Positions 1 through 64,000 of a DNA stretch of 64,000 nt are shown here, piece by piece. Made by a program: the position numbers and the translations under genes. A model generated the notes under the pieces. That model ran no database searches, was not told the DNA's origin, and saw nothing but the letters and a program-made list of their open reading frames with translations. This DNA is from Chloroflexota bacterium (GTDB lineage Bacteria > Chloroflexota > Dormibacteria > Dormibacterales > Dormibacteraceae), in the NCBI GenBank assembly GCA_005880695.1, contig VBGR01000061.1:1-64000 (forward strand), written 5' to 3'. The stretch's first letter is position 1. Every line of letters begins with the position of its first letter.

Positions 1-3
1 ACG

Positions 4-47
4 GAGAGGCCGGTGCTCTCCCCCGACGGAAAGCGTTCCGGCCTCTC
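4..47. repeat. Perfect 10-bp inverted repeat, terminator- or RNA-like hairpin
   Basis: GAGAGGCCGG at 4-13 is the exact reverse complement of CCGGCCTCTC at 38-47, with a 24-nt intervening loop. No T-run follows on the plus strand. It could be the end of a transcript from outside the window or a small structured RNA. I recognise no riboswitch class in bases 1-260 and see no convincing gene there. Confidence 0.4.
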
Positions 48-260
48 GTCCTTACCAGGGTTTGCTCGCGGAGCTTCCCACCTCCGACTCCGGGAGAGCC
101 AGTTCGGGGAATGTCGGCAGCGTCTAGGAACGGACTCCCTTAAACACTCCCGGCGGGCAAACGAGATGGTTGGCTCCGCGGCTAGGTTGGTCTGCCAAAC
201 ATCTCACCTCCTTTGCCCCATGGGCAGTGGACTTCCGGGTCATTGTATACACTCGGCCGG

Positions 261-707
261 ATGCCGAACCGATACGTCGCCGTCTGCGGCGACTCGGACC
301 CCGGGACCCCCCATCGGCAGGCGGCGCTCGACGTCGGAAGGCTCCTCGCGGAGGCCGGCTGCGTGGTCCTTTGCGGCGGCTACGGAGGAGTCATGGAAGC
401 CGCCAGCGAGGGCGCGGCCAAGGCCGGCGGCACCGTCGTCGGGATCCTTCCGACCAGCGACCGCGAGGGCGCCAACGAGTACTTGACGCTGTCCCTGCCG
501 ACCGGGCTCGGCCAGGCCCGCAACGCCGTCCTGGCCACGGCCGCCGAGGCGGTGATCGCCATCGGATCGGCCGGCTGGGGGACGCTCAGCGAGATCGCTT
601 TGGCGCGCCGGCTGGGACGCCCGGTGGTCGGGCTTCAGACCTGGCGGCTCGAGGGTCTGGAAACCGCTGGCAGTCCCGACGAAGCGGTTCGCAGAGTCCT
701 TGGCTAA
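261..707 (+). CDS. LOG/SLOG-fold protein (TIGR00725-like)
   Basis: 148-aa cytosolic Rossmann-like protein. It shows the early glycine-rich stretch CGGYGGVMEAAS (about residues 37-48), the segment GANEYLTL, and a late IGSAGWGTLSEIAL that resembles the PGGxGTxxE loop of the LOG/lysine-decarboxylase-like superfamily, with Ser-Ala in place of the usual Gly-Gly. Members bind nucleotides or act on nucleotide-linked substrates; the substrate here is unknown. The start at ATG 261 is chosen because an upstream in-frame ATG (213) adds residues unlike the family. Its 3' end overlaps a micro-ORF that overlaps galT, so it is probably the first gene of the galactose operon. Confidence 0.8.
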   Translation: MPNRYVAVCGDSDPGTPHRQAALDVGRLLAEAGCVVLCGGYGGVMEAASEGAAKAGGTVVGILPTSDREGANEYLTLSLPTGLGQARNAVLATAAEAVIAIGSAGWGTLSEIALARRLGRPVVGLQTWRLEGLETAGSPDEAVRRVLG

Positions 708-783
708 GCGCCTGGGCAAGCGGGTCCGGAAGAAGAAGGACGGCCGCTACCTGATCTTGTACAGCAACAAAACCAAGAAGTGA
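700..783 (+). CDS. 27-codon very basic micro-ORF between the LOG gene and galT
   Basis: A TTG start at 700 overlaps the end of the LOG gene (stop 705-707). The TGA at 781-783 overlaps the GTG start of galT at 780 in a GTGA junction. The peptide begins MAKRLGKRVRKKK and continues DGRYLILYSNKTKK; it is strongly basic with a short hydrophobic core. Overlapping junctions at both ends are the pattern used by real genes throughout this window, so it may be a translated small protein or a coupling leader for galT. No family is recognised. Confidence 0.5.
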   Translation: MAKRLGKRVRKKKDGRYLILYSNKTKK

Positions 784-1694
784 GCGAGCTCCGCTGGCAC
801 CCCCTCCTGCGCGAGTGGGTGACCGTCGCACCCTGGCGCCAGGACCGCACCTATCACCCGGACGCGGCCGACTGCCCGCTTTGCCCTACGAAGCCTGGGG
901 GTCCCGAGACCGAGATCGAGGAGCCGACTTACTACATCGCGGTCTTCGAGAACCGCTTTCCGTCCTACACGGGCGACCAGGGCCGTTGCGAGGTGGTCTG
1001 CTACACCTCGGATCACGACTCCTCACTGGGCGAACAGCCCGTCGAGCACATTCGCGACCTGGTCGAGGTCTGGCAGGATCGCTTCGCCGAGCTCTCCCGC
1101 CTCCCCAAGGTGAAGTACGTCTACATCTTCGAGAACCGGGGCGAGGAGATCGGCGTCACCTTGAGCCATCCCCACGGTCAGATCTATGCCTACCCGTTCG
1201 TCCCGGCACTTCTCGAGCGCGAGCTCGACAGCTTCAAGCGGCACCAGCGCGAGACCGGCAGCTGCCTCTACTGCGACGTCCTGGCCGGCGAGGTGCAGGG
1301 TACGCGCACCGTCGCGACCGAGGAGGACTGGATCGCCTTTGTGCCGCCCTTTGCGCGCTGGCCATACGAGCTGCACCTGGCGCCCCGGGGCCACGTCGGG
1401 ACCATCACCGAGCTGACCGACGGGCAGGCCGCCGGCCTCGCGCGCGTCCTCAAGGTCGTGCTGCGCAAGTACGACAAGCTGTTCGGCAAGCCGCTGCCTT
1501 ATGTGATGGCGATGCATCAGCGGCCACCCGGCCGCGGCCATCGCTACTTCCACTTCCACATCGAGTTCTATCCGCCGAACCGTTCCGCCGACAAGCTCAA
1601 GTACCTGGCCGGATCCGAGCTTGGAGCCGGTGCCTTTGTCCTTGACGTGCGGGCCGAGGAGACCGCCAAGCAGCTCCGTGAAGTCCCGGGCTGA
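780..1694 (+). CDS. galT: Galactose-1-phosphate uridylyltransferase
   Basis: 304-aa HIT-superfamily enzyme of the Leloir pathway that exchanges UMP between UDP-glucose and galactose-1-phosphate. The active-site motif HPHGQ is at residues 130-134 and the zinc ligands CPLC at 32-35. A C-terminal HFHIEFYPP segment is also typical of GalT. It is slightly shorter than the roughly 340-aa E. coli protein, as is usual for this subgroup. The GTG start at 780 overlaps the preceding micro-ORF by 4 nt and galK begins before its stop, so translation is likely coupled. Confidence 0.93.
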   Translation: MSELRWHPLLREWVTVAPWRQDRTYHPDAADCPLCPTKPGGPETEIEEPTYYIAVFENRFPSYTGDQGRCEVVCYTSDHDSSLGEQPVEHIRDLVEVWQDRFAELSRLPKVKYVYIFENRGEEIGVTLSHPHGQIYAYPFVPALLERELDSFKRHQRETGSCLYCDVLAGEVQGTRTVATEEDWIAFVPPFARWPYELHLAPRGHVGTITELTDGQAAGLARVLKVVLRKYDKLFGKPLPYVMAMHQRPPGRGHRYFHFHIEFYPPNRSADKLKYLAGSELGAGAFVLDVRAEETAKQLREVPG

Positions 1695-2673
1695 GGTGCG
1701 CTTTCGGGCCGAGTACGACGCCGCGCCGGTGTGGTCGGCGCAGGCCCCCGGGCGCGTCAACCTGATCGGCGAGCACGTGGACTACGCGGGTGGGCTGGTT
1801 CTGCCGGCGGCGGTCGATCGCTACGTGGCGGTGGCCGGAGCACCGGCTGCCGAGTGGGAGCTGCGCAGCGACAGCGAAGCCGGGCTTCGCTACGTACAGG
1901 CGGTGGGCGTGGTGCTGGCGGCGCCGCCCCAACGCTGCGCGGTTGAGGCCGACCTGCCTGTTGGCGGCGGGCTCAGCTCCTCGGCGGCGCTGTTGGTCGC
2001 GACCGCCGCCGGCCTGGAGCCCGGGCTCGACGGCAAGGACGCAGCGCTCGCCTGCCAGAAAGCCGAGCAGCAGGCGACCGGCGTGCGGGTGGGCATCATG
2101 GACCAGTTCGCGAGCGCCCTTGGGCGCGTGGGTCATGCCGTCCTCATCAACTGCTTGAGCCTGGCCTACAGCTACGTGCCCTTTCCCGACGACCTGGCCA
2201 TCGCCGTCATCGACTCCGGCCAGCGCCACGACCTAGCCAACTCGCCGTACAACGCCAGGCGGGACGGAGCGGTGGCCGCGCTCGGAGACAGGGTCCTGAT
2301 CAACCTGAAGCCCGCGGACGCGGGGGACGAGCCCTTGCTCCGGCACATGATCACGGAGACCGCACGGGTGCGGGAATTCGTCGATTGCCTGCGGGCAGGG
2401 CAGCGCAAGCGCCTCGGCCAGCTGCTGAACGAATCCCACGCCAGCCTGCGCGATGACTTTCAGGTCTCGACCGCCCGGCTCGACGAGGTTGCCCAGGCGG
2501 CGCGAGCGGCGCCCGGCTGCCTGGGCGCTCGCCTGATGGGCGCCGGGTTTGGAGGGAGCGTTCTGGCTCTTGTGGAATCGGCGCAGGCGACCGCTTTCAG
2601 CGCCGCCCTTTCCGCACCAGTTCTGATCTGCCATACGGCGGACGGTGCTTTCGCGCAGACAGGTGTCACATGA
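1678..2673 (+). CDS. galK: Galactokinase
   Basis: 331-aa GHMP-family kinase that phosphorylates galactose at C1 with ATP. It has the galactokinase signature GRVNLIGEHVDYAGG near the N-terminus, the ATP-binding GHMP motif VGGGLSSSAAL, and the C-terminal motif LMGAGFGGSVLAL. The open frame extends further up, but GTG 1678 (or 1696) just precedes conserved sequence and gives the short overlap with galT seen elsewhere; ATG 1621 would lie deep inside galT. It ends in an ATGA overlap with the GH2-like gene. Confidence 0.93.
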   Translation: MKSRAEVRFRAEYDAAPVWSAQAPGRVNLIGEHVDYAGGLVLPAAVDRYVAVAGAPAAEWELRSDSEAGLRYVQAVGVVLAAPPQRCAVEADLPVGGGLSSSAALLVATAAGLEPGLDGKDAALACQKAEQQATGVRVGIMDQFASALGRVGHAVLINCLSLAYSYVPFPDDLAIAVIDSGQRHDLANSPYNARRDGAVAALGDRVLINLKPADAGDEPLLRHMITETARVREFVDCLRAGQRKRLGQLLNESHASLRDDFQVSTARLDEVAQAARAAPGCLGARLMGAGFGGSVLALVESAQATAFSAALSAPVLICHTADGAFAQTGVT

Positions 2674-5381
2674 ACGACTGCTTGAGCCTGCCGCTCCGGC
2701 AGGGTTCAGGTGGGATCCGCCGCCTGGACGGCTGGCAGTCGCAGTGGATGTCGCTCGGCGAGGGCGAGGCCGAAGGCCTGCCGGCCGGCCGCGGCGGGGG
2801 CTGGGAACCCGCGGAGGTGCCCGGCCAGCGGCTGGCCGTGGCGGGACGCCAGGCGCTCTGGTACCGCTGCGCCTTCGCCCGGCCCGACCATTCCGGCAGG
2901 GTGCTGCTGCGGATCGGCGGGGCTTTTCTCGCCGCCAACGTCTGGCTCAACGGGCGCCTGCTCGGGTCGCACTACGGCTACTTCGCCCCCTTCGGTTTCG
3001 ACATCACCTCGCACCTGGCCGCCGACAACCTGCTCGTCGTCTGCTGCGAGGCCCCGGTTGAGACCGACCTCGTCCGCAAGCGCCACGTCATGGGGCTTTT
3101 CAACGATGGCGACAGCCGGCCCTATCCGCCGACTGCTTACTTCAGCCTCCCCGAGCCCTACCGCTGGGAGGTTCCGGTCGGGCTCTGGCGACCGGTGGAG
3201 CTGGAGTACGCCGGCTCGGTCGTGCTCGACTGCCTGCGGCTGAAACCCCGGCTGGAGGCCGGCGACGTCGGCATCCTGGAGGTGGAGGCGCGCCTGCGCA
3301 ACCTCGACGGGCGGGACATGGTGGGCGAGATGCAGCTCGAGTTACAGGGGGGTGCGACGGGGGAAGGGCTGAGCCCGGCCGTCGCACAGGGGGGAGTCCC
3401 CCCTTCGACAGGAGGTCCGCGGCCGCTCCGGCTCAGCCGCGAGTACCGGGTCCCCGGCGGCCTCGAGCAGACCGTCGCTTTCAGCGTCTCCATTCCGCAG
3501 GCCCGGCGCTGGTCGCCCTGGCGGCTGGGCGAACCGTTCCTCTACCGGGCGGTGGCAAGGGTGCTGGTCGACGGCCGGGAATCGGTCCGGGTCAACCAGG
3601 AGTTCGGGTTCCGCGACCTCGAGATCCGGCCCCGGCCGGAGGGCTGGACAGTCCGCGCCGGCGGTCAGCCGTTCTTCCTGCGAGGAGCCAACTATGCGCC
3701 CGACCTCCGTCTCGACAGGCTCACTGAAGAGCGGCTGGAAGCGGATCTCGAACTGGCCCACGACGCCAACCTGGATGCCTTGCGCGTTCACGCTCACGTC
3801 CTCCCGGAAGAGTTCTATCGAGCGGCCGACCGGGCCGGGATGGTGGTCCTCGCGGACTTCCCGCTCACCCAGTCCTACGCCTATCACGCGACCGGCGAGG
3901 AGGCTCGCTTCTTCGAGGACTCAGTTCGCGAGCAGGTGCCTGAGATGGTGGAGCTGCTCCGCAATCACGCGGCGATCGCCCTCTGGATCGCGCACGACGA
4001 CCCGCCCTGGATCCCGGCCAACGCCGGCCTGGGTGACGTTCATGCCGTGCGTCAGAACTACTCGGTCGACCAGGACGCCAGATCTCTCTTCGAGCGTCTC
4101 GACCCGTCTCGCCCGGCGCTCGCGGCGTCGGGTGAGCTCGATTCCCACCTCTTCCTCGGCTGGTCGGAAGGACACTGGTCCGGCTTCTCCGAGGTCGAGC
4201 CGGGCTTCGTCAGCGCGTTCGGCGCCCAAGCGCTGCCCTCCGTGGGCTCACCCGTCTGGCGGGAGCTCGGCCAGCGCTGGCCGGTGCCGGATGACGAGCC
4301 GGCCTGGCTTTATGCGGGCTTCCAGCCCTACCAGTGGATGGAGTTCGGCGTCGGCCTCCCCTCTGACCAGGAAAGCCTGGAGAGCTACGTCTCCGCCAGC
4401 CAGGACTACCAGGCCTGGCTCCTCCGGTTCGCAGTCGAGCAGTTCCGGCGCCGGAAGCTGGAGCCCTGCTGGGGCGCCTTCGCCTACCAGCTTGTCGACC
4501 CCTTCCCGAGCATCGGCTTCGGCGTCGTCGACCACGCCCGGGTCCCGAAGGCCGCGTTCGAGGCGCTGGCGGCGGCGATGGCGCCGACCCGGGTCATGAT
4601 CGAGCCGCTCGGCTTCGTGGTGGGCCGGCGTGGGGTCGCCTATGAGCCCGGCCGCCCGGTCGAGGCCCGCCTGGTCGTGGTCAACGACGACTTTCAGCTG
4701 GCCGGACCGGCGCGAGTGCGCTGGGGCCTGCGGCGGGAGCGGGGCCTCGTCGAGACGGGGATGGCGCGCGTACGCGACGCCCTCCGTCGCAAGTCCTACG
4801 GGGGGACGCTCGACTTCGAGCTCCCGGGAGCCGCGGAGCCGGCCGCGCAGATCGAGCGTCTGACCCTGCCGGTGAGTGCCCCGGGGGAATACGTCCTGGA
4901 GGCGGAGCTCTGGGTCGGGGGCCAGCAGGTCGACTCGACGGAGCTCACGATCCGGGTGGGGCTGGAGCCGGCCGGGGCTCCGCCGCCACGTCGGCCGGTG
5001 CCTGATTACCTGGTAGAGCGCCTGGTCGATAGCAAGAGCCTGCGGTCCGACCCGGTCGGCTTGAGCTTCCAGCTCTTGAACCGGACGCGGCCCGCCGCCC
5101 TGACCGGTGTCCACGCCGTGCACCTCGACGGCAACGCGATCACCACCGACCGGATCCTGGCCGAGATCAGCTCGCGCACCGTGCCGCTCCCGCGTCGCCT
5201 GGACCTCCCGGTCGGGCGGCCGGTGCGACTGCTGGTCGACCTCGGCGCGCCGCTCGAAGCGGGCGAGCACGTGCTCGACGTCGACCTCACGGTGGCGGGC
5301 GTCGCCAGCGGCCGCCTCCGGCTCGAGGGATTCGTCCGACCGGAGGAGCTCCGGCCGCTCGATTCACGTCGAGGCGGGTGA
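2670..5381 (+). CDS. Glycoside hydrolase family 2-fold protein with missing catalytic glutamates
   Basis: 903 aa with GH2 architecture: N-terminal sugar-binding jelly roll (about 60-180, including VWLNGRLLGSHYGYFAPF), an Ig-like domain, a TIM barrel from about 330 (FFLRGANYAPD), and C-terminal beta domains. In beta-mannosidase-like GH2 enzymes the acid/base is the Glu of NHPSIxLWxGNNE. Here the segment is NHAAIALWIAHDD (432-444) with Asp at that place. The nucleophile motif SEFG reads SAFG with Ala516. By sequence it looks catalytically altered or inactive, though the fold is intact. The ATGA overlap with galK suggests a role in galactoside use or sensing. No signal peptide is seen. Confidence 0.8.
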   Translation: MNDCLSLPLRQGSGGIRRLDGWQSQWMSLGEGEAEGLPAGRGGGWEPAEVPGQRLAVAGRQALWYRCAFARPDHSGRVLLRIGGAFLAANVWLNGRLLGSHYGYFAPFGFDITSHLAADNLLVVCCEAPVETDLVRKRHVMGLFNDGDSRPYPPTAYFSLPEPYRWEVPVGLWRPVELEYAGSVVLDCLRLKPRLEAGDVGILEVEARLRNLDGRDMVGEMQLELQGGATGEGLSPAVAQGGVPPSTGGPRPLRLSREYRVPGGLEQTVAFSVSIPQARRWSPWRLGEPFLYRAVARVLVDGRESVRVNQEFGFRDLEIRPRPEGWTVRAGGQPFFLRGANYAPDLRLDRLTEERLEADLELAHDANLDALRVHAHVLPEEFYRAADRAGMVVLADFPLTQSYAYHATGEEARFFEDSVREQVPEMVELLRNHAAIALWIAHDDPPWIPANAGLGDVHAVRQNYSVDQDARSLFERLDPSRPALAASGELDSHLFLGWSEGHWSGFSEVEPGFVSAFGAQALPSVGSPVWRELGQRWPVPDDEPAWLYAGFQPYQWMEFGVGLPSDQESLESYVSASQDYQAWLLRFAVEQFRRRKLEPCWGAFAYQLVDPFPSIGFGVVDHARVPKAAFEALAAAMAPTRVMIEPLGFVVGRRGVAYEPGRPVEARLVVVNDDFQLAGPARVRWGLRRERGLVETGMARVRDALRRKSYGGTLDFELPGAAEPAAQIERLTLPVSAPGEYVLEAELWVGGQQVDSTELTIRVGLEPAGAPPPRRPVPDYLVERLVDSKSLRSDPVGLSFQLLNRTRPAALTGVHAVHLDGNAITTDRILAEISSRTVPLPRRLDLPVGRPVRLLVDLGAPLEAGEHVLDVDLTVAGVASGRLRLEGFVRPEELRPLDSRRGG

Positions 5382-5382
5382 A

Positions 5383-5459
5383 CTTGACGGTGTCACTTCC
5401 GCTGCCATACTTCTGTCTCGCCGGATAGGAAATGTCCCGGTGAGACGCGCACCGTCAAG
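5383..5459 (+). promoter_or_regulatory. Nested inverted repeats in the FHA-gene leader
   Basis: CTTGACGGTG at 5383-5392 pairs perfectly with CACCGTCAAG at 5450-5459. Inside, GTCTCGCCGG at 5415-5424 pairs with CCGGTGAGAC at 5437-5446 with one G-T wobble. The asymmetric interior (22 nt on the left, 3 nt on the right) is unlike a simple terminator. It overlaps the putative -35/-10 region, so it could act as an operator at DNA level or as a leader structure. Confidence 0.45.
5384..5411 (+). promoter_or_regulatory. Putative housekeeping promoter of the FHA-PP2C operon
   Basis: TTGACG at 5384-5389, a 16-nt spacer, then CATACT at 5406-5411 resemble -35 and -10 boxes. The position is about 75 nt upstream of the FHA protein start and just after the stop of the GH2-like gene. 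Confidence 0.45.
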
Positions 5460-5484
5460 GTCAAAAGGAAGGTTTCCCTAGTAC

Positions 5485-6912
5485 ATGGATTCATCAACAC
5501 TTATCGTCCTCGCCCTCCTCGTCTGCATCGTCCTGCTGGTGGCGGTCGGTGTCCTCTACCTGCTCGAGAATGGGAAGAATCGCCGGCTCCGGGCGGCCAT
5601 GCCTCCGCCCTCGGCTTCCATGGGCGTCCCGAGCGCACCAGTGGCTCGGACAGCCGCCGTGCCCAGCTCGGGTCCCGGCCAGCCGCCGCCTCCGGCCTGG
5701 ATGAATCCCGCTCCCGCGGCGGCCCCGCCGCCGCCCGCGACGCAAACGCTCGACCCGTCGGTGCCGACCTGGGCGCCGCCCCCGCCGGCGCAGCCGACCC
5801 GCGTCCCGCCCCCGGCGCCCTCCGTTCCAGCGGCAGAGCCCGCTTCGCCCGCGGCTGCCGAGCCAGCCGCCCCGGCAACGCCCAGCTGGGAGGTGCCCAA
5901 GGCAGCCGAGCCGACAGTCCCCAGCGGGTGGGAGCCCGCCCCTCCCGAAGCGGCCCCTCCGACGCCGAGCTGGGAGGCCCCCAAGTCGCCAGAACCGGCG
6001 CCGGGCGCAGCGAGTACCGAGCCGCCGCTCCCGGCTGCAGCGCCTTCCGAGCCGGCTGTCCCCACCTGGGAGTCACCGGCCGCCCCAGCTCCGCCCGAGC
6101 CTGGCGCTGCGCCTGAGGAGCCGAAAGCCCCAGCCCCAGCCGCCGAGGAGCCTGCTCCGATGGAAACGTCCGCCCAGGGCGAAACGATGCCGATCCCTGC
6201 CTGGAGTCCGCCCGCCTCGGGCGATCAGGCCCCGCCTGCGGCAGAGGCTGCGGCAGAGGCCCCGGCCGCCCCCGCCTGGGAGCAGCCGGCGGAGACGCCG
6301 CCACCCGCCGAACCCTTGCCGACCGACTCGGCTCCCACCCTGGTCTGGCAGCCGCCCGCAGCGGGCGAGTCTGGCGCGCCGGGCGAGGCGCCAGCCGCTC
6401 CAGCTCCGGGCTGGGAGACGCCTGCCACGGAGGCTCCCGCGGACGTGCCGGGCGAGACCCCCGCGGCGTCTCCCTGGGAAGTCCCGGCATCCGCGGCTGA
6501 GCCGGCTGCGCCCGAGGCCCCGCCGGCGGAGGTGCCGCCGCTCGACCGCACGGTGTTTGTCGACTCCACCCAGGTCGGAGGCGCCGGCGAGCACGACACA
6601 GCCGGCCTGCCCACCCTTGTGGAGGCCGAGCTGGTCGTCGCCTCCGGCCCCGACAGCGGGCATACCTACCGCCTGACCGGACCCTCGCTCCGGATCGGCA
6701 GGGCCCCCGACAACGACCTGGTGCTACGCGACCCGGCAACTTCGGGCCACCACGCTCGGGTCGAGCGGCGAGGGAACAGCTTCTTCGTCGTGGACCTCGG
6801 CAGCACCAACGGGACCCTGGTCAACGGCGACGTGGTCCAGGAGCGCGAGCTGACGGACGGCGACAGCATCACGATCGGCCAGAACGCGGTGAACTTCGCC
6901 CTCAGGAAGTAG
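5485..6912 (+). CDS. Membrane-anchored FHA-domain protein with a long Pro/Ala linker carrying W-x-x-P repeats
   Basis: 475 aa. An N-terminal transmembrane helix (about 5-28) is followed by a roughly 330-residue Ala/Pro-rich linker and a C-terminal forkhead-associated domain (about 385-472). The FHA core is intact: LRIGRAPDNDLVL, the phosphothreonine-binding SGHHARV, and LGSTNGTLVNG. FHA domains bind phosphothreonine peptides, which fits the adjacent PP2C phosphatase (29 nt downstream) and the Ser/Thr kinase at 43.8 kb. The linker contains about ten tryptophan motifs such as PSWEVP, PSWEAP and PAWEQP. Confidence 0.85.
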   Translation: MDSSTLIVLALLVCIVLLVAVGVLYLLENGKNRRLRAAMPPPSASMGVPSAPVARTAAVPSSGPGQPPPPAWMNPAPAAAPPPPATQTLDPSVPTWAPPPPAQPTRVPPPAPSVPAAEPASPAAAEPAAPATPSWEVPKAAEPTVPSGWEPAPPEAAPPTPSWEAPKSPEPAPGAASTEPPLPAAAPSEPAVPTWESPAAPAPPEPGAAPEEPKAPAPAAEEPAPMETSAQGETMPIPAWSPPASGDQAPPAAEAAAEAPAAPAWEQPAETPPPAEPLPTDSAPTLVWQPPAAGESGAPGEAPAAPAPGWETPATEAPADVPGETPAASPWEVPASAAEPAAPEAPPAEVPPLDRTVFVDSTQVGGAGEHDTAGLPTLVEAELVVASGPDSGHTYRLTGPSLRIGRAPDNDLVLRDPATSGHHARVERRGNSFFVVDLGSTNGTLVNGDVVQERELTDGDSITIGQNAVNFALRK

Positions 6913-6941
6913 GTGGACGGAAACGCCGTTTCCGTCCTCTG

Positions 6942-7667
6942 ATGGGGCTCCGGTTGGCCTGGCTCTCGGATCCGGGGATCCACCGGCAGAACAACGAGGA
7001 CTACATCGCGGTCAGGACAGAGCTGAAGTCCTCCGACGCTGTGATCGTGATCGCCGACGGGATGGGCGGCCACGCCTCCGGCCAGGTCGCGAGCAAGCTG
7101 GTCGCGGACACAATCGTCGACGAGGTGGCGGCCCTCGACAAGCTCGATGGCGAACGCCTGCATGACGTGCTGGCCAAGGCCAACACCGCCGTCTACGAAG
7201 CTGCCCAGAGCAGCGCCGAGCACACCGGCATGGGCACCACGGTGGTGCTTGTCGCGATCCGCCACGGCCGCGCAACCACGCTCAACGTTGGCGACAGCCC
7301 CGCCTACCTGATCCGGTCCGGCGAGATCAGCGACATCTACCAGAACCACTCCTGGCCGGCCGAGCAGGCGCGCGCCGGGATCATCACGGCCGACCAGGTC
7401 GCCGGCCACCCGATGAAGCACCGGCTGGCCCGAGCAGTCGGGGTCTGGGACCAGGTCAAGGCTTACATGACGCAGGTCGACCTTCAGCTGGGCGACTTGA
7501 TAGTCCTCTGCAGCGATGGGGTCGAGGGCGCGGGAGTGTCCGTCGACGAGATCCGCGACAACCTCGACCAAGAGGATCTGCAGGTCGCGGTCGAGCAGTT
7601 GATCGCACTTTGCGTCGACCGCGGCGCACCTGACAACGTGTCGGTTGCGGTGGCGCGCGTCGAGTAA
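6942..7667 (+). CDS. PP2C-family Ser/Thr protein phosphatase
   Basis: 241-aa cytosolic metal-dependent phosphatase. Metal-ligand motifs are NNEDY (16-20), IADGMGGH, CSDGV and the terminal GAPDNVS, all as expected for bacterial PP2C (PstP/Stp-like). It lacks the membrane tail of mycobacterial PstP. The gene follows the FHA protein by 29 nt, so the two probably form a phospho-signalling pair. It would reverse phosphorylation by Hanks-type kinases such as the one at 43787-44731. Confidence 0.92.
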   Translation: MGLRLAWLSDPGIHRQNNEDYIAVRTELKSSDAVIVIADGMGGHASGQVASKLVADTIVDEVAALDKLDGERLHDVLAKANTAVYEAAQSSAEHTGMGTTVVLVAIRHGRATTLNVGDSPAYLIRSGEISDIYQNHSWPAEQARAGIITADQVAGHPMKHRLARAVGVWDQVKAYMTQVDLQLGDLIVLCSDGVEGAGVSVDEIRDNLDQEDLQVAVEQLIALCVDRGAPDNVSVAVARVE

Positions 7668-7691
7668 GCCCGGCCCGGGGAGCCCGCCGAC

Positions 7692-8912
7692 TCAGAAGTA
7701 GGCTTCGGCGATCAACTCGGCGGCGTGCCTGACGGGAATGTCGCTCCGGCCGCGTGCCTTGAGACCGGCTTCGAGCTGCATCTGGCAGCCGGGGTTGGCG
7801 GTGACCACCTGCTCGGGAGAGACGGAGAGCACCGAGTCCATCTTCTCCTCCAGGATCCGGCGCGACATCTCCGGCTCCAGCGCGCTGTAGAGGCCGGCCG
7901 AGCCGCAGCAGATGTCCGCGTGCGGCATCTCGACCAGCTCGACGCCCGGAACCGACTGCAGGAGCTCGCGGGGCTGCCGCGTGATCCGCTGTGCGTGAGC
8001 CAGGTGGCAGGGGTCCTGGTAAGTCACCCGGGCCCTGACCTCCTGCCTGGGCGGTGGCATGCCCACCTCGGCCAGGAACTCGAAAAGGTCGCGCGTCCGT
8101 TCGCCAACCCCGCTGTAGAAGTCTTTGAGATGCGACGAGCAGCCGGCCGAGTTGACGACCAGGAAGTCGTAGTCATCGCCGGCGAAGACGCGCTCGTTGT
8201 GGTCGCGCAACCCGCGCGCAGACTTCAAGTCGCCGTTATGTGCGAAGAGGGCGCCGCAGCAGCGCTGGGCGGCGGGAAAGTGGACCTCGCAGCCCGCCAC
8301 CTGGAGGAGACGGACCGAGGCTTCGTGTGAGCGCGCGTACATGATCGGCATGACGCAGCCGGTGAGAAAAGCCACTTTGAAGCGCATCGGACCGAGGGCG
8401 CGCGCCACGTTACCGGCCGGCGGCGCGAATGGCTCGCTCAGCTTCGGCAGCTGGCGGCCCTGGGCGGAGAGCGAGGTGAGCCCGGTTGCTTGGGCGAGGC
8501 GCGTCAAGGCGCCGACCGCGCGCAGGCGTCCCGGATGCTTGAGGACCTGACGCATCACGATCGTCGCCGTCGTGCGCTTGGCATCGACCTTGCGGACACG
8601 CTCCAGCTCGGCGCGCCCGTGCTCGATGATCCGGCCATACGGCACGCCGCTGGGACAGACCGCCTCGCACGTCCGGCAGCCGAGGCAGAGGTCCAGGTGC
8701 CGGGCGAGGTCGCGGGTGAACGGCAGCCCGCCTCGGGTCCACTGCGTCATCAGGTAGAGGCGGCCGCGGGGCGACTCGGTCTCCAGTCCGGTCACGCGGT
8801 ACGTCGGGCAGTAGTTGAGGCAGAGTCCGCAGTGCACGCAGGTGGCGAGGTCGTCGTCGCTGGGCGCGTCCGGACCGTGGAAGACGGCGGCCCGCCGGAC
8901 GTCAATTGCCAT
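7692..8912 (-). CDS. glcF: Glycolate oxidase iron-sulfur subunit
   Basis: 406 aa. Two [4Fe-4S] motifs near the N-terminus (CVHCGLCLNYCP and CLGCRTCEAVCP) are followed by two CCG-type domains with CCGALFAH and CCGSAGLYS. This is the electron-transfer subunit that passes electrons from glycolate oxidation, carried out by GlcD/GlcE, to the respiratory chain. It is the last gene of the minus-strand glcD-glcE-glcF operon, separated from glcE by about 100 nt that contain a hairpin. A lactate-utilisation role is an alternative, but the three-subunit order is that of glycolate oxidase. Confidence 0.9.
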   Translation of the reverse strand: MAIDVRRAAVFHGPDAPSDDDLATCVHCGLCLNYCPTYRVTGLETESPRGRLYLMTQWTRGGLPFTRDLARHLDLCLGCRTCEAVCPSGVPYGRIIEHGRAELERVRKVDAKRTTATIVMRQVLKHPGRLRAVGALTRLAQATGLTSLSAQGRQLPKLSEPFAPPAGNVARALGPMRFKVAFLTGCVMPIMYARSHEASVRLLQVAGCEVHFPAAQRCCGALFAHNGDLKSARGLRDHNERVFAGDDYDFLVVNSAGCSSHLKDFYSGVGERTRDLFEFLAEVGMPPPRQEVRARVTYQDPCHLAHAQRITRQPRELLQSVPGVELVEMPHADICCGSAGLYSALEPEMSRRILEEKMDSVLSVSPEQVVTANPGCQMQLEAGLKARGRSDIPVRHAAELIAEAYF

Positions 8913-8961
8913 CAGACCCTCCGTCCGACCGCCGCGGCGAGAGATGCAGTCGCAAAGGGGT

Positions 8962-8984
8962 CCCCACCGATGAAGTCGGTGGGG
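8962..8984. promoter_or_regulatory. Perfect 8-bp hairpin in the glcE-glcF spacer
   Basis: CCCCACCG at 8962-8969 and CGGTGGGG at 8977-8984 form an 8-bp stem with a 7-nt loop, 50 nt upstream of glcF. It lies between two co-oriented genes of one operon, so it may tune relative expression, for example by transcript processing or attenuation. Confidence 0.4.
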
Positions 8985-9015
8985 TGAACCTCCGGCGCGG
9001 AGGTCGGATGGAGGG

Positions 9016-10134
9016 TCATACGAGGTAACGACCGGGGGAGAGGGTGCCGGCCGGGTCGAAGGCCCGTTTCACGCGGCGCATCAGGTCGATCGTCGCAGGT
9101 TGGCGGCCCCAGGCGCCGAGCTCGCTCTTCAGCGCCGACGGCGCGGCCAGCAGGACCGCCGAGCCGCCGGCGTCCTCCGCAGCCGCTCGGACAGCCGCGA
9201 CCTGGGCTGACTCGAAGTCGACCCAGTGGACGACGCCCACACCTGGGTGGGCCCACCAGCTGGCCGCCTCCGGCAGCGACTGGAGGACGTCGCGGAGCGC
9301 TTCCGGCGGCACCGCGACGCGCAGCCAGCGGCCAGCCCGACGGCGCGAGTGCTGCTGCCAGAAGTCGGCCTCGCCGACGGGCGCCCAGACCAGCTCGCGA
9401 ACCATCCGCCGCACGCCATCCTCGCTGCCCGCAAAGCGTGCTACGAGCCGGTGGCGGTCAGGCTCCCGGACGAGTTCGAGAGCGACGGGTGGGAGCTTCA
9501 GGTCGAGCGCCCGGCGGGCTTCGCGCCAGGCATCCGTCAGCTGAGGTTCGCTCGCCTCGACGGTCTCCTCGAAGAGCGGCCGCGGGAAGACCTTGAAGCT
9601 CGCTTCGGTGATCACGCCCAGTGACCCGAGCGCGCCGAAGTGGAGCTTGTTGAGGTCGTAGCCGGAGACGTTCTTCACCACCTTTCCGCCCGAACGGGCG
9701 AGCCGTCCGTCGGGCAGCGCGACCTGGAGGCCGACCAGGAATTCGCGGGGCGTTCCGTAGCGCTGCCGGAGCGGCCCCGACCAGGCCGTCGCGAGCAGGC
9801 CGCCGATCGTGTGCCCCGGGCTGGCGAACGGGTCGAGCGGCAAGAACTGGCGAGCCTTGCCGAGCTCCGCCTGGAGGGCTTCCAGGGTCACGCCCGCCTG
9901 GACCGTGGCCGTGAGGTCCTCTGGGCTCACCTCGACGATGCGGTCGAGCCCGGTGGTCACCAGTGCAAGGTCGAACCGGGCGGGCGGGTCGCCCATCCCG
10001 AGGGCGCGGCCGCCGCCGATAGGGATCACAGCCTGGCCTGCGCGCGACGCTTCGGACAGACACCCGGCGAGCTCCTCGGCGGTCTTGGGCTTTTCGACGG
10101 CCTTCGGTTTGAGGCCGTCGACGGTCACCACCAA
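9016..10134 (-). CDS. glcE: Glycolate oxidase FAD-binding subunit
   Basis: 372-aa protein of the FAD-linked PCMH oxidase fold. The N-terminal half holds the FAD-binding region (VIPIGGGRALGMG, then SPGHTIGGLLATAWSGPLRQRYG and GGKVVKNVSGYDL), which matches GlcE. It works with GlcD and GlcF to oxidise glycolate to glyoxylate. The start overlaps the 3' end of glcD by 10 nt. The product glyoxylate connects this operon with isocitrate lyase and allantoin breakdown in the same window. Confidence 0.9.
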   Translation of the reverse strand: MVVTVDGLKPKAVEKPKTAEELAGCLSEASRAGQAVIPIGGGRALGMGDPPARFDLALVTTGLDRIVEVSPEDLTATVQAGVTLEALQAELGKARQFLPLDPFASPGHTIGGLLATAWSGPLRQRYGTPREFLVGLQVALPDGRLARSGGKVVKNVSGYDLNKLHFGALGSLGVITEASFKVFPRPLFEETVEASEPQLTDAWREARRALDLKLPPVALELVREPDRHRLVARFAGSEDGVRRMVRELVWAPVGEADFWQQHSRRRAGRWLRVAVPPEALRDVLQSLPEAASWWAHPGVGVVHWVDFESAQVAAVRAAAEDAGGSAVLLAAPSALKSELGAWGRQPATIDLMRRVKRAFDPAGTLSPGRYLV

Positions 10135-11567
10135 CGAGCCTCGCTGGCCACTCCGCTGCGCGCGATCAGCTTCGGCTCGATCTGTCCTGCCGGCGGGAAG
10201 ATCTTGCCCGGATTGAGGCGTCCCGACGGATCGAGCACATCCTTCACCGCCTGCATGGCGGCGAGGTCGTCGGGTCCGAAGATCCAGGGCATGAAGGCAT
10301 TCTTCTCGAGCCCGATCCCGTGCTCGCCGGAGAGCGTCCCGCCGGCGTCGATGCAGGCTCGCAACATTTCCTCTCCCGCCTTCTCGACCTTCTTCATGAT
10401 TCCTTTCTCGCGGAGGTCGAAGAGGATGTTCGGGTGCAGGTTGCCGTCGCCCGCGTGGAAGACGTTGGCGACCGGCAGACGGTAGTGCTCGCCGATGCGG
10501 CCGACGTCCCGGAGGACCTCGGGCAGCTTCGTCCGCGGCACCACCCCGTCGTGCAGGTAGTAGTTGGGCTTGATGTGGCCAAGCGCGCCGATCGCGCCTT
10601 TGCGACCGGCCCAGAGCAGCTCCCGCTCGGCCGGGTCTTCCGCGACCCGGATCTCGAAGGCGTCGTCCGTCTCCAGGATCTGCTCGATCGCCGCGGTCAG
10701 CTCGCGGGCGCTCTCGGTCAGGCCGTCGACCTCGACCAGCAGCACCGCCCCGGCGCTCGTCGGATAGCCGGCCTTGTAGTGCGCCTCGACCGCGCCGATG
10801 GTGACCTTGTCCATCATCTCCAGCGCGGCCGGGACGATGCCGTGGCCGATCACGTCAGAGACGGCCTTGCTGGCGGATTCGATGCTCGGGAAGGCCGCCA
10901 TCAAGGTGCTGACCGCCTCCGGGGTGGGGAGGAGCTTGACGAGCAGCTTCGTGGTCACGGCCAGGGTTCCCTCCGAGCCGACCAGGAGGCCGAGCAGGTC
11001 GAGACCGGGCCGGTCGGGATCCTCGCCGCCCACCCAGTGCACGCTGCCGTCGGAGAGCACCACCTCCATCCCCAGGATGTGGTTGGTGGTCACGCCGTAA
11101 TAGAGGCAGTGCGGTCCGCCTGAGTTCTCGGCCGCGTTGCCGCCGATGGTGCAGGCCTTCTGGCTGGAGGGATCCGGCGCGTAAAAGAGGCCGTGCCGGG
11201 CGGCTTCGAGTCCGAGGTCGTAGTTCACCACGCCCGGCTCGACCAGGGCCGTGCGCCGTTTGGGGTCGATCTCGATGATGCGCCGGAGCCTGGCCAGCGA
11301 GAGAGCGAGCCCGCCGCGCAGCGTGACCGCACCGCCGGAAAGGCCAGTCCCGGCGCCGCGGGGAACCACCGGTAGCTGCTGCTCGGCGGCGATCTCCAGG
11401 ACGGCGGCCACCTCCTCCACATTGGCCGGGTAGACGATCGCGTCGGGCAGGGCGCCGGCGATCGAAGCGTCCCGTTCGAAGATCACCAGGTCGTAGGCGT
11501 CCCAGACGACGTGGTCCCGGCCGACCGCTCGGCACAGCTTTTCGAGGGTGCGGGGACCGAGCCCCAT
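10125..11567 (-). CDS. glcD: Glycolate oxidase catalytic subunit, FAD-linked oxidase
   Basis: 480-aa FAD-linked oxidase. The PCMH-type FAD domain contains VVPRGAGTGLSGGAV and CTIGGNAAENSGGPHCLYYG; the C-terminal cap carries HAGDGNLHPN and GEHGIGLEK, typical of GlcD and D-lactate dehydrogenases. Residues upstream of the ATG at 11567 are low-complexity and unlike the family, so 11567 is preferred. That ATG also makes an ATGA overlap with the preceding small gene. Confidence 0.93.
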   Translation of the reverse strand: MGLGPRTLEKLCRAVGRDHVVWDAYDLVIFERDASIAGALPDAIVYPANVEEVAAVLEIAAEQQLPVVPRGAGTGLSGGAVTLRGGLALSLARLRRIIEIDPKRRTALVEPGVVNYDLGLEAARHGLFYAPDPSSQKACTIGGNAAENSGGPHCLYYGVTTNHILGMEVVLSDGSVHWVGGEDPDRPGLDLLGLLVGSEGTLAVTTKLLVKLLPTPEAVSTLMAAFPSIESASKAVSDVIGHGIVPAALEMMDKVTIGAVEAHYKAGYPTSAGAVLLVEVDGLTESARELTAAIEQILETDDAFEIRVAEDPAERELLWAGRKGAIGALGHIKPNYYLHDGVVPRTKLPEVLRDVGRIGEHYRLPVANVFHAGDGNLHPNILFDLREKGIMKKVEKAGEEMLRACIDAGGTLSGEHGIGLEKNAFMPWIFGPDDLAAMQAVKDVLDPSGRLNPGKIFPPAGQIEPKLIARSGVASEARWW

Positions 11568-11902
11568 CAGCTGAGGGGCGCCTCGCGGCTCGGGTCGCGC
11601 TCGAAGGCGTCGAACCGGCGGGCAAAGGCCCCGGGCAGGCCAGGCGCTTCGACCGCGACCTTGTCGGGGAGCAGCTCCTGGAGCCAGGCCTCGCATTCGG
11701 CATCGGACGGCATCCGGTCCGAGCGTTCGAAGAGGACGTCGTAGATGCGGCTGTGCGGCGAGACCTGGATCGTGTACCAGACCGAGAGGCCATCCGGCGT
11801 GATGGAGCGGTGGCGCTCGTCTACTCGGCGGTTGACCGGGAGCTTGAGCGGCTTCGCCTCCGCTTCGGTACGCAAGCGCGCGGCCTCGCCAGGGACAGCC
11901 AT
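11567..11902 (-). CDS. Conserved-looking hypothetical protein upstream of glcD
   Basis: About 111 aa from ATG 11902 (an upstream ATG at 11989 is possible). It contains IYDVLFERSDRMPSDAE and an acidic AWLQELLP segment; it has no signal peptide or membrane helix. The stop overlaps the glcD start as ATGA, so it is likely cotranscribed and first in the glycolate oxidase operon. I do not recognise the family; a small accessory or regulatory protein is possible. Confidence 0.6.
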   Translation of the reverse strand: MAVPGEAARLRTEAEAKPLKLPVNRRVDERHRSITPDGLSVWYTIQVSPHSRIYDVLFERSDRMPSDAECEAWLQELLPDKVAVEAPGLPGAFARRFDAFERDPSREAPLS

Positions 11903-12013
11903 GGCGCGATGATACGTCCGAGCCCTTCGCGCCATATCGGCCTCATTAATGGTGATATCGAAATCGTCTATAGCGATCCCAATCGTCATTTAGATCGTTT
12001 ACCGTGGAGACAA
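11903..12013. promoter_or_regulatory. AT-richer divergent intergenic region
   Basis: This 111-nt spacer between the divergent glcD-operon leader gene and the glutaredoxin-like gene is noticeably less GC-rich than its surroundings and contains repeated ATCG words and TATAGC. It probably holds both promoters, but I cannot assign individual -35/-10 boxes. Confidence 0.35.
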
Positions 12014-12253
12014 GTGGAAGTACTCCTCTACGGCTGCAACGGCGACCCCGACTGCGAGGCGATGAAGGCCTTTCTGTCGAATCGCAGCATCGCCTACGAG
12101 ATGCGCTGCATCGACGCCGACGGGCACGCCCGCCAGGAGTGGGAGGACCTGGACGGCCAGGTCACGCCGGTCGTAGTCATCGACGGGAGCCGCATCGTGC
12201 GGGGGATGGACGGGACACGGATCGACCAGTTCATGGGGTCGGTCGGCTGCTAG
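12014..12253 (+). CDS. Glutaredoxin-like small thiol protein
   Basis: 79 aa with a glutaredoxin fold pattern: beta strand VEVLLYGC, then DPDCEAMKAFL (active-site region with only the second Cys of CxxC and another Cys five residues before it), and the cis-Pro segment VTPVVVIDG. It may act as a monothiol-type thiol-disulfide or arsenate-reductase-like protein. GTG 12014 is chosen because sequence upstream is not glutaredoxin-like. It stands alone between the divergent glc operon and the URO-D-like gene. Confidence 0.7.
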   Translation: MEVLLYGCNGDPDCEAMKAFLSNRSIAYEMRCIDADGHARQEWEDLDGQVTPVVVIDGSRIVRGMDGTRIDQFMGSVGC

Positions 12254-12307
12254 GACGCGGCTAGCTCTTCAGGAGCTGGTTGCGGTTCTCTGGCTACACT
12301 CGGGCTC

Positions 12308-13303
12308 GTGAACTCGCGTGCCCGGGTTGAGGCTGCGCTGGCCCAGCAACACCTGGATCGGCCCCCGGCGGCCGCCTGGGGTCACACCTATCGGGAGGAG
12401 TGGTCGCCGGAAGCGCTCGCCGGGGTGACCATCGCGCGCCAGCGCCGCTACGAGTGGGACTGGGTGAAATTCCAGCCGCGCGCCTCCTGTTTCGCCGAGG
12501 CATTCGGCGCCGAGTACGCAGCCTCCGGTCACTCATTGCGGGCACCGAAGTTGCTGCGGGCGCCGGTCCAGTCGCTCGAAGACTGGAAGCGCTTGCCGGC
12601 CGCGGACGCTTCGTCGCCCGCACTTGCTGACCAGGTCGAGTCGATCCGACTTGTCGCGCGTGAGCTCGGCCCTGACGTACCGGTCGTGCAGACCGTCTTC
12701 TCGCCGATCACCGTCGCCGGCTACCTGACCGGGCGGGATTCGCGCCGCGCGGTCCGCGAGCTGCGCCAGCACCCGGAGGTCGTGGGGCCGGCACTGGAAA
12801 GGATCGCGGCTGCCCTGGTCGACTTTACGCGTCGCTCGCTGGCGGCGGGCGCGGCCGGCATCTTCTACGCCATCTCCGGCTATGCCAGCGCCGACATGAT
12901 CAGGCGTGAGGACTATGAGTTTCTGCTGCTGCCCTACGACCGGCGCGTCCTCTCCGAGCTTTCGCGGGAGGCCTGGTTCAACATCGTCCATCTCTGCGGC
13001 TCCCACCTGCACTTCGAGCTCGCGAACGAGCTGCCCGCCCAGGTTGTCAGCTGGTCGGTCCACAACCAGGGCAACCCGTCCTTGCGGGACGGCAAGTCGC
13101 GCTCCGGCAGGCCGGTGATGGGCGGTGTCGCCCAGCGCACGACACTCGCGCGGGGCACGCCCGCGGAGGTCCGCCGGGAGGTCAAGGAGGCGATCAAGCA
13201 AACGGGTGGCGAAGGCCTCTTCGTGGCGCCCGGCTGCTCGGTCCCACCACGCTCCCGGCAGGCCAACCTGGAGGCCATGATGGAGGCGGCGCGGGCGGCA
13301 TGA
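12308..13303 (+). CDS. Uroporphyrinogen decarboxylase (URO-D) family protein
   Basis: 331-aa TIM-barrel protein starting at GTG 12308. It begins NSRARVEAALAQQHLDRPP, a typical opening of URO-D-like proteins, and has the segments VQTVFSPITVAGYLTG, NIVHLCGSHLHFELAN and GLFVAPGCSVPP. HemE-specific substrate arginines are not evident at the N-terminus, so it may be a non-haem member such as a corrinoid methyltransferase-like protein. It ends in an ATGA overlap with a VOC-family gene. Confidence 0.78.
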   Translation: MNSRARVEAALAQQHLDRPPAAAWGHTYREEWSPEALAGVTIARQRRYEWDWVKFQPRASCFAEAFGAEYAASGHSLRAPKLLRAPVQSLEDWKRLPAADASSPALADQVESIRLVARELGPDVPVVQTVFSPITVAGYLTGRDSRRAVRELRQHPEVVGPALERIAAALVDFTRRSLAAGAAGIFYAISGYASADMIRREDYEFLLLPYDRRVLSELSREAWFNIVHLCGSHLHFELANELPAQVVSWSVHNQGNPSLRDGKSRSGRPVMGGVAQRTTLARGTPAEVRREVKEAIKQTGGEGLFVAPGCSVPPRSRQANLEAMMEAARAA

Positions 13304-13728
13304 CCTCCCCGGTGGCGGGCCTCGCCGAGATCGTGCTCTGGGCTCGGGACATGGAGCGCAGCCTCGGCTTTTACCGCGACCTCTTCGGCCTCGAGCTGAT
13401 TTCCCCGCCCGACTTTCCGACCAAGTTCCTGCGCGCAGCCACGGGTCCTGGCGGGGTGCCGGAGATGATCGTCCTCTCGCAGCATCCCGACCGAGACGGC
13501 GCGTTCCCACGTGAGAAGCCGCTGCGCACGCTCCATCACCTCGCCTTCAACGTCGCGCCCGATCGTTACGAGTCGCTGCGCAGTTCCTGCGAAGCGGCCG
13601 GGCTCGAAGTCCGTACGGGCATCCACCCGGTTCTGAAGGGGGTCCGGACCTTCTACGTCGACGACCCGGACGGGAACGAGGTCGAATGCATATCTCCAGC
13701 CGAGCCTGGGGCGAAGACGCTTCCTTGA
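13300..13728 (+). CDS. VOC (glyoxalase/dioxygenase-like) family protein
   Basis: 142 aa with the beta-alpha-beta-beta-beta pattern of vicinal oxygen chelate proteins: AEIVLWARDMERSLGFYRDLFGLEL at the start, LHHLAFNV in the middle and FYVDDPDGNEVECI at the end. Likely metal ligands are His in LHHLAF and Glu in NEVECI. Substrate unknown. It is coupled to the URO-D-like gene by ATGA. Confidence 0.85.
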   Translation: MTSPVAGLAEIVLWARDMERSLGFYRDLFGLELISPPDFPTKFLRAATGPGGVPEMIVLSQHPDRDGAFPREKPLRTLHHLAFNVAPDRYESLRSSCEAAGLEVRTGIHPVLKGVRTFYVDDPDGNEVECISPAEPGAKTLP

Positions 13729-13973
13729 CCCGCGCCGGCCGCATCCCCGCGCCCTCCGACGAGGTCCTGATCCGGCTGGCTACCATCGCCACCCAGGTCG
13801 AGGACGCGCTCGCCTTCGACACCCAACCGCACCAGGCGCCCGTCGGCCTCAGGACGATCAAGAACGACAGGCGGCGTGCGATGGAGGCCATGCTGGTCCT
13901 GCTGGCCGACCCTGAGGTGCGCGATTACCTGGCCGAGCTGGAGCGGGCGGGCCTGCTGCCGGTCAAACGCTGA
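13725..13973 (+). CDS. Hypothetical 82-aa protein
   Basis: TTG 13725 overlaps the VOC gene stop as TTGA, the junction type used often in this window; ATG 13686 is an alternative. The sequence is mostly helical with VEDALAFDTQ and a C-terminal half RRRAMEAMLVLLADPEVRDYLAELERAGLLP. No known domain, signal peptide or membrane helix is seen. It is the last gene before the tRNA. Confidence 0.55.
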   Translation: MTRAGRIPAPSDEVLIRLATIATQVEDALAFDTQPHQAPVGLRTIKNDRRRAMEAMLVLLADPEVRDYLAELERAGLLPVKR

Positions 13974-14017
13974 ACTGGCTCCCGAGGTCGAGATAATCTC
14001 GCCGGAGGCGTAGCCGC

Positions 14018-14093
14018 GGGCCCGTAGCTCAGTCCGGCCTAGAGCAGGGAGCTCATAACTCCACGGTCGATGGTTCGAATCCATCCGGGCCCA
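14018..14093 (+). tRNA. tRNA with CAU anticodon (Met or lysidine-modified Ile2)
   Basis: A 7-bp acceptor stem GGGCCCG/CGGGCCC (14018-14024 and 14086-14092), D arm GCTC...GAGC, anticodon loop CTCATAA with CAT at 14054-14056, and T arm GATGG-TTCGAAT-CCATC. There is a G-A mismatch at the base of the anticodon stem. CCA is not fully encoded. The paired first base rules against initiator tRNA; elongator Met and Ile2 cannot be separated by eye. Confidence 0.92.
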
Positions 14094-14111
14094 CCCGCTT
14101 TTCTTGTGCAG

Positions 14112-14203
14112 CTTCGGCTGAGCGCGCCAAAAGGCCTTCGGCTGATGCACGTCAGATCTTCGGTTGATGCGCGACACCTACTTCGGTTGAGCCGCGACAC
14201 TCC
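14112..14203 (+). repeat. Four imperfect tandem repeats of about 23 nt
   Basis: Units beginning CTTCGGCTGA or CTTCGGTTGA occur at 14112, 14136, 14158 and 14181 and continue with GCGCG-, TGCACG-, TGCGCGACAC- and GCCGCGACAC-like tails. The block starts about 20 nt after the tRNA end. I see no gene in 14094-14334. Confidence 0.6.
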
Positions 14204-14334
14204 CGGGCCGGCGGCTGCGCCGGGGCGTAGACTGGCGAAGTTCTTGGTGCCGGCCCCTGCGCAGGATCCGGCGGCCGTTGCGTCACACGTCTCTGAAGGG
14301 CACCGACGTCCTGTTTGGTGAGTGGAGGTGGGCA

Positions 14335-14772
14335 ATGGACATCAAGGCTCTTGTGAACGAGGCAACGCAGGCCCTGAACGACCACGACCTCGAAAAGTTC
14401 GCGTCGCTGCATGACCCTAACGTTGAGTTCACCGAGCCGGGCAGAAAGGGCACTGGCCGGGAAGACTTCATGGCCACATTGAAGGTGCTGCACGCTGCAT
14501 TCCCGGACATGCGGTCGACCTTCGAAAATTTGCTAGTCGAGGGAGACAAGGCCTTCTTCGAGGCCAAACTGGATGGCACTCAAACTGGGGCCCTTCGGAT
14601 GCCGGGTGGACCGGAGATTCCACCCACGGGGAAGCAGGTCTCGATGCGGGCCGCCGTCTATGTCCAGGAGCGTGGCGACAAGATCGTCACGTCGCATCTT
14701 TTCCAAGACCGAATGGAGCTGATGGAGCAGCTGGGAATCATGCCCCAGGCTCCGGCATCCGCAAGAGGCTAA
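14335..14772 (+). CDS. SnoaL-like (NTF2-fold) ester cyclase family protein
   Basis: 145 aa. NTF2-like pattern: an N-terminal helix ALVNEATQALNDHDLEKFASLHDPNVEF, GREDFMATLKVLHAAFPDMR, and EIPPTGKQVSMRAAVYVQERGDKIVTSHLFQDRMELMEQLG, close to the polyketide-cyclase-like ester cyclase group. ATG 14335 has a good ribosome site (GGAGGTGG) upstream. Codon use is visibly less GC-biased than in neighbours, hinting at recent acquisition. Confidence 0.82.
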   Translation: MDIKALVNEATQALNDHDLEKFASLHDPNVEFTEPGRKGTGREDFMATLKVLHAAFPDMRSTFENLLVEGDKAFFEAKLDGTQTGALRMPGGPEIPPTGKQVSMRAAVYVQERGDKIVTSHLFQDRMELMEQLGIMPQAPASARG

Positions 14773-14871
14773 GAAACGACGAGCGACTGGCTGCGCGCTG
14801 GACAGCTTTAGCGGCGAGCATCGCGACGCGTCGGGGTGATCCGAACCAGGTGCTTGATGCACTCTCGAGTG

Positions 14872-15246
14872 ATGGACTCCGAGAGCCCCGGGGGGAAGTT
14901 GACGATCGGCTCGATAGTCATTCGCTGCTACGAGTTCGACAAGATGCTGGCCTTCTGGCAGGAGGCTCTTCATTACATCGCACGGCCGCCGGCCAAGGAC
15001 GGTTGGGTGATTCTTCGCGACCCGGAAGGGCAAGGGCCGAACGTCTCGTTGGACCAGTTTCCGGAGAGACGCACAGGTAGGAGGAGCCGGCTTCATCTCG
15101 ACCTCTACGCGGCCGACCAGGAAGGCGAGGTTGAGCGGCTGGTAACGCTCGGTGCGACGCGCTATCCGTGGAGGTACCGGCCGGGTGACGATTTCGTGGT
15201 CCTGGAAGACCCTGACGGCAACCTCTTCTGCGTGGTGCAGGCCTGA
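14872..15246 (+). CDS. VOC family protein
   Basis: 124 aa with glyoxalase-like pattern: LTIGSIVIRCYEFDKMLAF, WVILRDPEGQGPNVSLDQ, and the C-terminal VVLEDPDGNLFCVVQA. His in RLHLDLYA and the terminal acidic/hydrophobic segment are candidate metal-site positions. ATG 14872 is preferred; a GTG at 14836 is possible. Substrate unknown. Confidence 0.82.
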   Translation: MDSESPGGKLTIGSIVIRCYEFDKMLAFWQEALHYIARPPAKDGWVILRDPEGQGPNVSLDQFPERRTGRRSRLHLDLYAADQEGEVERLVTLGATRYPWRYRPGDDFVVLEDPDGNLFCVVQA

Positions 15247-15607
15247 TCGGCAGCCGACTGAGTTCCGACCCGCACTTCGGATTCGAAAGCGGATCGCTTG
15301 CGAAAGCGCCAGCGTGCCTCCTATCATCAGCGGTATCACCAGGTGGGGAGCGTTCTCGGCGGGGAAACGGGTGTGTCACATCGCGGGGTAGTCTGCTATC
15401 TGCGGTCACCTATTTCGGTGCAATCGCCATCTCGGCCACTGACGCGGTCTTCCGAACCGAATGAGGGCGACGACTAGCTAGGCAGACGGTTTGGGGTAGC
15501 GGAGGGGCCGGCTCTTCACCGGCCCCTTTGCATTTCAGCGCAGCGGCACCGCCAACCAACGGAGCGACCGGTCGCCTAAGCTGAGCGGCCACAGGGGAAG
15601 GACAAGG
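15247..15607. other. 361-nt gene-free stretch before the MFS operon
   Basis: No supported gene is seen. The stretch holds a strong terminator-like hairpin (15504-15526) and the ribosome site GGGGAAGG at 15594-15601 of the following MFS gene. I recognise no known RNA family in the rest. Confidence 0.5.
15504..15529 (+). terminator. Rho-independent-like terminator
   Basis: GGGGCCGG at 15504-15511 pairs perfectly with CCGGCCCC at 15519-15526 around a 7-nt loop and is followed by TTT. The position suits termination of the VOC/SnoaL transcript before the MFS operon. The T-tract is short. Confidence 0.6.
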
Positions 15608-17200
15608 CTGACTTACAAGCGCTGGATTCTCGTCGCCGCCGTGCTCGGGTCAGGGATCGTCTTCCTCGACTCGACGGTGGTCAACGTCGCTCTGCCCCGC
15701 ATCGGCCACGACCTTCCGCGCCTCTTCCTCGGCGTCCTCGAGGGTCAGTCCTACGTCTACAACGCCTACCTGCTGACGCTGAGCGCGCTCCTGATCCTTG
15801 CCGGCGCGCTCAACGACTTCTACGGACGCAAGCGCATGTTCATGTTCGGCCTGGTCGGCTTCGGAGTCACCTCGGTGCTCTGCGGGCTGGCGCCGAACAT
15901 GGAGCTGCTCGTGCTCTTCCGGGTGCTCCAGGGCGCCGCCGGAGCGCTGCTGGTGCCGGGATCGCTGGCGCTCCTCACGGCCAACTTCGAAGGCGAAGAG
16001 CAAGGCCGGGCCTTCGGCATCTGGGCGGGAGCGTCGGCCGCAACCACCATCCTCGGCCCGGTCGTGGGCGGCTTCCTCGTCGACAGCCTTTCCTGGCGGG
16101 CGGCCTTCCTGATCAACATCCCGCTCGTGGCGATCGGCCTTTGGGCCACCTATGTCCACGTGCCCGAGAGCCGCGACGAGCAGGCTTCGAATAAGTTCGA
16201 CTGGCTGGGCGCCGCGGTGGTCGGCCTGGCGGTTGGTGGCCTTGCTTTCGGAGCCATCTACGGACAGCAGCGAGAGTGGCGCGACCCGGCCGGATTCGTG
16301 GCGATCGGGATCGGCCTGCTGGCCACCATCGCCCTGCCCGTCCTGATGGCGAGCTCGTCGCACCCGCTGATCCCGCTGCACCTCTTCAAGAGCCGCAATT
16401 TCACGGTCACCAACATCTCAACCCTGCTGATCTATGGGGCCCTCTACGTCTTCAGCTACTACCAGGCGCTCTTCATGCAGGGGACGCTTGGCTATACGGC
16501 GGCGGCGGCGGGTGCGGCCGGCATCCCCGGGACGCTCTTCCTGGTCTTCTTCTCTTCGCGGTTCGGCAGCCTGGCCGCGCGCTACGGGCCGCGTTGGTTC
16601 ATGGCCGCCGGACCCGCGGTCATGCTGCTGGGGGTGCTCTGGATGATCCGCGTACCGCCCACCAGCGTGCCCTGGCACCTGCGCCCGGCCGACCCCACGA
16701 CCTTCCTGCCGCCGGCGTCCTATTTCACCGACTTCCTGCCTGCCAACATCCTCTTCGGACTCGGAATCATGGTGCTGGTGGCGCCCCTGACGACCGCCCT
16801 CATGACCTCCATCCCGGTCCGCAACTCGGGCGTCGGCTCGGCCATCAACAACGCCATCTCCCGGGTCGGGCCGCAACTGGCGGGCGCCCTGATCTTCGTC
16901 TTCATCACGGCCGACTTCTACCGCTTCCTGGCCGGGCGGCTGAGCGGCGTGGACGTCAGCTCAGCCGGCTTTCACGCCAGGGTCAGCCCACTCAACACGC
17001 CGCCCGATCCAGGCCTGGTCGGCGTGGTCCGGGAGGCATCGACGGAGTCGTTTCATATAGCCATGCTGGTAGTGGCAATCCTCTTCCTGCTGGGAGCCCT
17101 CGTGAACGCGGCCGGCATCCGCAACGAGGCCGCCAAGACGCCGGCCGCTGAATCATCCCCGGAGGCCGAACCAACCTCGCTCCAACCGGAGGCGAACTGA
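15608..17200 (+). CDS. MFS drug:H+ antiporter-2 (EmrB/QacA-type, 14 TM), apparent CTG start
   Basis: 530-aa membrane transporter with about 14 helices. TM1 contains LDSTVVNVALP (DHA2 signature) and motif A is ALNDFYGRKR. The frame has a stop at 15497 and no ATG, GTG or TTG until GTG 15641, which would cut TM1 in half. CTG 15608 sits 6 nt after GGGGAAGG and gives the natural start TYKRWILVAAV. The cNMP-fold gene follows 3 nt after the stop, so the transporter probably belongs to that operon. Substrate unknown. Confidence 0.9.
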   Translation: MTYKRWILVAAVLGSGIVFLDSTVVNVALPRIGHDLPRLFLGVLEGQSYVYNAYLLTLSALLILAGALNDFYGRKRMFMFGLVGFGVTSVLCGLAPNMELLVLFRVLQGAAGALLVPGSLALLTANFEGEEQGRAFGIWAGASAATTILGPVVGGFLVDSLSWRAAFLINIPLVAIGLWATYVHVPESRDEQASNKFDWLGAAVVGLAVGGLAFGAIYGQQREWRDPAGFVAIGIGLLATIALPVLMASSSHPLIPLHLFKSRNFTVTNISTLLIYGALYVFSYYQALFMQGTLGYTAAAAGAAGIPGTLFLVFFSSRFGSLAARYGPRWFMAAGPAVMLLGVLWMIRVPPTSVPWHLRPADPTTFLPPASYFTDFLPANILFGLGIMVLVAPLTTALMTSIPVRNSGVGSAINNAISRVGPQLAGALIFVFITADFYRFLAGRLSGVDVSSAGFHARVSPLNTPPDPGLVGVVREASTESFHIAMLVVAILFLLGALVNAAGIRNEAAKTPAAESSPEAEPTSLQPEAN

Positions 17201-17203
17201 CAG

Positions 17204-17629
17204 GTGGACGTGCGCGACGATGTCACCGAACTCCTCGCGGGCTTCTCGCTTTTTGCTGACCTTTCCAGCGCGGAGCGGGAACGGGTCGCCCACACCTTCA
17301 AGGAAGCGTGGTTTGCGGAAGGTGAACGCATCCTTCGCCAGGGCATCAGCGGTGGTTCGGCCTTCTACGTGATCCTGGAGGGCAGCGCCGGCATCCGCGT
17401 CGACGGGGTCGAGCGCTGGTCGCTCAAGCCCGGGGAGTTCTTCGGCGAGATTTCCTCTCTGCTCGGCGAGGTCGCGGTGGCGGACATCATGGCGCTGACG
17501 CCGCTGCGCTGCCTGGTTCTGGATGGCGACCAGCTCGAATCGTTCCTCGTCTCGCACCCGAAAGTCATGTATCGAGTGCTCCAGGGCGAGGCTCGCAAGG
17601 TGCGCAACACGACCCAGTGGCAGAACTGA
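17204..17629 (+). CDS. Stand-alone cyclic-nucleotide-binding-fold (Crp-type) protein
   Basis: 141-aa cupin-like cNMP-binding domain: LFADLSSAERERVAHTF, ILRQGISGGSAFYVILEGSAGI, and the phosphate-cassette region FFGEISSLLGE. The usual Arg-Ser/Thr-Ala after the cassette reads VAVADI, so the phosphate-binding arginine is absent and ligand binding may be lost or altered. There is no DNA-binding domain. The next gene starts 13 nt before its stop, so tight coupling to the FAD oxidoreductase is expected. GTG start. Confidence 0.85.
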   Translation: MDVRDDVTELLAGFSLFADLSSAERERVAHTFKEAWFAEGERILRQGISGGSAFYVILEGSAGIRVDGVERWSLKPGEFFGEISSLLGEVAVADIMALTPLRCLVLDGDQLESFLVSHPKVMYRVLQGEARKVRNTTQWQN

Positions 17630-19143
17630 GCGAAGGGCCCTTCCCGCCGGGTAGATACGAGCTGATCGTGGTCGGGAGCGGCCCGGGCGCCCTCCAGCTC
17701 ACTTACTGCCTGACCCGGCTCGGCCTCGACCACGCAGTCATCTCGGATGACCCGGCGCCGGGCGGAATGTTCCGGCGCTGGCCCATCTTCCAGCGGATGC
17801 TGAGCTGGACCAAGCCGTATGCCGGCTTCGAGCACCGCTCGCGCGAGTACGAGCGTTTCGACTGGAACAGCCTCGCCTGCGACGAAGAGGAGCACCGCGC
17901 GGTGATGGCCGAGGTGATGGATGGGACCTCTTACTTCCCGTCGCGTCCCGAGATGGAGCGCGGCCTGGTCATCTTCGCTGAGCGGGCCGGCCTCCAGGTC
18001 CGCTATGGCTGCAGGTGGGAGAGCACAGGCAGGGAAGGCCAGGATTTCATCCTCGGGACGTCCGACGGTGAGTACCGAGCGCCGCTCCTGGTCTTCGCGG
18101 TCGGTGTCGCAGAGCCCTGGAAGCCGTCGACGCCCGGGCTCGAGGACGCAGCCCACTACGGCGACCTGCGTCCGGTCGAGACGTACGCCGACCGGCGTGT
18201 TTTCATCATCGGCAAGCAGAACTCGGGCTTCGAGATCGCCACTGGCCTGCTCCCGGTCGCCCGCCAGATAGTCCTCGCCTCGCCCAGCCCGACCAAGCTC
18301 TCCGTCAACACACGGTCGCTGGTCGGAGTCCGAGCCCGCTATGTCCAGCCTTACGAAGACTCGGTGCTCGCCGGCGGAGTCGTCATCCTGGACGCCTCGA
18401 TCGAGTCGGTCGAACCGGCCGGAGCGGCCTTCAGGGTCACCACCCGGAACGCCCACGACGGCAGCGCGCTCGTCTTCGAAGTCGACGACGTGATCGCGGC
18501 GACCGGCTTCGTCGCGCCTTTGCGCGACCTGCCCGAGCTCGGCGTCGCAACCTTCGGTCACAGCCGGCTGCCCGCGCAGACGCCTTTTTGGCGCAGCGCG
18601 ACGGTGCCCGGGATCTACTTCGCGGGGACGCTGACGCAGGGCTCGCTCGGCCTCCGTAAGCACGGCATCCCAAGCAACTCCGGAGCCGTCCAGGGATACC
18701 GCTACAACGCTCGGGTCCTGGCCCGCCACCTCGCTCAAACGCGGTTCAACAGGGACCTGGAGCGTCCGCGGCTGGGAACGGATCAGGTGATACCGCTCCT
18801 TCTCGCCGAGGTCAGCCGCGGTCCGGAGCTCTGGCACCAGCGCTCGTACCTCGCGCGCGTCCTCACCATCGACGCTGAACAAGGCCTGGGCGACGAAGGC
18901 GTGCTGCCGCTCGCGCATTTCGTCGACGACGACCGCGGGCCGGACGGCGTGGCGATCGCCCTCGAGTCAAACGGGCGCGACGAGCCGTACCCTGCCGTCT
19001 ATATCAGGCGCGCCAACAAGGTGAGCGAGCACCTCCTGCCGTCGCATCCATTGCTCGACTTCGAGGGCGCCGGTTACGTGAGCGAGCTGGCCGCGCAGCT
19101 GGGCGAACTGCTCAGTCCAAGCCTGTCGAGGCCGGTCCCATGA
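17617..19143 (+). CDS. FAD-dependent oxidoreductase (flavin monooxygenase / thioredoxin reductase-like)
   Basis: 508 aa. FAD-binding Rossmann motif GSGPGALQ at about 21-28, then PAPGGMFRRWP, and a second dinucleotide-binding motif in VFIIGKQNSGFEIA (Gly-Lys-Gln-Asn-Ser-Gly in place of GxGxSG). An ATGF-like stretch AATGFVAP follows. No redox CxxC is seen, so it is closer to flavin monooxygenase-like proteins than to classical thioredoxin reductase. It overlaps the cNMP-fold gene by 13 nt and the cyclase-NTPase gene by ATGA. Confidence 0.82.
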   Translation: MAELSEGPFPPGRYELIVVGSGPGALQLTYCLTRLGLDHAVISDDPAPGGMFRRWPIFQRMLSWTKPYAGFEHRSREYERFDWNSLACDEEEHRAVMAEVMDGTSYFPSRPEMERGLVIFAERAGLQVRYGCRWESTGREGQDFILGTSDGEYRAPLLVFAVGVAEPWKPSTPGLEDAAHYGDLRPVETYADRRVFIIGKQNSGFEIATGLLPVARQIVLASPSPTKLSVNTRSLVGVRARYVQPYEDSVLAGGVVILDASIESVEPAGAAFRVTTRNAHDGSALVFEVDDVIAATGFVAPLRDLPELGVATFGHSRLPAQTPFWRSATVPGIYFAGTLTQGSLGLRKHGIPSNSGAVQGYRYNARVLARHLAQTRFNRDLERPRLGTDQVIPLLLAEVSRGPELWHQRSYLARVLTIDAEQGLGDEGVLPLAHFVDDDRGPDGVAIALESNGRDEPYPAVYIRRANKVSEHLLPSHPLLDFEGAGYVSELAAQLGELLSPSLSRPVP

Positions 19144-21785
19144 GCCTCCCGAGCGGCACGCTCACGTTCCTCTTCACCGACATCGAGGGCTCGACCCGCC
19201 TCATGCAGGAGGTGGGCGACCGCTACGTAGAAGCGCAGGCAGCGCACCACGCGATCCTGCGGGAGGCCTTTCGGAACAACTCCGGCCGGGAGTTGCGAAC
19301 CGAGGGCGACTCCTTCTTCTGCGTGTTCGCCAGCGCCCTCGACGCCTGCTCCGCGGCGGCTGCGGCCCAGAAGGCGCTGGCCGCGCAGGCCTGGCCCGAG
19401 GGAGCTGCGATCCGCGTCCGCATCGGCCTCCACACCGGGGAGGCGCCGCTCGTCGGCAACGAGTACATCGGCCTCGACGTGCACCACGCTGCCCGGGTGG
19501 CGGGCGCCGCTCACGGCGGCCAGGTCCTGCTCTCGGAGTCGACGCACGCGCTCGTGCAGGACAACCTGCCCGCAGGCATCAGGCTGCGTGACCTCGGCCT
19601 GCACCGGCTGAAGGACCTGGCCCGATCCGAGCGGCTCTTCCAGCTGGTGGTCGCAAGCCTGCCCGACAGTTTTCCGGCACTCCGCACGCTCGACACCACT
19701 CCGAACAACCTGCCCACGCAGCTGACAAGCTTCATCGGCCGCGAGCCGGAGGTCGAGTCCGCTGGGGCCCTGCTCAAGGGTGCCCGGCTGCTGACGCTGA
19801 CCGGCCCGGGCGGGATCGGCAAGACCAGGCTCAGCCTGCAGATCGCCGCCGACCTGATCCAGCAGTTCCCCGATGGCGTCTATTTCATCCCGCTGTCCGC
19901 GGTGCGCGAACCGGGCTTGGTGGCCTCGGTGATCGCCGAGGTGCTCGGCGTCGCCGTCACCGGTAGCCGGCTCTCGATCGACGCCGTGGTGGAGTACCTG
20001 CGCGACAGGAAAGTGCTCCTCGTGCTGGACAACTTCGAGCAGCTCCTGCCTGAGGGCGCGCCGGTCGCGACTCAGCTGCTCAAGGGGAGCCCGGGACTGA
20101 AGCTCCTGGTCAGCAGCCGGGCGGTCCTCCGCGTCTACGGCGAGCAGGAGTTCGCGGTCGAGCCTCTGCGCCTACCCGACCTCAAGGCACTCCCGGCGCT
20201 GGCGGCACTCTCTCAATACGAGGCGGTCAGGCTGTTCATCGAGCGGGCGGTGGCAGCCAAGCCGGACTTTCGAGCCACCAACGAGAACGCTCCGGCGATC
20301 GCCGGAGTCTGCGAGCGGGTGGATGGCCTGCCGCTGGCCATCGAGCTGGCGGCGGCCCGCGTCAAGCTCTTCTCGCCGCAGGCGCTACTGGGGAGGCTGG
20401 AGTCGAGCCTCACCGTGCTTGGCACCGGCAGCCGTGACTTGCCCGGCCGGCAACAGACTCTGCAAGCTGCGATCGCCTGGAGCTACGACCTCCTGGACCC
20501 GCCGCTGCAGCGGCTCCTGGCGCGGTTCGCCGTCTTCGCCCGGGGCGGGAACCTGGAGCAGGCGGAGCTCGTCTGCGGGCCAGCCGCCGAGGTCGGTGTC
20601 GACGTGCTGACGGGGCTGGACGAGCTGGCGGACCAGAGCCTGCTGAGGCGCCTGCCGGACTTCGAAGAACCGCGGCTCCTGATGCTGCAGACGATCAGGG
20701 AATTCGCGCTGGAGCGGCTCCAGCAAGGCGGCGAGGGCGACCTGGTCAGGGACCGACACGCGGCTGCCTTCCATGCGCTCGCCGAAGAGGCGGCGCCGCG
20801 CGTGTTCGGCGAGCAGCAGAAGACCTGGCTCGACCGTCTGGAACGCGACCATGACAACTTCAGGGCAGCAATGGACTGGTGCGTCGAGCGCGCCGATGCC
20901 GAGCGCGGCCTCTGCTTGGGGGCAGCCTTATGGCGCTTCTGGCAGATGCGGGGACACCTGCACGAGGGCCGGGCGCGGCTCGAGGCCGTGCTGGCGCTGG
21001 CAGGGGCTCACGACCATCCCAAGGAGCGGCGGCGAGCGCTCGAAGCGGCCGGTGGGATCGCCTACTGGCAGGGAGACATGCCCGCTGCCCAGGCGTTCTA
21101 CGACGAGTGCCTCGCGTCGACGCGGGAGGGCGGCACCAGGGCCGAGCTCGCCAACGCGATTTACAACGTTTCCTTCCCGAGAATGGTGAACAGGCAAGAT
21201 CTGGCGCGCGCAGCCCAGCTCCTCACGGAGGCTCTGCCGATCTTCCGGGAAGTGGGCGACGAGGCCGGACTCGGGCGCTGTCTCTGGGGGCTTGGCAACG
21301 CTGACTACTTCGCCGCTCGCTATCCGGACGCCATCGCACACCTGGACGAGGCCATCGAGCTCTTTCGGCGCCTGGACGACCGCTTCAGCCTTGGTTGGGC
21401 GCTGCACACCCGAGCCCTGGTCGCTCTGAAGTATCTGGATTGGGCGGCTGCGGACGCCTTCGTTGTCGAAGCCCTGGAGATTTTCTCGGCGGCAAGCGAC
21501 GTGTCCGGGATAGTCCTCCTCCTCGACGACGCGGCGGCAGTGGCACGGGTCAAGGGTGAACCCCGCCGCCAGATTCGCCTGGCCGCGGCGGCCACCGCCC
21601 ACCAGGCCGCAAGCGGCGCCGGGCTGGGCGCGATCCTCAAGGCCGAAGAGGAATGGACACTCCGCGAAGCGCTGACCAGCGAAGAAGATAAACGCGCCTG
21701 GGCGGAGGGTCAGGCGATGAGCCTGGAGGAGGCGGTTGCCTATGCCCTTGGCAGGAGCGATTCAGAGGTGGAGGCGCGGACCTGA
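19140..21785 (+). CDS. Class III cyclase domain - NB-ARC-like ATPase - TPR regulator
   Basis: 881 aa. Residues about 1-170 form a class III nucleotidyl cyclase homology domain (TFLFTDIEGSTRL with the metal Asp; LRTEGDSFF with the second Asp). The purine-specifying Lys of the KTxGD motif is Arg, and in VHHAARVAG the usual Asn is His while Arg is kept, so activity is uncertain. An STAND-type ATPase follows with Walker A TGPGGIGKTR and Walker B VLLVLDNFEQ, then TPR-like helices to the end. No LuxR HTH is present. It is coupled by ATGA to the FAD oxidoreductase. Confidence 0.88.
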   Translation: MSLPSGTLTFLFTDIEGSTRLMQEVGDRYVEAQAAHHAILREAFRNNSGRELRTEGDSFFCVFASALDACSAAAAAQKALAAQAWPEGAAIRVRIGLHTGEAPLVGNEYIGLDVHHAARVAGAAHGGQVLLSESTHALVQDNLPAGIRLRDLGLHRLKDLARSERLFQLVVASLPDSFPALRTLDTTPNNLPTQLTSFIGREPEVESAGALLKGARLLTLTGPGGIGKTRLSLQIAADLIQQFPDGVYFIPLSAVREPGLVASVIAEVLGVAVTGSRLSIDAVVEYLRDRKVLLVLDNFEQLLPEGAPVATQLLKGSPGLKLLVSSRAVLRVYGEQEFAVEPLRLPDLKALPALAALSQYEAVRLFIERAVAAKPDFRATNENAPAIAGVCERVDGLPLAIELAAARVKLFSPQALLGRLESSLTVLGTGSRDLPGRQQTLQAAIAWSYDLLDPPLQRLLARFAVFARGGNLEQAELVCGPAAEVGVDVLTGLDELADQSLLRRLPDFEEPRLLMLQTIREFALERLQQGGEGDLVRDRHAAAFHALAEEAAPRVFGEQQKTWLDRLERDHDNFRAAMDWCVERADAERGLCLGAALWRFWQMRGHLHEGRARLEAVLALAGAHDHPKERRRALEAAGGIAYWQGDMPAAQAFYDECLASTREGGTRAELANAIYNVSFPRMVNRQDLARAAQLLTEALPIFREVGDEAGLGRCLWGLGNADYFAARYPDAIAHLDEAIELFRRLDDRFSLGWALHTRALVALKYLDWAAADAFVVEALEIFSAASDVSGIVLLLDDAAAVARVKGEPRRQIRLAAAATAHQAASGAGLGAILKAEEEWTLREALTSEEDKRAWAEGQAMSLEEAVAYALGRSDSEVEART

Positions 21786-21786
21786 C

Positions 21787-22059
21787 ATGGCGACCCGGCT
21801 CTGCTCACACCTGCTCGCCGCGGGCGACGCTGAGCCAAAAACGCCCGACGGCTGCGAAGAGTGCCTGGCGATGGGCGACGGCTGGGTCCACCTCCGGCTC
21901 TGCACCGACTGCGGGCATGTCGGCTGCTGCAATGACTCCAAGAACAAACACGCAACGCGGCACTTTCTCAGCAGCGAACATCCGGTGATCAGGTCTTTCG
22001 AGCCGGGTGAGCGGTGGCTCTTCTGCTACCCGGACGACCTCTTCTACGACCCGGAGTAG
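21787..22059 (+). CDS. UBP-type zinc finger protein
   Basis: 90 aa, essentially one ZnF-UBP domain: CSHL, CEECLAMGDGWVHLRLCTDCGHVGCC, HATRHF, HPVIRSF and GERWLFCYPDDLFY. The Cys/His ligand order matches the eukaryotic ubiquitin-C-terminus-binding finger. The start is 1 nt after the cyclase-NTPase stop, so it is the last gene of the cassette. The bacterial function is unestablished; it could bind a Gly-Gly-like C-terminus or act as a redox-linked adaptor. Confidence 0.9.
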   Translation: MATRLCSHLLAAGDAEPKTPDGCEECLAMGDGWVHLRLCTDCGHVGCCNDSKNKHATRHFLSSEHPVIRSFEPGERWLFCYPDDLFYDPE

Positions 22060-22071
22060 GCCTTGAGGTCG

Positions 22072-22161
22072 TCAGCCATCCTGGAACTCGAGCTGGTTGC
22101 CGTCGGGGTCGAGCAGGTTGAACGTCCGCTCGCATTGGTTGCGGACCTCCCTCGGTATGCT
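22072..22161 (-). pseudogene. 3' remnant of a VOC/glyoxalase gene
   Basis: Read on the minus strand, the stretch encodes TFNLLDPDGNQLEFQDG and a stop, a standard C-terminus of a VOC protein. Upstream the frame loses family resemblance, and there is no room for a whole gene. It is likely a decayed fragment left between the ZnF-UBP gene and the next gene. Confidence 0.55.
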
Positions 22162-22215
22162 GGTGCTGGCCGGCGACCGCCGGCGCGGGTCTTGAGGAGG
22201 GTAGACGAGAGCTGA

Positions 22216-22530
22216 ATGGATGAAGAACTGCAGGGCTGGCTCCGGCAGCGGTTGCCGGCGGACTGGTTCGTCGCCGTTCCGGAACTGGCCGCGGTCGGCG
22301 AGTCAGCGGTCGTCCGTGGCCGCCTGCAAGACGTGGCCGGCGCAGCCGACCCGGAGGCGGCGGCGGCCGGACGGATCGCCCGCTTCCGAGAGGAGTCCCG
22401 GGCCGAACGCCAGGCGATCGCGCGCGAGGCGGAGACTCGCCATGAGCGCCTGCTGAGCTGGGAGGTCAGCTGCGGTCCGGTGGTGGAAGCCTTCAGCGAC
22501 GCCTGGGAGGGCGACCCCGTTTACGTCTGA
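22216..22530 (+). CDS. Unknown protein, short paralogue of the 42.2-kb protein
   Basis: 104 aa. The N-terminal region (WLRQRLPADWF), RIARFREESRAERQAIAREAE and LSWEVSCG align with WFTGRLPDGWF, RITRFREETREQRMKIANEAE and VSWGAQAG of the 165-aa protein at 42241-42738. It lacks that protein's C-terminal RSRSEALAWCVKLV region. It is basic and acidic by turns, soluble, with a coiled-coil-like middle. Function unknown. ATG 22216 follows a GAGG-like ribosome site. Confidence 0.75.
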   Translation: MDEELQGWLRQRLPADWFVAVPELAAVGESAVVRGRLQDVAGAADPEAAAAGRIARFREESRAERQAIAREAETRHERLLSWEVSCGPVVEAFSDAWEGDPVYV

Positions 22531-22537
22531 GCCCGAG

Positions 22538-23485
22538 CTGACCTTCCGGCCGGCCACGCTCGCCGACGCCGAGCTGGTCGCCAAGCTGATGACCACCCAT
22601 CATCCAGACCATCCGATGGATCCGGCATTGCTGCGCCACTGGTGGTCGAATCCGCCCACCGGCTGGCTCATCGAGGAGTTCCTGGCCACGCTGGCCGGCC
22701 AGCCCGCCGGCCACGTTGAGTGCTACATCGCTGCGGCCGAGGTGGACCCAGAACGCTGGGGGCGGTTCGAGTCCTTCCTGCTACCGGCGGCGATGTCGAC
22801 CGAGCGCACCGGCGATCTCTTCGCCTTCGCGGAGAACCGCCTCTCGAACGCTGGGGCGCTCGCGTTCGAAACGCAGATCTGGGAGGGGGACGCGCCGATG
22901 CAGGAGGCGCTCGCGGCGCGCGGTTACCGGCGTGATCGCGTCGAGAAGAACTGGGAGCTGGACCTGGTCGCGCTTCGCGATGAGATCCTGGCGCGGGCCG
23001 AGAAATCGCGTGCGCGCATGCGCGACCAGGGCATTCGCTGCCTGACGCTCGCGGAAGACCACGACCCCGACCAGCTCAGCAAGCTGCATGCCCTGATGGA
23101 AGCGGTGCGCCAGGACATCCCGCACACGACGCCGATCCTGCCCAAGCAGTTCGAGGACTTCGAGCGGGAGCTGGAGGCTCCCTACATCCACCTGGACCGC
23201 TACTGGATCGCGCGCGACGGCGACCACATCGTCGGCCATTCCTTCCTCTGCTTTCCGCCCGAGATCGGCCCGGCCTGGACCTGTTTCACCGGGGTTGCCC
23301 GGGAGTACCGCGGTCGCGGCATCGCCCAGGCACTGAAGCTCTTCGGCCTGGCGCAGGCCATCGATCTGGGCGTGGACAGGGTCCGGACCGACAACGATGG
23401 CGAGAACCTGCCGATCCTCCACATCAACGAGACGCTGGGCTACCGCCAGGTCGAGGGCTGGATGACTTATCTGAAACGGGACTGA
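22538..23485 (+). CDS. Double GNAT-fold acetyltransferase, apparent CTG start
   Basis: 315 aa with two GNAT-like halves. The C-terminal half holds the acetyl-CoA motif VAREYRGRGIAQALK followed by VRTDNDGENLPILHINETLGY. The first halves of GNATs open with a strand like LTFRPATLADAELVAKL, which is encoded in frame from CTG 22538; the first ATG is 22589, inside that helix, and no ATG, GTG or TTG lies between an upstream stop (about 22453) and it. Annotators may use 22589. Acceptor substrate unknown. Confidence 0.85.
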   Translation: MTFRPATLADAELVAKLMTTHHPDHPMDPALLRHWWSNPPTGWLIEEFLATLAGQPAGHVECYIAAAEVDPERWGRFESFLLPAAMSTERTGDLFAFAENRLSNAGALAFETQIWEGDAPMQEALAARGYRRDRVEKNWELDLVALRDEILARAEKSRARMRDQGIRCLTLAEDHDPDQLSKLHALMEAVRQDIPHTTPILPKQFEDFERELEAPYIHLDRYWIARDGDHIVGHSFLCFPPEIGPAWTCFTGVAREYRGRGIAQALKLFGLAQAIDLGVDRVRTDNDGENLPILHINETLGYRQVEGWMTYLKRD

Positions 23486-23518
23486 TCGCCGGCGCCCGTC
23501 GCCATAGAATCCTTTTTA

Positions 23519-24406
23519 GTGCTGCTGGCCCAGATCGAGAGCTTCCTGGAGGTAGTTCGCCGCGGCAACGTGAGCCGCGCGGCCGAGGCGGTTTACGTCA
23601 GCCAGCCCACGCTGACCGCCAGGATCCATTCTCTGGAAGCCGAGCTCGGCGAGAAGCTTTTCGTCCGCGGCCGCCAGGGCATGCGCCTGACCGACGCCGG
23701 GCGCGCCTTTCTGCCCTTTGCCGAGCGAGCCGCCCAGGCTGTCCGCGACGGCCGGTCCGCCATCGCCGAGCTCAGCTCGGGCTCGGCGGGCCAGCTCCTG
23801 ATCGGCTGCGCGCCGGCGGTCAGCACCTACCTCTTGCCGCCGGTCCTGGAGAGGTTCGCGGCTGCCCATCCGCGGGTCGAGGTGGTGGTCCGGACCGGCC
23901 ACTCGGAGGACGTCCAGCGGATGGTCCTGCGGAGCGAGGTCCAGGTCGGACTCGGCCGTGAGCTGCGCCATCACGAGCTCGAGCTGACGCCGTTCCACGA
24001 AGAGGAGCTGGTGTTGATCGTCGCGCCGACGCACCCTTTCGCGGCGAGGCGGCAGGTCTCGGTCGCGGAGCTGGCCAGCCAGCAGCTGATCCTCTTCGAC
24101 CGCACGTCCAGCTACTACGAGCTGACCCAAGCCTCCTTCGCCCATGCCGGCGTGACGCCCCGAAGCATGTTCGAGCTCGACAACATCGAGGCGGCCAAGA
24201 AGATGGTGGAGCGCCGGCTGGGCGTCGCTCTCCTGCCGCGCACGGCGGTCGCGGGCGAGATCGCTCAAGGCACGCTGACCCGGCTCGGGCTCACCGACTC
24301 GCTGCCGCTCCGCCGCCGGATCGTCGCCATGCGGCGGCGCGACGCCGGGCCGCCGTCGGGAGTGGTCGCCGCCTTCCTGGAGCTGCTCGGCCAGCTCGAA
24401 GCATAG
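23519..24406 (+). CDS. LysR-family transcriptional regulator
   Basis: 295 aa. N-terminal winged HTH: FLEVVRRGNVSRAAEAVYVSQPTLTARIHSLEAELGEKLFVR, then the periplasmic-binding-protein-like effector domain (from about residue 90, with GQLLIGCAP). It lies 68 nt upstream of isocitrate lyase in the same direction and is a candidate regulator of it. A TAGTGCTG junction supports GTG 23519. Confidence 0.9.
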   Translation: MLLAQIESFLEVVRRGNVSRAAEAVYVSQPTLTARIHSLEAELGEKLFVRGRQGMRLTDAGRAFLPFAERAAQAVRDGRSAIAELSSGSAGQLLIGCAPAVSTYLLPPVLERFAAAHPRVEVVVRTGHSEDVQRMVLRSEVQVGLGRELRHHELELTPFHEEELVLIVAPTHPFAARRQVSVAELASQQLILFDRTSSYYELTQASFAHAGVTPRSMFELDNIEAAKKMVERRLGVALLPRTAVAGEIAQGTLTRLGLTDSLPLRRRIVAMRRRDAGPPSGVVAAFLELLGQLEA

Positions 24407-24474
24407 CTCCGTTCTATCGTTCGAATTAAATCAATCAATTGGACGGATACCACACATCTTGATAGCGTTGTGGC

Positions 24475-25605
24475 ATGGAATTGGTTGCATCGCCACTGCT
24501 TCCCGAAGGATTCAAAGTGCCGAGCTCGCGCTGGGAGCACGGCAGCACCAGGCTCCGCCGCCTGCTGGCCGAGAAGCCGTATGTCTTTGGACCCGGCTGC
24601 TACGACCCGCACAGCGCCCAGCTGGTCATGTACTACGGCTTCGACGCCGTCTACTTCAGCGGCTACTCCTTTGCGATCGGCCACCTCGGCACCACCGACA
24701 TGGACCTCTACTCCAGCGTCGAGATCGCCGACGGCGTACGCCGCACGATCATGGCGCTGCGCAAGTTTCAGCTCACGATGGCGACCGGCGATCCCGAGAA
24801 GGGGGATAAGCCGAAGCACCTCGAGATCCCTCCGGTGGTCGCCGACATGGACGTCGGCTACGGGAACATGTTCAACGTCCAGCGGACCACGGAGCTCTAC
24901 GTCCAGACCGGCGTGGCGGCGGCCCACATCGAAGACCAGGTGATGCCCAAGCGCTGCGGGCACATCGCCGGCAAGGCGCTGGTCTCTGCCGACGAGATGG
25001 TCGGCAAGCTGCGCATGATGCGCCACGTCGCGGAGGACTGCGGCAACCGCGATTTCATCATCATCGCGCGCACCGACGGAGTCTCCGCGGTTGACGCGCC
25101 CGAGACCAAGCGCGGGCTCGAGCTCGCCATCGACCGCGGCCTGCGCTACCTCGACAGCGGCTACCCCGACCTGCTCTGGTGCGAGTTCCCGACCGCGGCC
25201 AGGGGCCCCGTCGAGGAGTTCCACGAGGCGATCCGCAAGCGGTTCCCCGATGCCCGCTTCGGCTTCAACTACTCCTCCTCCTTCAAGTGGCAGAACGAGA
25301 AGAACCCGCTCACCTTCGACGAGCTGGGACAGATGGGCGTCGGCTTTCTCTTCATCACGCTCGCCATGCAGCATGCGGCCGGCTACGGGATGAGCAAGCT
25401 GCTGCAGGGCCTCAAGGAGCAGGAACAGGGCGGCTACATCGACTTCCAGCGCGAGGAGTGGGCCGAGGGCGAGGACCTGCCGACCAAGAGCCACCACCTC
25501 TTCACCGGCGTGCCCTACCACCACCTCGTCGGCGAGGCCTTCGCCGATGGCGGCCGCTTCGGCAAGAAGGTCGACCAGGGACTGCACCACGAGCACGTCG
25601 TCTGA
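24475..25605 (+). CDS. aceA: Isocitrate lyase family protein (short form)
   Basis: 376 aa of the isocitrate lyase/PEP mutase superfamily. The catalytic motif KRCGH is at 159-163 with Cys161, the metal-binding VADMDVGYGN at 122-131, and HIEDQ at 151-155, plus WCEFPT. It cleaves isocitrate to glyoxylate and succinate. At 376 aa it is shorter than typical bacterial AceA (about 430), so a methylisocitrate-lyase-like activity is a minor alternative, though KRCGH favours isocitrate. A LysR gene lies upstream; glyoxylate links to glcDEF. Confidence 0.85.
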   Translation: MELVASPLLPEGFKVPSSRWEHGSTRLRRLLAEKPYVFGPGCYDPHSAQLVMYYGFDAVYFSGYSFAIGHLGTTDMDLYSSVEIADGVRRTIMALRKFQLTMATGDPEKGDKPKHLEIPPVVADMDVGYGNMFNVQRTTELYVQTGVAAAHIEDQVMPKRCGHIAGKALVSADEMVGKLRMMRHVAEDCGNRDFIIIARTDGVSAVDAPETKRGLELAIDRGLRYLDSGYPDLLWCEFPTAARGPVEEFHEAIRKRFPDARFGFNYSSSFKWQNEKNPLTFDELGQMGVGFLFITLAMQHAAGYGMSKLLQGLKEQEQGGYIDFQREEWAEGEDLPTKSHHLFTGVPYHHLVGEAFADGGRFGKKVDQGLHHEHVV

Positions 25606-25816
25606 GCGCTCTCCAGGCTGAACTTGTCAAACGCGGCCGCCGTTCGACGTCTCTCTTCTTAACTGCGCCTTAAAAAGGCCGCGCCGTCGCACCAAGGTAC
25701 TGACACGTTCTCCGGCGCGACGGATGCAGAAATTCGGGGTGGGTTAATATAACGATGGGTGTGATTTCTAGTGTCGGCGCTCACTCTTTGGTGAGTCCGC
25801 TTAGGGAGTCTTGACC
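25606..25816 (+). promoter_or_regulatory. Upstream region of the Mce operon
   Basis: About 210 nt without a gene. TAATAT at 25745-25750 in an AT-rich patch could be a -10 box, without a convincing -35 at the right distance. Small inverted repeats occur (GCCTT/AAGGC near 25671; CTCAC/GTGAG near 25780). The ribosome site AGGGAG at 25803-25808 serves GTG 25817. Confidence 0.35.
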
Positions 25817-26602
25817 GTGAGCGTCCAGGCTCGTGCCCGGCGCTCGGTCCAGTCGGTGGGGGAGCTGACCGAGCTCTTTGGTGCGGCTCTCAAGGGATCG
25901 GTCAAGCGGCCCTTCTACTGGCAGGAGTTTCTCGAGCAGTGCCGGTTCATCCTGACGGCCAACTTCATCCCCCTCCTGCTCACCGGCCTCGGCTTCGGGA
26001 CCATCGTCGCGCTCGAGGCGGGCAACTTCTTCAAGGCCGCCAGCGCCGAGCAGAACCTGGGCGGCTTCATGGTCATGGCCAACGTCCGCGAGTTCGCACC
26101 CGTCGCGACCGGCCTGATGATCGCGGCCGTCAGCGGCACCGCCATCACCGCCGACCTCGGCGCCCGCCAGGTCCGCCAGGAGCTGGAGGCCCTCTCGGTG
26201 ATGGGCCTCTCCAACGTGCTCTTCATAGTCGTGCCGCGCTCCCTGGCGCTGATGGCGATGACCGCTCTCTACAACATTCCGATGATCGCCTTCTGCACCC
26301 TGGGCGGCTACCTGGTGGGGGTCTTCGTGGTGGGAGTCAACACGGGCGCCTTCCTGAACACCTTCTTCAGCCAGGGCACGCTCGTCGACCTTTTCGGCGG
26401 CGAGCTCAAGTGCATCCTCTTCGGCGCCATCGTGGCCGCGGTCTGCATCTTCAAGGGCGTCACCGCGAAGGGCGGAGCGGAGGGCGTCGCGCGCGCCGTC
26501 CACGAGGCGATCGTCCGCTGCTTCGTCGCCATCCTGGCGTTCGGCTACCTCTACACGCCGACCGTCCTCGCCCTCTTCCATGACCAGTTCGTACTGAAAT
26601 GA
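25817..26602 (+). CDS. MlaE/YrbE-family ABC permease A
   Basis: 261-aa inner-membrane permease with five to six helices and the MlaE-family stretch ATGLMIAAVSGTAITADLGARQVRQELEALSVMG. It forms the transmembrane part of a Mce lipid importer with the second YrbE, the Mkl ATPase and Mce proteins. GTG 25817 fits AGGGAG at 8-nt spacing; TTG 25811 is too close to that site. It ends in an ATGA overlap. Confidence 0.9.
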   Translation: MSVQARARRSVQSVGELTELFGAALKGSVKRPFYWQEFLEQCRFILTANFIPLLLTGLGFGTIVALEAGNFFKAASAEQNLGGFMVMANVREFAPVATGLMIAAVSGTAITADLGARQVRQELEALSVMGLSNVLFIVVPRSLALMAMTALYNIPMIAFCTLGGYLVGVFVVGVNTGAFLNTFFSQGTLVDLFGGELKCILFGAIVAAVCIFKGVTAKGGAEGVARAVHEAIVRCFVAILAFGYLYTPTVLALFHDQFVLK

Positions 26603-27429
26603 GCGCTGTCGAGGTCAAGCCGATGGTCAGCCGCCGCCCGCCCTTCTGGGCGCCCGGCCTCGGACCGCTCGAGGTGGCCGGCGAGATCGTCCTCTTCGGG
26701 ACCCGCGTGTTCGCCGCGATCCCGAGGGCGCTCCGCTATCCCGGCGAGATCTGGTGGTACGCGGCCTTCCTCGCAGTCAGCTCCACGCCGGTGGTCCTCG
26801 TGATGACGTACTTCACCGGCTCCGAATGCTCGGTTGAGGCGTACTACTCACTGCATCAGCTCGGCGGTGCCGAGAGCCTGGCCGGCGTCTTCAACGCGCT
26901 CTGCGACACACGCGAGATCACGCCGCTCTTCTTCGGTTTCGCGATCGGCGCCAAGGTCGGCTGCGGGCTCGTCGCCGAGCTGGGCACGATGCGCGTCAAC
27001 GAAGAAGTTGACGCGCTGGAGACGATGGGCATTCCGTCGGTGCCCTTCCTCGTCAGCACCCGCGTCATCGCCTCCCTGCTGGTGCTGCCCTGCATGTACG
27101 TGCTCGCTCTCGCGATCAGCTACATGGGCAGCTACATCGTCCAGAAGTACCAGATCGGTCTCATCTCCGACGGCGTCTACTTCTCCTACTTCTGGCGGTA
27201 CACCAACCTGCTCGACCTTGGTTATTCGCTGATCAAGGCCGTGGTCTTCGCCCTCCTCGTGATCGCGGTGGGAGTCTATTACGGCTACAACGTGACGGGT
27301 GGCGCGGTCGGCATCGGCCGCGCGGTCGCCAAGACGATGGCCGTCAGCCTGCTGCTGACAACAGTCGTTAACGCGGTCCTGACCAACTTGTTTTGGGGAC
27401 ACACCCCGAACCTTCCAATCCCGACATGA
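26599..27429 (+). CDS. MlaE/YrbE-family ABC permease B
   Basis: 276-aa membrane permease paralogous to the preceding gene, with the conserved FGFAIGAKVGCGLVAELGTMRVNEEVDALETMGI segment that contacts the ATPase. It completes the YrbEA/YrbEB pair found at the head of actinobacterial mce operons. Overlap by ATGA with the preceding permease indicates coupling. Confidence 0.92.
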   Translation: MSAVEVKPMVSRRPPFWAPGLGPLEVAGEIVLFGTRVFAAIPRALRYPGEIWWYAAFLAVSSTPVVLVMTYFTGSECSVEAYYSLHQLGGAESLAGVFNALCDTREITPLFFGFAIGAKVGCGLVAELGTMRVNEEVDALETMGIPSVPFLVSTRVIASLLVLPCMYVLALAISYMGSYIVQKYQIGLISDGVYFSYFWRYTNLLDLGYSLIKAVVFALLVIAVGVYYGYNVTGGAVGIGRAVAKTMAVSLLLTTVVNAVLTNLFWGHTPNLPIPT

Positions 27430-27439
27430 GGCGTAACGA

Positions 27440-28252
27440 ATGAGCCAGCTGTACAAAGCCGTCGAACCGCAGTCAACCAGAGGCGCCACCCAGAACGGGC
27501 ACGCGATCATCGAGTGCCAGGAGGTGATCAAGGCCTTCGGCGACCACACGGTCCTGGACGGCGTTTCCTGCAGCATGCCGGAGGGCGAGATCTCGGTCGT
27601 GATGGGACCGTCCGGCACCGGCAAGAGCGTGCTCCTGCGCCACATCGTCGGCCTGCTCCTGCCCGACCAGGGGGACGTCCTGGTGGGCGGCAGGAGCGTG
27701 CCCGACCTCAACGAAGAGCAGCTGCTGGAGCTGCGCCGGAACATCGGGATGCTCTTCCAGGACGGCGCCCTCTTCTCCTCCATGAGCCTCTTCGATAACG
27801 TCGCCTTCCCGCTTCGCCAGCACACCAGAAAAGGCGAGAAGGAGATCCGTGACGTGGTCATGGATCGCTTGAAGGAGGTCGGCCTGGCCGGCTCCGAAAA
27901 GAAGATGCCGGGCGAGCTCTCCGGTGGTATGCGCAAACGCGCCGGGTTTGCCAGAGCGCTCGTGATGGAGCCCAAGATCCTGCTTTTCGACGAGCCAGAC
28001 TCGGGCCTGGATCCCGTCCGCACGGCGCTGCTCTGCGACCTGATCAAGGAGATCCAGCGCAAGTACAAGTCGACGGCTGTCGTGATCAGCCACGACATCA
28101 AGGCGGTCTTCGAGATCGCCGACTACATCGTGCTCCTGCACGGCGGCAAGGTCGTCGACCAGGGCTCCAAGGAGGAGATCAAGAACTCGCCCAAGGAGTT
28201 CACGCAGCAGTTCATCAAAGGCGCGGTCGCCGGGCCGCTGGGAATGGACTGA
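27440..28252 (+). CDS. Mce-associated ABC ATPase (Mkl/MlaF type)
   Basis: 270 aa. Walker A GPSGTGKSVLL, Q-loop LFQDGALFSS, signature LSGGMRKR and Walker B ILLFDEPDSGLD are all intact, with switch His in VVISHD. It powers lipid transport across the envelope through the YrbE permeases. In mycobacteria mkl lies apart from mce operons; here it is within it, as in many other lineages. It lies 10 nt after the second permease. Confidence 0.95.
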   Translation: MSQLYKAVEPQSTRGATQNGHAIIECQEVIKAFGDHTVLDGVSCSMPEGEISVVMGPSGTGKSVLLRHIVGLLLPDQGDVLVGGRSVPDLNEEQLLELRRNIGMLFQDGALFSSMSLFDNVAFPLRQHTRKGEKEIRDVVMDRLKEVGLAGSEKKMPGELSGGMRKRAGFARALVMEPKILLFDEPDSGLDPVRTALLCDLIKEIQRKYKSTAVVISHDIKAVFEIADYIVLLHGGKVVDQGSKEEIKNSPKEFTQQFIKGAVAGPLGMD

Positions 28253-28253
28253 A

Positions 28254-29327
28254 GTGGATATGTTCCTGAGCGCTGTCGCGCACGCCAAGTGGCTCCTCGC
28301 CTTTGGCGGCGTCGTGGCGGTCGCCCTCTTCTCCTACCACGGTCTGGTGCCGATCCAGAACTACAACCTTTACGTGCCGCTCGAAAACGCGGATGGTCTC
28401 TATCCAGGCAGCGACGTGCTGATCGCGGGCGCTCGCGCGGGCAGCGTCGACAGCCTCCAGCTGAGCGGGGACAAGGTGCTCGTCCAGGTCTCCCTCGATC
28501 CGGCCCACGCGCCTGTCTTCTCCGACGCCCGCGTCACGCTCCGGCCGAAGAGCCTGCTGGGCGAGAAGTACCTCGACCTGATTCCGGGCAGCCACGGTGA
28601 CGGGCTCCGCTCCGGGTCGAGCATCCGCGCTTCCAGCACCGCCATCTCGACCGACCTCCAGGACGTGATCAACACGTTCGACGAGCCCACCCGCGCGAAG
28701 CTCCAAACGGTGATCGTCGAGCTCGGCGGCGGCCTGGGCGGCCACGGCACCCAGCTCAATGACACGTTCGTCTACGGAACGCAGGACATGAACGACCTGC
28801 GTGACATCGCTGGCACGCTGCAGCAGCGCGACCAGGAGCTGGAGAAGGTGATCGTGGCGCTCGACGGCGTGACGTCCGAGCTGGCCCAGAGCGACCGTCG
28901 CAACCAGCTCGGTCAGCTGATCAAGAACACCGACACCCTGCTCGCCACGCTGGCCAACGATGACGCCGAGCTGAAGCGGGCGCTCGCCCAGACCAACGCC
29001 GCCCTGACGCGCACCGACACCGCGCTGAGCGGGACCGAGGGCAACCTGGCGGACCTGGTCCACCAGTCGCCGGTCCTGGTCCACCGCACGGACCTGATGA
29101 TGACCGACCTCATGAGGGGCACAGACGTGGTCCTCCAGAACATGCCGACCACGCTCCAGGCGATCCCCCAAACGACAGTCATCTTCGGCGGCAAGGACGC
29201 CAACGGCTACGCCACCCGGATCTCCGTGCTGGTCGGCAAGAGCAGCAGCGCCACGCCCGGGCCGCCCACGGCCGGGGTCAGCGACCAGGACCTCTACGCC
29301 TTCCTTTTGAGTGGAGGCAAGGCATGA
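28254..29327 (+). CDS. Mce-family (MlaD-domain) protein 1
   Basis: 357 aa. A TM helix at about 10-25 is followed by a MlaD domain (YNLYVPLENADGLYPGSDVLIAGARAG) and a long helical region that would form the periplasmic tube. It ends in the short motif AGVSDQDLYAFLLSGG, which resembles the end of the fifth Mce protein. GTG 28254 is 2 nt after the ATPase stop. It is the first of six Mce paralogues in tandem. Confidence 0.92.
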   Translation: MDMFLSAVAHAKWLLAFGGVVAVALFSYHGLVPIQNYNLYVPLENADGLYPGSDVLIAGARAGSVDSLQLSGDKVLVQVSLDPAHAPVFSDARVTLRPKSLLGEKYLDLIPGSHGDGLRSGSSIRASSTAISTDLQDVINTFDEPTRAKLQTVIVELGGGLGGHGTQLNDTFVYGTQDMNDLRDIAGTLQQRDQELEKVIVALDGVTSELAQSDRRNQLGQLIKNTDTLLATLANDDAELKRALAQTNAALTRTDTALSGTEGNLADLVHQSPVLVHRTDLMMTDLMRGTDVVLQNMPTTLQAIPQTTVIFGGKDANGYATRISVLVGKSSSATPGPPTAGVSDQDLYAFLLSGGKA

Positions 29328-30379
29328 GGGGCCGGCGCAACCTCCCGATCTTCCTCGGCTACGTGGCCGCCGCGGTCTTCGTCCTTGGCTTCCTCGGCCG
29401 GCAGATGGGCGGGGAGTTCTTCCTGGCCCAGGTCTACCACGTGCACGCGGTGTTCGCGAGCGGCTCGCAGCTGGTGAACGGCGACGACGTCACCATCGCC
29501 GGCGTCCGGGTCGGCCGTGTCGATTCGCTCAGCCCGACCAAGCAGGGCGTCGACGCGCTGCTCGCCATTCACACCCAGTACGGACCGATCCGCGACCAGG
29601 CGCGCGCCGTCATCAAAGCCAAGAACCTGCTCGGCGAGACGTACGTGGAGCTGACGAAGGGCGAGGGAACGCGCGCCCTGAAGGACTACGCGACGATCCC
29701 GATCTCAAACACGCTGACCCCGGTCGAGCTGGCCCAGGTCCTGGACGCGCTCACGCCGGACGTGCGCAGCCGCCTGGTGCTTGTCATCAACTCCCTGGGC
29801 CAGTCGCTGTCCGGGCGGGGCGGCGACCTCAACACGCAGGCCGGCGACCTGAAAGTGCTGGCGTCGGCCATCGACACCATCACGGGGAGCCTGGCCAGCA
29901 ACTCCGACCACCTGAACCAGCTGATCATCAGCCTGGGCAAGATCCTGGAGACCCTGGCCGCCTACCGGACCGAGTTCCGCGCCCTGATCCAGGACTGGGA
30001 CCGGCTGATGGTGGCGCTCTACCAGAAGGAGGCCGACCTACAAGGCACTTTCCGGGAAGACGCCCGCGTCATGGCGATCTTCGACCAGGCGCTGAGCGGC
30101 GGTGGCGGCCAGGACCTGAACGCGGCCCTGGCCGAGGCGCCCCAGACACTCGATGTCACCAACCACTACCTGGACTCGGGCACCACGATGTTCGCCGACC
30201 TCCAGCCGACCATCCCCGACATCGACGCCACGTTCGACCGGCTGGCCTCCGCCTTCAGCGCGACGGACTCCCAGGGCAATCACTACTGGCGCGTCTACTG
30301 CGTCGGCGGTCCCTTCCCGCCGACCCCTCCCGGCGTGGCCCCGAACACGCCCTGCTTCCAGGCGAGCGTCGGACCATGA
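29324..30379 (+). CDS. Mce-family (MlaD-domain) protein 2
   Basis: 351 aa: TM helix at about 10-27, MlaD domain with VHAVFASGSQLVNGDDVTIAGVRVG, then a helical tube region. The C-terminal segment YWRVYCVGGPFPP and CFQASVGP is unlike the tails of the neighbours. ATGA overlaps join it to the first and third Mce genes. Confidence 0.92.
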   Translation: MRGRRNLPIFLGYVAAAVFVLGFLGRQMGGEFFLAQVYHVHAVFASGSQLVNGDDVTIAGVRVGRVDSLSPTKQGVDALLAIHTQYGPIRDQARAVIKAKNLLGETYVELTKGEGTRALKDYATIPISNTLTPVELAQVLDALTPDVRSRLVLVINSLGQSLSGRGGDLNTQAGDLKVLASAIDTITGSLASNSDHLNQLIISLGKILETLAAYRTEFRALIQDWDRLMVALYQKEADLQGTFREDARVMAIFDQALSGGGGQDLNAALAEAPQTLDVTNHYLDSGTTMFADLQPTIPDIDATFDRLASAFSATDSQGNHYWRVYCVGGPFPPTPPGVAPNTPCFQASVGP

Positions 30380-31566
30380 GGAGCCGCAGCGCCATCAACA
30401 TCGGCGTCATCGCCGCTTTCACCGGGCTCTGCCTGCTCGGGCTCTTCTACCTGGCCTTCAACATGGGCCTGGAGCGGCCGGGCAGCAGCGGGACCCGCAT
30501 CAAGGCCAACTTCGCGCTGGCCGAAGGCCTGGTCACCCAGGACGAGGTGCGCATCGCCGGCGTCAAGGCCGGGCACGTCGTCGCTGTCGACCCGGCCCCC
30601 GACGGCACCACGCTGGTGACGATGCTGCTTGACCCGGGAATCCGGGTCCGCCGCGACACCCAGGCCGTGGTCCGGCCCAAGAGCCTGCTGGGCACCCAGC
30701 TCGTCCAGCTGAACCGCAAGCCTGGCTCGAACGCGCCCTACCTGAACGAGGGCGAGACGATCCCGAAGGCCCAGACGGGCGAGGCGGTCGAGGTCGACTC
30801 GGTCCTGAACAACATGGATCCGCCCACCCGCGCTGCGTTCTCGCAGTCACTGCAGGAGCTGGGCGTGGCACTCGACAACCGCTCCGGCGACGTCAACACG
30901 AGCATCCCCCAGGTGGACCAGGTGGTCAGCAACTTCCGGCCCCTGGCGCAGCTCGGCGACCGCCGGCAAGCCGAGCTGGCGCGGATCCTGGACGACCTCA
31001 ACATCATTCTCCAGGCGCTGGCCGACGAGCAGGACCAGCTGGGGATCATCGTCGACCAGGGCAACGTCTTCTTCGGCGGCATCGCGGCCCGCGACCAGCA
31101 GCTGGCGGGGGCCCTCCAGAACTCGAATCAGTTCTTCGGCTCCCTGGACTCGGCTTTCAACGGCGTGACGCCGGCCGACCGCCAGAGCCTCGAGATGGCG
31201 CCCGGCACGATCGCAGCCAACCAGCACACGCTCTCGCTCACCAACAGCCAGGTCGACCAGCTCATCCCCGCCGTCCTCCAGGGCCAGGTCAACTACCCGA
31301 ACGACCAGCTGACCGTGACCCAGGCGGAGTCGCTCTCGCTGGCGCAGGAGTGGATCTCAGCCTTTGCCCAGCACGATGTGAACGGCTACTCCTTCCGGAT
31401 CACCAACATCACGGGGCCGAACACGGTCAAGCCGCCATCCGCCGGCTCGCCGCCCGCGCTGCCGGCGCTTCCCGGCTTGCCGGGTCAGCCGTCGGCACCT
31501 GGCGCCCCGCCGCCGCCGAGCGCCGACCCGCTCTGCATCCTCGTAGGAGGCGTCTGCAGCAAGTGA
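30376..31566 (+). CDS. Mce-family (MlaD-domain) protein 3
   Basis: 396 aa: TM helix at about 8-28, MlaD domain with IKANFALAEGLVTQDEVRIAGVKAG, helical region, then a Pro-rich linker and the tail DPLCILVGGVCSK. That tail resembles the end of Mce protein 6. ATG 30376 overlaps the second Mce gene by ATGA; a longer open frame above it is antisense-like noise. Confidence 0.92.
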   Translation: MRSRSAINIGVIAAFTGLCLLGLFYLAFNMGLERPGSSGTRIKANFALAEGLVTQDEVRIAGVKAGHVVAVDPAPDGTTLVTMLLDPGIRVRRDTQAVVRPKSLLGTQLVQLNRKPGSNAPYLNEGETIPKAQTGEAVEVDSVLNNMDPPTRAAFSQSLQELGVALDNRSGDVNTSIPQVDQVVSNFRPLAQLGDRRQAELARILDDLNIILQALADEQDQLGIIVDQGNVFFGGIAARDQQLAGALQNSNQFFGSLDSAFNGVTPADRQSLEMAPGTIAANQHTLSLTNSQVDQLIPAVLQGQVNYPNDQLTVTQAESLSLAQEWISAFAQHDVNGYSFRITNITGPNTVKPPSAGSPPALPALPGLPGQPSAPGAPPPPSADPLCILVGGVCSK

Positions 31567-31633
31567 CGACCCACCGCGCTCCGATGGCGGATCTGCGGCG
31601 CATCTCTAAGCCCCGGGCGTGGAGGGTCGCCAC

Positions 31634-32698
31634 ATGACAAAACTCCTGGTTGCGACAGTGGGACTGTTGTTGACCTCCTTCGGGGCTGTCTTCTTCGGCG
31701 TCGGCGGCAACCAGACCTACAGCGTTACCGGCCACTTCGTGAGCGCCGAGGGCGTCACTCCGGGCAACGACGTGGTGGTGAGCGGCGTGGTCGTGGGCAA
31801 GGTCACCCAGGTGGCGGTCGCGCCCGAGAGCGATCGCTCCGGCGGCGCGCTGATCACGATGCAGGTCGACCACAAGTACGCGCCGTTCCGGCAGGGCACC
31901 CACCTCCAGATCCGGCCGAAGGGGTTCCTCGGCAACATGTTCATCGACGTGGCGCCCGGCGCCGACGGCAACACGCCGATCCGCTCCGGCGGCAGCATCC
32001 CGATCGAGAACACGGCGGCGCCGGTTGACCTGAGCCAGGTCATGGACATCTTCGACCCCAACACCCGGGCCAAGATCAAGACGGCGACGCTGGAGGGCGG
32101 CAAGATGCTCCAGGGCCGGGGCCAGGACGTGAACAAGGTCTTGAGCGAGCTGCCCGCGATCAGCGCCCAGACCGCTGACGTGACCGCGAACCTGGACAGT
32201 GAGCAGCAGGTGCTGGATCAGCTCACCGTCGAGTTCGACATCATCACGCAGCAGATGGCCGCGGAGGACCAGAGCTTCCGCGCCGACATCGCGCAGGGTG
32301 CCGACCTGCTGCAGGCGCTGGCCGCGCACGAGGCCGCGATCCAGGCCGAGATCGTCTACGCGAACGAGGCGCTCGGCCGCATCAACGCCGGGCTCGGTGG
32401 CCACGAGCAGGACCTGAACCAGTTGCTAAAGGAAATGCCCGCCCTGCAGGCGCGGCTGCGCGAGCTGTCGTCCACCAGCGACCCCGTCCTGGCTGACGTG
32501 AACATGTGCTACAGCAACATCATCGACGCCATCGCGGGGCTTCGATCCTCGACCGGCTACAAGTACCCGCACAACTCGCAGGACGGCGCCGGGTATGAGC
32601 TGCGCGTCTACACGACGATCAACTTGCCGGGCCAGGCCACGACCGGTTCGCTGCACCCGGCGCAGCTCTCTTGCGCGGGAGGCACGCCGACCCCATGA
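31634..32698 (+). CDS. Mce-family (MlaD-domain) protein 4
   Basis: 354 aa: TM helix at about 3-20, MlaD domain (VTGHFVSAEGVTPGNDVVVSGVVVG), helical region, and a C-terminal tail with AQLSCAGG. ATG 31634 follows GGAGGGT at good spacing, unlike a GTG/ATG extension 15 nt upstream. This is the only Mce gene here preceded by a real gap (67 nt), a possible internal promoter point. Confidence 0.9.
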   Translation: MTKLLVATVGLLLTSFGAVFFGVGGNQTYSVTGHFVSAEGVTPGNDVVVSGVVVGKVTQVAVAPESDRSGGALITMQVDHKYAPFRQGTHLQIRPKGFLGNMFIDVAPGADGNTPIRSGGSIPIENTAAPVDLSQVMDIFDPNTRAKIKTATLEGGKMLQGRGQDVNKVLSELPAISAQTADVTANLDSEQQVLDQLTVEFDIITQQMAAEDQSFRADIAQGADLLQALAAHEAAIQAEIVYANEALGRINAGLGGHEQDLNQLLKEMPALQARLRELSSTSDPVLADVNMCYSNIIDAIAGLRSSTGYKYPHNSQDGAGYELRVYTTINLPGQATTGSLHPAQLSCAGGTPTP

Positions 32699-33858
32699 GG
32701 ACCGCCAGCCCGCACCTGAAGCGTGTGATCGGAGCGCTGCTGATCTTCGGGTCGGCGGCCATCGCCGTCGTGAGCTTCGTTCCCATCCAGTTCCCCTGGA
32801 ATCGCAGCGCGCACCTGGTCATCGAGTCCACGCCCTTTGGCGTCATGAACCCGGGCGCGGGCGTTGAGCTGGCCGGGATCCGGGTGGGTGAGGTCGAGCA
32901 AATCGAGTACAAGGGCTCCAGCTCGCGGATCCACGCCGCCATCCAGCCCCAGTACGTGAATCAGCTGCACTCCGACGCGACGGCCACCATCGAGCCGCAC
33001 GGCCTGCTCGGTCCGAAGTTCGTGCAACTTGCTTCGGGCTCCAAGGGCAGCATCCATGACGGCAGCGTCATCCCGCTTTCGCGCAGTCACGTCACCACCG
33101 ACTTCGACCAGGTGCTGAACGCGCTCCAGCCGGACGTGCGCAACAACCTGCAGGTGATTTTCGTCGAGCTCGGGAACGCGTCACAGGGGCGCGGCGATGA
33201 CATGAACTCAGCCCTCCAGCACCTCGGCAACTCCTCTGCCAACCTCGACAAGGTGACCGCGATCCTGAAAGAGCGCGATGCTGACACCAAGCTCTTCTTC
33301 GATTCCAGCGAGCAGCTCAACAGCGAGGTGCAGAAAGCGCCCATCTCCCAGAACATCGCCGACACCAACCGCACGCTGGCGGCGCTGGTCCAGGTCGAGG
33401 ACTCGATCACGGCCTCCATCGACGAGACAGCAGCCGTGCTCCAGCAGCTCGACATCGCGATGGCCGGCAACGAGGGCAACCTGGCGCTGGTTCTCAGCCG
33501 GGCGCCGGTAACCGCGAGCCGGCTGACCAACTACATCGGGACCACCGACACAGTCATCAACGGGATCCGGCCCAGCCTGCCGAACCTGCTCACTGCCGTC
33601 GTCGAAGGCGAGTCCGTGACGGGCGGCAAGGACGCCAACGGCCACTACGTCCGGGTGCTGGCGCTGAGCGGCCAGTGCACGGCGGCCGCCGATCCCGCCA
33701 ACAGCTGCCACGATCCCGCCCCCGTGCCGCCGGGCAGTGCGGCCGGACCGGCTGCTCCGGGCAGCGCCCCCTCTCCCGCTCCCACGACCGAGCCGGCTCC
33801 CAAGCGGGCCGCCGGCATCAGCGACCAGGCCTTGGTGGAGCTGCTCCTTGGCGGCTAG
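32695..33858 (+). CDS. Mce-family (MlaD-domain) protein 5
   Basis: 387 aa: N-terminal TM helix, MlaD domain (VIESTPFGVMNPGAGVELAGIRVG), helical region, Pro/Ala-rich linker and the end AGISDQALVELLLGG, matching the tail of Mce protein 1. ATG 32695 overlaps the previous stop by ATGA. No lipobox is seen, unlike the mycobacterial MceE. Confidence 0.92.
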   Translation: MRTASPHLKRVIGALLIFGSAAIAVVSFVPIQFPWNRSAHLVIESTPFGVMNPGAGVELAGIRVGEVEQIEYKGSSSRIHAAIQPQYVNQLHSDATATIEPHGLLGPKFVQLASGSKGSIHDGSVIPLSRSHVTTDFDQVLNALQPDVRNNLQVIFVELGNASQGRGDDMNSALQHLGNSSANLDKVTAILKERDADTKLFFDSSEQLNSEVQKAPISQNIADTNRTLAALVQVEDSITASIDETAAVLQQLDIAMAGNEGNLALVLSRAPVTASRLTNYIGTTDTVINGIRPSLPNLLTAVVEGESVTGGKDANGHYVRVLALSGQCTAAADPANSCHDPAPVPPGSAAGPAAPGSAPSPAPTTEPAPKRAAGISDQALVELLLGG

Positions 33859-35116
33859 CGGCACGGTTCGCGCGCGCCGGGAGGCGGCCGCCCAGCGGCG
33901 GGGCGGGTTTGTCTTTTTGGGCGGCCTGGCGGCCCTGCTGCTGCTCGCCGCCGCCATCAACGTCAACTTCGGCCTCCCCTTCAACCTGAGCCTCTGGCCG
34001 CCGGGCCAGGACTACACGCTGCAAGCCAACTTCAAGGACGCCAACGGCCTCATCAAGGGGGCCGACGTGGTCATCGCCGGCCATCCTGTCGGCCAGGTCA
34101 CCGACGTGACGGCCGACGGCAGCCAGGCGCGCGTCACGATGCGGCTGAGCCAGCAGTACACACCGGTGCACAAGGGCACCATCGCCCGCATCCGCTACTC
34201 GACGTTGCTGGCGCAGAAGTACGTCGAGCTGCAGCCGGTGTCGGGTGCCGAGACCATCAAGAGCGGGACGACCATCCCCAGCACGGACACCATCACGCCT
34301 GTCGACTTCGACCAGTTCCTCTCTGCGCTCGACCCGCAGACCAGGGCCAGGCTCCAGACCGTGATCCAGCAGGGCGGCGGGAGCGTGGAGGGCCGGCAGG
34401 GCGACATCGCCGACTTGCTCGACAACCTGAACGGCCTCTCCCGGGAGTCCCGGGGCGGGCTTTCAACCATCCAGGCGCACGATGGTTCCCTGGACGGCAT
34501 CATCGTCAACCTCTCGATCACCAGCGACCGGCTCGACCAGAGCCGCCAGAACCTCGGCGAGCTGATCCAGAACGCCAACGACGTGAACGCCACGATCGAC
34601 AGCCAGCAGCTCGCGCTCCTCGGCTTGATCCACCACCTGGCCGACCTGATGGCAGACTTCAACGCGACGCTCGACGGCAACGAGCAGAACCTGCACCAGA
34701 CGGTCGTCATGCTCGACCCGCTGGTGGGTCGCTTGAACGTCACCTTCGACACGCTGCATGGCTACATGGCGCCCAACCTGGCCCTCTTCCAGCAGGGCAT
34801 CTCGGTCCTCGGTACGGAGGGCGAAAGTGCCATCCACCAGCGCGACGCCAACGGCAACTACCTGCGGCAGTTCGCTGTCTTCGACTCCGCCTGCGACAGC
34901 CTCAACAACCCGCGGAATCCCGATTGCGGCAACGGCGCCAACCCGGACCGCAAATCGAGCGCGTCCCCGCAGCCTTCGTCAGGCTCGCCTTCTTCGCCGG
35001 GCGCCGCGAGCCCGGACTCGCCCACGCCATCACCGTCGTCTTCGCCATCGTCTTCGCCCACGCCGTCGCCGTCGCCCAGCTGCGACCCGCTGCTGGCGCT
35101 CGTAGGCAAGTGCTGA
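33848..35116 (+). CDS. Mce-family (MlaD-domain) protein 6
   Basis: 422 aa: basic N-terminus, TM helix at about 18-38, MlaD domain (LQANFKDANGLIKGADVVIAGHPVG), helical region, then a Pro/Ser-rich segment and the tail CDPLLALVGKC. TTG 33848 is the only suitable start in frame and overlaps the previous gene by 11 nt. It completes a set of six as in actinobacterial mceA-F. Confidence 0.9.
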   Translation: MAASGTVRARREAAAQRRGGFVFLGGLAALLLLAAAINVNFGLPFNLSLWPPGQDYTLQANFKDANGLIKGADVVIAGHPVGQVTDVTADGSQARVTMRLSQQYTPVHKGTIARIRYSTLLAQKYVELQPVSGAETIKSGTTIPSTDTITPVDFDQFLSALDPQTRARLQTVIQQGGGSVEGRQGDIADLLDNLNGLSRESRGGLSTIQAHDGSLDGIIVNLSITSDRLDQSRQNLGELIQNANDVNATIDSQQLALLGLIHHLADLMADFNATLDGNEQNLHQTVVMLDPLVGRLNVTFDTLHGYMAPNLALFQQGISVLGTEGESAIHQRDANGNYLRQFAVFDSACDSLNNPRNPDCGNGANPDRKSSASPQPSSGSPSSPGAASPDSPTPSPSSSPSSSPTPSPSPSCDPLLALVGKC

Positions 35117-35120
35117 CGGG

Positions 35121-37649
35121 GTGGAGATAGCGGCGCGCGCCCGCCGTCCCGCGGGTAACCGGAGCTTCACCATCGCGACCCTTACCCGCCGGCCCGCAGC
35201 CGTCCTTGCCATCGCGGCCGTGCTCACCGCTGTGCTGGCGCTGGGCTTTGTCACCTACAAGCCGCTGGGCCTGCAGGGCCTGCAGACCGACGCCAGCGTC
35301 GACCTGCTCGCCGACCCCGGCTCGCCCGCGTTCGCCGACCAGGTTCTCTTCGCCAACAGCTTCGGCGCCGACCCGCTGGTGATCGAGGTCGAGGCCCAGC
35401 CGGGCAAGGACCTCCTGACAGGCGACCATTTCATCGGGCTGGCGGCTCTCGAGGGCGACATCGCCGGCAGGCCCGGCGTGAAGAAGGTCTACGGACCGGG
35501 CACCGTGGTCAACGAGCTGGCGCTGGAGGTCACCAAGCGGGGGCTGGAGACCTGCGCGGTCGAGGCCCAGACCGCCCAGGCCCAGGCCGTGAAGGACGCC
35601 GCGGCGCAGGGAAAGTCCCAGACCGACCAGGCCAAAGCCGGCCAGGCCGCCTTCGACACCGCCGCTCGGGCCTGTGCTCAACGGCTGGCGGCGCAGTATC
35701 CGACGCTCGGCCTGCCTGCCCTCAACAACCCGGCTTTCATCGGCGAGGTCCTGCTCGAGCCGGGCGGCGCCACGACCCGGCCCTACTGGACCTGGGCGCT
35801 GCCCGACCCAAGGCACGCCTTGATCACGGTCCGGCTGGACCGGCACGCCACGCTCTCGCAGGTCCGCGCGGTGCTGGCCCGCGTCGACAAGGCCCGCCAC
35901 AAGCCGGCGGCCGCCAGGGCTGCCACCCCCAGCGCCCCGCCGGGCGCCCCGACGCCCACCACCTCGAGTGCCGCCGGCCTCTCCACCAGTGGCGACCTCT
36001 CCGACCTCAAGCTGACCGCCTCCGGGTCGCCGGTGCTGGCCGCTTCGCTGGCGGACGCGGTCCAGGTGGCTCTACTCCGCCTCCTGCCCGTGACCCTGCT
36101 GGTCATGCTGGCCGTCAGCTTCCTCGTGCTGCGGGTGCCGCTCCGGCTGCTGGTCGTCCCGCTGGCGGCGCTGGCCGCCTTCTGGACGGCGGGCGCGGCG
36201 GGACTCCTCCGGCTGCCCTTCACGCCCGCCACACTGGCCGTTCTTCCGATCGTGCTCGGCCTCTCGACTGACTACACCCTGCAGGCTTTGAACCGCCTCG
36301 CCGACGAGGAAGGCGGGCCGGTGGGCCGGGTCACCCGGACGGCGGCGGCGATCCTACCGCCGACCGCGATCGCGGCGCTGGCGACCATCGTCGGCGTGCT
36401 CGCGTTCGCCCTCTCACCGATCCCGCTGGTTCGCCAGTTCGCGCTCTTCCTGGCCATCGGCGTGGTCATGGCCTACCTGGCCGGTGTGCTGGTCGGGATC
36501 CCGCTCTTCGCCCTGGTTCTCTCGAGCGAGCTGCGCCGATTCCTGGCCAGGCCCACTCCCAAGCCGAGCTGGCCGCTGCTGGCGCGGCTCGGCCGGGCGC
36601 CGCTGCCGCTCGTCCTCCCCTTGCTGCTGGCCGGCGCCCTCGGTTGGGCCGCGCTCCCGGCCGTCCAGGTCGAGACCGACCCGATCAAGCTGATGCCGGC
36701 AGGCAGCGCCGCGGTCGCCGACGCCGACTACGTCCGCCGCAGCGTCGGCCTGGCCGGGGAGCTGGACCTGGTCCTGCTGGGGCCGGCGGTGGCCTCGCCC
36801 GAGGCGATCGCCTGGCTCGACAACGCGACCGGCCAGGCGGTCAAGGCGGACGGGTCGGCGATCAAGCCGGAAACGAGCCTGGCGAGCTTCCTCAAGGCTT
36901 TCAACCAGGGCAACCTCCCCGACCGCAACCTGACCGAGCAGATCCTCCAGCGGCTCCCGCCCTACTTCACGGGCGCCGTCCTCGACACCAAGACCGGGGC
37001 TTCCAGATCTGTCTTCGCGCTGACGCGCTTCACATCGGTCCAGGAGGACGGCCGCCTGGTTGCGGGTCTGCGCGGCGTGGACAAGCCGCCGCCCGGCTAC
37101 CGTGCCTACCCGGCTGGTCTCTCGGTCGTGGCCTCCGATTCCCTAGCCCAGCTTCGCGCCGACGAGCTCCGGCTGAACCTGCTCGCGCTGGGGTTGGTCC
37201 TGCTGGTGGTGGGCATCGCCTATCGCCGGCCACTGACCGCGCTGCTGGCCGTGGTGCCTGCCTTCGCCGCGGCGGGCTGGGCGACCGGCACGCTCTACCT
37301 GAGCCACCAGCCCGCGAGCCCGATCACGATCCTGCTGGCCGGGGTGGTGGTGGCCTTCGCGACCGAGTTCAGTGTGCTCTGGCTCGCTCGCTACGCCGCG
37401 GAGCTGAAGGCCGGGGCGACGGCCGCCGCAGCCGCGGCTCTTGCTTCGACCCGCGTCGGCCCGGCCATCGTCGCCTCGGCGCTGGCGCTGGGTCTCGGGT
37501 TCGGGGTGCTGGCGGTGTCGGACGTGCCGATGGTCCGGGACTTCGGCCTCTGGAGCGCCGCCGACCTGTTCCTCGCCACCGCTGCCGTTCTGGTCCTGCT
37601 GCCGCCCCTGGCGCGGCGCTTCCTGAGGCCCGCCGTCACGACTACCTAG
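35121..37649 (+). CDS. MmpL/RND-family lipid transporter
   Basis: 842 aa with about 12 helices in two halves and two large extracytoplasmic loops. Each half has the MMPL pattern, including VLPIVLGLSTDYTLQ and ILLAGVVVAFATEFSVLWLARY. GTG 35121 is 4 nt after the last Mce stop, so it is the last gene of the operon. It probably exports or moves lipids together with the Mce importer. The first loop has a coiled-coil-like Ala/Gln-rich part (about 140-190). Confidence 0.88.
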   Translation: MEIAARARRPAGNRSFTIATLTRRPAAVLAIAAVLTAVLALGFVTYKPLGLQGLQTDASVDLLADPGSPAFADQVLFANSFGADPLVIEVEAQPGKDLLTGDHFIGLAALEGDIAGRPGVKKVYGPGTVVNELALEVTKRGLETCAVEAQTAQAQAVKDAAAQGKSQTDQAKAGQAAFDTAARACAQRLAAQYPTLGLPALNNPAFIGEVLLEPGGATTRPYWTWALPDPRHALITVRLDRHATLSQVRAVLARVDKARHKPAAARAATPSAPPGAPTPTTSSAAGLSTSGDLSDLKLTASGSPVLAASLADAVQVALLRLLPVTLLVMLAVSFLVLRVPLRLLVVPLAALAAFWTAGAAGLLRLPFTPATLAVLPIVLGLSTDYTLQALNRLADEEGGPVGRVTRTAAAILPPTAIAALATIVGVLAFALSPIPLVRQFALFLAIGVVMAYLAGVLVGIPLFALVLSSELRRFLARPTPKPSWPLLARLGRAPLPLVLPLLLAGALGWAALPAVQVETDPIKLMPAGSAAVADADYVRRSVGLAGELDLVLLGPAVASPEAIAWLDNATGQAVKADGSAIKPETSLASFLKAFNQGNLPDRNLTEQILQRLPPYFTGAVLDTKTGASRSVFALTRFTSVQEDGRLVAGLRGVDKPPPGYRAYPAGLSVVASDSLAQLRADELRLNLLALGLVLLVVGIAYRRPLTALLAVVPAFAAAGWATGTLYLSHQPASPITILLAGVVVAFATEFSVLWLARYAAELKAGATAAAAAALASTRVGPAIVASALALGLGFGVLAVSDVPMVRDFGLWSAADLFLATAAVLVLLPPLARRFLRPAVTTT

Positions 37650-37736
37650 GACTTCCACACCCAACCCCCTTGCCCTCGCTGCGGCGTGTCCAGCGGGGGC
37701 GGGGGCCATTGGGGGGCCCTCGGCCGCCGTTCCGCA

Positions 37737-37792
37737 CGTTTGGCGTCAGCCGCGCGCTTCGACCTCCCTGATTTCGCGCGTTTGGCGTCAGC
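37737..37792. repeat. 14-nt direct repeat CGTTTGGCGTCAGC
   Basis: Identical copies at 37737-37750 and 37779-37792, 42 nt apart, both preceded by GC-N. They lie between the convergent ends of mmpL and the AI-2E-family gene. No gene is seen in 37650-37798. Confidence 0.5.
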
Positions 37793-37798
37793 AGGGCC

Positions 37799-38908
37799 CT
37801 ACGGGGCTACGGGCTCGCGTTTGCGGCGCGGCATCCGGAAGGTGAGGCCGCCCCGCTTGACGATCACCGGCTCGCCCCGCCAGCTCTTGAGCCCCGCCGA
37901 GATCAGGACACTCGCGGCGGATGCCGCGGGGAGCGCGAAAAGCGCGCCGATGATTCCGCCCAGGTCGGATCCGATGACCAGCGCCAGGATCGCAGCCACG
38001 GGGTGCAGCCCCACCGCGCCGCCGCTGATGCGAGGCGCCAGGATGTTGTTCTCGACGAACTGCGTCGCCAGGAAGAAGATCAGCACCCAGACCACCAGTG
38101 GGAAGGGCTGGAAAGCGGCGATGAGGAGCGCGGGCAGGGCGGCCAGGATGGGGCCGACCATCGGGACCAGCTCAAAGAAAAAGGCGAGAACCGCGATGAC
38201 TATCGGGTAAGGCACGCCGAGCAACCAGCAGCCGACGCCGGAGATCACGGCGATGATCAGAGCCATCGTCAGCTGGCCGCGGATGTAGCCGCCAAGGACC
38301 TGGCTGATGGTCTCTTCTAAGAACTGCACGCGCTGGCGCTGCTCGCCAGGCACCAGATAGCCGAAGGCGTCGCGGATGCGCTTGCCGTCCACCATGAACC
38401 AGTAGGCGAGCAGCAGGATCAGCGCCACGTCAACCAGGGCGCGGGCAGCGACCGCCACCACCGAGATGGCCTGCAGCACGATCTCGCGCAAGCCGCTGCC
38501 GACATAGCTGAAGACCGTGCCTTGCGCCTGGTTGGGCGGCGGCAGCTGGATGCCGACCGACGCCGCCTGGGCATTGAGCCATTGGTCGGAGCGTTCGAAA
38601 TACGTGGGCAGGCGGACGAAGAGCTCGTGCGACTGGAAGACGAGCGGTGCTAGCAGGAAGTAGGCCAGGCCGCCTACGACGAGGGCCCCGATGATGTAGC
38701 TCAAGAGGGCCGCCACAACCCGCGGCATGAAGCGCTCCAACCGGGACAGAACCGGCTCCAGGGCGTATGCGATGACGACGGCGAGCAGCACGATCACGAT
38801 CGGCCGCATGATGTGGCCCAGGACCCAGAGGAGCGTCCCCAGGAGAACCAGGCCGGCGAGGATCACGATGGCCTGGTCGCGACGCTTCGCCCAATTCCAA
38901 TCTGACAT
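37799..38908 (-). CDS. AI-2E/UPF0118-family membrane transporter
   Basis: 369 aa with about eight helices; the late helices with GPILAALPALLIAAF and the region VENNILAPRISGG are typical of the PF01594 family. Members export diverse small molecules or act as Na+/H+ antiporters, so the AI-2 label is not a functional claim. It lies 16 nt downstream of the DNA ligase gene on the same strand. Confidence 0.88.
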   Translation of the reverse strand: MSDWNWAKRRDQAIVILAGLVLLGTLLWVLGHIMRPIVIVLLAVVIAYALEPVLSRLERFMPRVVAALLSYIIGALVVGGLAYFLLAPLVFQSHELFVRLPTYFERSDQWLNAQAASVGIQLPPPNQAQGTVFSYVGSGLREIVLQAISVVAVAARALVDVALILLLAYWFMVDGKRIRDAFGYLVPGEQRQRVQFLEETISQVLGGYIRGQLTMALIIAVISGVGCWLLGVPYPIVIAVLAFFFELVPMVGPILAALPALLIAAFQPFPLVVWVLIFFLATQFVENNILAPRISGGAVGLHPVAAILALVIGSDLGGIIGALFALPAASAASVLISAGLKSWRGEPVIVKRGGLTFRMPRRKREPVAP

Positions 38909-38924
38909 CGCTGCTAACAGAGAA

Positions 38925-40388
38925 TTATCTGCTGGCGATGTATTGTTCGCGAACCACGTCCTTGGCCGGCTTGTCGTTGCGCAGGCCCTTGAAGGAGGGA
39001 TGTCGCATCTGCCCGGTGCGAGTCCACTCGGTGAACTCCACCTCCCCGACCAGCTCCGGCTCGCTGAAGATGGCGCCCTTCGGCGGTGGCGGCTCGGCGG
39101 TTGTGAAGGGCGAGGAGTCGCGGCGCAGCGGCCTGAGCTTGGCCTCGAGCTCCTCCAGCATGCGATCGGTGAAGCCGGTCCCGACCTTGCCCGCGTAGAC
39201 GAGGTCCCCGTTTCGGTGATAGCCGATCAGCAGCGACCCGATCCGCCCCTCGCGGTGGCCCTCACCCGGCAACCAGCCCCCGATGACGACCTCCTGGCGG
39301 AGGTGGTTCTTGATCTTGAGCCAGGCGTCGGAGCGGCGGGCGGGGTGGTAGGCGCTGTCGAGCCGCTTTGCCATGATCCCCTCCATCTCCAGCTTGCGGC
39401 TGGCCTCTCGCATGGTCTCGCCCTCGCCTGCCTGGTAAGGCGGGACCTGCCAGAACTTCCCTTTCAGCTGCAGCCCTTCCAGCAGACGGCGGCGCTCCGT
39501 GTAGGCGAGCGGCATCGTCGGGTGGCCGTCCAAAAAGAGGAGGTCGAAGATCACGTAGGCGACCGGGACGGTCTGCATCTTTCGCTTGATGTCGCGCTCG
39601 TTGACGAGGCCCATCCGCTCCTGGAGGCGCTCGAAGCTCGGCCGGCCCTTCTCGTTCACGGCGATGACCTCGCCGTCGAGGATCATCTCCTGCGCGCCGA
39701 CGGCCTCGCCCAGGGCCCGCAGCTCGGGGTAGCGGAAGGTGACGTCCTCCAGGCTCCGGCTCAGCAATCGGAGGCGCCCGCCTGAGAGGTAGGCGACGGC
39801 TCTGATGCCGTCCCACTTGTACTCGAACCCGTAGCGTTCCTGGTCCCGCGGCAGGTCGGGTGCGAGCTTCGCGGTCATGGGGACGATGCGGTCGGGCATG
39901 GGCTCGCGGCCGGGATCCTGGGGCGGGTCCATGCGGTGGATCATCCAGTCCTTGCCGCGCGTCTGGAAGAGGACGTAGCGACCTTGCACCCGCTTGCCGT
40001 GGAGGACGACCATCACCTCGCGATCGGACCATTTGAGGGTTTCGTAGGTGCCCTCGTCCCAGATCGTGACGCGGCCGGCGCCGTAGCTGCCTTCGGGGAT
40101 CTCGCCGTGGAAGTCGATGTAGGAGAGCGGATGGTCTTCCACGTGGACCGCCAGGTGGTTCTGCTTCGGGTCCGGGGGGATGCCGCGAGGGACGGCCCAG
40201 GAGACCAGCACGCCGTCGCGCTCGAGCCGGAAATCCCAGTGCAGGCGGGTGGCGTGGTGCTGCTGGACGACGAAGCGCGGCAGCTTGGTCGGCTTGGCCT
40301 TTTTCGCCTCGCCCGAAGGCTCGGGTGTTTTCTTAAAGTCCCGCTTCTTCGCGTACTCAGCCAGCTGGGGTGCTGGCGGTCTGGGCAT
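38925..40388 (-). CDS. ligD: LigD-type DNA ligase with 3'-phosphoesterase domain
   Basis: 487 aa. Residues about 1-160 form the phosphoesterase domain (QQHHATRLHWDFRLE, HVEDHPLSYIDFHGEIPEGSYGAG). The ATP-dependent ligase domain starts near 190 with motif I EYKWDGIRA and ends in an OB-fold. The primase-polymerase domain of full LigD is absent, and no Ku gene is in the window. It likely repairs DNA ends with damaged 3' termini. The upstream spacer holds two copies of the hairpin repeat. Confidence 0.92.
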   Translation of the reverse strand: MPRPPAPQLAEYAKKRDFKKTPEPSGEAKKAKPTKLPRFVVQQHHATRLHWDFRLERDGVLVSWAVPRGIPPDPKQNHLAVHVEDHPLSYIDFHGEIPEGSYGAGRVTIWDEGTYETLKWSDREVMVVLHGKRVQGRYVLFQTRGKDWMIHRMDPPQDPGREPMPDRIVPMTAKLAPDLPRDQERYGFEYKWDGIRAVAYLSGGRLRLLSRSLEDVTFRYPELRALGEAVGAQEMILDGEVIAVNEKGRPSFERLQERMGLVNERDIKRKMQTVPVAYVIFDLLFLDGHPTMPLAYTERRRLLEGLQLKGKFWQVPPYQAGEGETMREASRKLEMEGIMAKRLDSAYHPARRSDAWLKIKNHLRQEVVIGGWLPGEGHREGRIGSLLIGYHRNGDLVYAGKVGTGFTDRMLEELEAKLRPLRRDSSPFTTAEPPPPKGAIFSEPELVGEVEFTEWTRTGQMRHPSFKGLRNDKPAKDVVREQYIASR

Positions 40389-40400
40389 AGCTTGAATTTA

Positions 40401-40468
40401 ATTGGAGCGGCGCACTCGCGCCGCCCGCCGCGCGCTGCGGCGCGCGGGCCTAAAAGGAAGGGCCTTTA
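40401..40468. repeat. Hairpin repeat family, copy 1
   Basis: About 68 nt. Stem 1 GCGGCGC at 40407-40413 and GCGCCGC at 40418-40424 around ACTC, then stem 2 CCGCGCGC/GCGCGCGG around TGCG, then GGAAGGGCCTTTA. Stem 1 differs from the other copies by paired changes. It lies in the 242-nt gene-free spacer upstream of ligD. Confidence 0.8.
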
Positions 40469-40506
40469 TGCGCTTCTTCGGGATGAGGGCGGCTTGATCT
40501 GACCCT

Positions 40507-40574
40507 ATTGGAGCGGGCCACTCGGCCCGCCTGCCGCGCGCTGCGGCGCGCGGGCCTATGAGGAAGGGCCTTTA
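40507..40574. repeat. Hairpin repeat family, copy 2
   Basis: Stem 1 is GCGGGCC (40513-40519) and GGCCCGC (40524-40530) around ACTC; stem 2 and the GGAAGGGCCTTTA tail match copy 1. It lies between ligD and the alkyltransferase gene. Confidence 0.85.
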
Positions 40575-40630
40575 AGTTCCTTTAACCGGGTTCGACGCGC
40601 AACGTTACGATCGGAAGAGGCCCTCTCCGC

Positions 40631-41356
40631 TTAGGCGGCGAGGGCGGGGCGGCAGACCTTGCAGGGCCGGTAGCCCGCCGCGAAAGCCTCCCGCTCCGAC
40701 CCGAAGCCGACCCGGTGACGCTCCTGCACACGCCGAGCGTGGCTGCAGGTGGGAAAGCAGAAGATGTGCGTCGTGTCGCTGCCGTGGTAGCGCACGCCGC
40801 GCCGCGCCCAGGCCTCGATTGCGTCAGGGTCGGCGCCTTCGAGGCGCAGGATCTGCTTCTTCGCCTCCGGGCCGCCCATGCCGTAGTTGCCGATCACGCC
40901 GTCCGAGCGGACCACACGGTGGCAGGGGATGAAGTACGGGATCGGGTTGTTGGCGAGCGCGGTGCCGACCGCGCGGACCGCCGCCGGCCGTCCGATCTCG
41001 CGGGCCACCCAGCCGTACGACCGCACCTGGCCGCGCGGGATCTGCGCTGTCTTGAGCAGCACGTCGCGCTCGAACGGCGTCAGGCCGCGGAGGTCGAACC
41101 GGAGCTTGCGGACGAGGTGCTCGGGGACCGCGTCGACACGCTTCAGCGGGCGCCCCATCCGGCGTCCGAACCAGAGCTCGAAGTCGTCGGACCGGCCGGC
41201 TCGGTTGACTGCCGAGATGCCGCCGGCGTTGAAAGCGACCAGCAGCCGTCCCATCTCGCTATCGATCTCCGCGTAAGCGTCTCCCAGCAGGCTCAGCCTC
41301 AAGGACTCGGGCGCGCGGACGTCGCCCAGGTTGCGCAGCTCGGCCGTCAGATTCAT
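40631..41356 (-). CDS. O6-alkylguanine-DNA alkyltransferase with C-terminal Ada-like zinc domain
   Basis: 241 aa. The alkyltransferase domain spans about 30-175 with helix-turn-helix and active-site IPCHRVV (Cys145). A second part (about 180-238) resembles the Ada N-terminal zinc domain: Cys200, Cys204, Cys232 and Cys235 in HIFCFPTC and GYRPCKVCRP. In Ada that domain comes first and is followed by AraC; here the order is reversed and AraC is missing. The gene is coupled by ATGA to the ECF sigma factor upstream, suggesting alkylation-linked control. Confidence 0.88.
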   Translation of the reverse strand: MNLTAELRNLGDVRAPESLRLSLLGDAYAEIDSEMGRLLVAFNAGGISAVNRAGRSDDFELWFGRRMGRPLKRVDAVPEHLVRKLRFDLRGLTPFERDVLLKTAQIPRGQVRSYGWVAREIGRPAAVRAVGTALANNPIPYFIPCHRVVRSDGVIGNYGMGGPEAKKQILRLEGADPDAIEAWARRGVRYHGSDTTHIFCFPTCSHARRVQERHRVGFGSEREAFAAGYRPCKVCRPALAA

Positions 41357-41817
41357 GACTCGATCTCCTTTCGCAGCAGGGCCAGTCCCCGGTGGACGTC
41401 GGATTTGACGGTCCCTTCCGGCCTGCCCAGCAGGTTCGCGATCTCGTTGTATGGGAAACCCTGGACGTGGTGGAGGACGACTGCCTCGCGGTAGCGGCGG
41501 GGGAGGGCGGTGACCAGCGCGCGCAGCTCGGACGTTTCCGCGTGGCCGTTGCGACTCGGCTCTGGGACGCTCTCGAGCGGCACCGTGTCACGATGCGCCC
41601 GCAGGCGGTTCCTAAAGACGTTCAGCGCGATCCGATGCAGCCAGGCGCTGGCCTGCAGCTCCTGCCGGCGCTCCTCGTCCCAGCCGGTAAGCGCCTTGTG
41701 GGCCCTGAGGAAGGCCTCCTGGGCGATCTCTTCCGCGTCGGCCGGGTTACCGCAAAGGTTCAGGGCGAACCCGAAGATGCGGTGCTGGTAAGTGTCCACG
41801 AGTTGCTCGAAGGTCAT
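41353..41817 (-). CDS. ECF-type RNA polymerase sigma factor
   Basis: 154 aa. Region 2 (about 1-70: LVDTYQHRIFGFALNLCGNPADAEEIAQEAFLRA) and region 4 (about 95-150: LPRRYREAVVLHHVQGFPYNEIANLLGRPEGTVKSDVHRGLALLR) are intact. No anti-sigma gene adjoins it; the next gene, overlapping by ATGA, is the alkyltransferase with Ada-like zinc domain. It may control DNA-alkylation or related stress genes. Confidence 0.93.
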   Translation of the reverse strand: MTFEQLVDTYQHRIFGFALNLCGNPADAEEIAQEAFLRAHKALTGWDEERRQELQASAWLHRIALNVFRNRLRAHRDTVPLESVPEPSRNGHAETSELRALVTALPRRYREAVVLHHVQGFPYNEIANLLGRPEGTVKSDVHRGLALLRKEIES

Positions 41818-41933
41818 CCTCTCGTGCAGTTGAACACGCGGGCGGGGAGGAGGGTTGCAAGCATTGGGGACTGCCCTTGGACTGTCGCTTCGCCGCCTGG
41901 TACGAGGCCTGGAATGGGTGCTGATCTTTTCTT

Positions 41934-42001
41934 ATTGGAGCGGGCCACTCGGCCCGCCTGCCGCGCGCTGCGGCGCGCGAGCCTGCAAGGAAGGGCCTCT
42001 A
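41934..42001. repeat. Hairpin repeat family, copy 3
   Basis: Same stem 1 (GCGGGCC-ACTC-GGCCCGC) and stem 2 as copy 2, with a G-to-A change at the base of stem 2. The preceding 47 nt (from 41887) are also duplicated before copy 4. Confidence 0.85.
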
Positions 42002-42091
42002 CGAACCTAAACCGGGTCCTGCGAATCTAGCTCGTTGACTTGGTGCTTCGCCGCCTGGTACGAGGCCTGGAATGGGTCCTGATCTTTTCTT

Positions 42092-42159
42092 ATTTGGAGC
42101 GGGCCACTCGGCCCGCCTGCCGCGCGCTGCGGCGCGCGAGCCTGTCAGGAAGGGCCTTT
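42092..42159. repeat. Hairpin repeat family, copy 4
   Basis: Stem 1 as in copies 2 and 3, with the GGAAGGGCC tail ending TTTC. With its 47-nt 5' flank it repeats 41887-42001 at a distance of 158 nt, so copies 3 and 4 arose by local duplication. Confidence 0.85.
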
Positions 42160-42206
42160 CCGAACTTAAACCTGGCCCCACGCGTCGTGCTCCTTGAGCT
42201 CATGGT

Positions 42207-42236
42207 TTGAAATCTGGGTGAGTGTGTAATTATGTA
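42207..42236 (+). promoter_or_regulatory. Putative promoter of the 42.2-kb operon, possibly leaderless
   Basis: TTGAAA at 42207-42212 lies 18 nt before TATGTA at 42231-42236, with TAATTA as an alternative -10 at 42228-42233. Transcription would start near the ATG at 42241, implying little or no leader; no ribosome site is visible. Confidence 0.35.
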
Positions 42237-42240
42237 ATTC

Positions 42241-42738
42241 ATGCAAGAGCAAGCTTCCTCCGACATCGTCTCCTGGTTCACCGGGCGCCTCCCCGACGGG
42301 TGGTTCACCGGACCGCCCGAGATTTCAGCCGACCAGGACGAGATCCTGGTGGTCGGCACCCTTTCCGACGAAGGCCTGGCGGACGACGCTGCCCGCGAGG
42401 CCCGCATCACTCGCTTCCGCGAGGAGACCCGCGAGCAGCGCATGAAGATCGCCAACGAAGCCGAGCGGCGCTTCCGGCGCAAGGTCTCCTGGGGCGCCCA
42501 GGCGGGCCCGATGCGCAAGCTGTTCACCACCCTCAGCACACCCGTCATGACCCGCCTCCGCCAGCCCGGGCGAGCTGTGCTCGACACTCTGGTGGCCTCC
42601 GGCGTCGCGCGGTCGCGAAGTGAAGCACTGGCGTGGTGCGTGAAGCTCGTCGCCGAGCACCAGGCGGACTGGCTCAAGGACCTGAAGGAAGCCCTGGCCG
42701 GCGTCGAGAAGGCGCGCGCCAAGGGACCGCAGGCGTGA
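42241..42738 (+). CDS. Unknown protein, long paralogue of the 22.2-kb protein, with RHH-like C-terminus
   Basis: 165 aa. The N-terminal two thirds align with the protein at 22216-22530 (WFTGRLPDGWF, RITRFREETREQRMKIANEAE, VSWGAQAG). A C-terminal extension has VMTRLRQPGRAVLDTLVASGVARSRSEALAWCVKLV, resembling a ribbon-helix-helix-like pattern (R-S-x-A-L). I do not recognise the family. It is coupled to the HtrA-like gene by GTGA. Confidence 0.82.
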   Translation: MQEQASSDIVSWFTGRLPDGWFTGPPEISADQDEILVVGTLSDEGLADDAAREARITRFREETREQRMKIANEAERRFRRKVSWGAQAGPMRKLFTTLSTPVMTRLRQPGRAVLDTLVASGVARSRSEALAWCVKLVAEHQADWLKDLKEALAGVEKARAKGPQA

Positions 42739-43703
42739 TCGACCCGGCCGTCGACCCGATCGGAGGTACGACCGCCGAGGCTGAAGCGCTGGACGCCTAC
42801 TCCTCGCTCGTCGTCTCGGTCGCCAAGCAGCTCACGCCGTCGGTGGCCAGCCTCCGCCTCACAGCGGGCGGCGGCCGCCGGGGCAGTGGCTCTGGCGTCT
42901 CGGTGACGCCTGACGGTTATCTGCTCACCTCGGCGCACGTCGTCGATGGCTTCAAGGCAGGCCGGGCCGAGTTCATCGACGGGTCCGACCTCGCTTTCGA
43001 GGTGATCGGCAGCGACCCGCTCTCGGACCTGGCCGTCATCCGCGTCCGGGGCGAGGTGGCGCCGGCGGTGCTCGGCGACGCCGACCGACTCCAGGTCGGG
43101 CAGCTGGTGGTCGCCATCGGCAATCCGATGGGCTATGGAGGCTCGGTGACGGCCGGGGTGGTGAGCGGGCTGCACCGCTCGCTCTCGACCCGCCAGGGTT
43201 CGGCCAGCCGCATCGTCGAGAACGTGATCCAGACCGACGCGGCGCTCAACCCCGGCAACTCTGGGGGGGCGCTGGCGGACGGCCGGGCCCGGCTGATCGG
43301 CATCAACACGGCCGTGGCCGGCATGGGCCTCGGGCTGGCGGTGCCGATCAACGCGACCACGCTCAAGATCCTCGGTTCGCTCCTCCAGTCAGGCCGCGTC
43401 CGCCGCGGCTACCTGGGCGTGGCGGGCGGCCGCCGGCCGCTGCCTCGAGCGCTGGCCAGGGTCCTCGACCGCGAGGCGGGCGTTGAGATCCTGGAGGTCG
43501 TGGCCGGAAGTCCGGCGGAACGGGCCGGGCTCCACGTGGGGGACATCATCCTGGACCTTGACGGGCGGCCGATCCAGGGCGCTGGCGACCTGCAGCGGCT
43601 GATGGTCGACGAGATCATCGGCCGGGACCTCCCGGCCCGCATCATCCGGGGTGGCGAGTACCTGAACCTGACCCTGACGCCCGCGGAGCTACCCGCCCGC
43701 TGA
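42735..43703 (+). CDS. HtrA/DegP-like serine protease with PDZ domain
   Basis: 322 aa. Trypsin-like catalytic triad His68 (TSAHVV), Asp98 (SDLAVI), Ser176 (NPGNSGGAL), followed by a PDZ domain (about 225-315) with VVAGSPAERAGLHVGDIILDLDG. No signal peptide or TM helix is seen at the N-terminus, unusual for HtrA; it may act in the cytosol or be exported otherwise. The GTG start overlaps the upstream unknown gene. Confidence 0.9.
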   Translation: MIDPAVDPIGGTTAEAEALDAYSSLVVSVAKQLTPSVASLRLTAGGGRRGSGSGVSVTPDGYLLTSAHVVDGFKAGRAEFIDGSDLAFEVIGSDPLSDLAVIRVRGEVAPAVLGDADRLQVGQLVVAIGNPMGYGGSVTAGVVSGLHRSLSTRQGSASRIVENVIQTDAALNPGNSGGALADGRARLIGINTAVAGMGLGLAVPINATTLKILGSLLQSGRVRRGYLGVAGGRRPLPRALARVLDREAGVEILEVVAGSPAERAGLHVGDIILDLDGRPIQGAGDLQRLMVDEIIGRDLPARIIRGGEYLNLTLTPAELPAR

Positions 43704-43730
43704 GCTGAAACGGTTCGCTTTGTTCCAGAA

Positions 43731-43752
43731 CGGCGATCTCACAAGATCGCCG
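43731..43752. repeat. Perfect 9-bp hairpin upstream of the kinase gene
   Basis: CGGCGATCT at 43731-43739 and AGATCGCCG at 43744-43752 pair around CACA. It lies between the htrA-like stop and the kinase start and has no T-tract, so an operator or leader hairpin is as likely as a terminator. Confidence 0.5.
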
Positions 43753-43786
43753 GGTGGATTGGCGTTATCGTCTCGGAGCCAATCAG

Positions 43787-44731
43787 ATGATCCACCCGGG
43801 TTTGAAGGTAGGTCCCTACATGCTGCAGGGCCAGCTGGCGACCGGCGGCATGGGCGTCGTCTGGCGCGCCTGGCACGCCGAGCTCGACCGCGCGGTGGCG
43901 ATCAAGTTCCTGAGCGTCGGGCACGGCGCCAGCCGCGAGCGTTTCCGGCGCGAGGCGCGCGCCATCGCTCACATCCGTCACCCGAACGTGCTCACCGTGC
44001 ACGACTTCGGTGAGACGGGCGAACTCACGTATATGGTCGTCGACTTCCTGCCGGGCGGGACTCTGGCGCAGCACCTGCGAGAGCGCGGGCGGCCACCTGT
44101 CGCCGAGGCGCTCGCCCTCTTGAGCGGCCTCGCCGGCGCCCTGGACCACGCCCACGCCGAGGGCATCCTGCACCGTGATGTGAAGCCCTCCAACATCCTC
44201 CTGACGGATGAGGGCACACCGATCATCGCCGACTTCGGCCTGGCCAAGTTCCTGGGCTCGCCGAGCACGACGAGCAAGGGCATGACTTCCGGCACGCCTG
44301 CCTACATGGCGCCCGAGCAGATCCTCGACGAGGGCACGATGCCGGCCACCGACCAGTACGCGCTGGCCACCGTGGCGTATGAGCTGCTGACAGGGGTGGT
44401 GCCCTTTCAGGCCGACACCGTGTCCGAGGTGCTCCTCGCCCAGGTGCATGACGCGCCCATCAAGCCCTCGGAGGTGCGGCTCGGCTTGCCACCGGAGGTG
44501 GACGCCGTGATCCTGCGCGGCCTCGCCAAGCGGCCGGAGGAGCGCTGGCCGACCTGTGCCGCCTTCGTGCAGGCGCTGCGCGAGGCCTTCGTTCCCAGCG
44601 ATGCAGCGGTCATCACGACCCGGATGGCCGTGCCCAGGGAAGGTTTCTCCGCGCGCTTCGTTCTGGGGCCCGCGGTCGGCTGCCTGGTCGTCCTCCTGCT
44701 CTTCGCGGTGGCTCGCGTCCTGACCACCTGA
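43787..44731 (+). CDS. Hanks-type Ser/Thr protein kinase, C-terminal TM
   Basis: 314 aa. Gly-rich loop LATGGMGVVW, catalytic Lys in VAIKFL, HRDVKPSN, DFGLAKF and APE (YMAPEQ) are intact. A C-terminal helix (about 292-310) anchors it; there is no extracellular PASTA domain. ATG 43787 is preferred over ATG 43754. It likely works against the PP2C at 6.9 kb and FHA proteins. It follows the hairpin at 43731-43752. Confidence 0.92.
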   Translation: MIHPGLKVGPYMLQGQLATGGMGVVWRAWHAELDRAVAIKFLSVGHGASRERFRREARAIAHIRHPNVLTVHDFGETGELTYMVVDFLPGGTLAQHLRERGRPPVAEALALLSGLAGALDHAHAEGILHRDVKPSNILLTDEGTPIIADFGLAKFLGSPSTTSKGMTSGTPAYMAPEQILDEGTMPATDQYALATVAYELLTGVVPFQADTVSEVLLAQVHDAPIKPSEVRLGLPPEVDAVILRGLAKRPEERWPTCAAFVQALREAFVPSDAAVITTRMAVPREGFSARFVLGPAVGCLVVLLLFAVARVLTT

Positions 44732-44762
44732 CCGGCCAGGCGTACCGAGTACGCTCAGCGCA

Positions 44763-46301
44763 GTGTCTCGAGTCGTGGAGGTCGGTTCCGAAGGCCTCCG
44801 GGCCGAGGAGGTGCTCGCCGTCGCCCGGCACGGTGCGCGGGTGGTCATCGCGCCCGCGGCCCGCGAGGCGATGCGGGCGAGCCGAGACCTGGTCGAGGCG
44901 GCCGCCCGCTCGAGCGCTCCGGTCTACGGGGTCTCGACCGGCTTCGGCGCGCTGGCCGGCACTTCGATCCCGCCCGAGCGCCGCTCCGAGCTCCAGCACG
45001 CGCTGATCCGCTCCCACGCCGCGGGAATGGGGCCGGCGCTCGACGTCGAGATCGTGCGGGCGATGCTGCTGCTCCGCCTGCGGACCCTCGCCAGGGGATT
45101 CTCAGGGGTGCGGCCGGAGGTGGCGGACGCGGTCTCCGCCTTTCTCAATGCGGGTGTCACGCCCGTCGTGCCCGCGCACGGCTCCCTGGGGGCCAGCGGG
45201 GACCTGGCGCCGCTCGCCCACGCGGCCCTCTGCCTGCTCGGCGAAGGCGAGGCGACCGGACCGGCCGGGGCCAGACTTCGCGGCCAGGAGGCGCCCGCCG
45301 CGGCGGGCGTCCGGCCGCTCCGGCTCGAGACCAAGGAAGGTCTGGCGCTGGTGAACGGCACCGACGGCATGCTCGGCCTGCTGGTCCTCGCCTGCGCGGA
45401 CGCGCGCCTGCTCTTCCAGACGGCCGATGTCGCGGCCGCCTTGAGCGTCGAGGCGCTGCTCGGGACCGACCGCGTTTTTGCGGCCGAGATCCAGCAACTG
45501 CGGCCGCACCCGGGCCAGGCGGCGAGCGCCAGCAACTTGACGCGGCTCCTGGCGGGCTCCCCGATCGTGGCCTCCCACCGCGAGTCACAGCACGCGGTCC
45601 AGGACTCCTACTCGATGCGTTGCGCTCCCCAGGTCGTTGGGGCGGCCAGGGACACGCTCGCTTTTGCCGAAGAGGTTGCCGCCCGGGAGCTGGCGTCCGC
45701 GATCGACAACCCCAGCGTCCTGGCGGACGGCCGGATCGAGTCCAACGGCAATTTTCACGGCGCCCCACTCGGATTTGCTTGCGACTTTCTGGCCATCGCC
45801 TCGGCGGAGGTGGGTTCGATCGCCGAGCGCCGCGTCGACCGGCTGCTGGACCCGCACCGCAACGCCGGCCTGCCCGCCTTCCTGGCCGAGGAGCCAGGCG
45901 TCAACTCGGGCCTGATGATCGCGCAGTACACGGCGGCCGCCCTGGTGGCCGAGAACCGGCTCCTGGCCCAGCCTGCCAGCGTCGACTCGATCCCGACCTC
46001 GGGCATGCAGGAGGACCACGTGTCGATGGGCTGGGGAGCTGCAACGAAGCTCCGCGGGCTGCTGGGCAACTTGAGCCGGATCCTGGCGGTGGAGCTGGTC
46101 TGCGCAGCGCGGGCGTTGGACCTGCGGTCGCCCCTCGCACCGGCGCCGGCCACTGCCGCCGTGCGCGACCTGCTCCGCACGCGAGTGGCGGGCCCTGGGC
46201 CCGACCGGCCGCCGTCGGCGGAGCTGGAGGCGGCGGCCGAGCTGGTCCGCTCCGGCGCGGTGGTCGAGGCGGCCGCCTCCGTGATCGGAACCGTCGGATG
46301 A
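44763..46301 (+). CDS. hutH: Histidine ammonia-lyase
   Basis: 512 aa. The MIO-forming Ala-Ser-Gly is at 144-146 in GSLGASGDLAPLAH, and Tyr55 is in YGVSTGFG. It deaminates histidine to urocanate, the first step of histidine use. The GTG start is 31 nt after the kinase stop. It overlaps hutI by ATGA. Confidence 0.96.
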   Translation: MSRVVEVGSEGLRAEEVLAVARHGARVVIAPAAREAMRASRDLVEAAARSSAPVYGVSTGFGALAGTSIPPERRSELQHALIRSHAAGMGPALDVEIVRAMLLLRLRTLARGFSGVRPEVADAVSAFLNAGVTPVVPAHGSLGASGDLAPLAHAALCLLGEGEATGPAGARLRGQEAPAAAGVRPLRLETKEGLALVNGTDGMLGLLVLACADARLLFQTADVAAALSVEALLGTDRVFAAEIQQLRPHPGQAASASNLTRLLAGSPIVASHRESQHAVQDSYSMRCAPQVVGAARDTLAFAEEVAARELASAIDNPSVLADGRIESNGNFHGAPLGFACDFLAIASAEVGSIAERRVDRLLDPHRNAGLPAFLAEEPGVNSGLMIAQYTAAALVAENRLLAQPASVDSIPTSGMQEDHVSMGWGAATKLRGLLGNLSRILAVELVCAARALDLRSPLAPAPATAAVRDLLRTRVAGPGPDRPPSAELEAAAELVRSGAVVEAAASVIGTVG

Positions 46302-47482
46302 GCCTCGTCCTGCGCAACGCCGGCCGGCTCGTCACCTGCGATCAGGAACTGGGCGAGGGCCCGCTCGGCGTGATCCGGGGCGGCGCCTTGGTGGCTGAGA
46401 AGGGCAGGATCACCTGGGTGGGCAGGGACCGCGACGCGAAGTCACCCCGGGGCGCTACGGAGCTGGACGCCGAGGGTGCGGCGGTGCTGCCGGGACTGGT
46501 CGACTGCCACACCCACCTCGTCTTCGCCGGTGACCGGGCCGAGGAGTTCGGCGCCCGCATGCGGGGAGAGCCCTACAAGGCGGGCGGCATCCGCACCACG
46601 GTGGCCGCGACTCGCGCTGCGGGAGACCAGGAGCTGACCGCCCTGGCCCTTGCCCGCCTGGACCGCTTCCTGGGGTTCGGCGTCACCACAGTCGAAGCCA
46701 AGACGGGGTACGGCCTGACCGAAGCCGAGGAGCTGCGATTGCTCCGGATCACGGCTGCCCTGGAGCACCCGGTAAACGTCGTTCCGACGCTCTTAGCCGC
46801 CCACGTCATCCCTCCCGAAAGTGACGCAGCGACGTGGATTGACGCGGTCTGTGAACGCGTCATACCGGCGGCCCGAAAACTGGCCGAGTTCAGCGACGTC
46901 TGGTGCGAGCCCAACGGCGCTTTCGACGTCGAGCAGTCGCGTCGGGTGCTGGAAGCGAGTCGCAGCGCCGGCCTCGGTCTCAAAGTCCACGCCGAGCAGC
47001 TGGGTCCCGGCGGAGGAGCAGCTCTGGCGGCTGAGATGGGCGCGACCTCAGCCGACCACCTGGAGCACGTGACGCCGGCCGACGCCTACGCCCTGGCCGA
47101 CGCGGGCACCGTCGGCGTCCTCATGCCGGGCGCCTCGATGCTGACCGCGGCGCCCTATGCGCCGGCGCGGATGCTGATCGAACGGGGAGTCCGCTTGGCG
47201 CTCTCGACCGACTTCAATCCGGGCACCTCTTACACGGAGAACCTGCAGCTGATGGTGGCACTCGGCTGTGGGCTCCTGAAGCTGACGCCGGAGGAGGCGC
47301 TGCTGGGGGTGACGCGCAACGCGGCGGCCGCGATCGGCCGCGAGGACCGGTGCGGGCGCTTGAAGCCGGGGCTCGAAGCTGCCTTCGTCGTCCTGGACAG
47401 CCGGAGCGAGGTCGACGTCGCCTACCACTACGGCGTCAACCTGGCGGCGACCGTCGTGAGGGGCGGGGAGGTCGCCGCTTGA
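46298..47482 (+). CDS. hutI: Imidazolonepropionase
   Basis: 394-aa amidohydrolase: zinc motif [33 protein letters not shown] and STDFNPG. It opens the imidazolone ring to N-formimidoylglutamate. It overlaps hutH by ATGA and hutU by TTGA, giving order H-I-U. Confidence 0.96.
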
Positions 47483-49134
47483 AGCGCACGATCCGAGCGG
47501 CCCGCGGGACCGAGCTTTCCTGCCAGGGCTGGCCCCAGGAGGCGGCCCTCCGCATGCTGATGAACAACCTCGACCCGGAGGTGGCCGAGCGGCCGGAGGA
47601 CCTCGTGGTCTACGGCGGGACGGGCAAGGCGGCCCGGAACTGGGAGTGCTTCGACGCGATCGTCGAGTCGCTCCGGAGGCTGGCTTCCGTAGAGACGCTG
47701 CTGGTCCAGTCGGGCAAGCCCGTGGCCGTCTTCCGGACCCATGAGCTGGCTCCCAGGGTCCTGATCTCGAACAGCATGCTGGTGCCCAAGTGGGCAGATT
47801 GGGACACGTTCCGGGAGCTGGAACGGGCGGGCCTGACCATGTACGGCCAGATGACCGCGGGCTCCTGGATCTACATCGGGACGCAGGGCATCCTGCAAGG
47901 CACCTTCGAGACGCTGGCGGAGCTGGCGAGCCGCCACTTTGGCGGGACTTTGAAGGGCCGGGTCGTGCTCACCGCCGGGCTCGGCGGCATGGGCGGCGCC
48001 CAGCCGCTGGCGGTGACCATGAGCGGGGGCGTCGCCCTGGTGGTCGAGGTCGACCGGGCGCGCATCGAAAGGCGGCTGGAAACCCGCTACCTGGACCGCG
48101 CGACAGACGACCTGGACGAGGCGCTGCGGCTGGTCGAGGCGGCCCGAGCCGCCGGCGAGGCGCTCTCGGTCGGGCTGGCGGGGAATGCCGCCGACGTCCA
48201 CGTCGAGCTTCGCCGGCGCGGTTTCCAGCCGGACGTGGTCACCGACCAGACGTCGGCGCACGACCCACTCGGCGGTTACGTGCCGGTGGACCTTTCTCTG
48301 GAGGAGGCGGCGGAGCTCCGGGAGCGCAACCCGGGTGAGTACGTGCGCCGGGCGCAGGCCTCGATGGCGGAGCAGGTCGGCGCCATGCTCGAGTTCAAGG
48401 CGGCCGGCGCGGTGGTCTTCGACTACGGCAACAACCTGCGGGCGGGCGCCGAGGCGGGCGGCAGCGAGCACGCCTATGACTACCCGGGCTTCGTGCCTGC
48501 CTTCATCCGACCGATGTTCTGCGAGGGCAAAGGACCCTTCCGCTGGGTCGCGCTGTCCGGCGACCCGGCCGACATCCGGGCCACCGACCAGGCTGTGCTC
48601 GATCTTTTCCCCGAGAACGAGCGGCTCCAGCGCTGGATCCGCATGGCCCAGGAGCGCGTCCAGTTCCAGGGCCTGCCCGCCCGCATCTGCTGGCTTGGCT
48701 ACGGCGAACGCGACCGCGCGGGCCTGGCGTTCAACGAGCTAGTGAGGGCCGGCCGCGTGAAGGCGCCGATCGTGATCGGGCGCGACCACCTCGACGCCGG
48801 CAGCGTGGCCTCGCCTTACCGGGAGACCGAGGCCATGGCCGACGGGTCCGATGCGATCGCCGACTGGCCGATCCTGAACGCCCTGGTCAACGTCGCTGCC
48901 GGCGCCCATTGGGTCTCCGTGCACCACGGCGGCGGCGTCGGCATCGGCTACTCGATCCACGCCGGGATGGTGGTGGTGGCGGACGGCAGCGAGGAGGCCG
49001 CCGGCCGGCTGCAGCGCGTGCTCACGACCGATCCGGGGATGGGCGTGGTCCGCCACGCCGACGCCGGCTACGAGTCAGCTGCCGAGGTGGCCAGACAGCG
49101 CCGAGTCGACATGCCCATGCTCAAGCAGAAATAA
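47479..49134 (+). CDS. hutU: Urocanate hydratase
   Basis: 551 aa, normal length for HutU. NAD-binding region [12 protein letters not shown] near 50-61, [14 protein letters not shown] near 170, and [15 protein letters not shown] at the end. It converts urocanate to imidazolonepropionate. TTG 47479 overlaps the hutI stop; conserved sequence begins right after it. Its stop overlaps the convergent hutF stop. Confidence 0.96.
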
Positions 49135-50476
49135 CAGCCGCGAGGGCCCGGGCGACGGCTTCATTCAGGAGCGCCGCCACGTCGCCGAGCGCCAGATGGC
49201 GCCCGTCGGCCACGATCTCGCGGCCGCCCACGACCAGGTCGCGGACGTCGGCGCCCGTGGCCGCGTAGACCGCCTGTGCCGGGAGATCGTCCGGCTTCCA
49301 GCCGGCCAGCCGGACCGAGTCGAGGCCCAGGTGCACGAAGTCGGCCAGGCGGCCGGGCTCGAGGCGGCCCGAATCCCAGCCCAGGGCCGCCATCCCGTTC
49401 TGGGCGAGCGCCGCCAGCAGGTCCTCAGTGCGATGGCGCCCGCGCTTGCCGCCGGCCAGCCGCTCGTCGAGCTCGACGGCGCGCGCCTCCTCGAACGGGT
49501 CGATGACGGCCTGGCTGTCGCTGCCGACGCAAAGCGGGGAGCCGGCGCTCGCCAGCGCCGCCGCCGGGCCGACGCCGTCGGCCAGATCCCGCTCGGTGGT
49601 GGGGCAGAGGCAGACGGTGGACCGGGTGCCGCCGAGCAGCGCGATGTCGGCCTCCGACAGGTGGGTGGCGTGGACGGCGGTGAAGCGGCGGCCGAGCGCC
49701 CCCGCCTGGTCAAGCAACGCCGCCGGAGTCAGCCCCGTGGCCACCAGGGAGTCGCGGTTCTCGGCCGGCTGTTCGGAGACGTGCGCATGCAGCGGCGCCT
49801 CCTCGGCGGCAGCCCAGCTGACCACCTCGGCCATCCCTGCCGGATCCACGGCCCGCACGCTGTGAATCGCGGCGCCGACGCGCAGGCCGGGCCTGCGGCG
49901 AAGACGGCTCACGCGCTCGGCCCAGGCCGCCGCGGAGCCGTCTCCGAAGCGGAGCTGGACGCCCTCCAGCGAGCGACCGTCGAGCCCGCCCTGCAGGTAG
50001 CAGGCGTCGAGCAGGGTGAGCCGGAGGCCCGCAGCTGCAGCGGCGGCGATGAGCGCCTCGCTCATCGCATTGGGATCGCTGTAAGGCTTGCCGCCCGGAC
50101 CGTGGTGCAGGTAGTGGAACTCGCCCGCGGCGCAGTAGCCCGCCAGCGCCATCTCGCCGTAGGCGGCGCGGGCGAGGTCGAAGAGCAGGTCGGGGTCAAG
50201 CGCCCCGGCCAGGCTGTACATCAGCTCGCGCCAGGTCCAGAAGTCGCCCAGGCCGGTTTCCGAGCGGCCCCGGAGCGCCCGCTGGAAGGCGTGGGAGTGT
50301 GCGTTGCCGAGGCCTGGCAGCACCAGGCCGGGCAGGCGGCGGGCGCCCGCCGGCGGCTCCGATCCGGCCCGGATGGTGACGAGGCGGTCTCCCTCGGCCT
50401 CGATCAGCACCTTCTGCCGTAGGCCCTCGGGCAGCCAGGCGTGCTCCGCGTGCCAGGCGGAAGCAGTCGCCGTCAG
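49121..50476 (-). CDS. hutF: Formimidoylglutamate deiminase, apparent CTG start
   Basis: 451-aa amidohydrolase: [35 protein letters not shown] and GSDSQ zinc/catalytic motifs. HutF yields N-formylglutamate and ammonia; HutG is not in the window. The family N-terminus [12 protein letters not shown] is encoded upstream of the first GTG (50410) and fits CTG 50476, which overlaps the DUF3052 stop as CTGA. It is the last gene of the purine operon, convergent with hutU. Confidence 0.9.
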
Positions 50477-50835
50477 CGGTTCACCAGCCTGATCACGAAC
50501 TGGAGCCCCGACCAGCGCCCGTCGATCGCGGCCACCTTGTTGTCGACCAGGCCGCTCGGCAGGATGACGTCGCGGAGCACGTTCTCGGTGATGTCGGTCT
50601 CGATCTTGGAGCCGCGCTTCGGCCAGCCGATCCAGAGCCGCGCGTTGGGCTCCATCAGCTTGCGTAGCTCTGGCAGCTCGGAGGCGACGTCGCGCCAGTG
50701 GGTCGCGAAGAAGACGATCACGTCGTAGGGCCCTTCCAGCGGCTGCTCGACGCCGGCCGCCAGCACGGCCACCCTGGAACCGTCCTTGATGCCCAGCTTC
50801 TGGCCGAGCGGAGTGCCGGAGTAACCGGCGGTCAC
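50473..50835 (-). CDS. DUF3052-family protein
   Basis: 120 aa: AGYSGTPLGQKLGIKDGSRVAVL, then YDVIVFFATHWRD and RLWIGWPKRGS, which match DUF3052. The family has no established biochemistry. GTG 50835 overlaps the uricase stop by GTGA, and its own stop overlaps the CTG of hutF, placing it inside a purine/histidine catabolic operon. A regulatory or accessory role is inferred. Confidence 0.82.
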   Translation of the reverse strand: MTAGYSGTPLGQKLGIKDGSRVAVLAAGVEQPLEGPYDVIVFFATHWRDVASELPELRKLMEPNARLWIGWPKRGSKIETDITENVLRDVILPSGLVDNKVAAIDGRWSGLQFVIRLVNR

Positions 50836-51638
50836 CGGCTGATCGTCAAGCCGATCAGGCCGTGGGCCGGCTTGGGGTCGCTGTAGACCCGCCGCCGGGG
50901 GTCGGCCTCGGAGACCGCGGAGGTGTCCCAGAGCCGGTTCTGCGCCGAGAAGGAGACCTCGGAGAGCTGCGGGTGGCGGTCCAACAGCCGGATCCCGAAC
51001 TCGTTCAGGAGGTGCTGGATCGACCTGCTGACGAAGCTGTCGAACACCGCGCACACGTCCGACCTGACCTCCTCTGGAAAGACCGGCCGTCCGCGCTCCG
51101 CGTAGCGCCAGTGAACGTCCAGGTAGACGTAAAGCGGCCGGTCCTCGCGTTCCGGCAATGTCGTGTACTCGTCCCTGGCGAACTCGGCGAAGGCGCTGCC
51201 CGTGAGCTTCACGAGGCGAAGGTCGACGGCACCCGCGCGGAGGTCGCGGACGCCGTCGCGCCCGATGTCCATGTCGATCGTGCCGTGCCAGTCCCGCCCG
51301 GGCCCCTCGAGAAGCTTGTCGCTCTGTTCGACGAAGGTGAGGTCGCGCTCCCGGATGCGCAGCCATTCCATGTCCGGGTAGGTGTCCAGGAAGCGCCGGC
51401 CGACGTGCTCGCACCAGCCCTCGTGGGTCTCCCCGCTGTAGTCCAGCAGCGCCGCGTAGACGAAGTTCTTCATCGTGTCGGTGGCGACGACGTTGCGGTT
51501 ATCGCCCTCTGTGTACGCCGCCAGGAACGTCTCGCCGAACACTTCGACCGTGATCTCGGTCCCGAAGAGTGGACTCGCGCCGCCATAAGCGCGGTAGCAC
51601 CGGATGCCGGCCTTGCCGTAGCGGATGGAGCGCTTCAG
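50832..51638 (-). CDS. Urate oxidase (uricase), apparent CTG start
   Basis: 268 aa. The catalytic Lys is in RYGKAGIRCY (about residue 9), Thr in ATDTMKN, and His in the C-terminal half. It oxidises urate to 5-hydroxyisourate. The first canonical start (GTG, 51542) excludes RYGKAG. In frame, a stop lies four codons above CTG 51638, so CTG is the best start; it overlaps the OHCU decarboxylase stop as CTGA. Confidence 0.92.
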   Translation of the reverse strand: MKRSIRYGKAGIRCYRAYGGASPLFGTEITVEVFGETFLAAYTEGDNRNVVATDTMKNFVYAALLDYSGETHEGWCEHVGRRFLDTYPDMEWLRIRERDLTFVEQSDKLLEGPGRDWHGTIDMDIGRDGVRDLRAGAVDLRLVKLTGSAFAEFARDEYTTLPEREDRPLYVYLDVHWRYAERGRPVFPEEVRSDVCAVFDSFVSRSIQHLLNEFGIRLLDRHPQLSEVSFSAQNRLWDTSAVSEADPRRRVYSDPKPAHGLIGLTISR

Positions 51639-52048
51639 CGCAGCCGGTCCTCAGCGATGTCGACGACCGCCTCAAGCCCCGTCCGGAGCTCTTCCGGACG
51701 GCCGTTCCGCATCCGGTCCTTCAGCACCTGCGCGATCTCCGACTTCGGCCGGCCCTGCACGAAAATCACGAAGCGGAAGCCGAACTTTGCTTCGTATTCG
51801 GCGTTGAGCCGGTCGAGCTCGGGCAAGCGCTCGCCTCCCTGCTCGTTGAGCGAGAGGGCGGAAAGCCGCGCCGGGTCCTCGCCGATTCGCGGATGGGCGT
51901 TCAGAGTTGCGATCTGGTCGGCCTCGCTAAGCGTGGCGGCCAGCTCTCGAGCTCGCCCGATCATTGCCGCGCCTGACGCGAACGGCGCCTCCGCGCGGAG
52001 CCTGCGGGCGAGCGGCGTGGATCCCTCGAAGAGCCGCTCAACTTCCAC
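51635..52048 (-). CDS. OHCU decarboxylase
   Basis: 137 aa of the UraD family: LFEGSTPLARRL, FASGAAMIGRARELAATLSEADQIATLNAHPRIGE with the catalytic His of HPRIG, and the FVIFVQGRPKSEIAQVLKDRM region. It converts OHCU to S-allantoin. From GTG 52048 the N-terminus is about 15 residues shorter than usual. It overlaps the HIU hydrolase by 11 nt. Confidence 0.9.
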   Translation of the reverse strand: MEVERLFEGSTPLARRLRAEAPFASGAAMIGRARELAATLSEADQIATLNAHPRIGEDPARLSALSLNEQGGERLPELDRLNAEYEAKFGFRFVIFVQGRPKSEIAQVLKDRMRNGRPEELRTGLEAVVDIAEDRLR

Positions 52049-52370
52049 GGTAGGAGGTGCAGCTGTAGGCCGAGACCAGCAGTGGCACGTGGTGATGGCG
52101 AGCCTCGGAGACCGCTACGTCGAGCGCTATGCGCGTGAAGAAGTGCTGCTGGCTGCCGAAATAGGCGCCGACATCGAAGACCAGCTGGTACCAGCCGGGG
52201 AAGAGGTCACCCTCCAGCAGGTTGGCGATCCGGCCGTCGTCGCCGGTCGTGCCGGAGCCGACCCGGCGGAGGTCGGAGCCGTCGCGCCGGTAGAGCGTCA
52301 CCGGCACGCCCGCGGCCGGAGCTCCACGCATGGTGTCCAGCACGTGGGTGGAGATTCCGGGTTCAGTCAT
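52038..52370 (-). CDS. 5-hydroxyisourate hydrolase
   Basis: 110-aa transthyretin-like protein: ISTHVLDTMRGAPAAGVPV, HHHVPLLVSAYSCTSYRGS. The ending YRGS is the family signature. It hydrolyses HIU after uricase. It is the first gene of the minus-strand purine operon, divergent from the DUF3830 gene by 14 nt. Confidence 0.95.
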   Translation of the reverse strand: MTEPGISTHVLDTMRGAPAAGVPVTLYRRDGSDLRRVGSGTTGDDGRIANLLEGDLFPGWYQLVFDVGAYFGSQQHFFTRIALDVAVSEARHHHVPLLVSAYSCTSYRGS

Positions 52371-52384
52371 GGAAGATTCTTGGG

Positions 52385-52834
52385 GTGCTCAGGATCACCG
52401 TCGGGTCGCTCACGTTCGAGGCTCGCCTGGAAGAGGCGGCCGCGCCCAAGACCTGCGCGGCGGTCCGCCGGCTCCTGCCATTGCGCTCCAAGATAATCCA
52501 GGCTCGCTGGAGCGGCGAGTCCGGCTGGGTGCCGCTCGGCGATCTCGAGGCGGGCGTCGGGTTCGAGAATCACACCAGCTACCCGGCCCCGGGCGAGCTC
52601 CTGCTCTACCCCGGCGGGCTCTCCGAGACCGAGATCCTCTTTCCTTACGGTCCGACCAGCTTCGGCAGCAAGATGGGCCAGCTGGCGGGCAACCACTTCG
52701 CCACCATCGAGCGGCGGGAGGGGCTCGCAGAGCTGGGGCGGCTGGTGCTCTGGGAGGGTGCCCAGGACTTCTTGCTGGATGAGGCTCCCCCTCCCGGCCT
52801 TCCCCGCGAGGCTGGGGAGGAGCAGCCGTGCTGA
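52385..52834 (+). CDS. DUF3830-family (cyclophilin-like fold) protein
   Basis: 149 aa: FEARLEEAAAPKTCAAVRRLLPL, GLEAGVGFENHTSYPAPGELLLYPGG and GNHFATIERREGLAELG match DUF3830. The fold is cyclophilin-like, but a catalytic role is not established. It is the first gene of the plus-strand allantoin operon and overlaps the next gene by 7 nt, hinting at a role in purine or ureide use. GTG 52385. Confidence 0.82.
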   Translation: MLRITVGSLTFEARLEEAAAPKTCAAVRRLLPLRSKIIQARWSGESGWVPLGDLEAGVGFENHTSYPAPGELLLYPGGLSETEILFPYGPTSFGSKMGQLAGNHFATIERREGLAELGRLVLWEGAQDFLLDEAPPPGLPREAGEEQPC

Positions 52835-54198
52835 TCCGGGGCGGCACCGTCGTGACCGAGGGCGGCGAGCTGGAGGCCGACATCCTGGTGGAGGCCGGCC
52901 GGATCGCGGAGGTGCGCCCCGGCATTGCCGGCGACGGCGCGATCGACGCGACCGGCCTCTACGTGCTGCCTGGCCTGGTCGACCCCCATACGCACTTCGC
53001 GCTCGACACCGGGACCGGCCGCACTGCGGACGACTTCACTACGGGGAGCGCGTCGGCGGCCGCGGGCGGCGTCACCACGTACATCAACTTCGCTATCCAG
53101 CACCAGGGCCAGGGCTTCGAGCAGGCACTGGCCGCGGTCCGGGAGGAAGCCGACGGCCGCACGCACGTCGACTACTCGCTTCACCTGAACATCACGCACC
53201 TGGACCCCGGCTGGGAAGCCGAGCTGGAGCGCGTCGTCGACCGCGGCGTCAGCAGCGCCAAGGTCTACACGACCTACAAGGGCACGGTCTTCTACGTCGA
53301 CGACTTCACGGTCCACCGCCTGATGGAGCGCTCCGGACCGGCCGGCCTGCTGGTCCAGATGCACGCGGAGAACGACGACCTCATCGAGGGCCGCAGGCGC
53401 GAGCTCGCGGCGGCGGGGCTGACCTCTTTCGCCTACCACGCGGCCGCCCGACCCGCAGTCGCCGAATCGGAGGCGGTGAGCCGCGGACTCTTCTTCAGCC
53501 GCGTCACCGGCAGCCCGATCTACTTCGTGCACCTCTCCAACCCTCTCTCCGTCGACCTGGTCAGCGAGGCCCGAGCGCGGGGGCTGGCGGCGGTGGCCGA
53601 GACCTGCCCGCATTTCCTGTGCCTGGACGACAGCGTCTACGGAGGCCGGGACGCCATCCGCTACCTGATGACGCCACCGATCCGGGACGAGGAGATGCAG
53701 GCCGGCATCTGGGCGCGGGTCTCCCGGGGCGAGATCCAGACCGTGGGCAGCGACCACTGCGGCTACTCGCTCGACCAGCGCGGGAGCTCGGTGGACTTCC
53801 GTGAGGTCAGCCCTGGCATCCCCGGCGTGGAGACGACGCTGCCACTCCTCTACACGTTCGGGGTGGACGCCAACCGGATCACCCTCGGCGATCTGGCCAG
53901 GCTCACCTCGACGGCTCCGGCTCGCGTCTTCGGCCTCTACCCGCGCAAGGGCCGCATTGCCCCCGGCGCCGATGCCGACCTGGTGCTCTTCGACCCCGCG
54001 GCGCGAGGGCCGCTGACCGATTCCGAGCTGCACACGGCCGCCGGGTTCTCGCCCTTCAGCGGGCTGGAGCTGCGCGGCCGGGTGCGCACGACCATCTCGC
54101 GGGGCGAGGTCGTCTACGATCGGGGCCGGGTGCTTGGCCTGCCGTCACATGGGCGCTTCCTCGACCGTCTTCCCTTCGATGCCGCGCGTCTCGGCTGA
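52828..54198 (+). CDS. Cyclic amidohydrolase (allantoinase/hydantoinase-like)
   Basis: 456 aa. Zinc motif DPHTHF, the carboxylated-Lys region SAKVYTTYKG, MHAEN, VHLSNP and GSDHCG follow the dihydropyrimidinase/hydantoinase order. Next to uricase, HIU hydrolase and OHCU decarboxylase genes, allantoinase is the likely activity. GTG 52828 follows GGGAGGAG. The next gene overlaps its end by 20 nt. Confidence 0.88.
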   Translation: MLIRGGTVVTEGGELEADILVEAGRIAEVRPGIAGDGAIDATGLYVLPGLVDPHTHFALDTGTGRTADDFTTGSASAAAGGVTTYINFAIQHQGQGFEQALAAVREEADGRTHVDYSLHLNITHLDPGWEAELERVVDRGVSSAKVYTTYKGTVFYVDDFTVHRLMERSGPAGLLVQMHAENDDLIEGRRRELAAAGLTSFAYHAAARPAVAESEAVSRGLFFSRVTGSPIYFVHLSNPLSVDLVSEARARGLAAVAETCPHFLCLDDSVYGGRDAIRYLMTPPIRDEEMQAGIWARVSRGEIQTVGSDHCGYSLDQRGSSVDFREVSPGIPGVETTLPLLYTFGVDANRITLGDLARLTSTAPARVFGLYPRKGRIAPGADADLVLFDPAARGPLTDSELHTAAGFSPFSGLELRGRVRTTISRGEVVYDRGRVLGLPSHGRFLDRLPFDAARLG

Positions 54199-55291
54199 CC
54201 GGCTGCTGGATGACCTGGTCGAGCTGGCCGGCATCGGCGGCCGGCCCGACGGTGGCGTGGACCGCATCGCCGGCTCGGACGCCGACGTGCTGGCGCGCCG
54301 CTGGCTGGTTGAACGGATGGGCGAAGCCGGCCTGGAGGCGGGGCTTGACGAGGTCAACAACGTGTTCGGGCACCCGCCCGGTCGGGGCCCCTGGCTGCTG
54401 CTCGGCTCCCATACGGACACAGTTCCGGCCGGCGGCCGTCTCGACGGTGCCTACGGCGTGCTGGCCGCCCTGGAGGTCGCGCGAACCCTGCCCGGCCGCG
54501 TCGCGGTGGCCAGTTTCCACGACGAGGAGGGCGTCACCGGGCATGGCTTCGCGGGTTCGATGTGGTTCTGCGCGGGCCCCCAGGTAGAGCTCGTCTCCGG
54601 TTACCTCGAGCTCCATGTCGAGCAGGGTCCGCGGCTGGAGGCCGAAGGACTCGAGCTTGGGGTGGTCGGCTCCATAGTCGGCATCGACAGGTACGAGGTC
54701 AGCTTCCGGGGCGCCGCCAACCACGCCGGGACCACGCCTTTTGCCCTGCGCCGGGACGCGGGGCGGGCGGCGGCGCGGGCCATGGCCGGCCTGCGTGAGC
54801 TGGTGCTGGCGATCGATCCCGAGATGGTGGCCAACGTCGGGCAGGTCAGCTTCGAGCCCGGAGCGCCTAACGTCGTGCCGGGCATCGCCACGTTCCAGGT
54901 GGAGATGCGTGCCGCCGTCGACGCGTCGCTGAAGGCTGGCGAGCAAAGGCTCCGGGGTGAGATCGAGCGGATCGCCGCCGAGGAGGGCTGCCAGGCGGAG
55001 GTGAGGTCGGCGACCTCCTGGCCCCCGGTGGCGATGTTCGAGGGCTACGTGGCGGCGCTAAGCCGGGTCTGCGAGCGCAGCGGCCGGCCCTGGCGCCTGC
55101 TGGACAGCGGCGCCGGGCACGACGCCGAGATCCTGGCTTCGCACGTCCCCGCAGGCATGCTTTTCGTTCCGAGCCACGACGGGGTCAGCCACTCGCCGCT
55201 CGAGCGAACCGACGACCGGCTCCTGGTCCAGGGCTGCCAGGCCCTGGCCGACTCGGTCCTGGAGATCCTCGGACCCGAGCCCCCCTCCTGA
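54179..55291 (+). CDS. Allantoate amidohydrolase / N-carbamoyl amino-acid hydrolase family
   Basis: 370-aa M20-type dimetal amidase: GSHTDTVPAGGRLDGAYG, HDEEGVTGHGFAGS, LELHVEQGP, GAANHAGTTPFALRRDA and PSHDGVSHSPLERT are all family motifs. Given its neighbours, allantoate is the likely substrate, with N-carbamoyl-amino-acid hydrolysis as alternative. ATG 54179 is chosen because upstream residues are not conserved. Confidence 0.88.
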   Translation: MPRVSADRLLDDLVELAGIGGRPDGGVDRIAGSDADVLARRWLVERMGEAGLEAGLDEVNNVFGHPPGRGPWLLLGSHTDTVPAGGRLDGAYGVLAALEVARTLPGRVAVASFHDEEGVTGHGFAGSMWFCAGPQVELVSGYLELHVEQGPRLEAEGLELGVVGSIVGIDRYEVSFRGAANHAGTTPFALRRDAGRAAARAMAGLRELVLAIDPEMVANVGQVSFEPGAPNVVPGIATFQVEMRAAVDASLKAGEQRLRGEIERIAAEEGCQAEVRSATSWPPVAMFEGYVAALSRVCERSGRPWRLLDSGAGHDAEILASHVPAGMLFVPSHDGVSHSPLERTDDRLLVQGCQALADSVLEILGPEPPS

Positions 55292-55307
55292 CCTCGCCCC
55301 TCCAGGC

Positions 55308-56126
55308 CTATTTCCCTTGGAAGATGTAGAGGCGCTGGACTTCGAACGCCGCCGCCTGGCTGGAGTCCTCGTTCCGGATCGTGAGTGCGACCAGCCCTTC
55401 GCTCAGCGCCTTGCTCGTGGTGGTCGTGGCCAGGCGCTTCCCGTTCAGGTACGCCACCACCGTCTGGCCGCGCAGGTAGAGCAGCAGCCGGTTGGCCTGG
55501 CCCCGCCGCAGCGCCGCGTTGCCGGTGGCGATGTTGGAGAACTTGCTGTCACCTGTCCCGTAGTGGGCGATCGCGAAGGTCCCGTCGTTCCAGAGCGCCA
55601 GGCTCAAGCAGGCGTCCGTGGCGCAGCGGGCGTCCATGAACACCGTCGCGGCGGACGAGCCCGGCGTGAAGTCGGCGATCACGACCAGGTCCTTGGGTTC
55701 GAGGGCGGTCGAGCGGAGGCCGGACTCGACTCCCTGCATCGAGGCCTGGAGGCGGCAGCCGCCGGCGGAGACGGTGGCCGGCTCCTGGGTCTGGTTCCCG
55801 CTGGAGTCGAAGCTGATCGCCTTGATCTCCGCCGGCAGTGTCGCCAGGCCGCGGCAGTCGATCGACAGCCGGCGGGACCCGAGCGTCACGCCGCAGGCCG
55901 ATTCGCCTTCGCTGACGCGCCCCGCCGGTTCCATCATCGCCTGCGAGCAGCTGGGCGAAACCATCGCGAGGGAGCCGAGGCTGCCAACGCCGCGGGCCGC
56001 GTTTGCCGGGTCGAGGTGGAAGGCGAAAAGCCCGGTCGCGCCGAGCAGGACCGCGGCAAAGACCGGATAAACGATCGCCGCGGCGACCAGCAGCTTCGAG
56101 ATTCCGTGCCCTGTTTCGGCTCCCAC
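55308..56126 (-). CDS. Membrane-anchored protein with LamG/concanavalin-like C-terminus
   Basis: 272 aa. A TM helix at about 12-34 is followed by an extracytoplasmic part with four or more Cys (CSQ, ACGV, CRGL, GGCR). The C-terminal half (FTPGSSAATVFMDARC, ANRLLLYLRGQTVVAYLNGKRLATTTTSK, AFEVQRLYIF) looks like a concanavalin/DUF1080-type beta sandwich. Substrate unknown. Confidence 0.75.
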   Translation of the reverse strand: MGAETGHGISKLLVAAAIVYPVFAAVLLGATGLFAFHLDPANAARGVGSLGSLAMVSPSCSQAMMEPAGRVSEGESACGVTLGSRRLSIDCRGLATLPAEIKAISFDSSGNQTQEPATVSAGGCRLQASMQGVESGLRSTALEPKDLVVIADFTPGSSAATVFMDARCATDACLSLALWNDGTFAIAHYGTGDSKFSNIATGNAALRRGQANRLLLYLRGQTVVAYLNGKRLATTTTSKALSEGLVALTIRNEDSSQAAAFEVQRLYIFQGK

Positions 56127-56175
56127 CTTCGCTCCCGAGCCTCATCTTAAGTTCGGGTAGGCGCGTGCGTCCGTC

Positions 56176-57333
56176 TCACACGGCGCAGCGCTGGCCGACG
56201 TCCACGGCCGTGCTCCGGTTCAGCGCGCCGCTGATGGCGCCCGACACCTCGTCGTCAGAGAGGGCGTAGGCGCGGTCGGGCTGGCTCGTCGAAGCGGCGA
56301 AGACGACGCCCAGGACGTCCCCGTTGAGGTCCACCAGCGGGCCGCCCGAGTTACCCGGCTCGACCTTGGCTCCGATGATGTAGATCTGGCGGTCGACCAG
56401 GTTCTGGTTGTAGATGTCGCGTCCCTCGGCCGTGACCCGGTCGTCCACCACGGCCGGGCCCGTCACCTCGGGTCCGCCGCCCGGGTAGCCGATCGTCGCC
56501 CCCTGCGTTCCGCGCTCGGCCGGGCTCTCCTTGAGCGGCGCCAGCCGGAGGCCTTGCACGTTCAAGATCGCCACGTCGCGGTTCGGGTCGAACCAGATCA
56601 CGGTGGCCGCGAAGGACCCCGTTCCGGTCACGACCTCGGTGTTGCGGGTGCCGGCCACGACGTGGGCGTTGGTCAGGATGTGAGACCCAGCGACCGGGTA
56701 GCCGCTGCCGGTGATGATCCCGCTGCAGCCCACGCCGCGGCTGCGCACCAGCACGGTCTCTTGAGCCGCGTGCTGGACGCCCGGCGTATCGACCGAAGCC
56801 GGCGGCGGGTAGGACCCAACGATCGGCTCCAGGCCGGAGAAGGTGGCCGGGAAGGAAACGCCCGCCAGCACCTGCTCGACGCCGGCCAGGAAGCCGGGCG
56901 GCCGGGGAGCCAGCCGGTCCAGGTAGCGGAGGGCCGTCGAGTTCTGGATGAGGCGGCTGACAGTGGGGCTCGGGCCCCTCGAGAAGCTCAAGCCCAGGAA
57001 CCAGCTGACCGCCAGGACGGCGACCATCGAGAAGGCCGCTCCGGCCAGGCTGTCGAACTCGCTGACCCGGGCGGCGGCCAGGATGTGGAGGCGGATCGGC
57101 TCGCCCAGCCAGTAGCCCAGGCTGGAGCCGGCGCTGCCCAACACGAAAAGCAGGATCACGCCCACGAGCGGCTTTGCGGGCGTGGCCTGGACACCGAGGA
57201 AATCGGCGATCGGCGGCGCCAGGGCGGCCCCCAGGACGACCCCGACCACAAGCCCCATGTACTGCGCGAGGGAGAGCCAGAACCCTCGCTGGTGACCGTT
57301 CCCCGCGGCGATCAGCACCGCGATCACGATCAC
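56176..57333 (-). CDS. MarP-like membrane serine protease (CvpA domain plus trypsin)
   Basis: 385 aa. Four N-terminal helices of the CvpA type, then a periplasmic trypsin-like domain with His (LTNAHVV), Asp (NRDVAIL) and Ser (EPGNSGGPL). This is the layout of mycobacterial MarP (acid-stress protease). The CvpA start pattern GINVIDF lies in frame above GTG 57333; a non-canonical ATA at 57366 would include it, just after a stop. Confidence 0.88.
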   Translation of the reverse strand: MIVIAVLIAAGNGHQRGFWLSLAQYMGLVVGVVLGAALAPPIADFLGVQATPAKPLVGVILLFVLGSAGSSLGYWLGEPIRLHILAAARVSEFDSLAGAAFSMVAVLAVSWFLGLSFSRGPSPTVSRLIQNSTALRYLDRLAPRPPGFLAGVEQVLAGVSFPATFSGLEPIVGSYPPPASVDTPGVQHAAQETVLVRSRGVGCSGIITGSGYPVAGSHILTNAHVVAGTRNTEVVTGTGSFAATVIWFDPNRDVAILNVQGLRLAPLKESPAERGTQGATIGYPGGGPEVTGPAVVDDRVTAEGRDIYNQNLVDRQIYIIGAKVEPGNSGGPLVDLNGDVLGVVFAASTSQPDRAYALSDDEVSGAISGALNRSTAVDVGQRCAV

Positions 57334-57429
57334 GAAGTCGATGACGTTTATGCCATAGAAGCCTATCTAATGAAGGCTCATCGGGGCGCTGCCGCCCCCG
57401 GCCCGAGGGCGGCCATAATTACTCCTCGG

Positions 57430-57726
57430 ATGCTCCTCGACGTCAACACCACGACCAACCTCGATGCCGTGGCGCTGCTGAGCGTCGTCTTCTTCTTCGC
57501 CCTCCTCGGGGTCTTCGCACTCGGGGCCTACGTCGTCTACTGCGATCGCCTCAACCGGCGCAACGAGCTGGCCGCGATGGATGCTGAGGAACACGCCGTG
57601 CCGGCCAAAGAACACCCACCCAGCTCGGAAACCACAGCAACAGCTACAGCGGCGACGCCGCCGGCAGACCGGCCCGTCCGCCCCGCCCGCCGGCCGCGGA
57701 AGCAGCCCGCCGACAAGCGGCAGTAA
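57430..57726 (+). CDS. Small single-TM protein upstream of ctaG
   Basis: 98 aa with one helix (about 12-36) and a Pro/Ala/Thr-rich charged tail ending in RPARRPRKQPADKRQ. It starts 22 nt before the ctaG ribosome site region ends and is co-oriented with ctaG. I do not recognise it; a role near cytochrome oxidase assembly is only positional inference. Confidence 0.65.
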   Translation: MLLDVNTTTNLDAVALLSVVFFFALLGVFALGAYVVYCDRLNRRNELAAMDAEEHAVPAKEHPPSSETTATATAATPPADRPVRPARRPRKQPADKRQ

Positions 57727-57748
57727 GGCCGGGCCGTCCGGAGGAGTT

Positions 57749-58531
57749 GTGCCGGACCTAGCCAGGCTGGCCTGGCCGTTCGACCCCACGGTTTACATCG
57801 GCCTGGCGGCCTTCGCCGTCGCCTACCTGTGGCTGGCGCGCGATCGCAGCCGCCTGCAGAGCGCGTTCTTCGGCCTGGGCGTCCTGGTCGCCTGGTTCGC
57901 CCTGGAGACGCCGGTAGACGCCATCGGCGACTGCTGCCTGCAGAGCGTCCACATGGTGCAGCACATCCTGCTCGGGCTGATCGCGCCGCCGCTCTGGCTG
58001 CTCGGGCTCACGCCGGCCAGCGCCGCCCGCCTGACCCGCCTCCTGCCCGGCCTCCGAACGATCACCGAGCCGCTGCCGGCCCAGGTCATCTTCGCGGTCC
58101 TCATGCTTGGCTGGCACCTGCCCGTGCTCTATGACGCGACTCTCGCCTCCGAGCCGCTCCACATCGTCGAGCACCTCACCTTCATGGCCGGCGGGACGCT
58201 CTTCTGGTGGCCGGTGCTCATCGCCACGTCGACAACTGCCAGGTGGCGGCTGCGGGAGGCCGGCAAGCTCGTCTACCTGGTCGTCGGCACGCTGCCCCAG
58301 GACACCGTATCGCTGATCCTGATCTTTTCTCACCAGCCCTACTACGAGCACTACGTCAGGGCGGCGAGGGCGATCGCGGGCGTCGACCCGCTGACCGACC
58401 AGACGCTGGCGGGCATCGCGCTCATGGCGGCGGGCAAGATCAGCTTCCTGGTCGCGGGCGTGAAGATCTTCTTCGACTGGATGATCCGCGTCCGCGCGGA
58501 GGAGGCCGGGCCCCGACTGGTCGGCGGCTGA
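57749..58531 (+). CDS. ctaG: Cytochrome c oxidase assembly protein CtaG (Caa3_CtaG)
   Basis: 260 aa with about seven helices. It has the caa3-type CtaG pattern: DAIGDCCLQSVHMVQHILLGLIAPPLWLLG, LGWHLPVLYDATL, EHLTFMAGGTLFWWPVL and SHQPYYEHY. GTG 57749 follows GGAGG. It faces the convergent ctaD. Confidence 0.9.
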   Translation: MPDLARLAWPFDPTVYIGLAAFAVAYLWLARDRSRLQSAFFGLGVLVAWFALETPVDAIGDCCLQSVHMVQHILLGLIAPPLWLLGLTPASAARLTRLLPGLRTITEPLPAQVIFAVLMLGWHLPVLYDATLASEPLHIVEHLTFMAGGTLFWWPVLIATSTTARWRLREAGKLVYLVVGTLPQDTVSLILIFSHQPYYEHYVRAARAIAGVDPLTDQTLAGIALMAAGKISFLVAGVKIFFDWMIRVRAEEAGPRLVGG

Positions 58532-58537
58532 GCCGCC

Positions 58538-60235
58538 TTAGTGGGCGGGAGCGGGGGCCGGCGTGGCCGGTGGGGCCGTGCGGGCCGCCAGCTTCATGTC
58601 CTTCCAGGGCTCGCGGCTGTGGACTTCGGGGATCCGCTCGAAGTTGTAGGGCGGAGGCGGCGAGCTGACGCTCCACTCCAGTGAGTTGCCGTCCCAAGGA
58701 TCGGGGCCGGCCAGCTCACCTCGCTTGCGGCTGTAGAGCACGTTGATGACGAAGATCAGCACCGAGGCTGCGATCAGGAACGCCGAGACGGTGATCACGA
58801 AGTTGGTCGCCGCCCAGTCCTGGCGGGCGTAAGTCGCGATCCGCCGCGGCATGCCGTCCAGGCCCAGCGTGTGCATGACCAGGAAGGTGCCGTTGAAGCC
58901 GACGAACAGCGTCCAGAAGTTCCAGTTGCCGAGCCGTTCGTTGAGGATCCGGCCGGTGACTTTCGGGAGCCAGTAATAGAGGCCGGCGAAGATCGTGAAC
59001 ACGCTGCCGCCGAAGAGGACGTAGTGCAGGTGTGCGACGACGTAGTAGGACTGGTGGAGCTGCGTGTCGACCGGCACCGCGGCCAGGTAGATGCCGGTGA
59101 TGCCGCCGATCAAGAAAGTGGCGAGGAACCCGAAGGCGAACTTCATCGGCGTCTTGAACTCGATTGCCCCATCCCACGCTGTGCCCATCCAGTTGAAGAA
59201 CTTCACGCCGGTCGGCACGGCGATCGCCATCGTGAGCGCCATGAAGAGCGTCTCGACGTAGATGTTGAGGCCAACCGTGAACATGTGGTGCGCCCACACG
59301 CCAAGCGACAGGAACACGATCCCGAAGAGCGCGAGAACCATCGACTCGTAGCCGAAGATGGCCTTGCGGCTGAAGACCGGGATGACCTCCGAAATGACCC
59401 CAAAACCGGGCAGGATCATGATGTAAACGGCCGGGTGCGAGTAGAACCAGAAGAGGTGCTGGAAGAGCACCGGCCGGCCCGCCGTCGTGAAGAAGTTGGT
59501 GTGGAACTCGCGGTCGATCAGAAGGAGGATCAGGCCCGCCGCCAGTGATGGCGTGGCGATCAACAAGAGGATCGAGGTTGAGATCGACGCCCATACGAAA
59601 AGGGGCAGCCGCGTGAGCTTCATCCCCGGCGCGCGCAGGGCCAGGATCGTGGTCAGGAAGTTGACCGCGGCCATGATCGAGCTCAGGCCGAGGATGGTGA
59701 TGCTCACGCACCAGAGGTCGATGCCGACGCTCCCGTTGTACTTCAGGTCGGAGAGTGGCGGGTAACCGGTCCAGCCGGCGTTGGCCAGGCTGGGATCGCC
59801 GCTGGCGAAGTTGTTGGGGATGAAAAAGCCCGCGTAGTAGATGAAGATCGAGACCGGGATCAGCCAGTAACCGAGCGCGTTGACGCGCGGGAAGGCGATG
59901 TCGCGCGCGCCCACCATCAGGGGCACGAAGTAGTTCATGACCCCGGTCATCATCGGGATCGTGAAGAAGAAGATCATCGTGGTCCCGTGCGCCGACATCA
60001 GCTGGTTGTAGATCTCGTGGTCGCCGATGAAGGTGTTGTTCGGAACCGAGAGCTGGACGCGCATCAGGAGCGCGAAGATGCCGGCCACGATGAACGACAT
60101 GAAGCCCGTGAACATGTACATCTGCGCGATCAGCTTGTGATCGGTGGTCGTGAGCCAGCTGGTGATCGGGCTCCAGAAGGTGCGGTCGTACTCGGCTGGG
60201 AGAACCGGGGCCGCGGGCTTCGCTACGGTCGCCAT
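58538..60235 (-). CDS. ctaD: Cytochrome c oxidase subunit I, A2-type
   Basis: 565 aa with 12 helices. Haem/CuB ligands in AHGTTMIFF, HPAVY, VWAHHMF and VVAHLHYVLFG are present. The D-channel Glu of HPEVY is Ala, and Tyr-Ser precedes it (FYSHPAVY), which is the A2 subtype signature seen in Rhodothermus caa3. It is the terminal oxidase core, next to ctaC in the same direction (23 nt). Confidence 0.96.
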   Translation of the reverse strand: MATVAKPAAPVLPAEYDRTFWSPITSWLTTTDHKLIAQMYMFTGFMSFIVAGIFALLMRVQLSVPNNTFIGDHEIYNQLMSAHGTTMIFFFTIPMMTGVMNYFVPLMVGARDIAFPRVNALGYWLIPVSIFIYYAGFFIPNNFASGDPSLANAGWTGYPPLSDLKYNGSVGIDLWCVSITILGLSSIMAAVNFLTTILALRAPGMKLTRLPLFVWASISTSILLLIATPSLAAGLILLLIDREFHTNFFTTAGRPVLFQHLFWFYSHPAVYIMILPGFGVISEVIPVFSRKAIFGYESMVLALFGIVFLSLGVWAHHMFTVGLNIYVETLFMALTMAIAVPTGVKFFNWMGTAWDGAIEFKTPMKFAFGFLATFLIGGITGIYLAAVPVDTQLHQSYYVVAHLHYVLFGGSVFTIFAGLYYWLPKVTGRILNERLGNWNFWTLFVGFNGTFLVMHTLGLDGMPRRIATYARQDWAATNFVITVSAFLIAASVLIFVINVLYSRKRGELAGPDPWDGNSLEWSVSSPPPPYNFERIPEVHSREPWKDMKLAARTAPPATPAPAPAH

Positions 60236-60258
60236 TTCAACTCTGGCCTCACTCTACC

Positions 60259-61089
60259 TCAGGGTCCTTTCGGTGACGGACTGGCCTTCGGCGAGGGCTG
60301 GCGGGACGCCGCCTGCTGCTTCGCCACCCAGGCCTGAAAGTCCGATTGGGGCATGGCTTCGACGTCGATCTGCATCCCGAAGTGGCCGACGCCGCAGAGC
60401 TCCGCGCACTCGCCGTGCCACTTGCAGCCCGTTTGGGTGTGGTCGCCGCTGCCGCCGCCGCAGTCCGAAAGCTTGCTGGAGCTGATCTTGAGCCAGCTGA
60501 AGTTCTGGTAGCCGGGCACGGCGTCGGTTTTCCCGCTGATGGCCGGGACCCACCAGGAGTGGATCACGTCAGTCGACTCGAAGGTCAGCCGGACGAAGGT
60601 GTCCGTGGGCACGACCATGGTGTCGCGAGCTCGCAGGCCGCCGTTGTCCGGGTAGTCGTAGAACCAGGTGAACTGGGTGCCCGTGACCGTGATGTTCATC
60701 TGGGTCTCGGCGTCGGTGGGCTTCTGGAAGTCCTGCTGGAGCTCGAGGAAGGAGAGCGTGGCGATCAGCGCCACGATGAGGGTCGGCGCCATGAACCAGG
60801 CGATCTCCAGCGGCACGTTGCCGTGCACCGGCTTCCCCACGTGGTCCGGGCCGCGGCGCCGGAACCTGAAGATGATGTAGAGGAGGCCGATCTCAACCCC
60901 CAGGAAGACGATGACCGCCGGGATGGTGATCCACTGGTAGAGCTGGTAGATCCGCTCACCGTTCGGCGAGACCGGGTTCGGGAAGATCCAGCTGGTCCCG
61001 CCGGCCGCGAACACCGGTTGGGCGGCGGCCAGCGCGGCGGGAAGCGCGATCCAGGCGGCCAGGATGACGTGGCGGAGGCTGAAACGCAT
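60259..61089 (-). CDS. ctaC: Cytochrome c oxidase subunit II with a Cys-bearing insertion
   Basis: 276 aa: signal/TM helix, second TM helix, then the CuA domain with WWVPAI, GECAELCGVGHFGM. An extra stretch before GEC contains DCGGGSGDHTQTGC, giving two Cys not needed for CuA. No fused cytochrome c domain is seen. It precedes ctaD in the operon. Confidence 0.94.
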   Translation of the reverse strand: MRFSLRHVILAAWIALPAALAAAQPVFAAGGTSWIFPNPVSPNGERIYQLYQWITIPAVIVFLGVEIGLLYIIFRFRRRGPDHVGKPVHGNVPLEIAWFMAPTLIVALIATLSFLELQQDFQKPTDAETQMNITVTGTQFTWFYDYPDNGGLRARDTMVVPTDTFVRLTFESTDVIHSWWVPAISGKTDAVPGYQNFSWLKISSSKLSDCGGGSGDHTQTGCKWHGECAELCGVGHFGMQIDVEAMPQSDFQAWVAKQQAASRQPSPKASPSPKGP

Positions 61090-61155
61090 CCAGGCAGCAA
61101 TTTTAGAAGGGCGGGTTGAAGTCCGTCGCCGGCCCAGCCGAGGCCAGGATGGGCC

Positions 61156-61680
61156 TTGGTAGAATCGGCTTCAGTGAAGGCGAGGACAGTCGAGTTCGTC
61201 GACGTCTTGAACCCCGCCGTCGGTCTGGACTGCCCCCGGTGCGGGCTCTGGACGGCTCGCTTCGGCTGGTTCTGCCGGAACTGCGCTTACCGCCTCTGGC
61301 CCAACGCTGAGGCGGCCGGCCGCGCCTATCGCACCTGGCGCCTGCACGACTCCTCTCGCATGCGCGTCCACCAATGGGACGACGAGCTGCCGGTTGAGGA
61401 GACGGTGCTCGTGGTCGACTTCCGCCAGCGCGCGCACGAGCTAGGCATCCACGTCTTCCCGTCCAGCCACTGGCCGATCGTGGTCTGCGCCGGCCTCCTC
61501 TTCGCCGGCCTGGCCGCGGTGCCGCTGCTACCGGTCGTCCGGATCATCCTGGCCGTGATCGGCGTGTTCCTCTTCGTGCTCGGCGTTGGTGGCTGGATGC
61601 TGGAGGACGTCCGCCTCTACCCGGCCGAGGACGAAGGCGCCCACGGCGAGGCCCACGGCGTCGAGACGCACCGCGAATAG
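61156..61680 (+). CDS. Zinc-ribbon two-TM protein upstream of ctaE
   Basis: 174 aa (TTG 61156; GTG 61174 is possible). An N-terminal zinc ribbon CPRCGLWTARFGWFCRNC is followed by a soluble part and two TM helices (about 113-150). Its stop directly abuts the ctaE start, so it is probably an oxidase-associated protein, in the place of a small subunit IV. Family not recognised. Confidence 0.72.
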   Translation: MVESASVKARTVEFVDVLNPAVGLDCPRCGLWTARFGWFCRNCAYRLWPNAEAAGRAYRTWRLHDSSRMRVHQWDDELPVEETVLVVDFRQRAHELGIHVFPSSHWPIVVCAGLLFAGLAAVPLLPVVRIILAVIGVFLFVLGVGGWMLEDVRLYPAEDEGAHGEAHGVETHRE

Positions 61681-62319
61681 ATGGCGGTAGCCGCCCTTCC
61701 TCGCGAGCGCGCGCCCGAACACCCACGCCTGGCGCCGGGAATGATGGGCATGTACATCTTCCTGGCCTCCGAGATCATGTTCTTCGGAAGCCTCTTCGCC
61801 ACCTACTTCTACCTGGCTTCATCTCACACCCACTGGCCTCCGGGGGGTTTCACACCGGTCGAGCCGATCCCGGTGCCGGCGGTCAACACGGTTGTCCTGC
61901 TATCGAGTGGCGTGACGATGCACATCAGCCACCTGGCGATCCAGGCGGGCAACCGGCGCCGGTTCATCAGCTGGCTCGTGGTGACGATCGTCCTGGGCAC
62001 TGGGTTCGAGATCGGCCAGGTCTACGAGTTCCTGCGTGCCGAGGTTTTCCGCACCTTCACCGCAAACGAGTTCGCGACGGCCTTCTTCACGATGACCGGC
62101 TTCCACGGGCTGCACGTGTTGGGCGGCCTGATCTTTCTAGTCATCGTCCTGGCTCGGGCGCTGGGCGGCCAGTTCAGCGCCCAGCACCATGTCGGGGTCG
62201 CCGCCGGCGCCATCTATTGGCACTTCGTCGACATCGTTTGGGTCTTCCTCTACGGAATCCTCTACTGGGTGATCGTCGCCTCGACCGGCAACCCCGTCGC
62301 CCACGTGTTCGGCTTCTAG
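61681..62319 (+). CDS. ctaE: Cytochrome c oxidase subunit III
   Basis: 212 aa, five or so helices. LASEIMFFGSLFATYFYL, MTGFHGLHVLGGL and YWHFVDIVWVFLYGILYW are the COX III signatures. It starts right at the preceding stop. Its 3' end overlaps the convergent FKBP gene by 4 nt. Confidence 0.95.
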   Translation: MAVAALPRERAPEHPRLAPGMMGMYIFLASEIMFFGSLFATYFYLASSHTHWPPGGFTPVEPIPVPAVNTVVLLSSGVTMHISHLAIQAGNRRRFISWLVVTIVLGTGFEIGQVYEFLRAEVFRTFTANEFATAFFTMTGFHGLHVLGGLIFLVIVLARALGGQFSAQHHVGVAAGAIYWHFVDIVWVFLYGILYWVIVASTGNPVAHVFGF

Positions 62320-62867
62320 GGCGAGGGGGAGGGCGAGGGCACCGGGCAGGACCCGTCGGCGGCGGGACTCGGCCCCGGCTGGACGCTGATCAGCTCGACC
62401 ACGAACACCAGCGTCGAGTTGGCCGGGATCGTGGAACCCTGGGCCGAGGAGCCGTAGCCCAGTGCCGGTGGGAGGGTCAGCTTCCGCTTCCCGCCCGTCC
62501 GCATGCTCTGGATGCCCTCGTCCCAGCCCTTGATGACCTGGCCCGCGCCGATCTCGAAGGTGAAGGGCTGGTTGCGGTCCCGGCTGGAGTCGAACTTGCT
62601 CCCGGTGCTGAGCCAGCCGGTGTAGTGCATGGTCAGGTTCGAGCACTTCTGGGGCATCTGGCCGGCGCCGATGAGGAGGTCGATGTACTGGAGGCCGTCG
62701 GGAAGGGTCACCGGCGTCTTGCCCGCCCCGGCGTTGAAGTCGTCCGCGCCCGCGACCGGGCTCGGCGAGCCCGCCGTCACCACGGCCTGCCCCTTCGGAG
62801 CCGGCGGCGCGTAGCCGCAGGCGCCAAGCAACCCCAGCACTAGCAGGAGGAGCCCGGTGAACCTCAC
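62316..62867 (-). CDS. FKBP-type peptidyl-prolyl isomerase lipoprotein
   Basis: 183 aa. Signal peptide with lipobox LLGAC, then an FKBP domain (DLLIGAGQMP, MHYTGWLSTGSKFDSS, VIKGWDEGIQSM, LGYGSSAQG, LVFVVELISV). It is an extracytoplasmic folding factor. GTG 62867 overlaps the cyclophilin stop by GTGA, so the two isomerases are coupled. Confidence 0.93.
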   Translation of the reverse strand: MRFTGLLLLVLGLLGACGYAPPAPKGQAVVTAGSPSPVAGADDFNAGAGKTPVTLPDGLQYIDLLIGAGQMPQKCSNLTMHYTGWLSTGSKFDSSRDRNQPFTFEIGAGQVIKGWDEGIQSMRTGGKRKLTLPPALGYGSSAQGSTIPANSTLVFVVELISVQPGPSPAADGSCPVPSPSPSP

Positions 62868-63469
62868 TGGACGGTTATGTCGATGCCAAGGATCTGGTCG
62901 CCGATCTGGATCTGTTGCGCCACTTCCATGCCCTGGCTGACGACTCCGAAGTGGTTGTAGGCGCCGCCGGCCAGGTGCGGCGCGTCCCCGAGCAGCACGA
63001 AGAACTGGGAGCCGTTGATGCCGGCCGGGCTGGAAGCCATTCCCACCGAGCCGGTCTTCCAGGGGGCGGGGTTGGCCTCGTTGGGCAGCTTGTATGCGGG
63101 CCCGCCGGTGCCGTCGCCGCTGGGGTCGCCGCCCTGGAGTACGAAGCCCTCCACGCGGCGGTGGAACGTCAGGCAGTCGTAGAAGCGCTGCTGCGCCAGG
63201 AACACGAAGTTGTTGACGGTGACCGGCGCGGCGTTCGGGTCGAGCGTGATCTTGAAGTCGCCGCGGGCGGTCCGCAGCGTGGCCGTGTAGCTCTTGCCGC
63301 GGTCGATCGTCTGGGCTGGGGGAGAGGTCATCGACATCAGGTGGGTCCGATCTCGATTCTGGCATGCGGAAGGGGTTGGACTGCCGGAGCTCGTCGTCTG
63401 GCCCGTGTCTCCCGAATTGCCGCAGCCGGCCAGGAGCAGGACGGCAGCCATCGCCAGCAGCGGCCTCAT
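62864..63469 (-). CDS. Cyclophilin-type peptidyl-prolyl isomerase lipoprotein
   Basis: 201 aa. Signal peptide with lipobox LLAGC, linker, then a cyclophilin domain (FYDCLTFHRRVEGFVLQGGDP, GSQFFVLLGDAPHL, FGVVSQGMEVA). It overlaps the MFS gene upstream by 4 nt and the FKBP gene downstream. Confidence 0.93.
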   Translation of the reverse strand: MRPLLAMAAVLLLAGCGNSGDTGQTTSSGSPTPSACQNRDRTHLMSMTSPPAQTIDRGKSYTATLRTARGDFKITLDPNAAPVTVNNFVFLAQQRFYDCLTFHRRVEGFVLQGGDPSGDGTGGPAYKLPNEANPAPWKTGSVGMASSPAGINGSQFFVLLGDAPHLAGGAYNHFGVVSQGMEVAQQIQIGDQILGIDITVQ

Positions 63470-64000
63470 CGCTGTGGTTCCCGAGCGGCGGCGCTCAGCA
63501 GGACGCCGAGGAGAAGCGCGACCCCGGCGGTCGTGAAGAGGGCGGCGGAGACGCTGACCACGCCGGCCATCGTGCCACCCAGGAGCGGGCCGAGGGCGAA
63601 ACCGAGAGCGGTTGCACTGGCACTGAGGCCGAAGATGCGGCCCTGGACAGCCACCGGGGCCTCGAGGCCGATCATGGCGGAGGTGGCTGGACCGATGGTG
63701 CCGAAGCAGAAGCCCGTGAGCGTTGTGGCCAGGATGACCAGCACGACGCCTGGCGCCACCCCCAGCAGCGCCAGCGCGCCGGCGGCGAGGGTCGCGGTGG
63801 CGGCGGCCAGGCGGCGGTAGCCGGTGCGGGCGGCGACCCGGCTGTAGAGGACGGCGGCCGTGGCGCTGGCGACTCCCGCAACGCCGAAGGCGAGCCCGGT
63901 CACGGTCGCCGTGTCGCGCGGGACGATCGCGATCAATTTGAGCGGGATGACGGACTGGGCCCCGCTGAAAGCGAGCTGGAGCAGGGTCTGCGCTGCGAGC
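63466..64000 (-). CDS. MFS transporter, 5' end outside the window
   Basis: The frame stays open to base 64000 and reads into TM helices; the visible C-terminal part has about six helices, with GYRRLAAAT and PVAVQGRIFGLSASATALGFALGPLLGG. The stop overlaps the cyclophilin start as ATGA. Substrate unknown. Confidence 0.85.
   Translation of the reverse strand, partial: LAAQTLLQLAFSGAQSVIPLKLIAIVPRDTATVTGLAFGVAGVASATAAVLYSRVAARTGYRRLAAATATLAAGALALLGVAPGVVLVILATTLTGFCFGTIGPATSAMIGLEAPVAVQGRIFGLSASATALGFALGPLLGGTMAGVVSVSAALFTTAGVALLLGVLLSAAAREPQR

What the first reader, a model, noticed from the sequence alone, without database searches (positions are those of the whole stretch)
15608..22059. Coupled MFS - cNMP-fold - FAD oxidoreductase - cyclase/STAND/TPR - ZnF-UBP cassette
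Five genes lie within 3 nt of each other or overlap. They combine a second-messenger-like producer and sensor, a flavoenzyme, a STAND ATPase platform, a transporter and a bacterial UBP finger whose eukaryotic relatives read ubiquitin C-termini. The cyclase and cNMP folds both show altered key residues. It could be a redox-triggered conflict, stress or export system; the function is an inference.
Basis: partly seen in the sequence, partly recalled or inferred. Interest (0 to 1): 0.72.

Follow-up and report, generated by a model that had tools for sequence, protein, structure and literature searches.

The report
Conserved cyclase–CNB–flavoenzyme gene cassette

Summary
Five same-strand genes (15608/15641–22059) overlap or lie within 3 nt: DHA2-type MFS, stand-alone CNB fold, FAD/NAD(P)H oxidoreductase, class III cyclase–STAND–TPR protein, ZnF-UBP. 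It is not a chance run. CNB lies directly upstream of the flavoenzyme in 77/77 distinct loci with enough sequence. The cyclase–STAND–TPR gene is within 5 kb in 26/33. The two families co-occur in genomes (33/36 versus 38/364). Flanking genes are kept only in the sister species, so the cassette is the unit. Orthologous CNB–flavoenzyme pairs occur in Actinomycetota, some beside cyclases of other architectures.

The cyclase keeps both metal Asp and the transition-state Arg (62/62), so it is probably active. The flavoenzyme's CNB partner has lost the phosphate-binding Arg and carries an invariant Asp (77/77), so ordinary cAMP/cGMP binding is doubtful; a second CNB beside the cyclase in many relatives keeps the Arg. 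The flavoenzyme lacks CxxC (0/82). ZnF-UBP is optional and lacks the ubiquitin-tail Arg (0/41).

Best reading: a second-messenger-linked redox module with an exporter. The module is well supported; the signalling mechanism is inferred. Ubiquitin and phage-defence readings are not supported.

The parts
15608..17200 (+). DHA2/EmrB-like MFS transporter (CTG start at 15608 by homology; first common start GTG 15641)
   Evidence: Pfam MFS_1 5.6e-44, best NCBIfam hit EmrB subfamily below its cut-off; orthologs beside the flavoenzyme in 27 loci
17204..17629 (+). Stand-alone CNB (cNMP-fold) protein, 141 aa; phosphate-binding Arg lost, invariant Asp94
   Evidence: Pfam 2.5e-14; model pLDDT 85 matching PKA/PKG/CRP CNB domains; 77/77 directly upstream of the flavoenzyme; residues
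17617..19143 (+). FAD/NAD(P)H oxidoreductase of the two-dinucleotide-binding-domain type, 508 aa, no CxxC, extra C-terminal domain
   Evidence: Pyr_redox_3 2.9e-27; nearest folds Bdr/YpdA, TrxR-like, FMO; 0/82 with CxxC
19140..21785 (+). Class III cyclase (about aa 1-170) - STAND/NB-ARC ATPase - TPR protein, 881 aa
   Evidence: Pfam; catalytic, Walker A and Walker B residues; closest solved relatives Ma1120, LipJ; co-occurrence
21787..22059 (+). ZnF-UBP protein, 90 aa; optional member of the cassette
   Evidence: zf-UBP 1.2e-13; bacterial NMR relative 2ida E 5.6e-28; Arg of CGR replaced in 41/41

Best explanation
A conserved operon-type signalling module. The STAND-TPR part of the 881-aa protein senses an unknown cue and controls its N-terminal class III cyclase domain, which makes a cyclic nucleotide. 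The small CNB protein, whose gene overlaps that of the flavoenzyme, is the enzyme's dedicated regulatory subunit and adjusts an NAD(P)H-dependent reaction without a redox-active disulphide (oxidase or monooxygenase type) in step with the cue. The MFS pump exports the product or the cue. ZnF-UBP is an accessory protein-contact module. Shown: gene anatomy, conservation of the module, residue patterns, folds. Inferred: the CNB-flavoenzyme complex, cyclase activity, that the signal is the cyclase product, and the reaction. The weakest step is signal transfer to the CNB, because its phosphate-binding Arg is gone; where a second, Arg-bearing CNB gene lies beside the cyclase, that protein is the likelier direct receptor. 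Confidence: functional module about 0.9; CNB as regulatory subunit about 0.7; gating by the cyclase product about 0.35.
For: CNB directly upstream of the flavoenzyme in 77/77 loci, 40 with the same 10-nt coding overlap; cyclase-STAND-TPR within 5 kb in 26/33. That family at E<=1e-160 in 33/36 flavoenzyme-positive genomes versus 38/364 others. Flanks not conserved outside the sister species. FAD-CYC and FAD-CNB distances correlate, r 0.76 and 0.79. In Actinomycetota the pair persists and some members lie beside other cyclase architectures: TPR-, abhydrolase-, kinase-AAA-TPR- and ferredoxin-cyclases; G582 has 5 cyclase domains in 3.0 Mb and two flank the pair. Cyclase metal Asp and transition-state Arg 62/62. 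Second CNB beside the cyclase keeps PRxA in 27/27 readable cases. Stand-alone CNB without DNA-binding domain.
Against: The flavoenzyme's CNB lacks the phosphate-binding Arg in 77/77 and has an invariant Asp there. The cyclase is not near the pair in 7/33 loci nor in the stretches read from G671, G498, G766 and G732. The cyclase-STAND-TPR family also occurs without the flavoenzyme (38 genomes). The co-occurrence counts are not corrected for phylogeny. No biochemical data.
Confidence: 0.5

Rival explanations
1. The CNB is a degenerate structural subunit or senses a non-nucleotide ligand; the cyclase-STAND-TPR protein acts through another receptor (a CRP-type factor or the second CNB). The cassette is then a regulated flavoenzyme plus exporter for detoxifying or modifying a small molecule.
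For: Arg lost and Asp invariant in 77/77; the canonical PRxA CNB sits beside the cyclase instead; EmrB-like MFS orthologs beside the pair in 27 loci; the Rhodococcus CNB-TrxR-like fusion also lacks the Arg.
Against: The fold and Glu82 (76/77) are kept under strong constraint; cyclase linkage recurs with unrelated cyclase architectures.
Confidence: 0.33
2. A Pycsar-like defence system: infection activates the STAND-cyclase, the messenger activates CNB-flavoenzyme, and redox-cofactor depletion or H2O2 halts the cell.
For: Cyclase plus CNB plus enzyme is the Pycsar layout (PMC11224242); the CNB matches the CNB part of PycTIR, 7e-7; patchy presence within a genus.
Against: No PADLOC match of the cyclase to PycC, none for the flavoenzyme; no TIR or TM effector; presence in whole families, and a long-conserved co-encoded exporter, do not suggest a rapidly exchanged defence island.
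Confidence: 0.08
3. The ZnF-UBP reads Gly-Gly tails of a ubiquitin-like modifier and directs the module to modified proteins.
For: True zf-UBP domain; ThiS/MoaD-type Gly-Gly-tail family is in the genome; in Rhodococcus the finger lies in a chaperone/ClpB/thioredoxin operon beside a CNB-flavoprotein fusion.
Against: The CGR Arg is Asp/Asn/Glu/Gly in 41/41; the finger is absent from most loci of the system and usually occurs without the flavoenzyme; no ubiquitin-family match in the genome, although that search's controls stayed silent too.
Confidence: 0.04

Closest known systems
CNB-domain-containing 'thioredoxin-disulfide reductase' with adjacent ZnF-UBP (Rhodococcus plasmids, e.g. NZ_CP142144.1)
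   Same: CNB domain + FAD/NAD(P)H oxidoreductase + ZnF-UBP in adjacent or overlapping genes; CNB without the phosphate-binding Arg; no CxxC
   Different: There CNB and flavoprotein are fused, with a middle region and a separate Trx, in a chaperone operon without a cyclase; the flavoprotein is another branch of the superfamily
Pycsar (PycC + PycTIR/PycTM)
   Same: Genetic linkage of a class III cyclase with a CNB-bearing component and an enzyme
   Different: No TIR/TM effector, no PycC match, CNB not fused to the enzyme, cyclase carries STAND-TPR
Mycobacterial Pat (CNB-gated acetyltransferase)
   Same: A CNB module attached to a metabolic enzyme; weak profile match of this CNB to Pat, 9.7e-6
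   Different: Fused in Pat, separate protein here; different enzyme; canonical ligand site lost here (that Pat is cAMP-gated is from general knowledge)
STAND-cyclase regulators (cyclase-NB-ARC-TPR proteins, some with LuxR domain in actinobacteria)
   Same: Domain order cyclase-NB-ARC-TPR; a 38% identical relative elsewhere in the same genome
   Different: This one is tied to a CNB-flavoenzyme pair and no HTH domain was found
YpdA/Bdr and bacterial flavin monooxygenases
   Same: Closest solved folds and sequence profiles
   Different: Bdr Cys replaced by invariant Gly, no CxxC, extra C-terminal domain, dedicated CNB partner

Membership tests
Class III nucleotide cyclase | Two metal-binding Asp and transition-state Arg | tested here: met
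   D14, D57 and R119 in 62/62
Class III nucleotide cyclase | Transition-state Asn and canonical base-selecting Lys/Asp | tested here: inconclusive
   Asn is His in 44 and Asn in 17 of 62; Lys position Arg or Gly; Ma1120 is active without the Asn (PMC4215837)
STAND NTPase | NB-ARC/AAA match with Walker A and B | tested here: met
   NB-ARC above cut-off; GPGGxGKTRL and LDNFEQ conserved
cAMP/cGMP-binding CNB domain | Glu and Arg of the phosphate-binding cassette | tested here: not met
   Glu 76/77, Arg 0/77, Asp94 77/77
Thioredoxin reductase | Redox-active CxxC | tested here: not met
   0/82
YpdA/Bdr bacillithiol disulphide reductase | Active-site Cys after GxGP (position from general knowledge) | tested here: not met
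   GPG in place of GPC: G24 conserved; YpdA model 30 bits against a cut-off of 340
Ubiquitin-binding ZnF-UBP | zf-UBP fold with zinc ligands | tested here: met
   51.5 bits against 22.7; Cys/His ligands conserved
Ubiquitin-binding ZnF-UBP | Arg of the CGR motif that holds the ubiquitin C-terminus | tested here: not met
   D33 N5 E2 G1 of 41
Pycsar | PycC-type cyclase | tested here: not met
   No PycC match of the cyclase in PADLOC
Pycsar | CNB fused to TIR or TM effector | tested here: not met
   CNB stands alone; no TIR/TM neighbour in the cassette
Second-messenger-gated enzyme | Cyclase product binds the CNB and changes enzyme activity | not testable with these tools
   Needs biochemistry

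The most novel reading that the evidence does not exclude
An undescribed class of bacterial signalling module in which a STAND-controlled cyclase makes a messenger read by an Arg-less CNB with an unusual acidic pocket (hence a non-standard ligand), which switches a dedicated disulphide-free flavoenzyme: a redox effector to set beside the TIR and pore effectors of Pycsar.
Probability: 0.2. Interest if true: 0.78.

Novelty: new variant of a known kind. Interest (0 to 1): 0.5.

Why it matters
It is a clean, testable unit: one flavoenzyme, one small CNB protein and usually one cyclase, held together in Chloroflexota (with Dormibacterota) and, in part, in Actinomycetota, where what the partner proteins share is the cyclase domain. 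If the CNB gates the flavoenzyme, it would add redox enzymes to the short list of directly messenger-gated bacterial enzymes and show what a CNB with Asp near its lost phosphate anchor binds. The association of ZnF-UBP with CNB–flavoprotein pairs in several arrangements gives a concrete handle on what bacterial ZnF-UBP domains do.

Tried and rejected
Ubiquitin reading: the finger is optional and lacks the tail Arg; the PF00240 search was negative, but its controls were silent too. Thioredoxin reductase and Bdr assignment of the flavoenzyme: no CxxC, no Bdr Cys. Phage defence: PADLOC negative except for the CNB part. 'Cyclase is dead because Asn and Lys are changed': rejected as a conclusion, because metals and Arg are invariant and Ma1120 works without the Asn. 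Own-genome relatives of the cyclase protein (L205, L206): no flavoenzyme ortholog nearby. A distant flavoenzyme subfamily in other actinobacteria (216–247 bits) has no CNB neighbour, so the pairing belongs to the orthologous clade. A memory-only lead, that the flavoenzyme resembles eukaryotic ERFAD/FOXRED2 (an ER flavoprotein linked to protein degradation), could not be tested with the collections at hand. Literature searches found no description of this cassette; the library lacks most subscription papers, so prior description cannot be excluded. The promoter/terminator scan was uninformative. The genome-neighbour clustering merged CNB and cyclase genes into one cluster and was used only qualitatively (after CNB/cyclase and the flavoenzyme, MFS was the next most frequent neighbour).

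Full report
Observation. The window (G000:C91) carries five + strand genes with overlaps or gaps of at most 3 nt: MFS 15608/15641–17200, CNB 17204–17629, FAD enzyme 17617–19143, cyclase–STAND–TPR 19140–21785, ZnF-UBP 21787–22059. Pfam confirms each family.

Is it more than chance? ZnF-UBP was sought in 201 related genomes (82 positive), then the flavoenzyme in 400 genomes of the phylum (36 positive), in GTDB contigs (65 loci, titled mostly Chloroflexi/Dormibacterota with a few Thermoleophilia) and in 396 genomes of the phylum of one Thermoleophilia locus (22 positive). After removing duplicates 82 loci remained from the first sets. In every locus with at least 600 nt upstream (77/77) a CNB gene is directly upstream on the same strand, 40 of them with an identical 10-nt coding overlap. 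The cyclase–STAND–TPR gene is within 5 kb in 26 of 33 loci with at least 5 kb on both sides, downstream in the Dormibacterota-type loci and divergent in most others. That protein at E ≤ 1e-160 is present in 33 of 36 flavoenzyme-positive genomes and 38 of 364 others (counted; not corrected for phylogeny). The window's genome has only three other relatives of it. In the genus labelled g9, G009, G023, G028, G030 and G031 have both proteins and G019 and G026 have neither. Pairwise distances correlate (r = 0.76 FAD–CYC, 0.79 FAD–CNB), which shared ancestry alone could also give. The genes right of the cassette are shared with the sister species L044/L134 and were not found beside the cassette in 12 other loci checked. 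The cassette is therefore the conserved unit. UBP lies in the cassette in the window, L037, L041, L042, L044 and L056, in front of CNB in L048 and L106, in front of CNB–FAD in L112, and is missing from most other loci.

Actinomycetota. The near orthologs keep CNB directly upstream (15 of 15 loci with a near ortholog; L187, L188, L193 and L194 likewise). Several have cyclase-domain genes nearby with other architectures: TPR–cyclase (L238, L239, L241), alpha/beta-hydrolase–cyclase and kinase–AAA–TPR–cyclase on either side of the pair (L242), ferredoxin–cyclase (L238); L239 also has the STAND form. Cyclase domains are few in some of these genomes: 5 in 3.0 Mb for G582, two of them flanking the pair. 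What these partners share is the cyclase domain, which points to the messenger as the link. Other members (G671, G498, G766, G732) show no cyclase in the stretch read, so the link is frequent, not universal.

Cyclase. Both metal Asp and the transition-state Arg are invariant in 62 sequences; the Asn is His in 44 and Asn in 17; the Lys position is Arg in 34 and Gly in 20. Arg there always goes with Glu/Asp at the second base-selecting site (34/34), Gly with Ser, Thr, Gly, Asp or Asn. The closest solved relative, Ma1120, has Ala at the Asn site and is an active adenylyl cyclase; putting Asn there sharply lowers or abolishes activity (PMC4215837). The domain is probably active; its substrate is open.

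CNB. The fold is secure. Its cassette reads FGEISxLLGEPPxADIVA: Glu82 kept (76/77), the phosphate-binding Arg never present (Pro in 73/77), Asp94 invariant. Actinomycetota orthologs show the same pattern where the motif was read. A second CNB near the cyclase in many non-Dormibacterota loci keeps PRxA in 27 of 27 readable cases. So the CNB tied to the flavoenzyme is unlikely to bind cAMP in the textbook way, while a conventional reader exists beside the cyclase in those loci. The window's cassette has none.

Flavoenzyme. 508 aa; model pLDDT 81; nearest folds are TrxR-like proteins, YpdA/Bdr and flavin monooxygenases (TM-score about 0.5 by query length). There is no CxxC in 82 sequences, Gly where Bdr has Cys, GKQNSGFE where the superfamily usually has a GxGxxG/A nucleotide motif, and a C-terminal domain of about 120 aa. 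The reaction is unknown; an NAD(P)H oxidase or monooxygenase type is my inference.

ZnF-UBP. A bacterial family with a solved member (2ida). Zinc ligands are kept, but the CGR Arg is Asp/Asn/Glu/Gly in 41/41. It usually occurs without this system. It also accompanies a CNB–TrxR-like fusion in a DnaK–GrpE–J-protein–CbpM–ClpB–thioredoxin gene row on a Rhodococcus plasmid; that fusion also lacks CxxC and the CNB Arg. In Deinococcus it is the C-terminus of a cation:proton antiporter. Recurrent company with Arg-less CNB domains and CxxC-less flavoproteins is the one thread that gives the finger meaning here.

Mechanism. I commit to a cue-controlled cyclase plus CNB-regulated flavoenzyme with an exporter: module about 0.9, CNB as the enzyme's regulatory subunit about 0.7, gating by the cyclase product about 0.35. 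The main rival keeps the module but denies that this CNB reads the cyclase product. Defence and ubiquitin readings are weak.

Novelty. Every domain is known. The fixed CNB–flavoenzyme pair with its cyclase, its spread, and the Arg-less, Asp-bearing CNB were not found described in the literature at hand. I rate it a new variant of a known kind (cyclic-nucleotide signalling modules).

Noticed in passing
L238:15317-16198 (+): A 294-aa reading frame joining a 4Fe-4S ferredoxin domain (Fer4_13) to a class III cyclase domain, about 6 kb from the CNB-flavoenzyme pair; a possible redox-linked cyclase.
   Followed up: no
L242:10324-14646 (-) and 6627-7961 (-): Two further cyclase architectures flanking the pair: zinc ribbon-Ser/Thr kinase-AAA-TPR-cyclase (1441 aa) and alpha/beta-hydrolase-cyclase (LipJ-like).
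   Followed up: partly
L199:1-7936: Rhodococcus plasmid gene row dnaK-grpE-J protein-cbpM-clpB-trxA-ZnF-UBP-CNB/TrxR-like fusion, a candidate disaggregase/redox operon; the 'thioredoxin reductase' has no CxxC.
   Followed up: partly
L200:4219-6252 (+): Deinococcus cation:proton antiporter with a ZnF-UBP domain at its C-terminus.
   Followed up: no
L246, L247, L249: Distant flavoenzyme relatives (about 216-250 bits) occur in pairs on opposite strands a few kb apart, without a CNB neighbour, in large actinobacterial genomes.
   Followed up: no
L179, L180, L185, L186: Records titled 'Bauldia sp.' carry the Chloroflexota-type cassette at 52-61% identity; possibly mislabelled bins.
   Followed up: no
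window 15498-15531: GC-rich inverted repeat ending in TTT just upstream of the cassette, seen by eye; possible terminator of the preceding gene, not flagged by the scan.
   Followed up: no
window 24475-25602 (+): Isocitrate lyase/PEP mutase family gene beside a LysR regulator; this right-hand block is shared with the sister species only.
   Followed up: no
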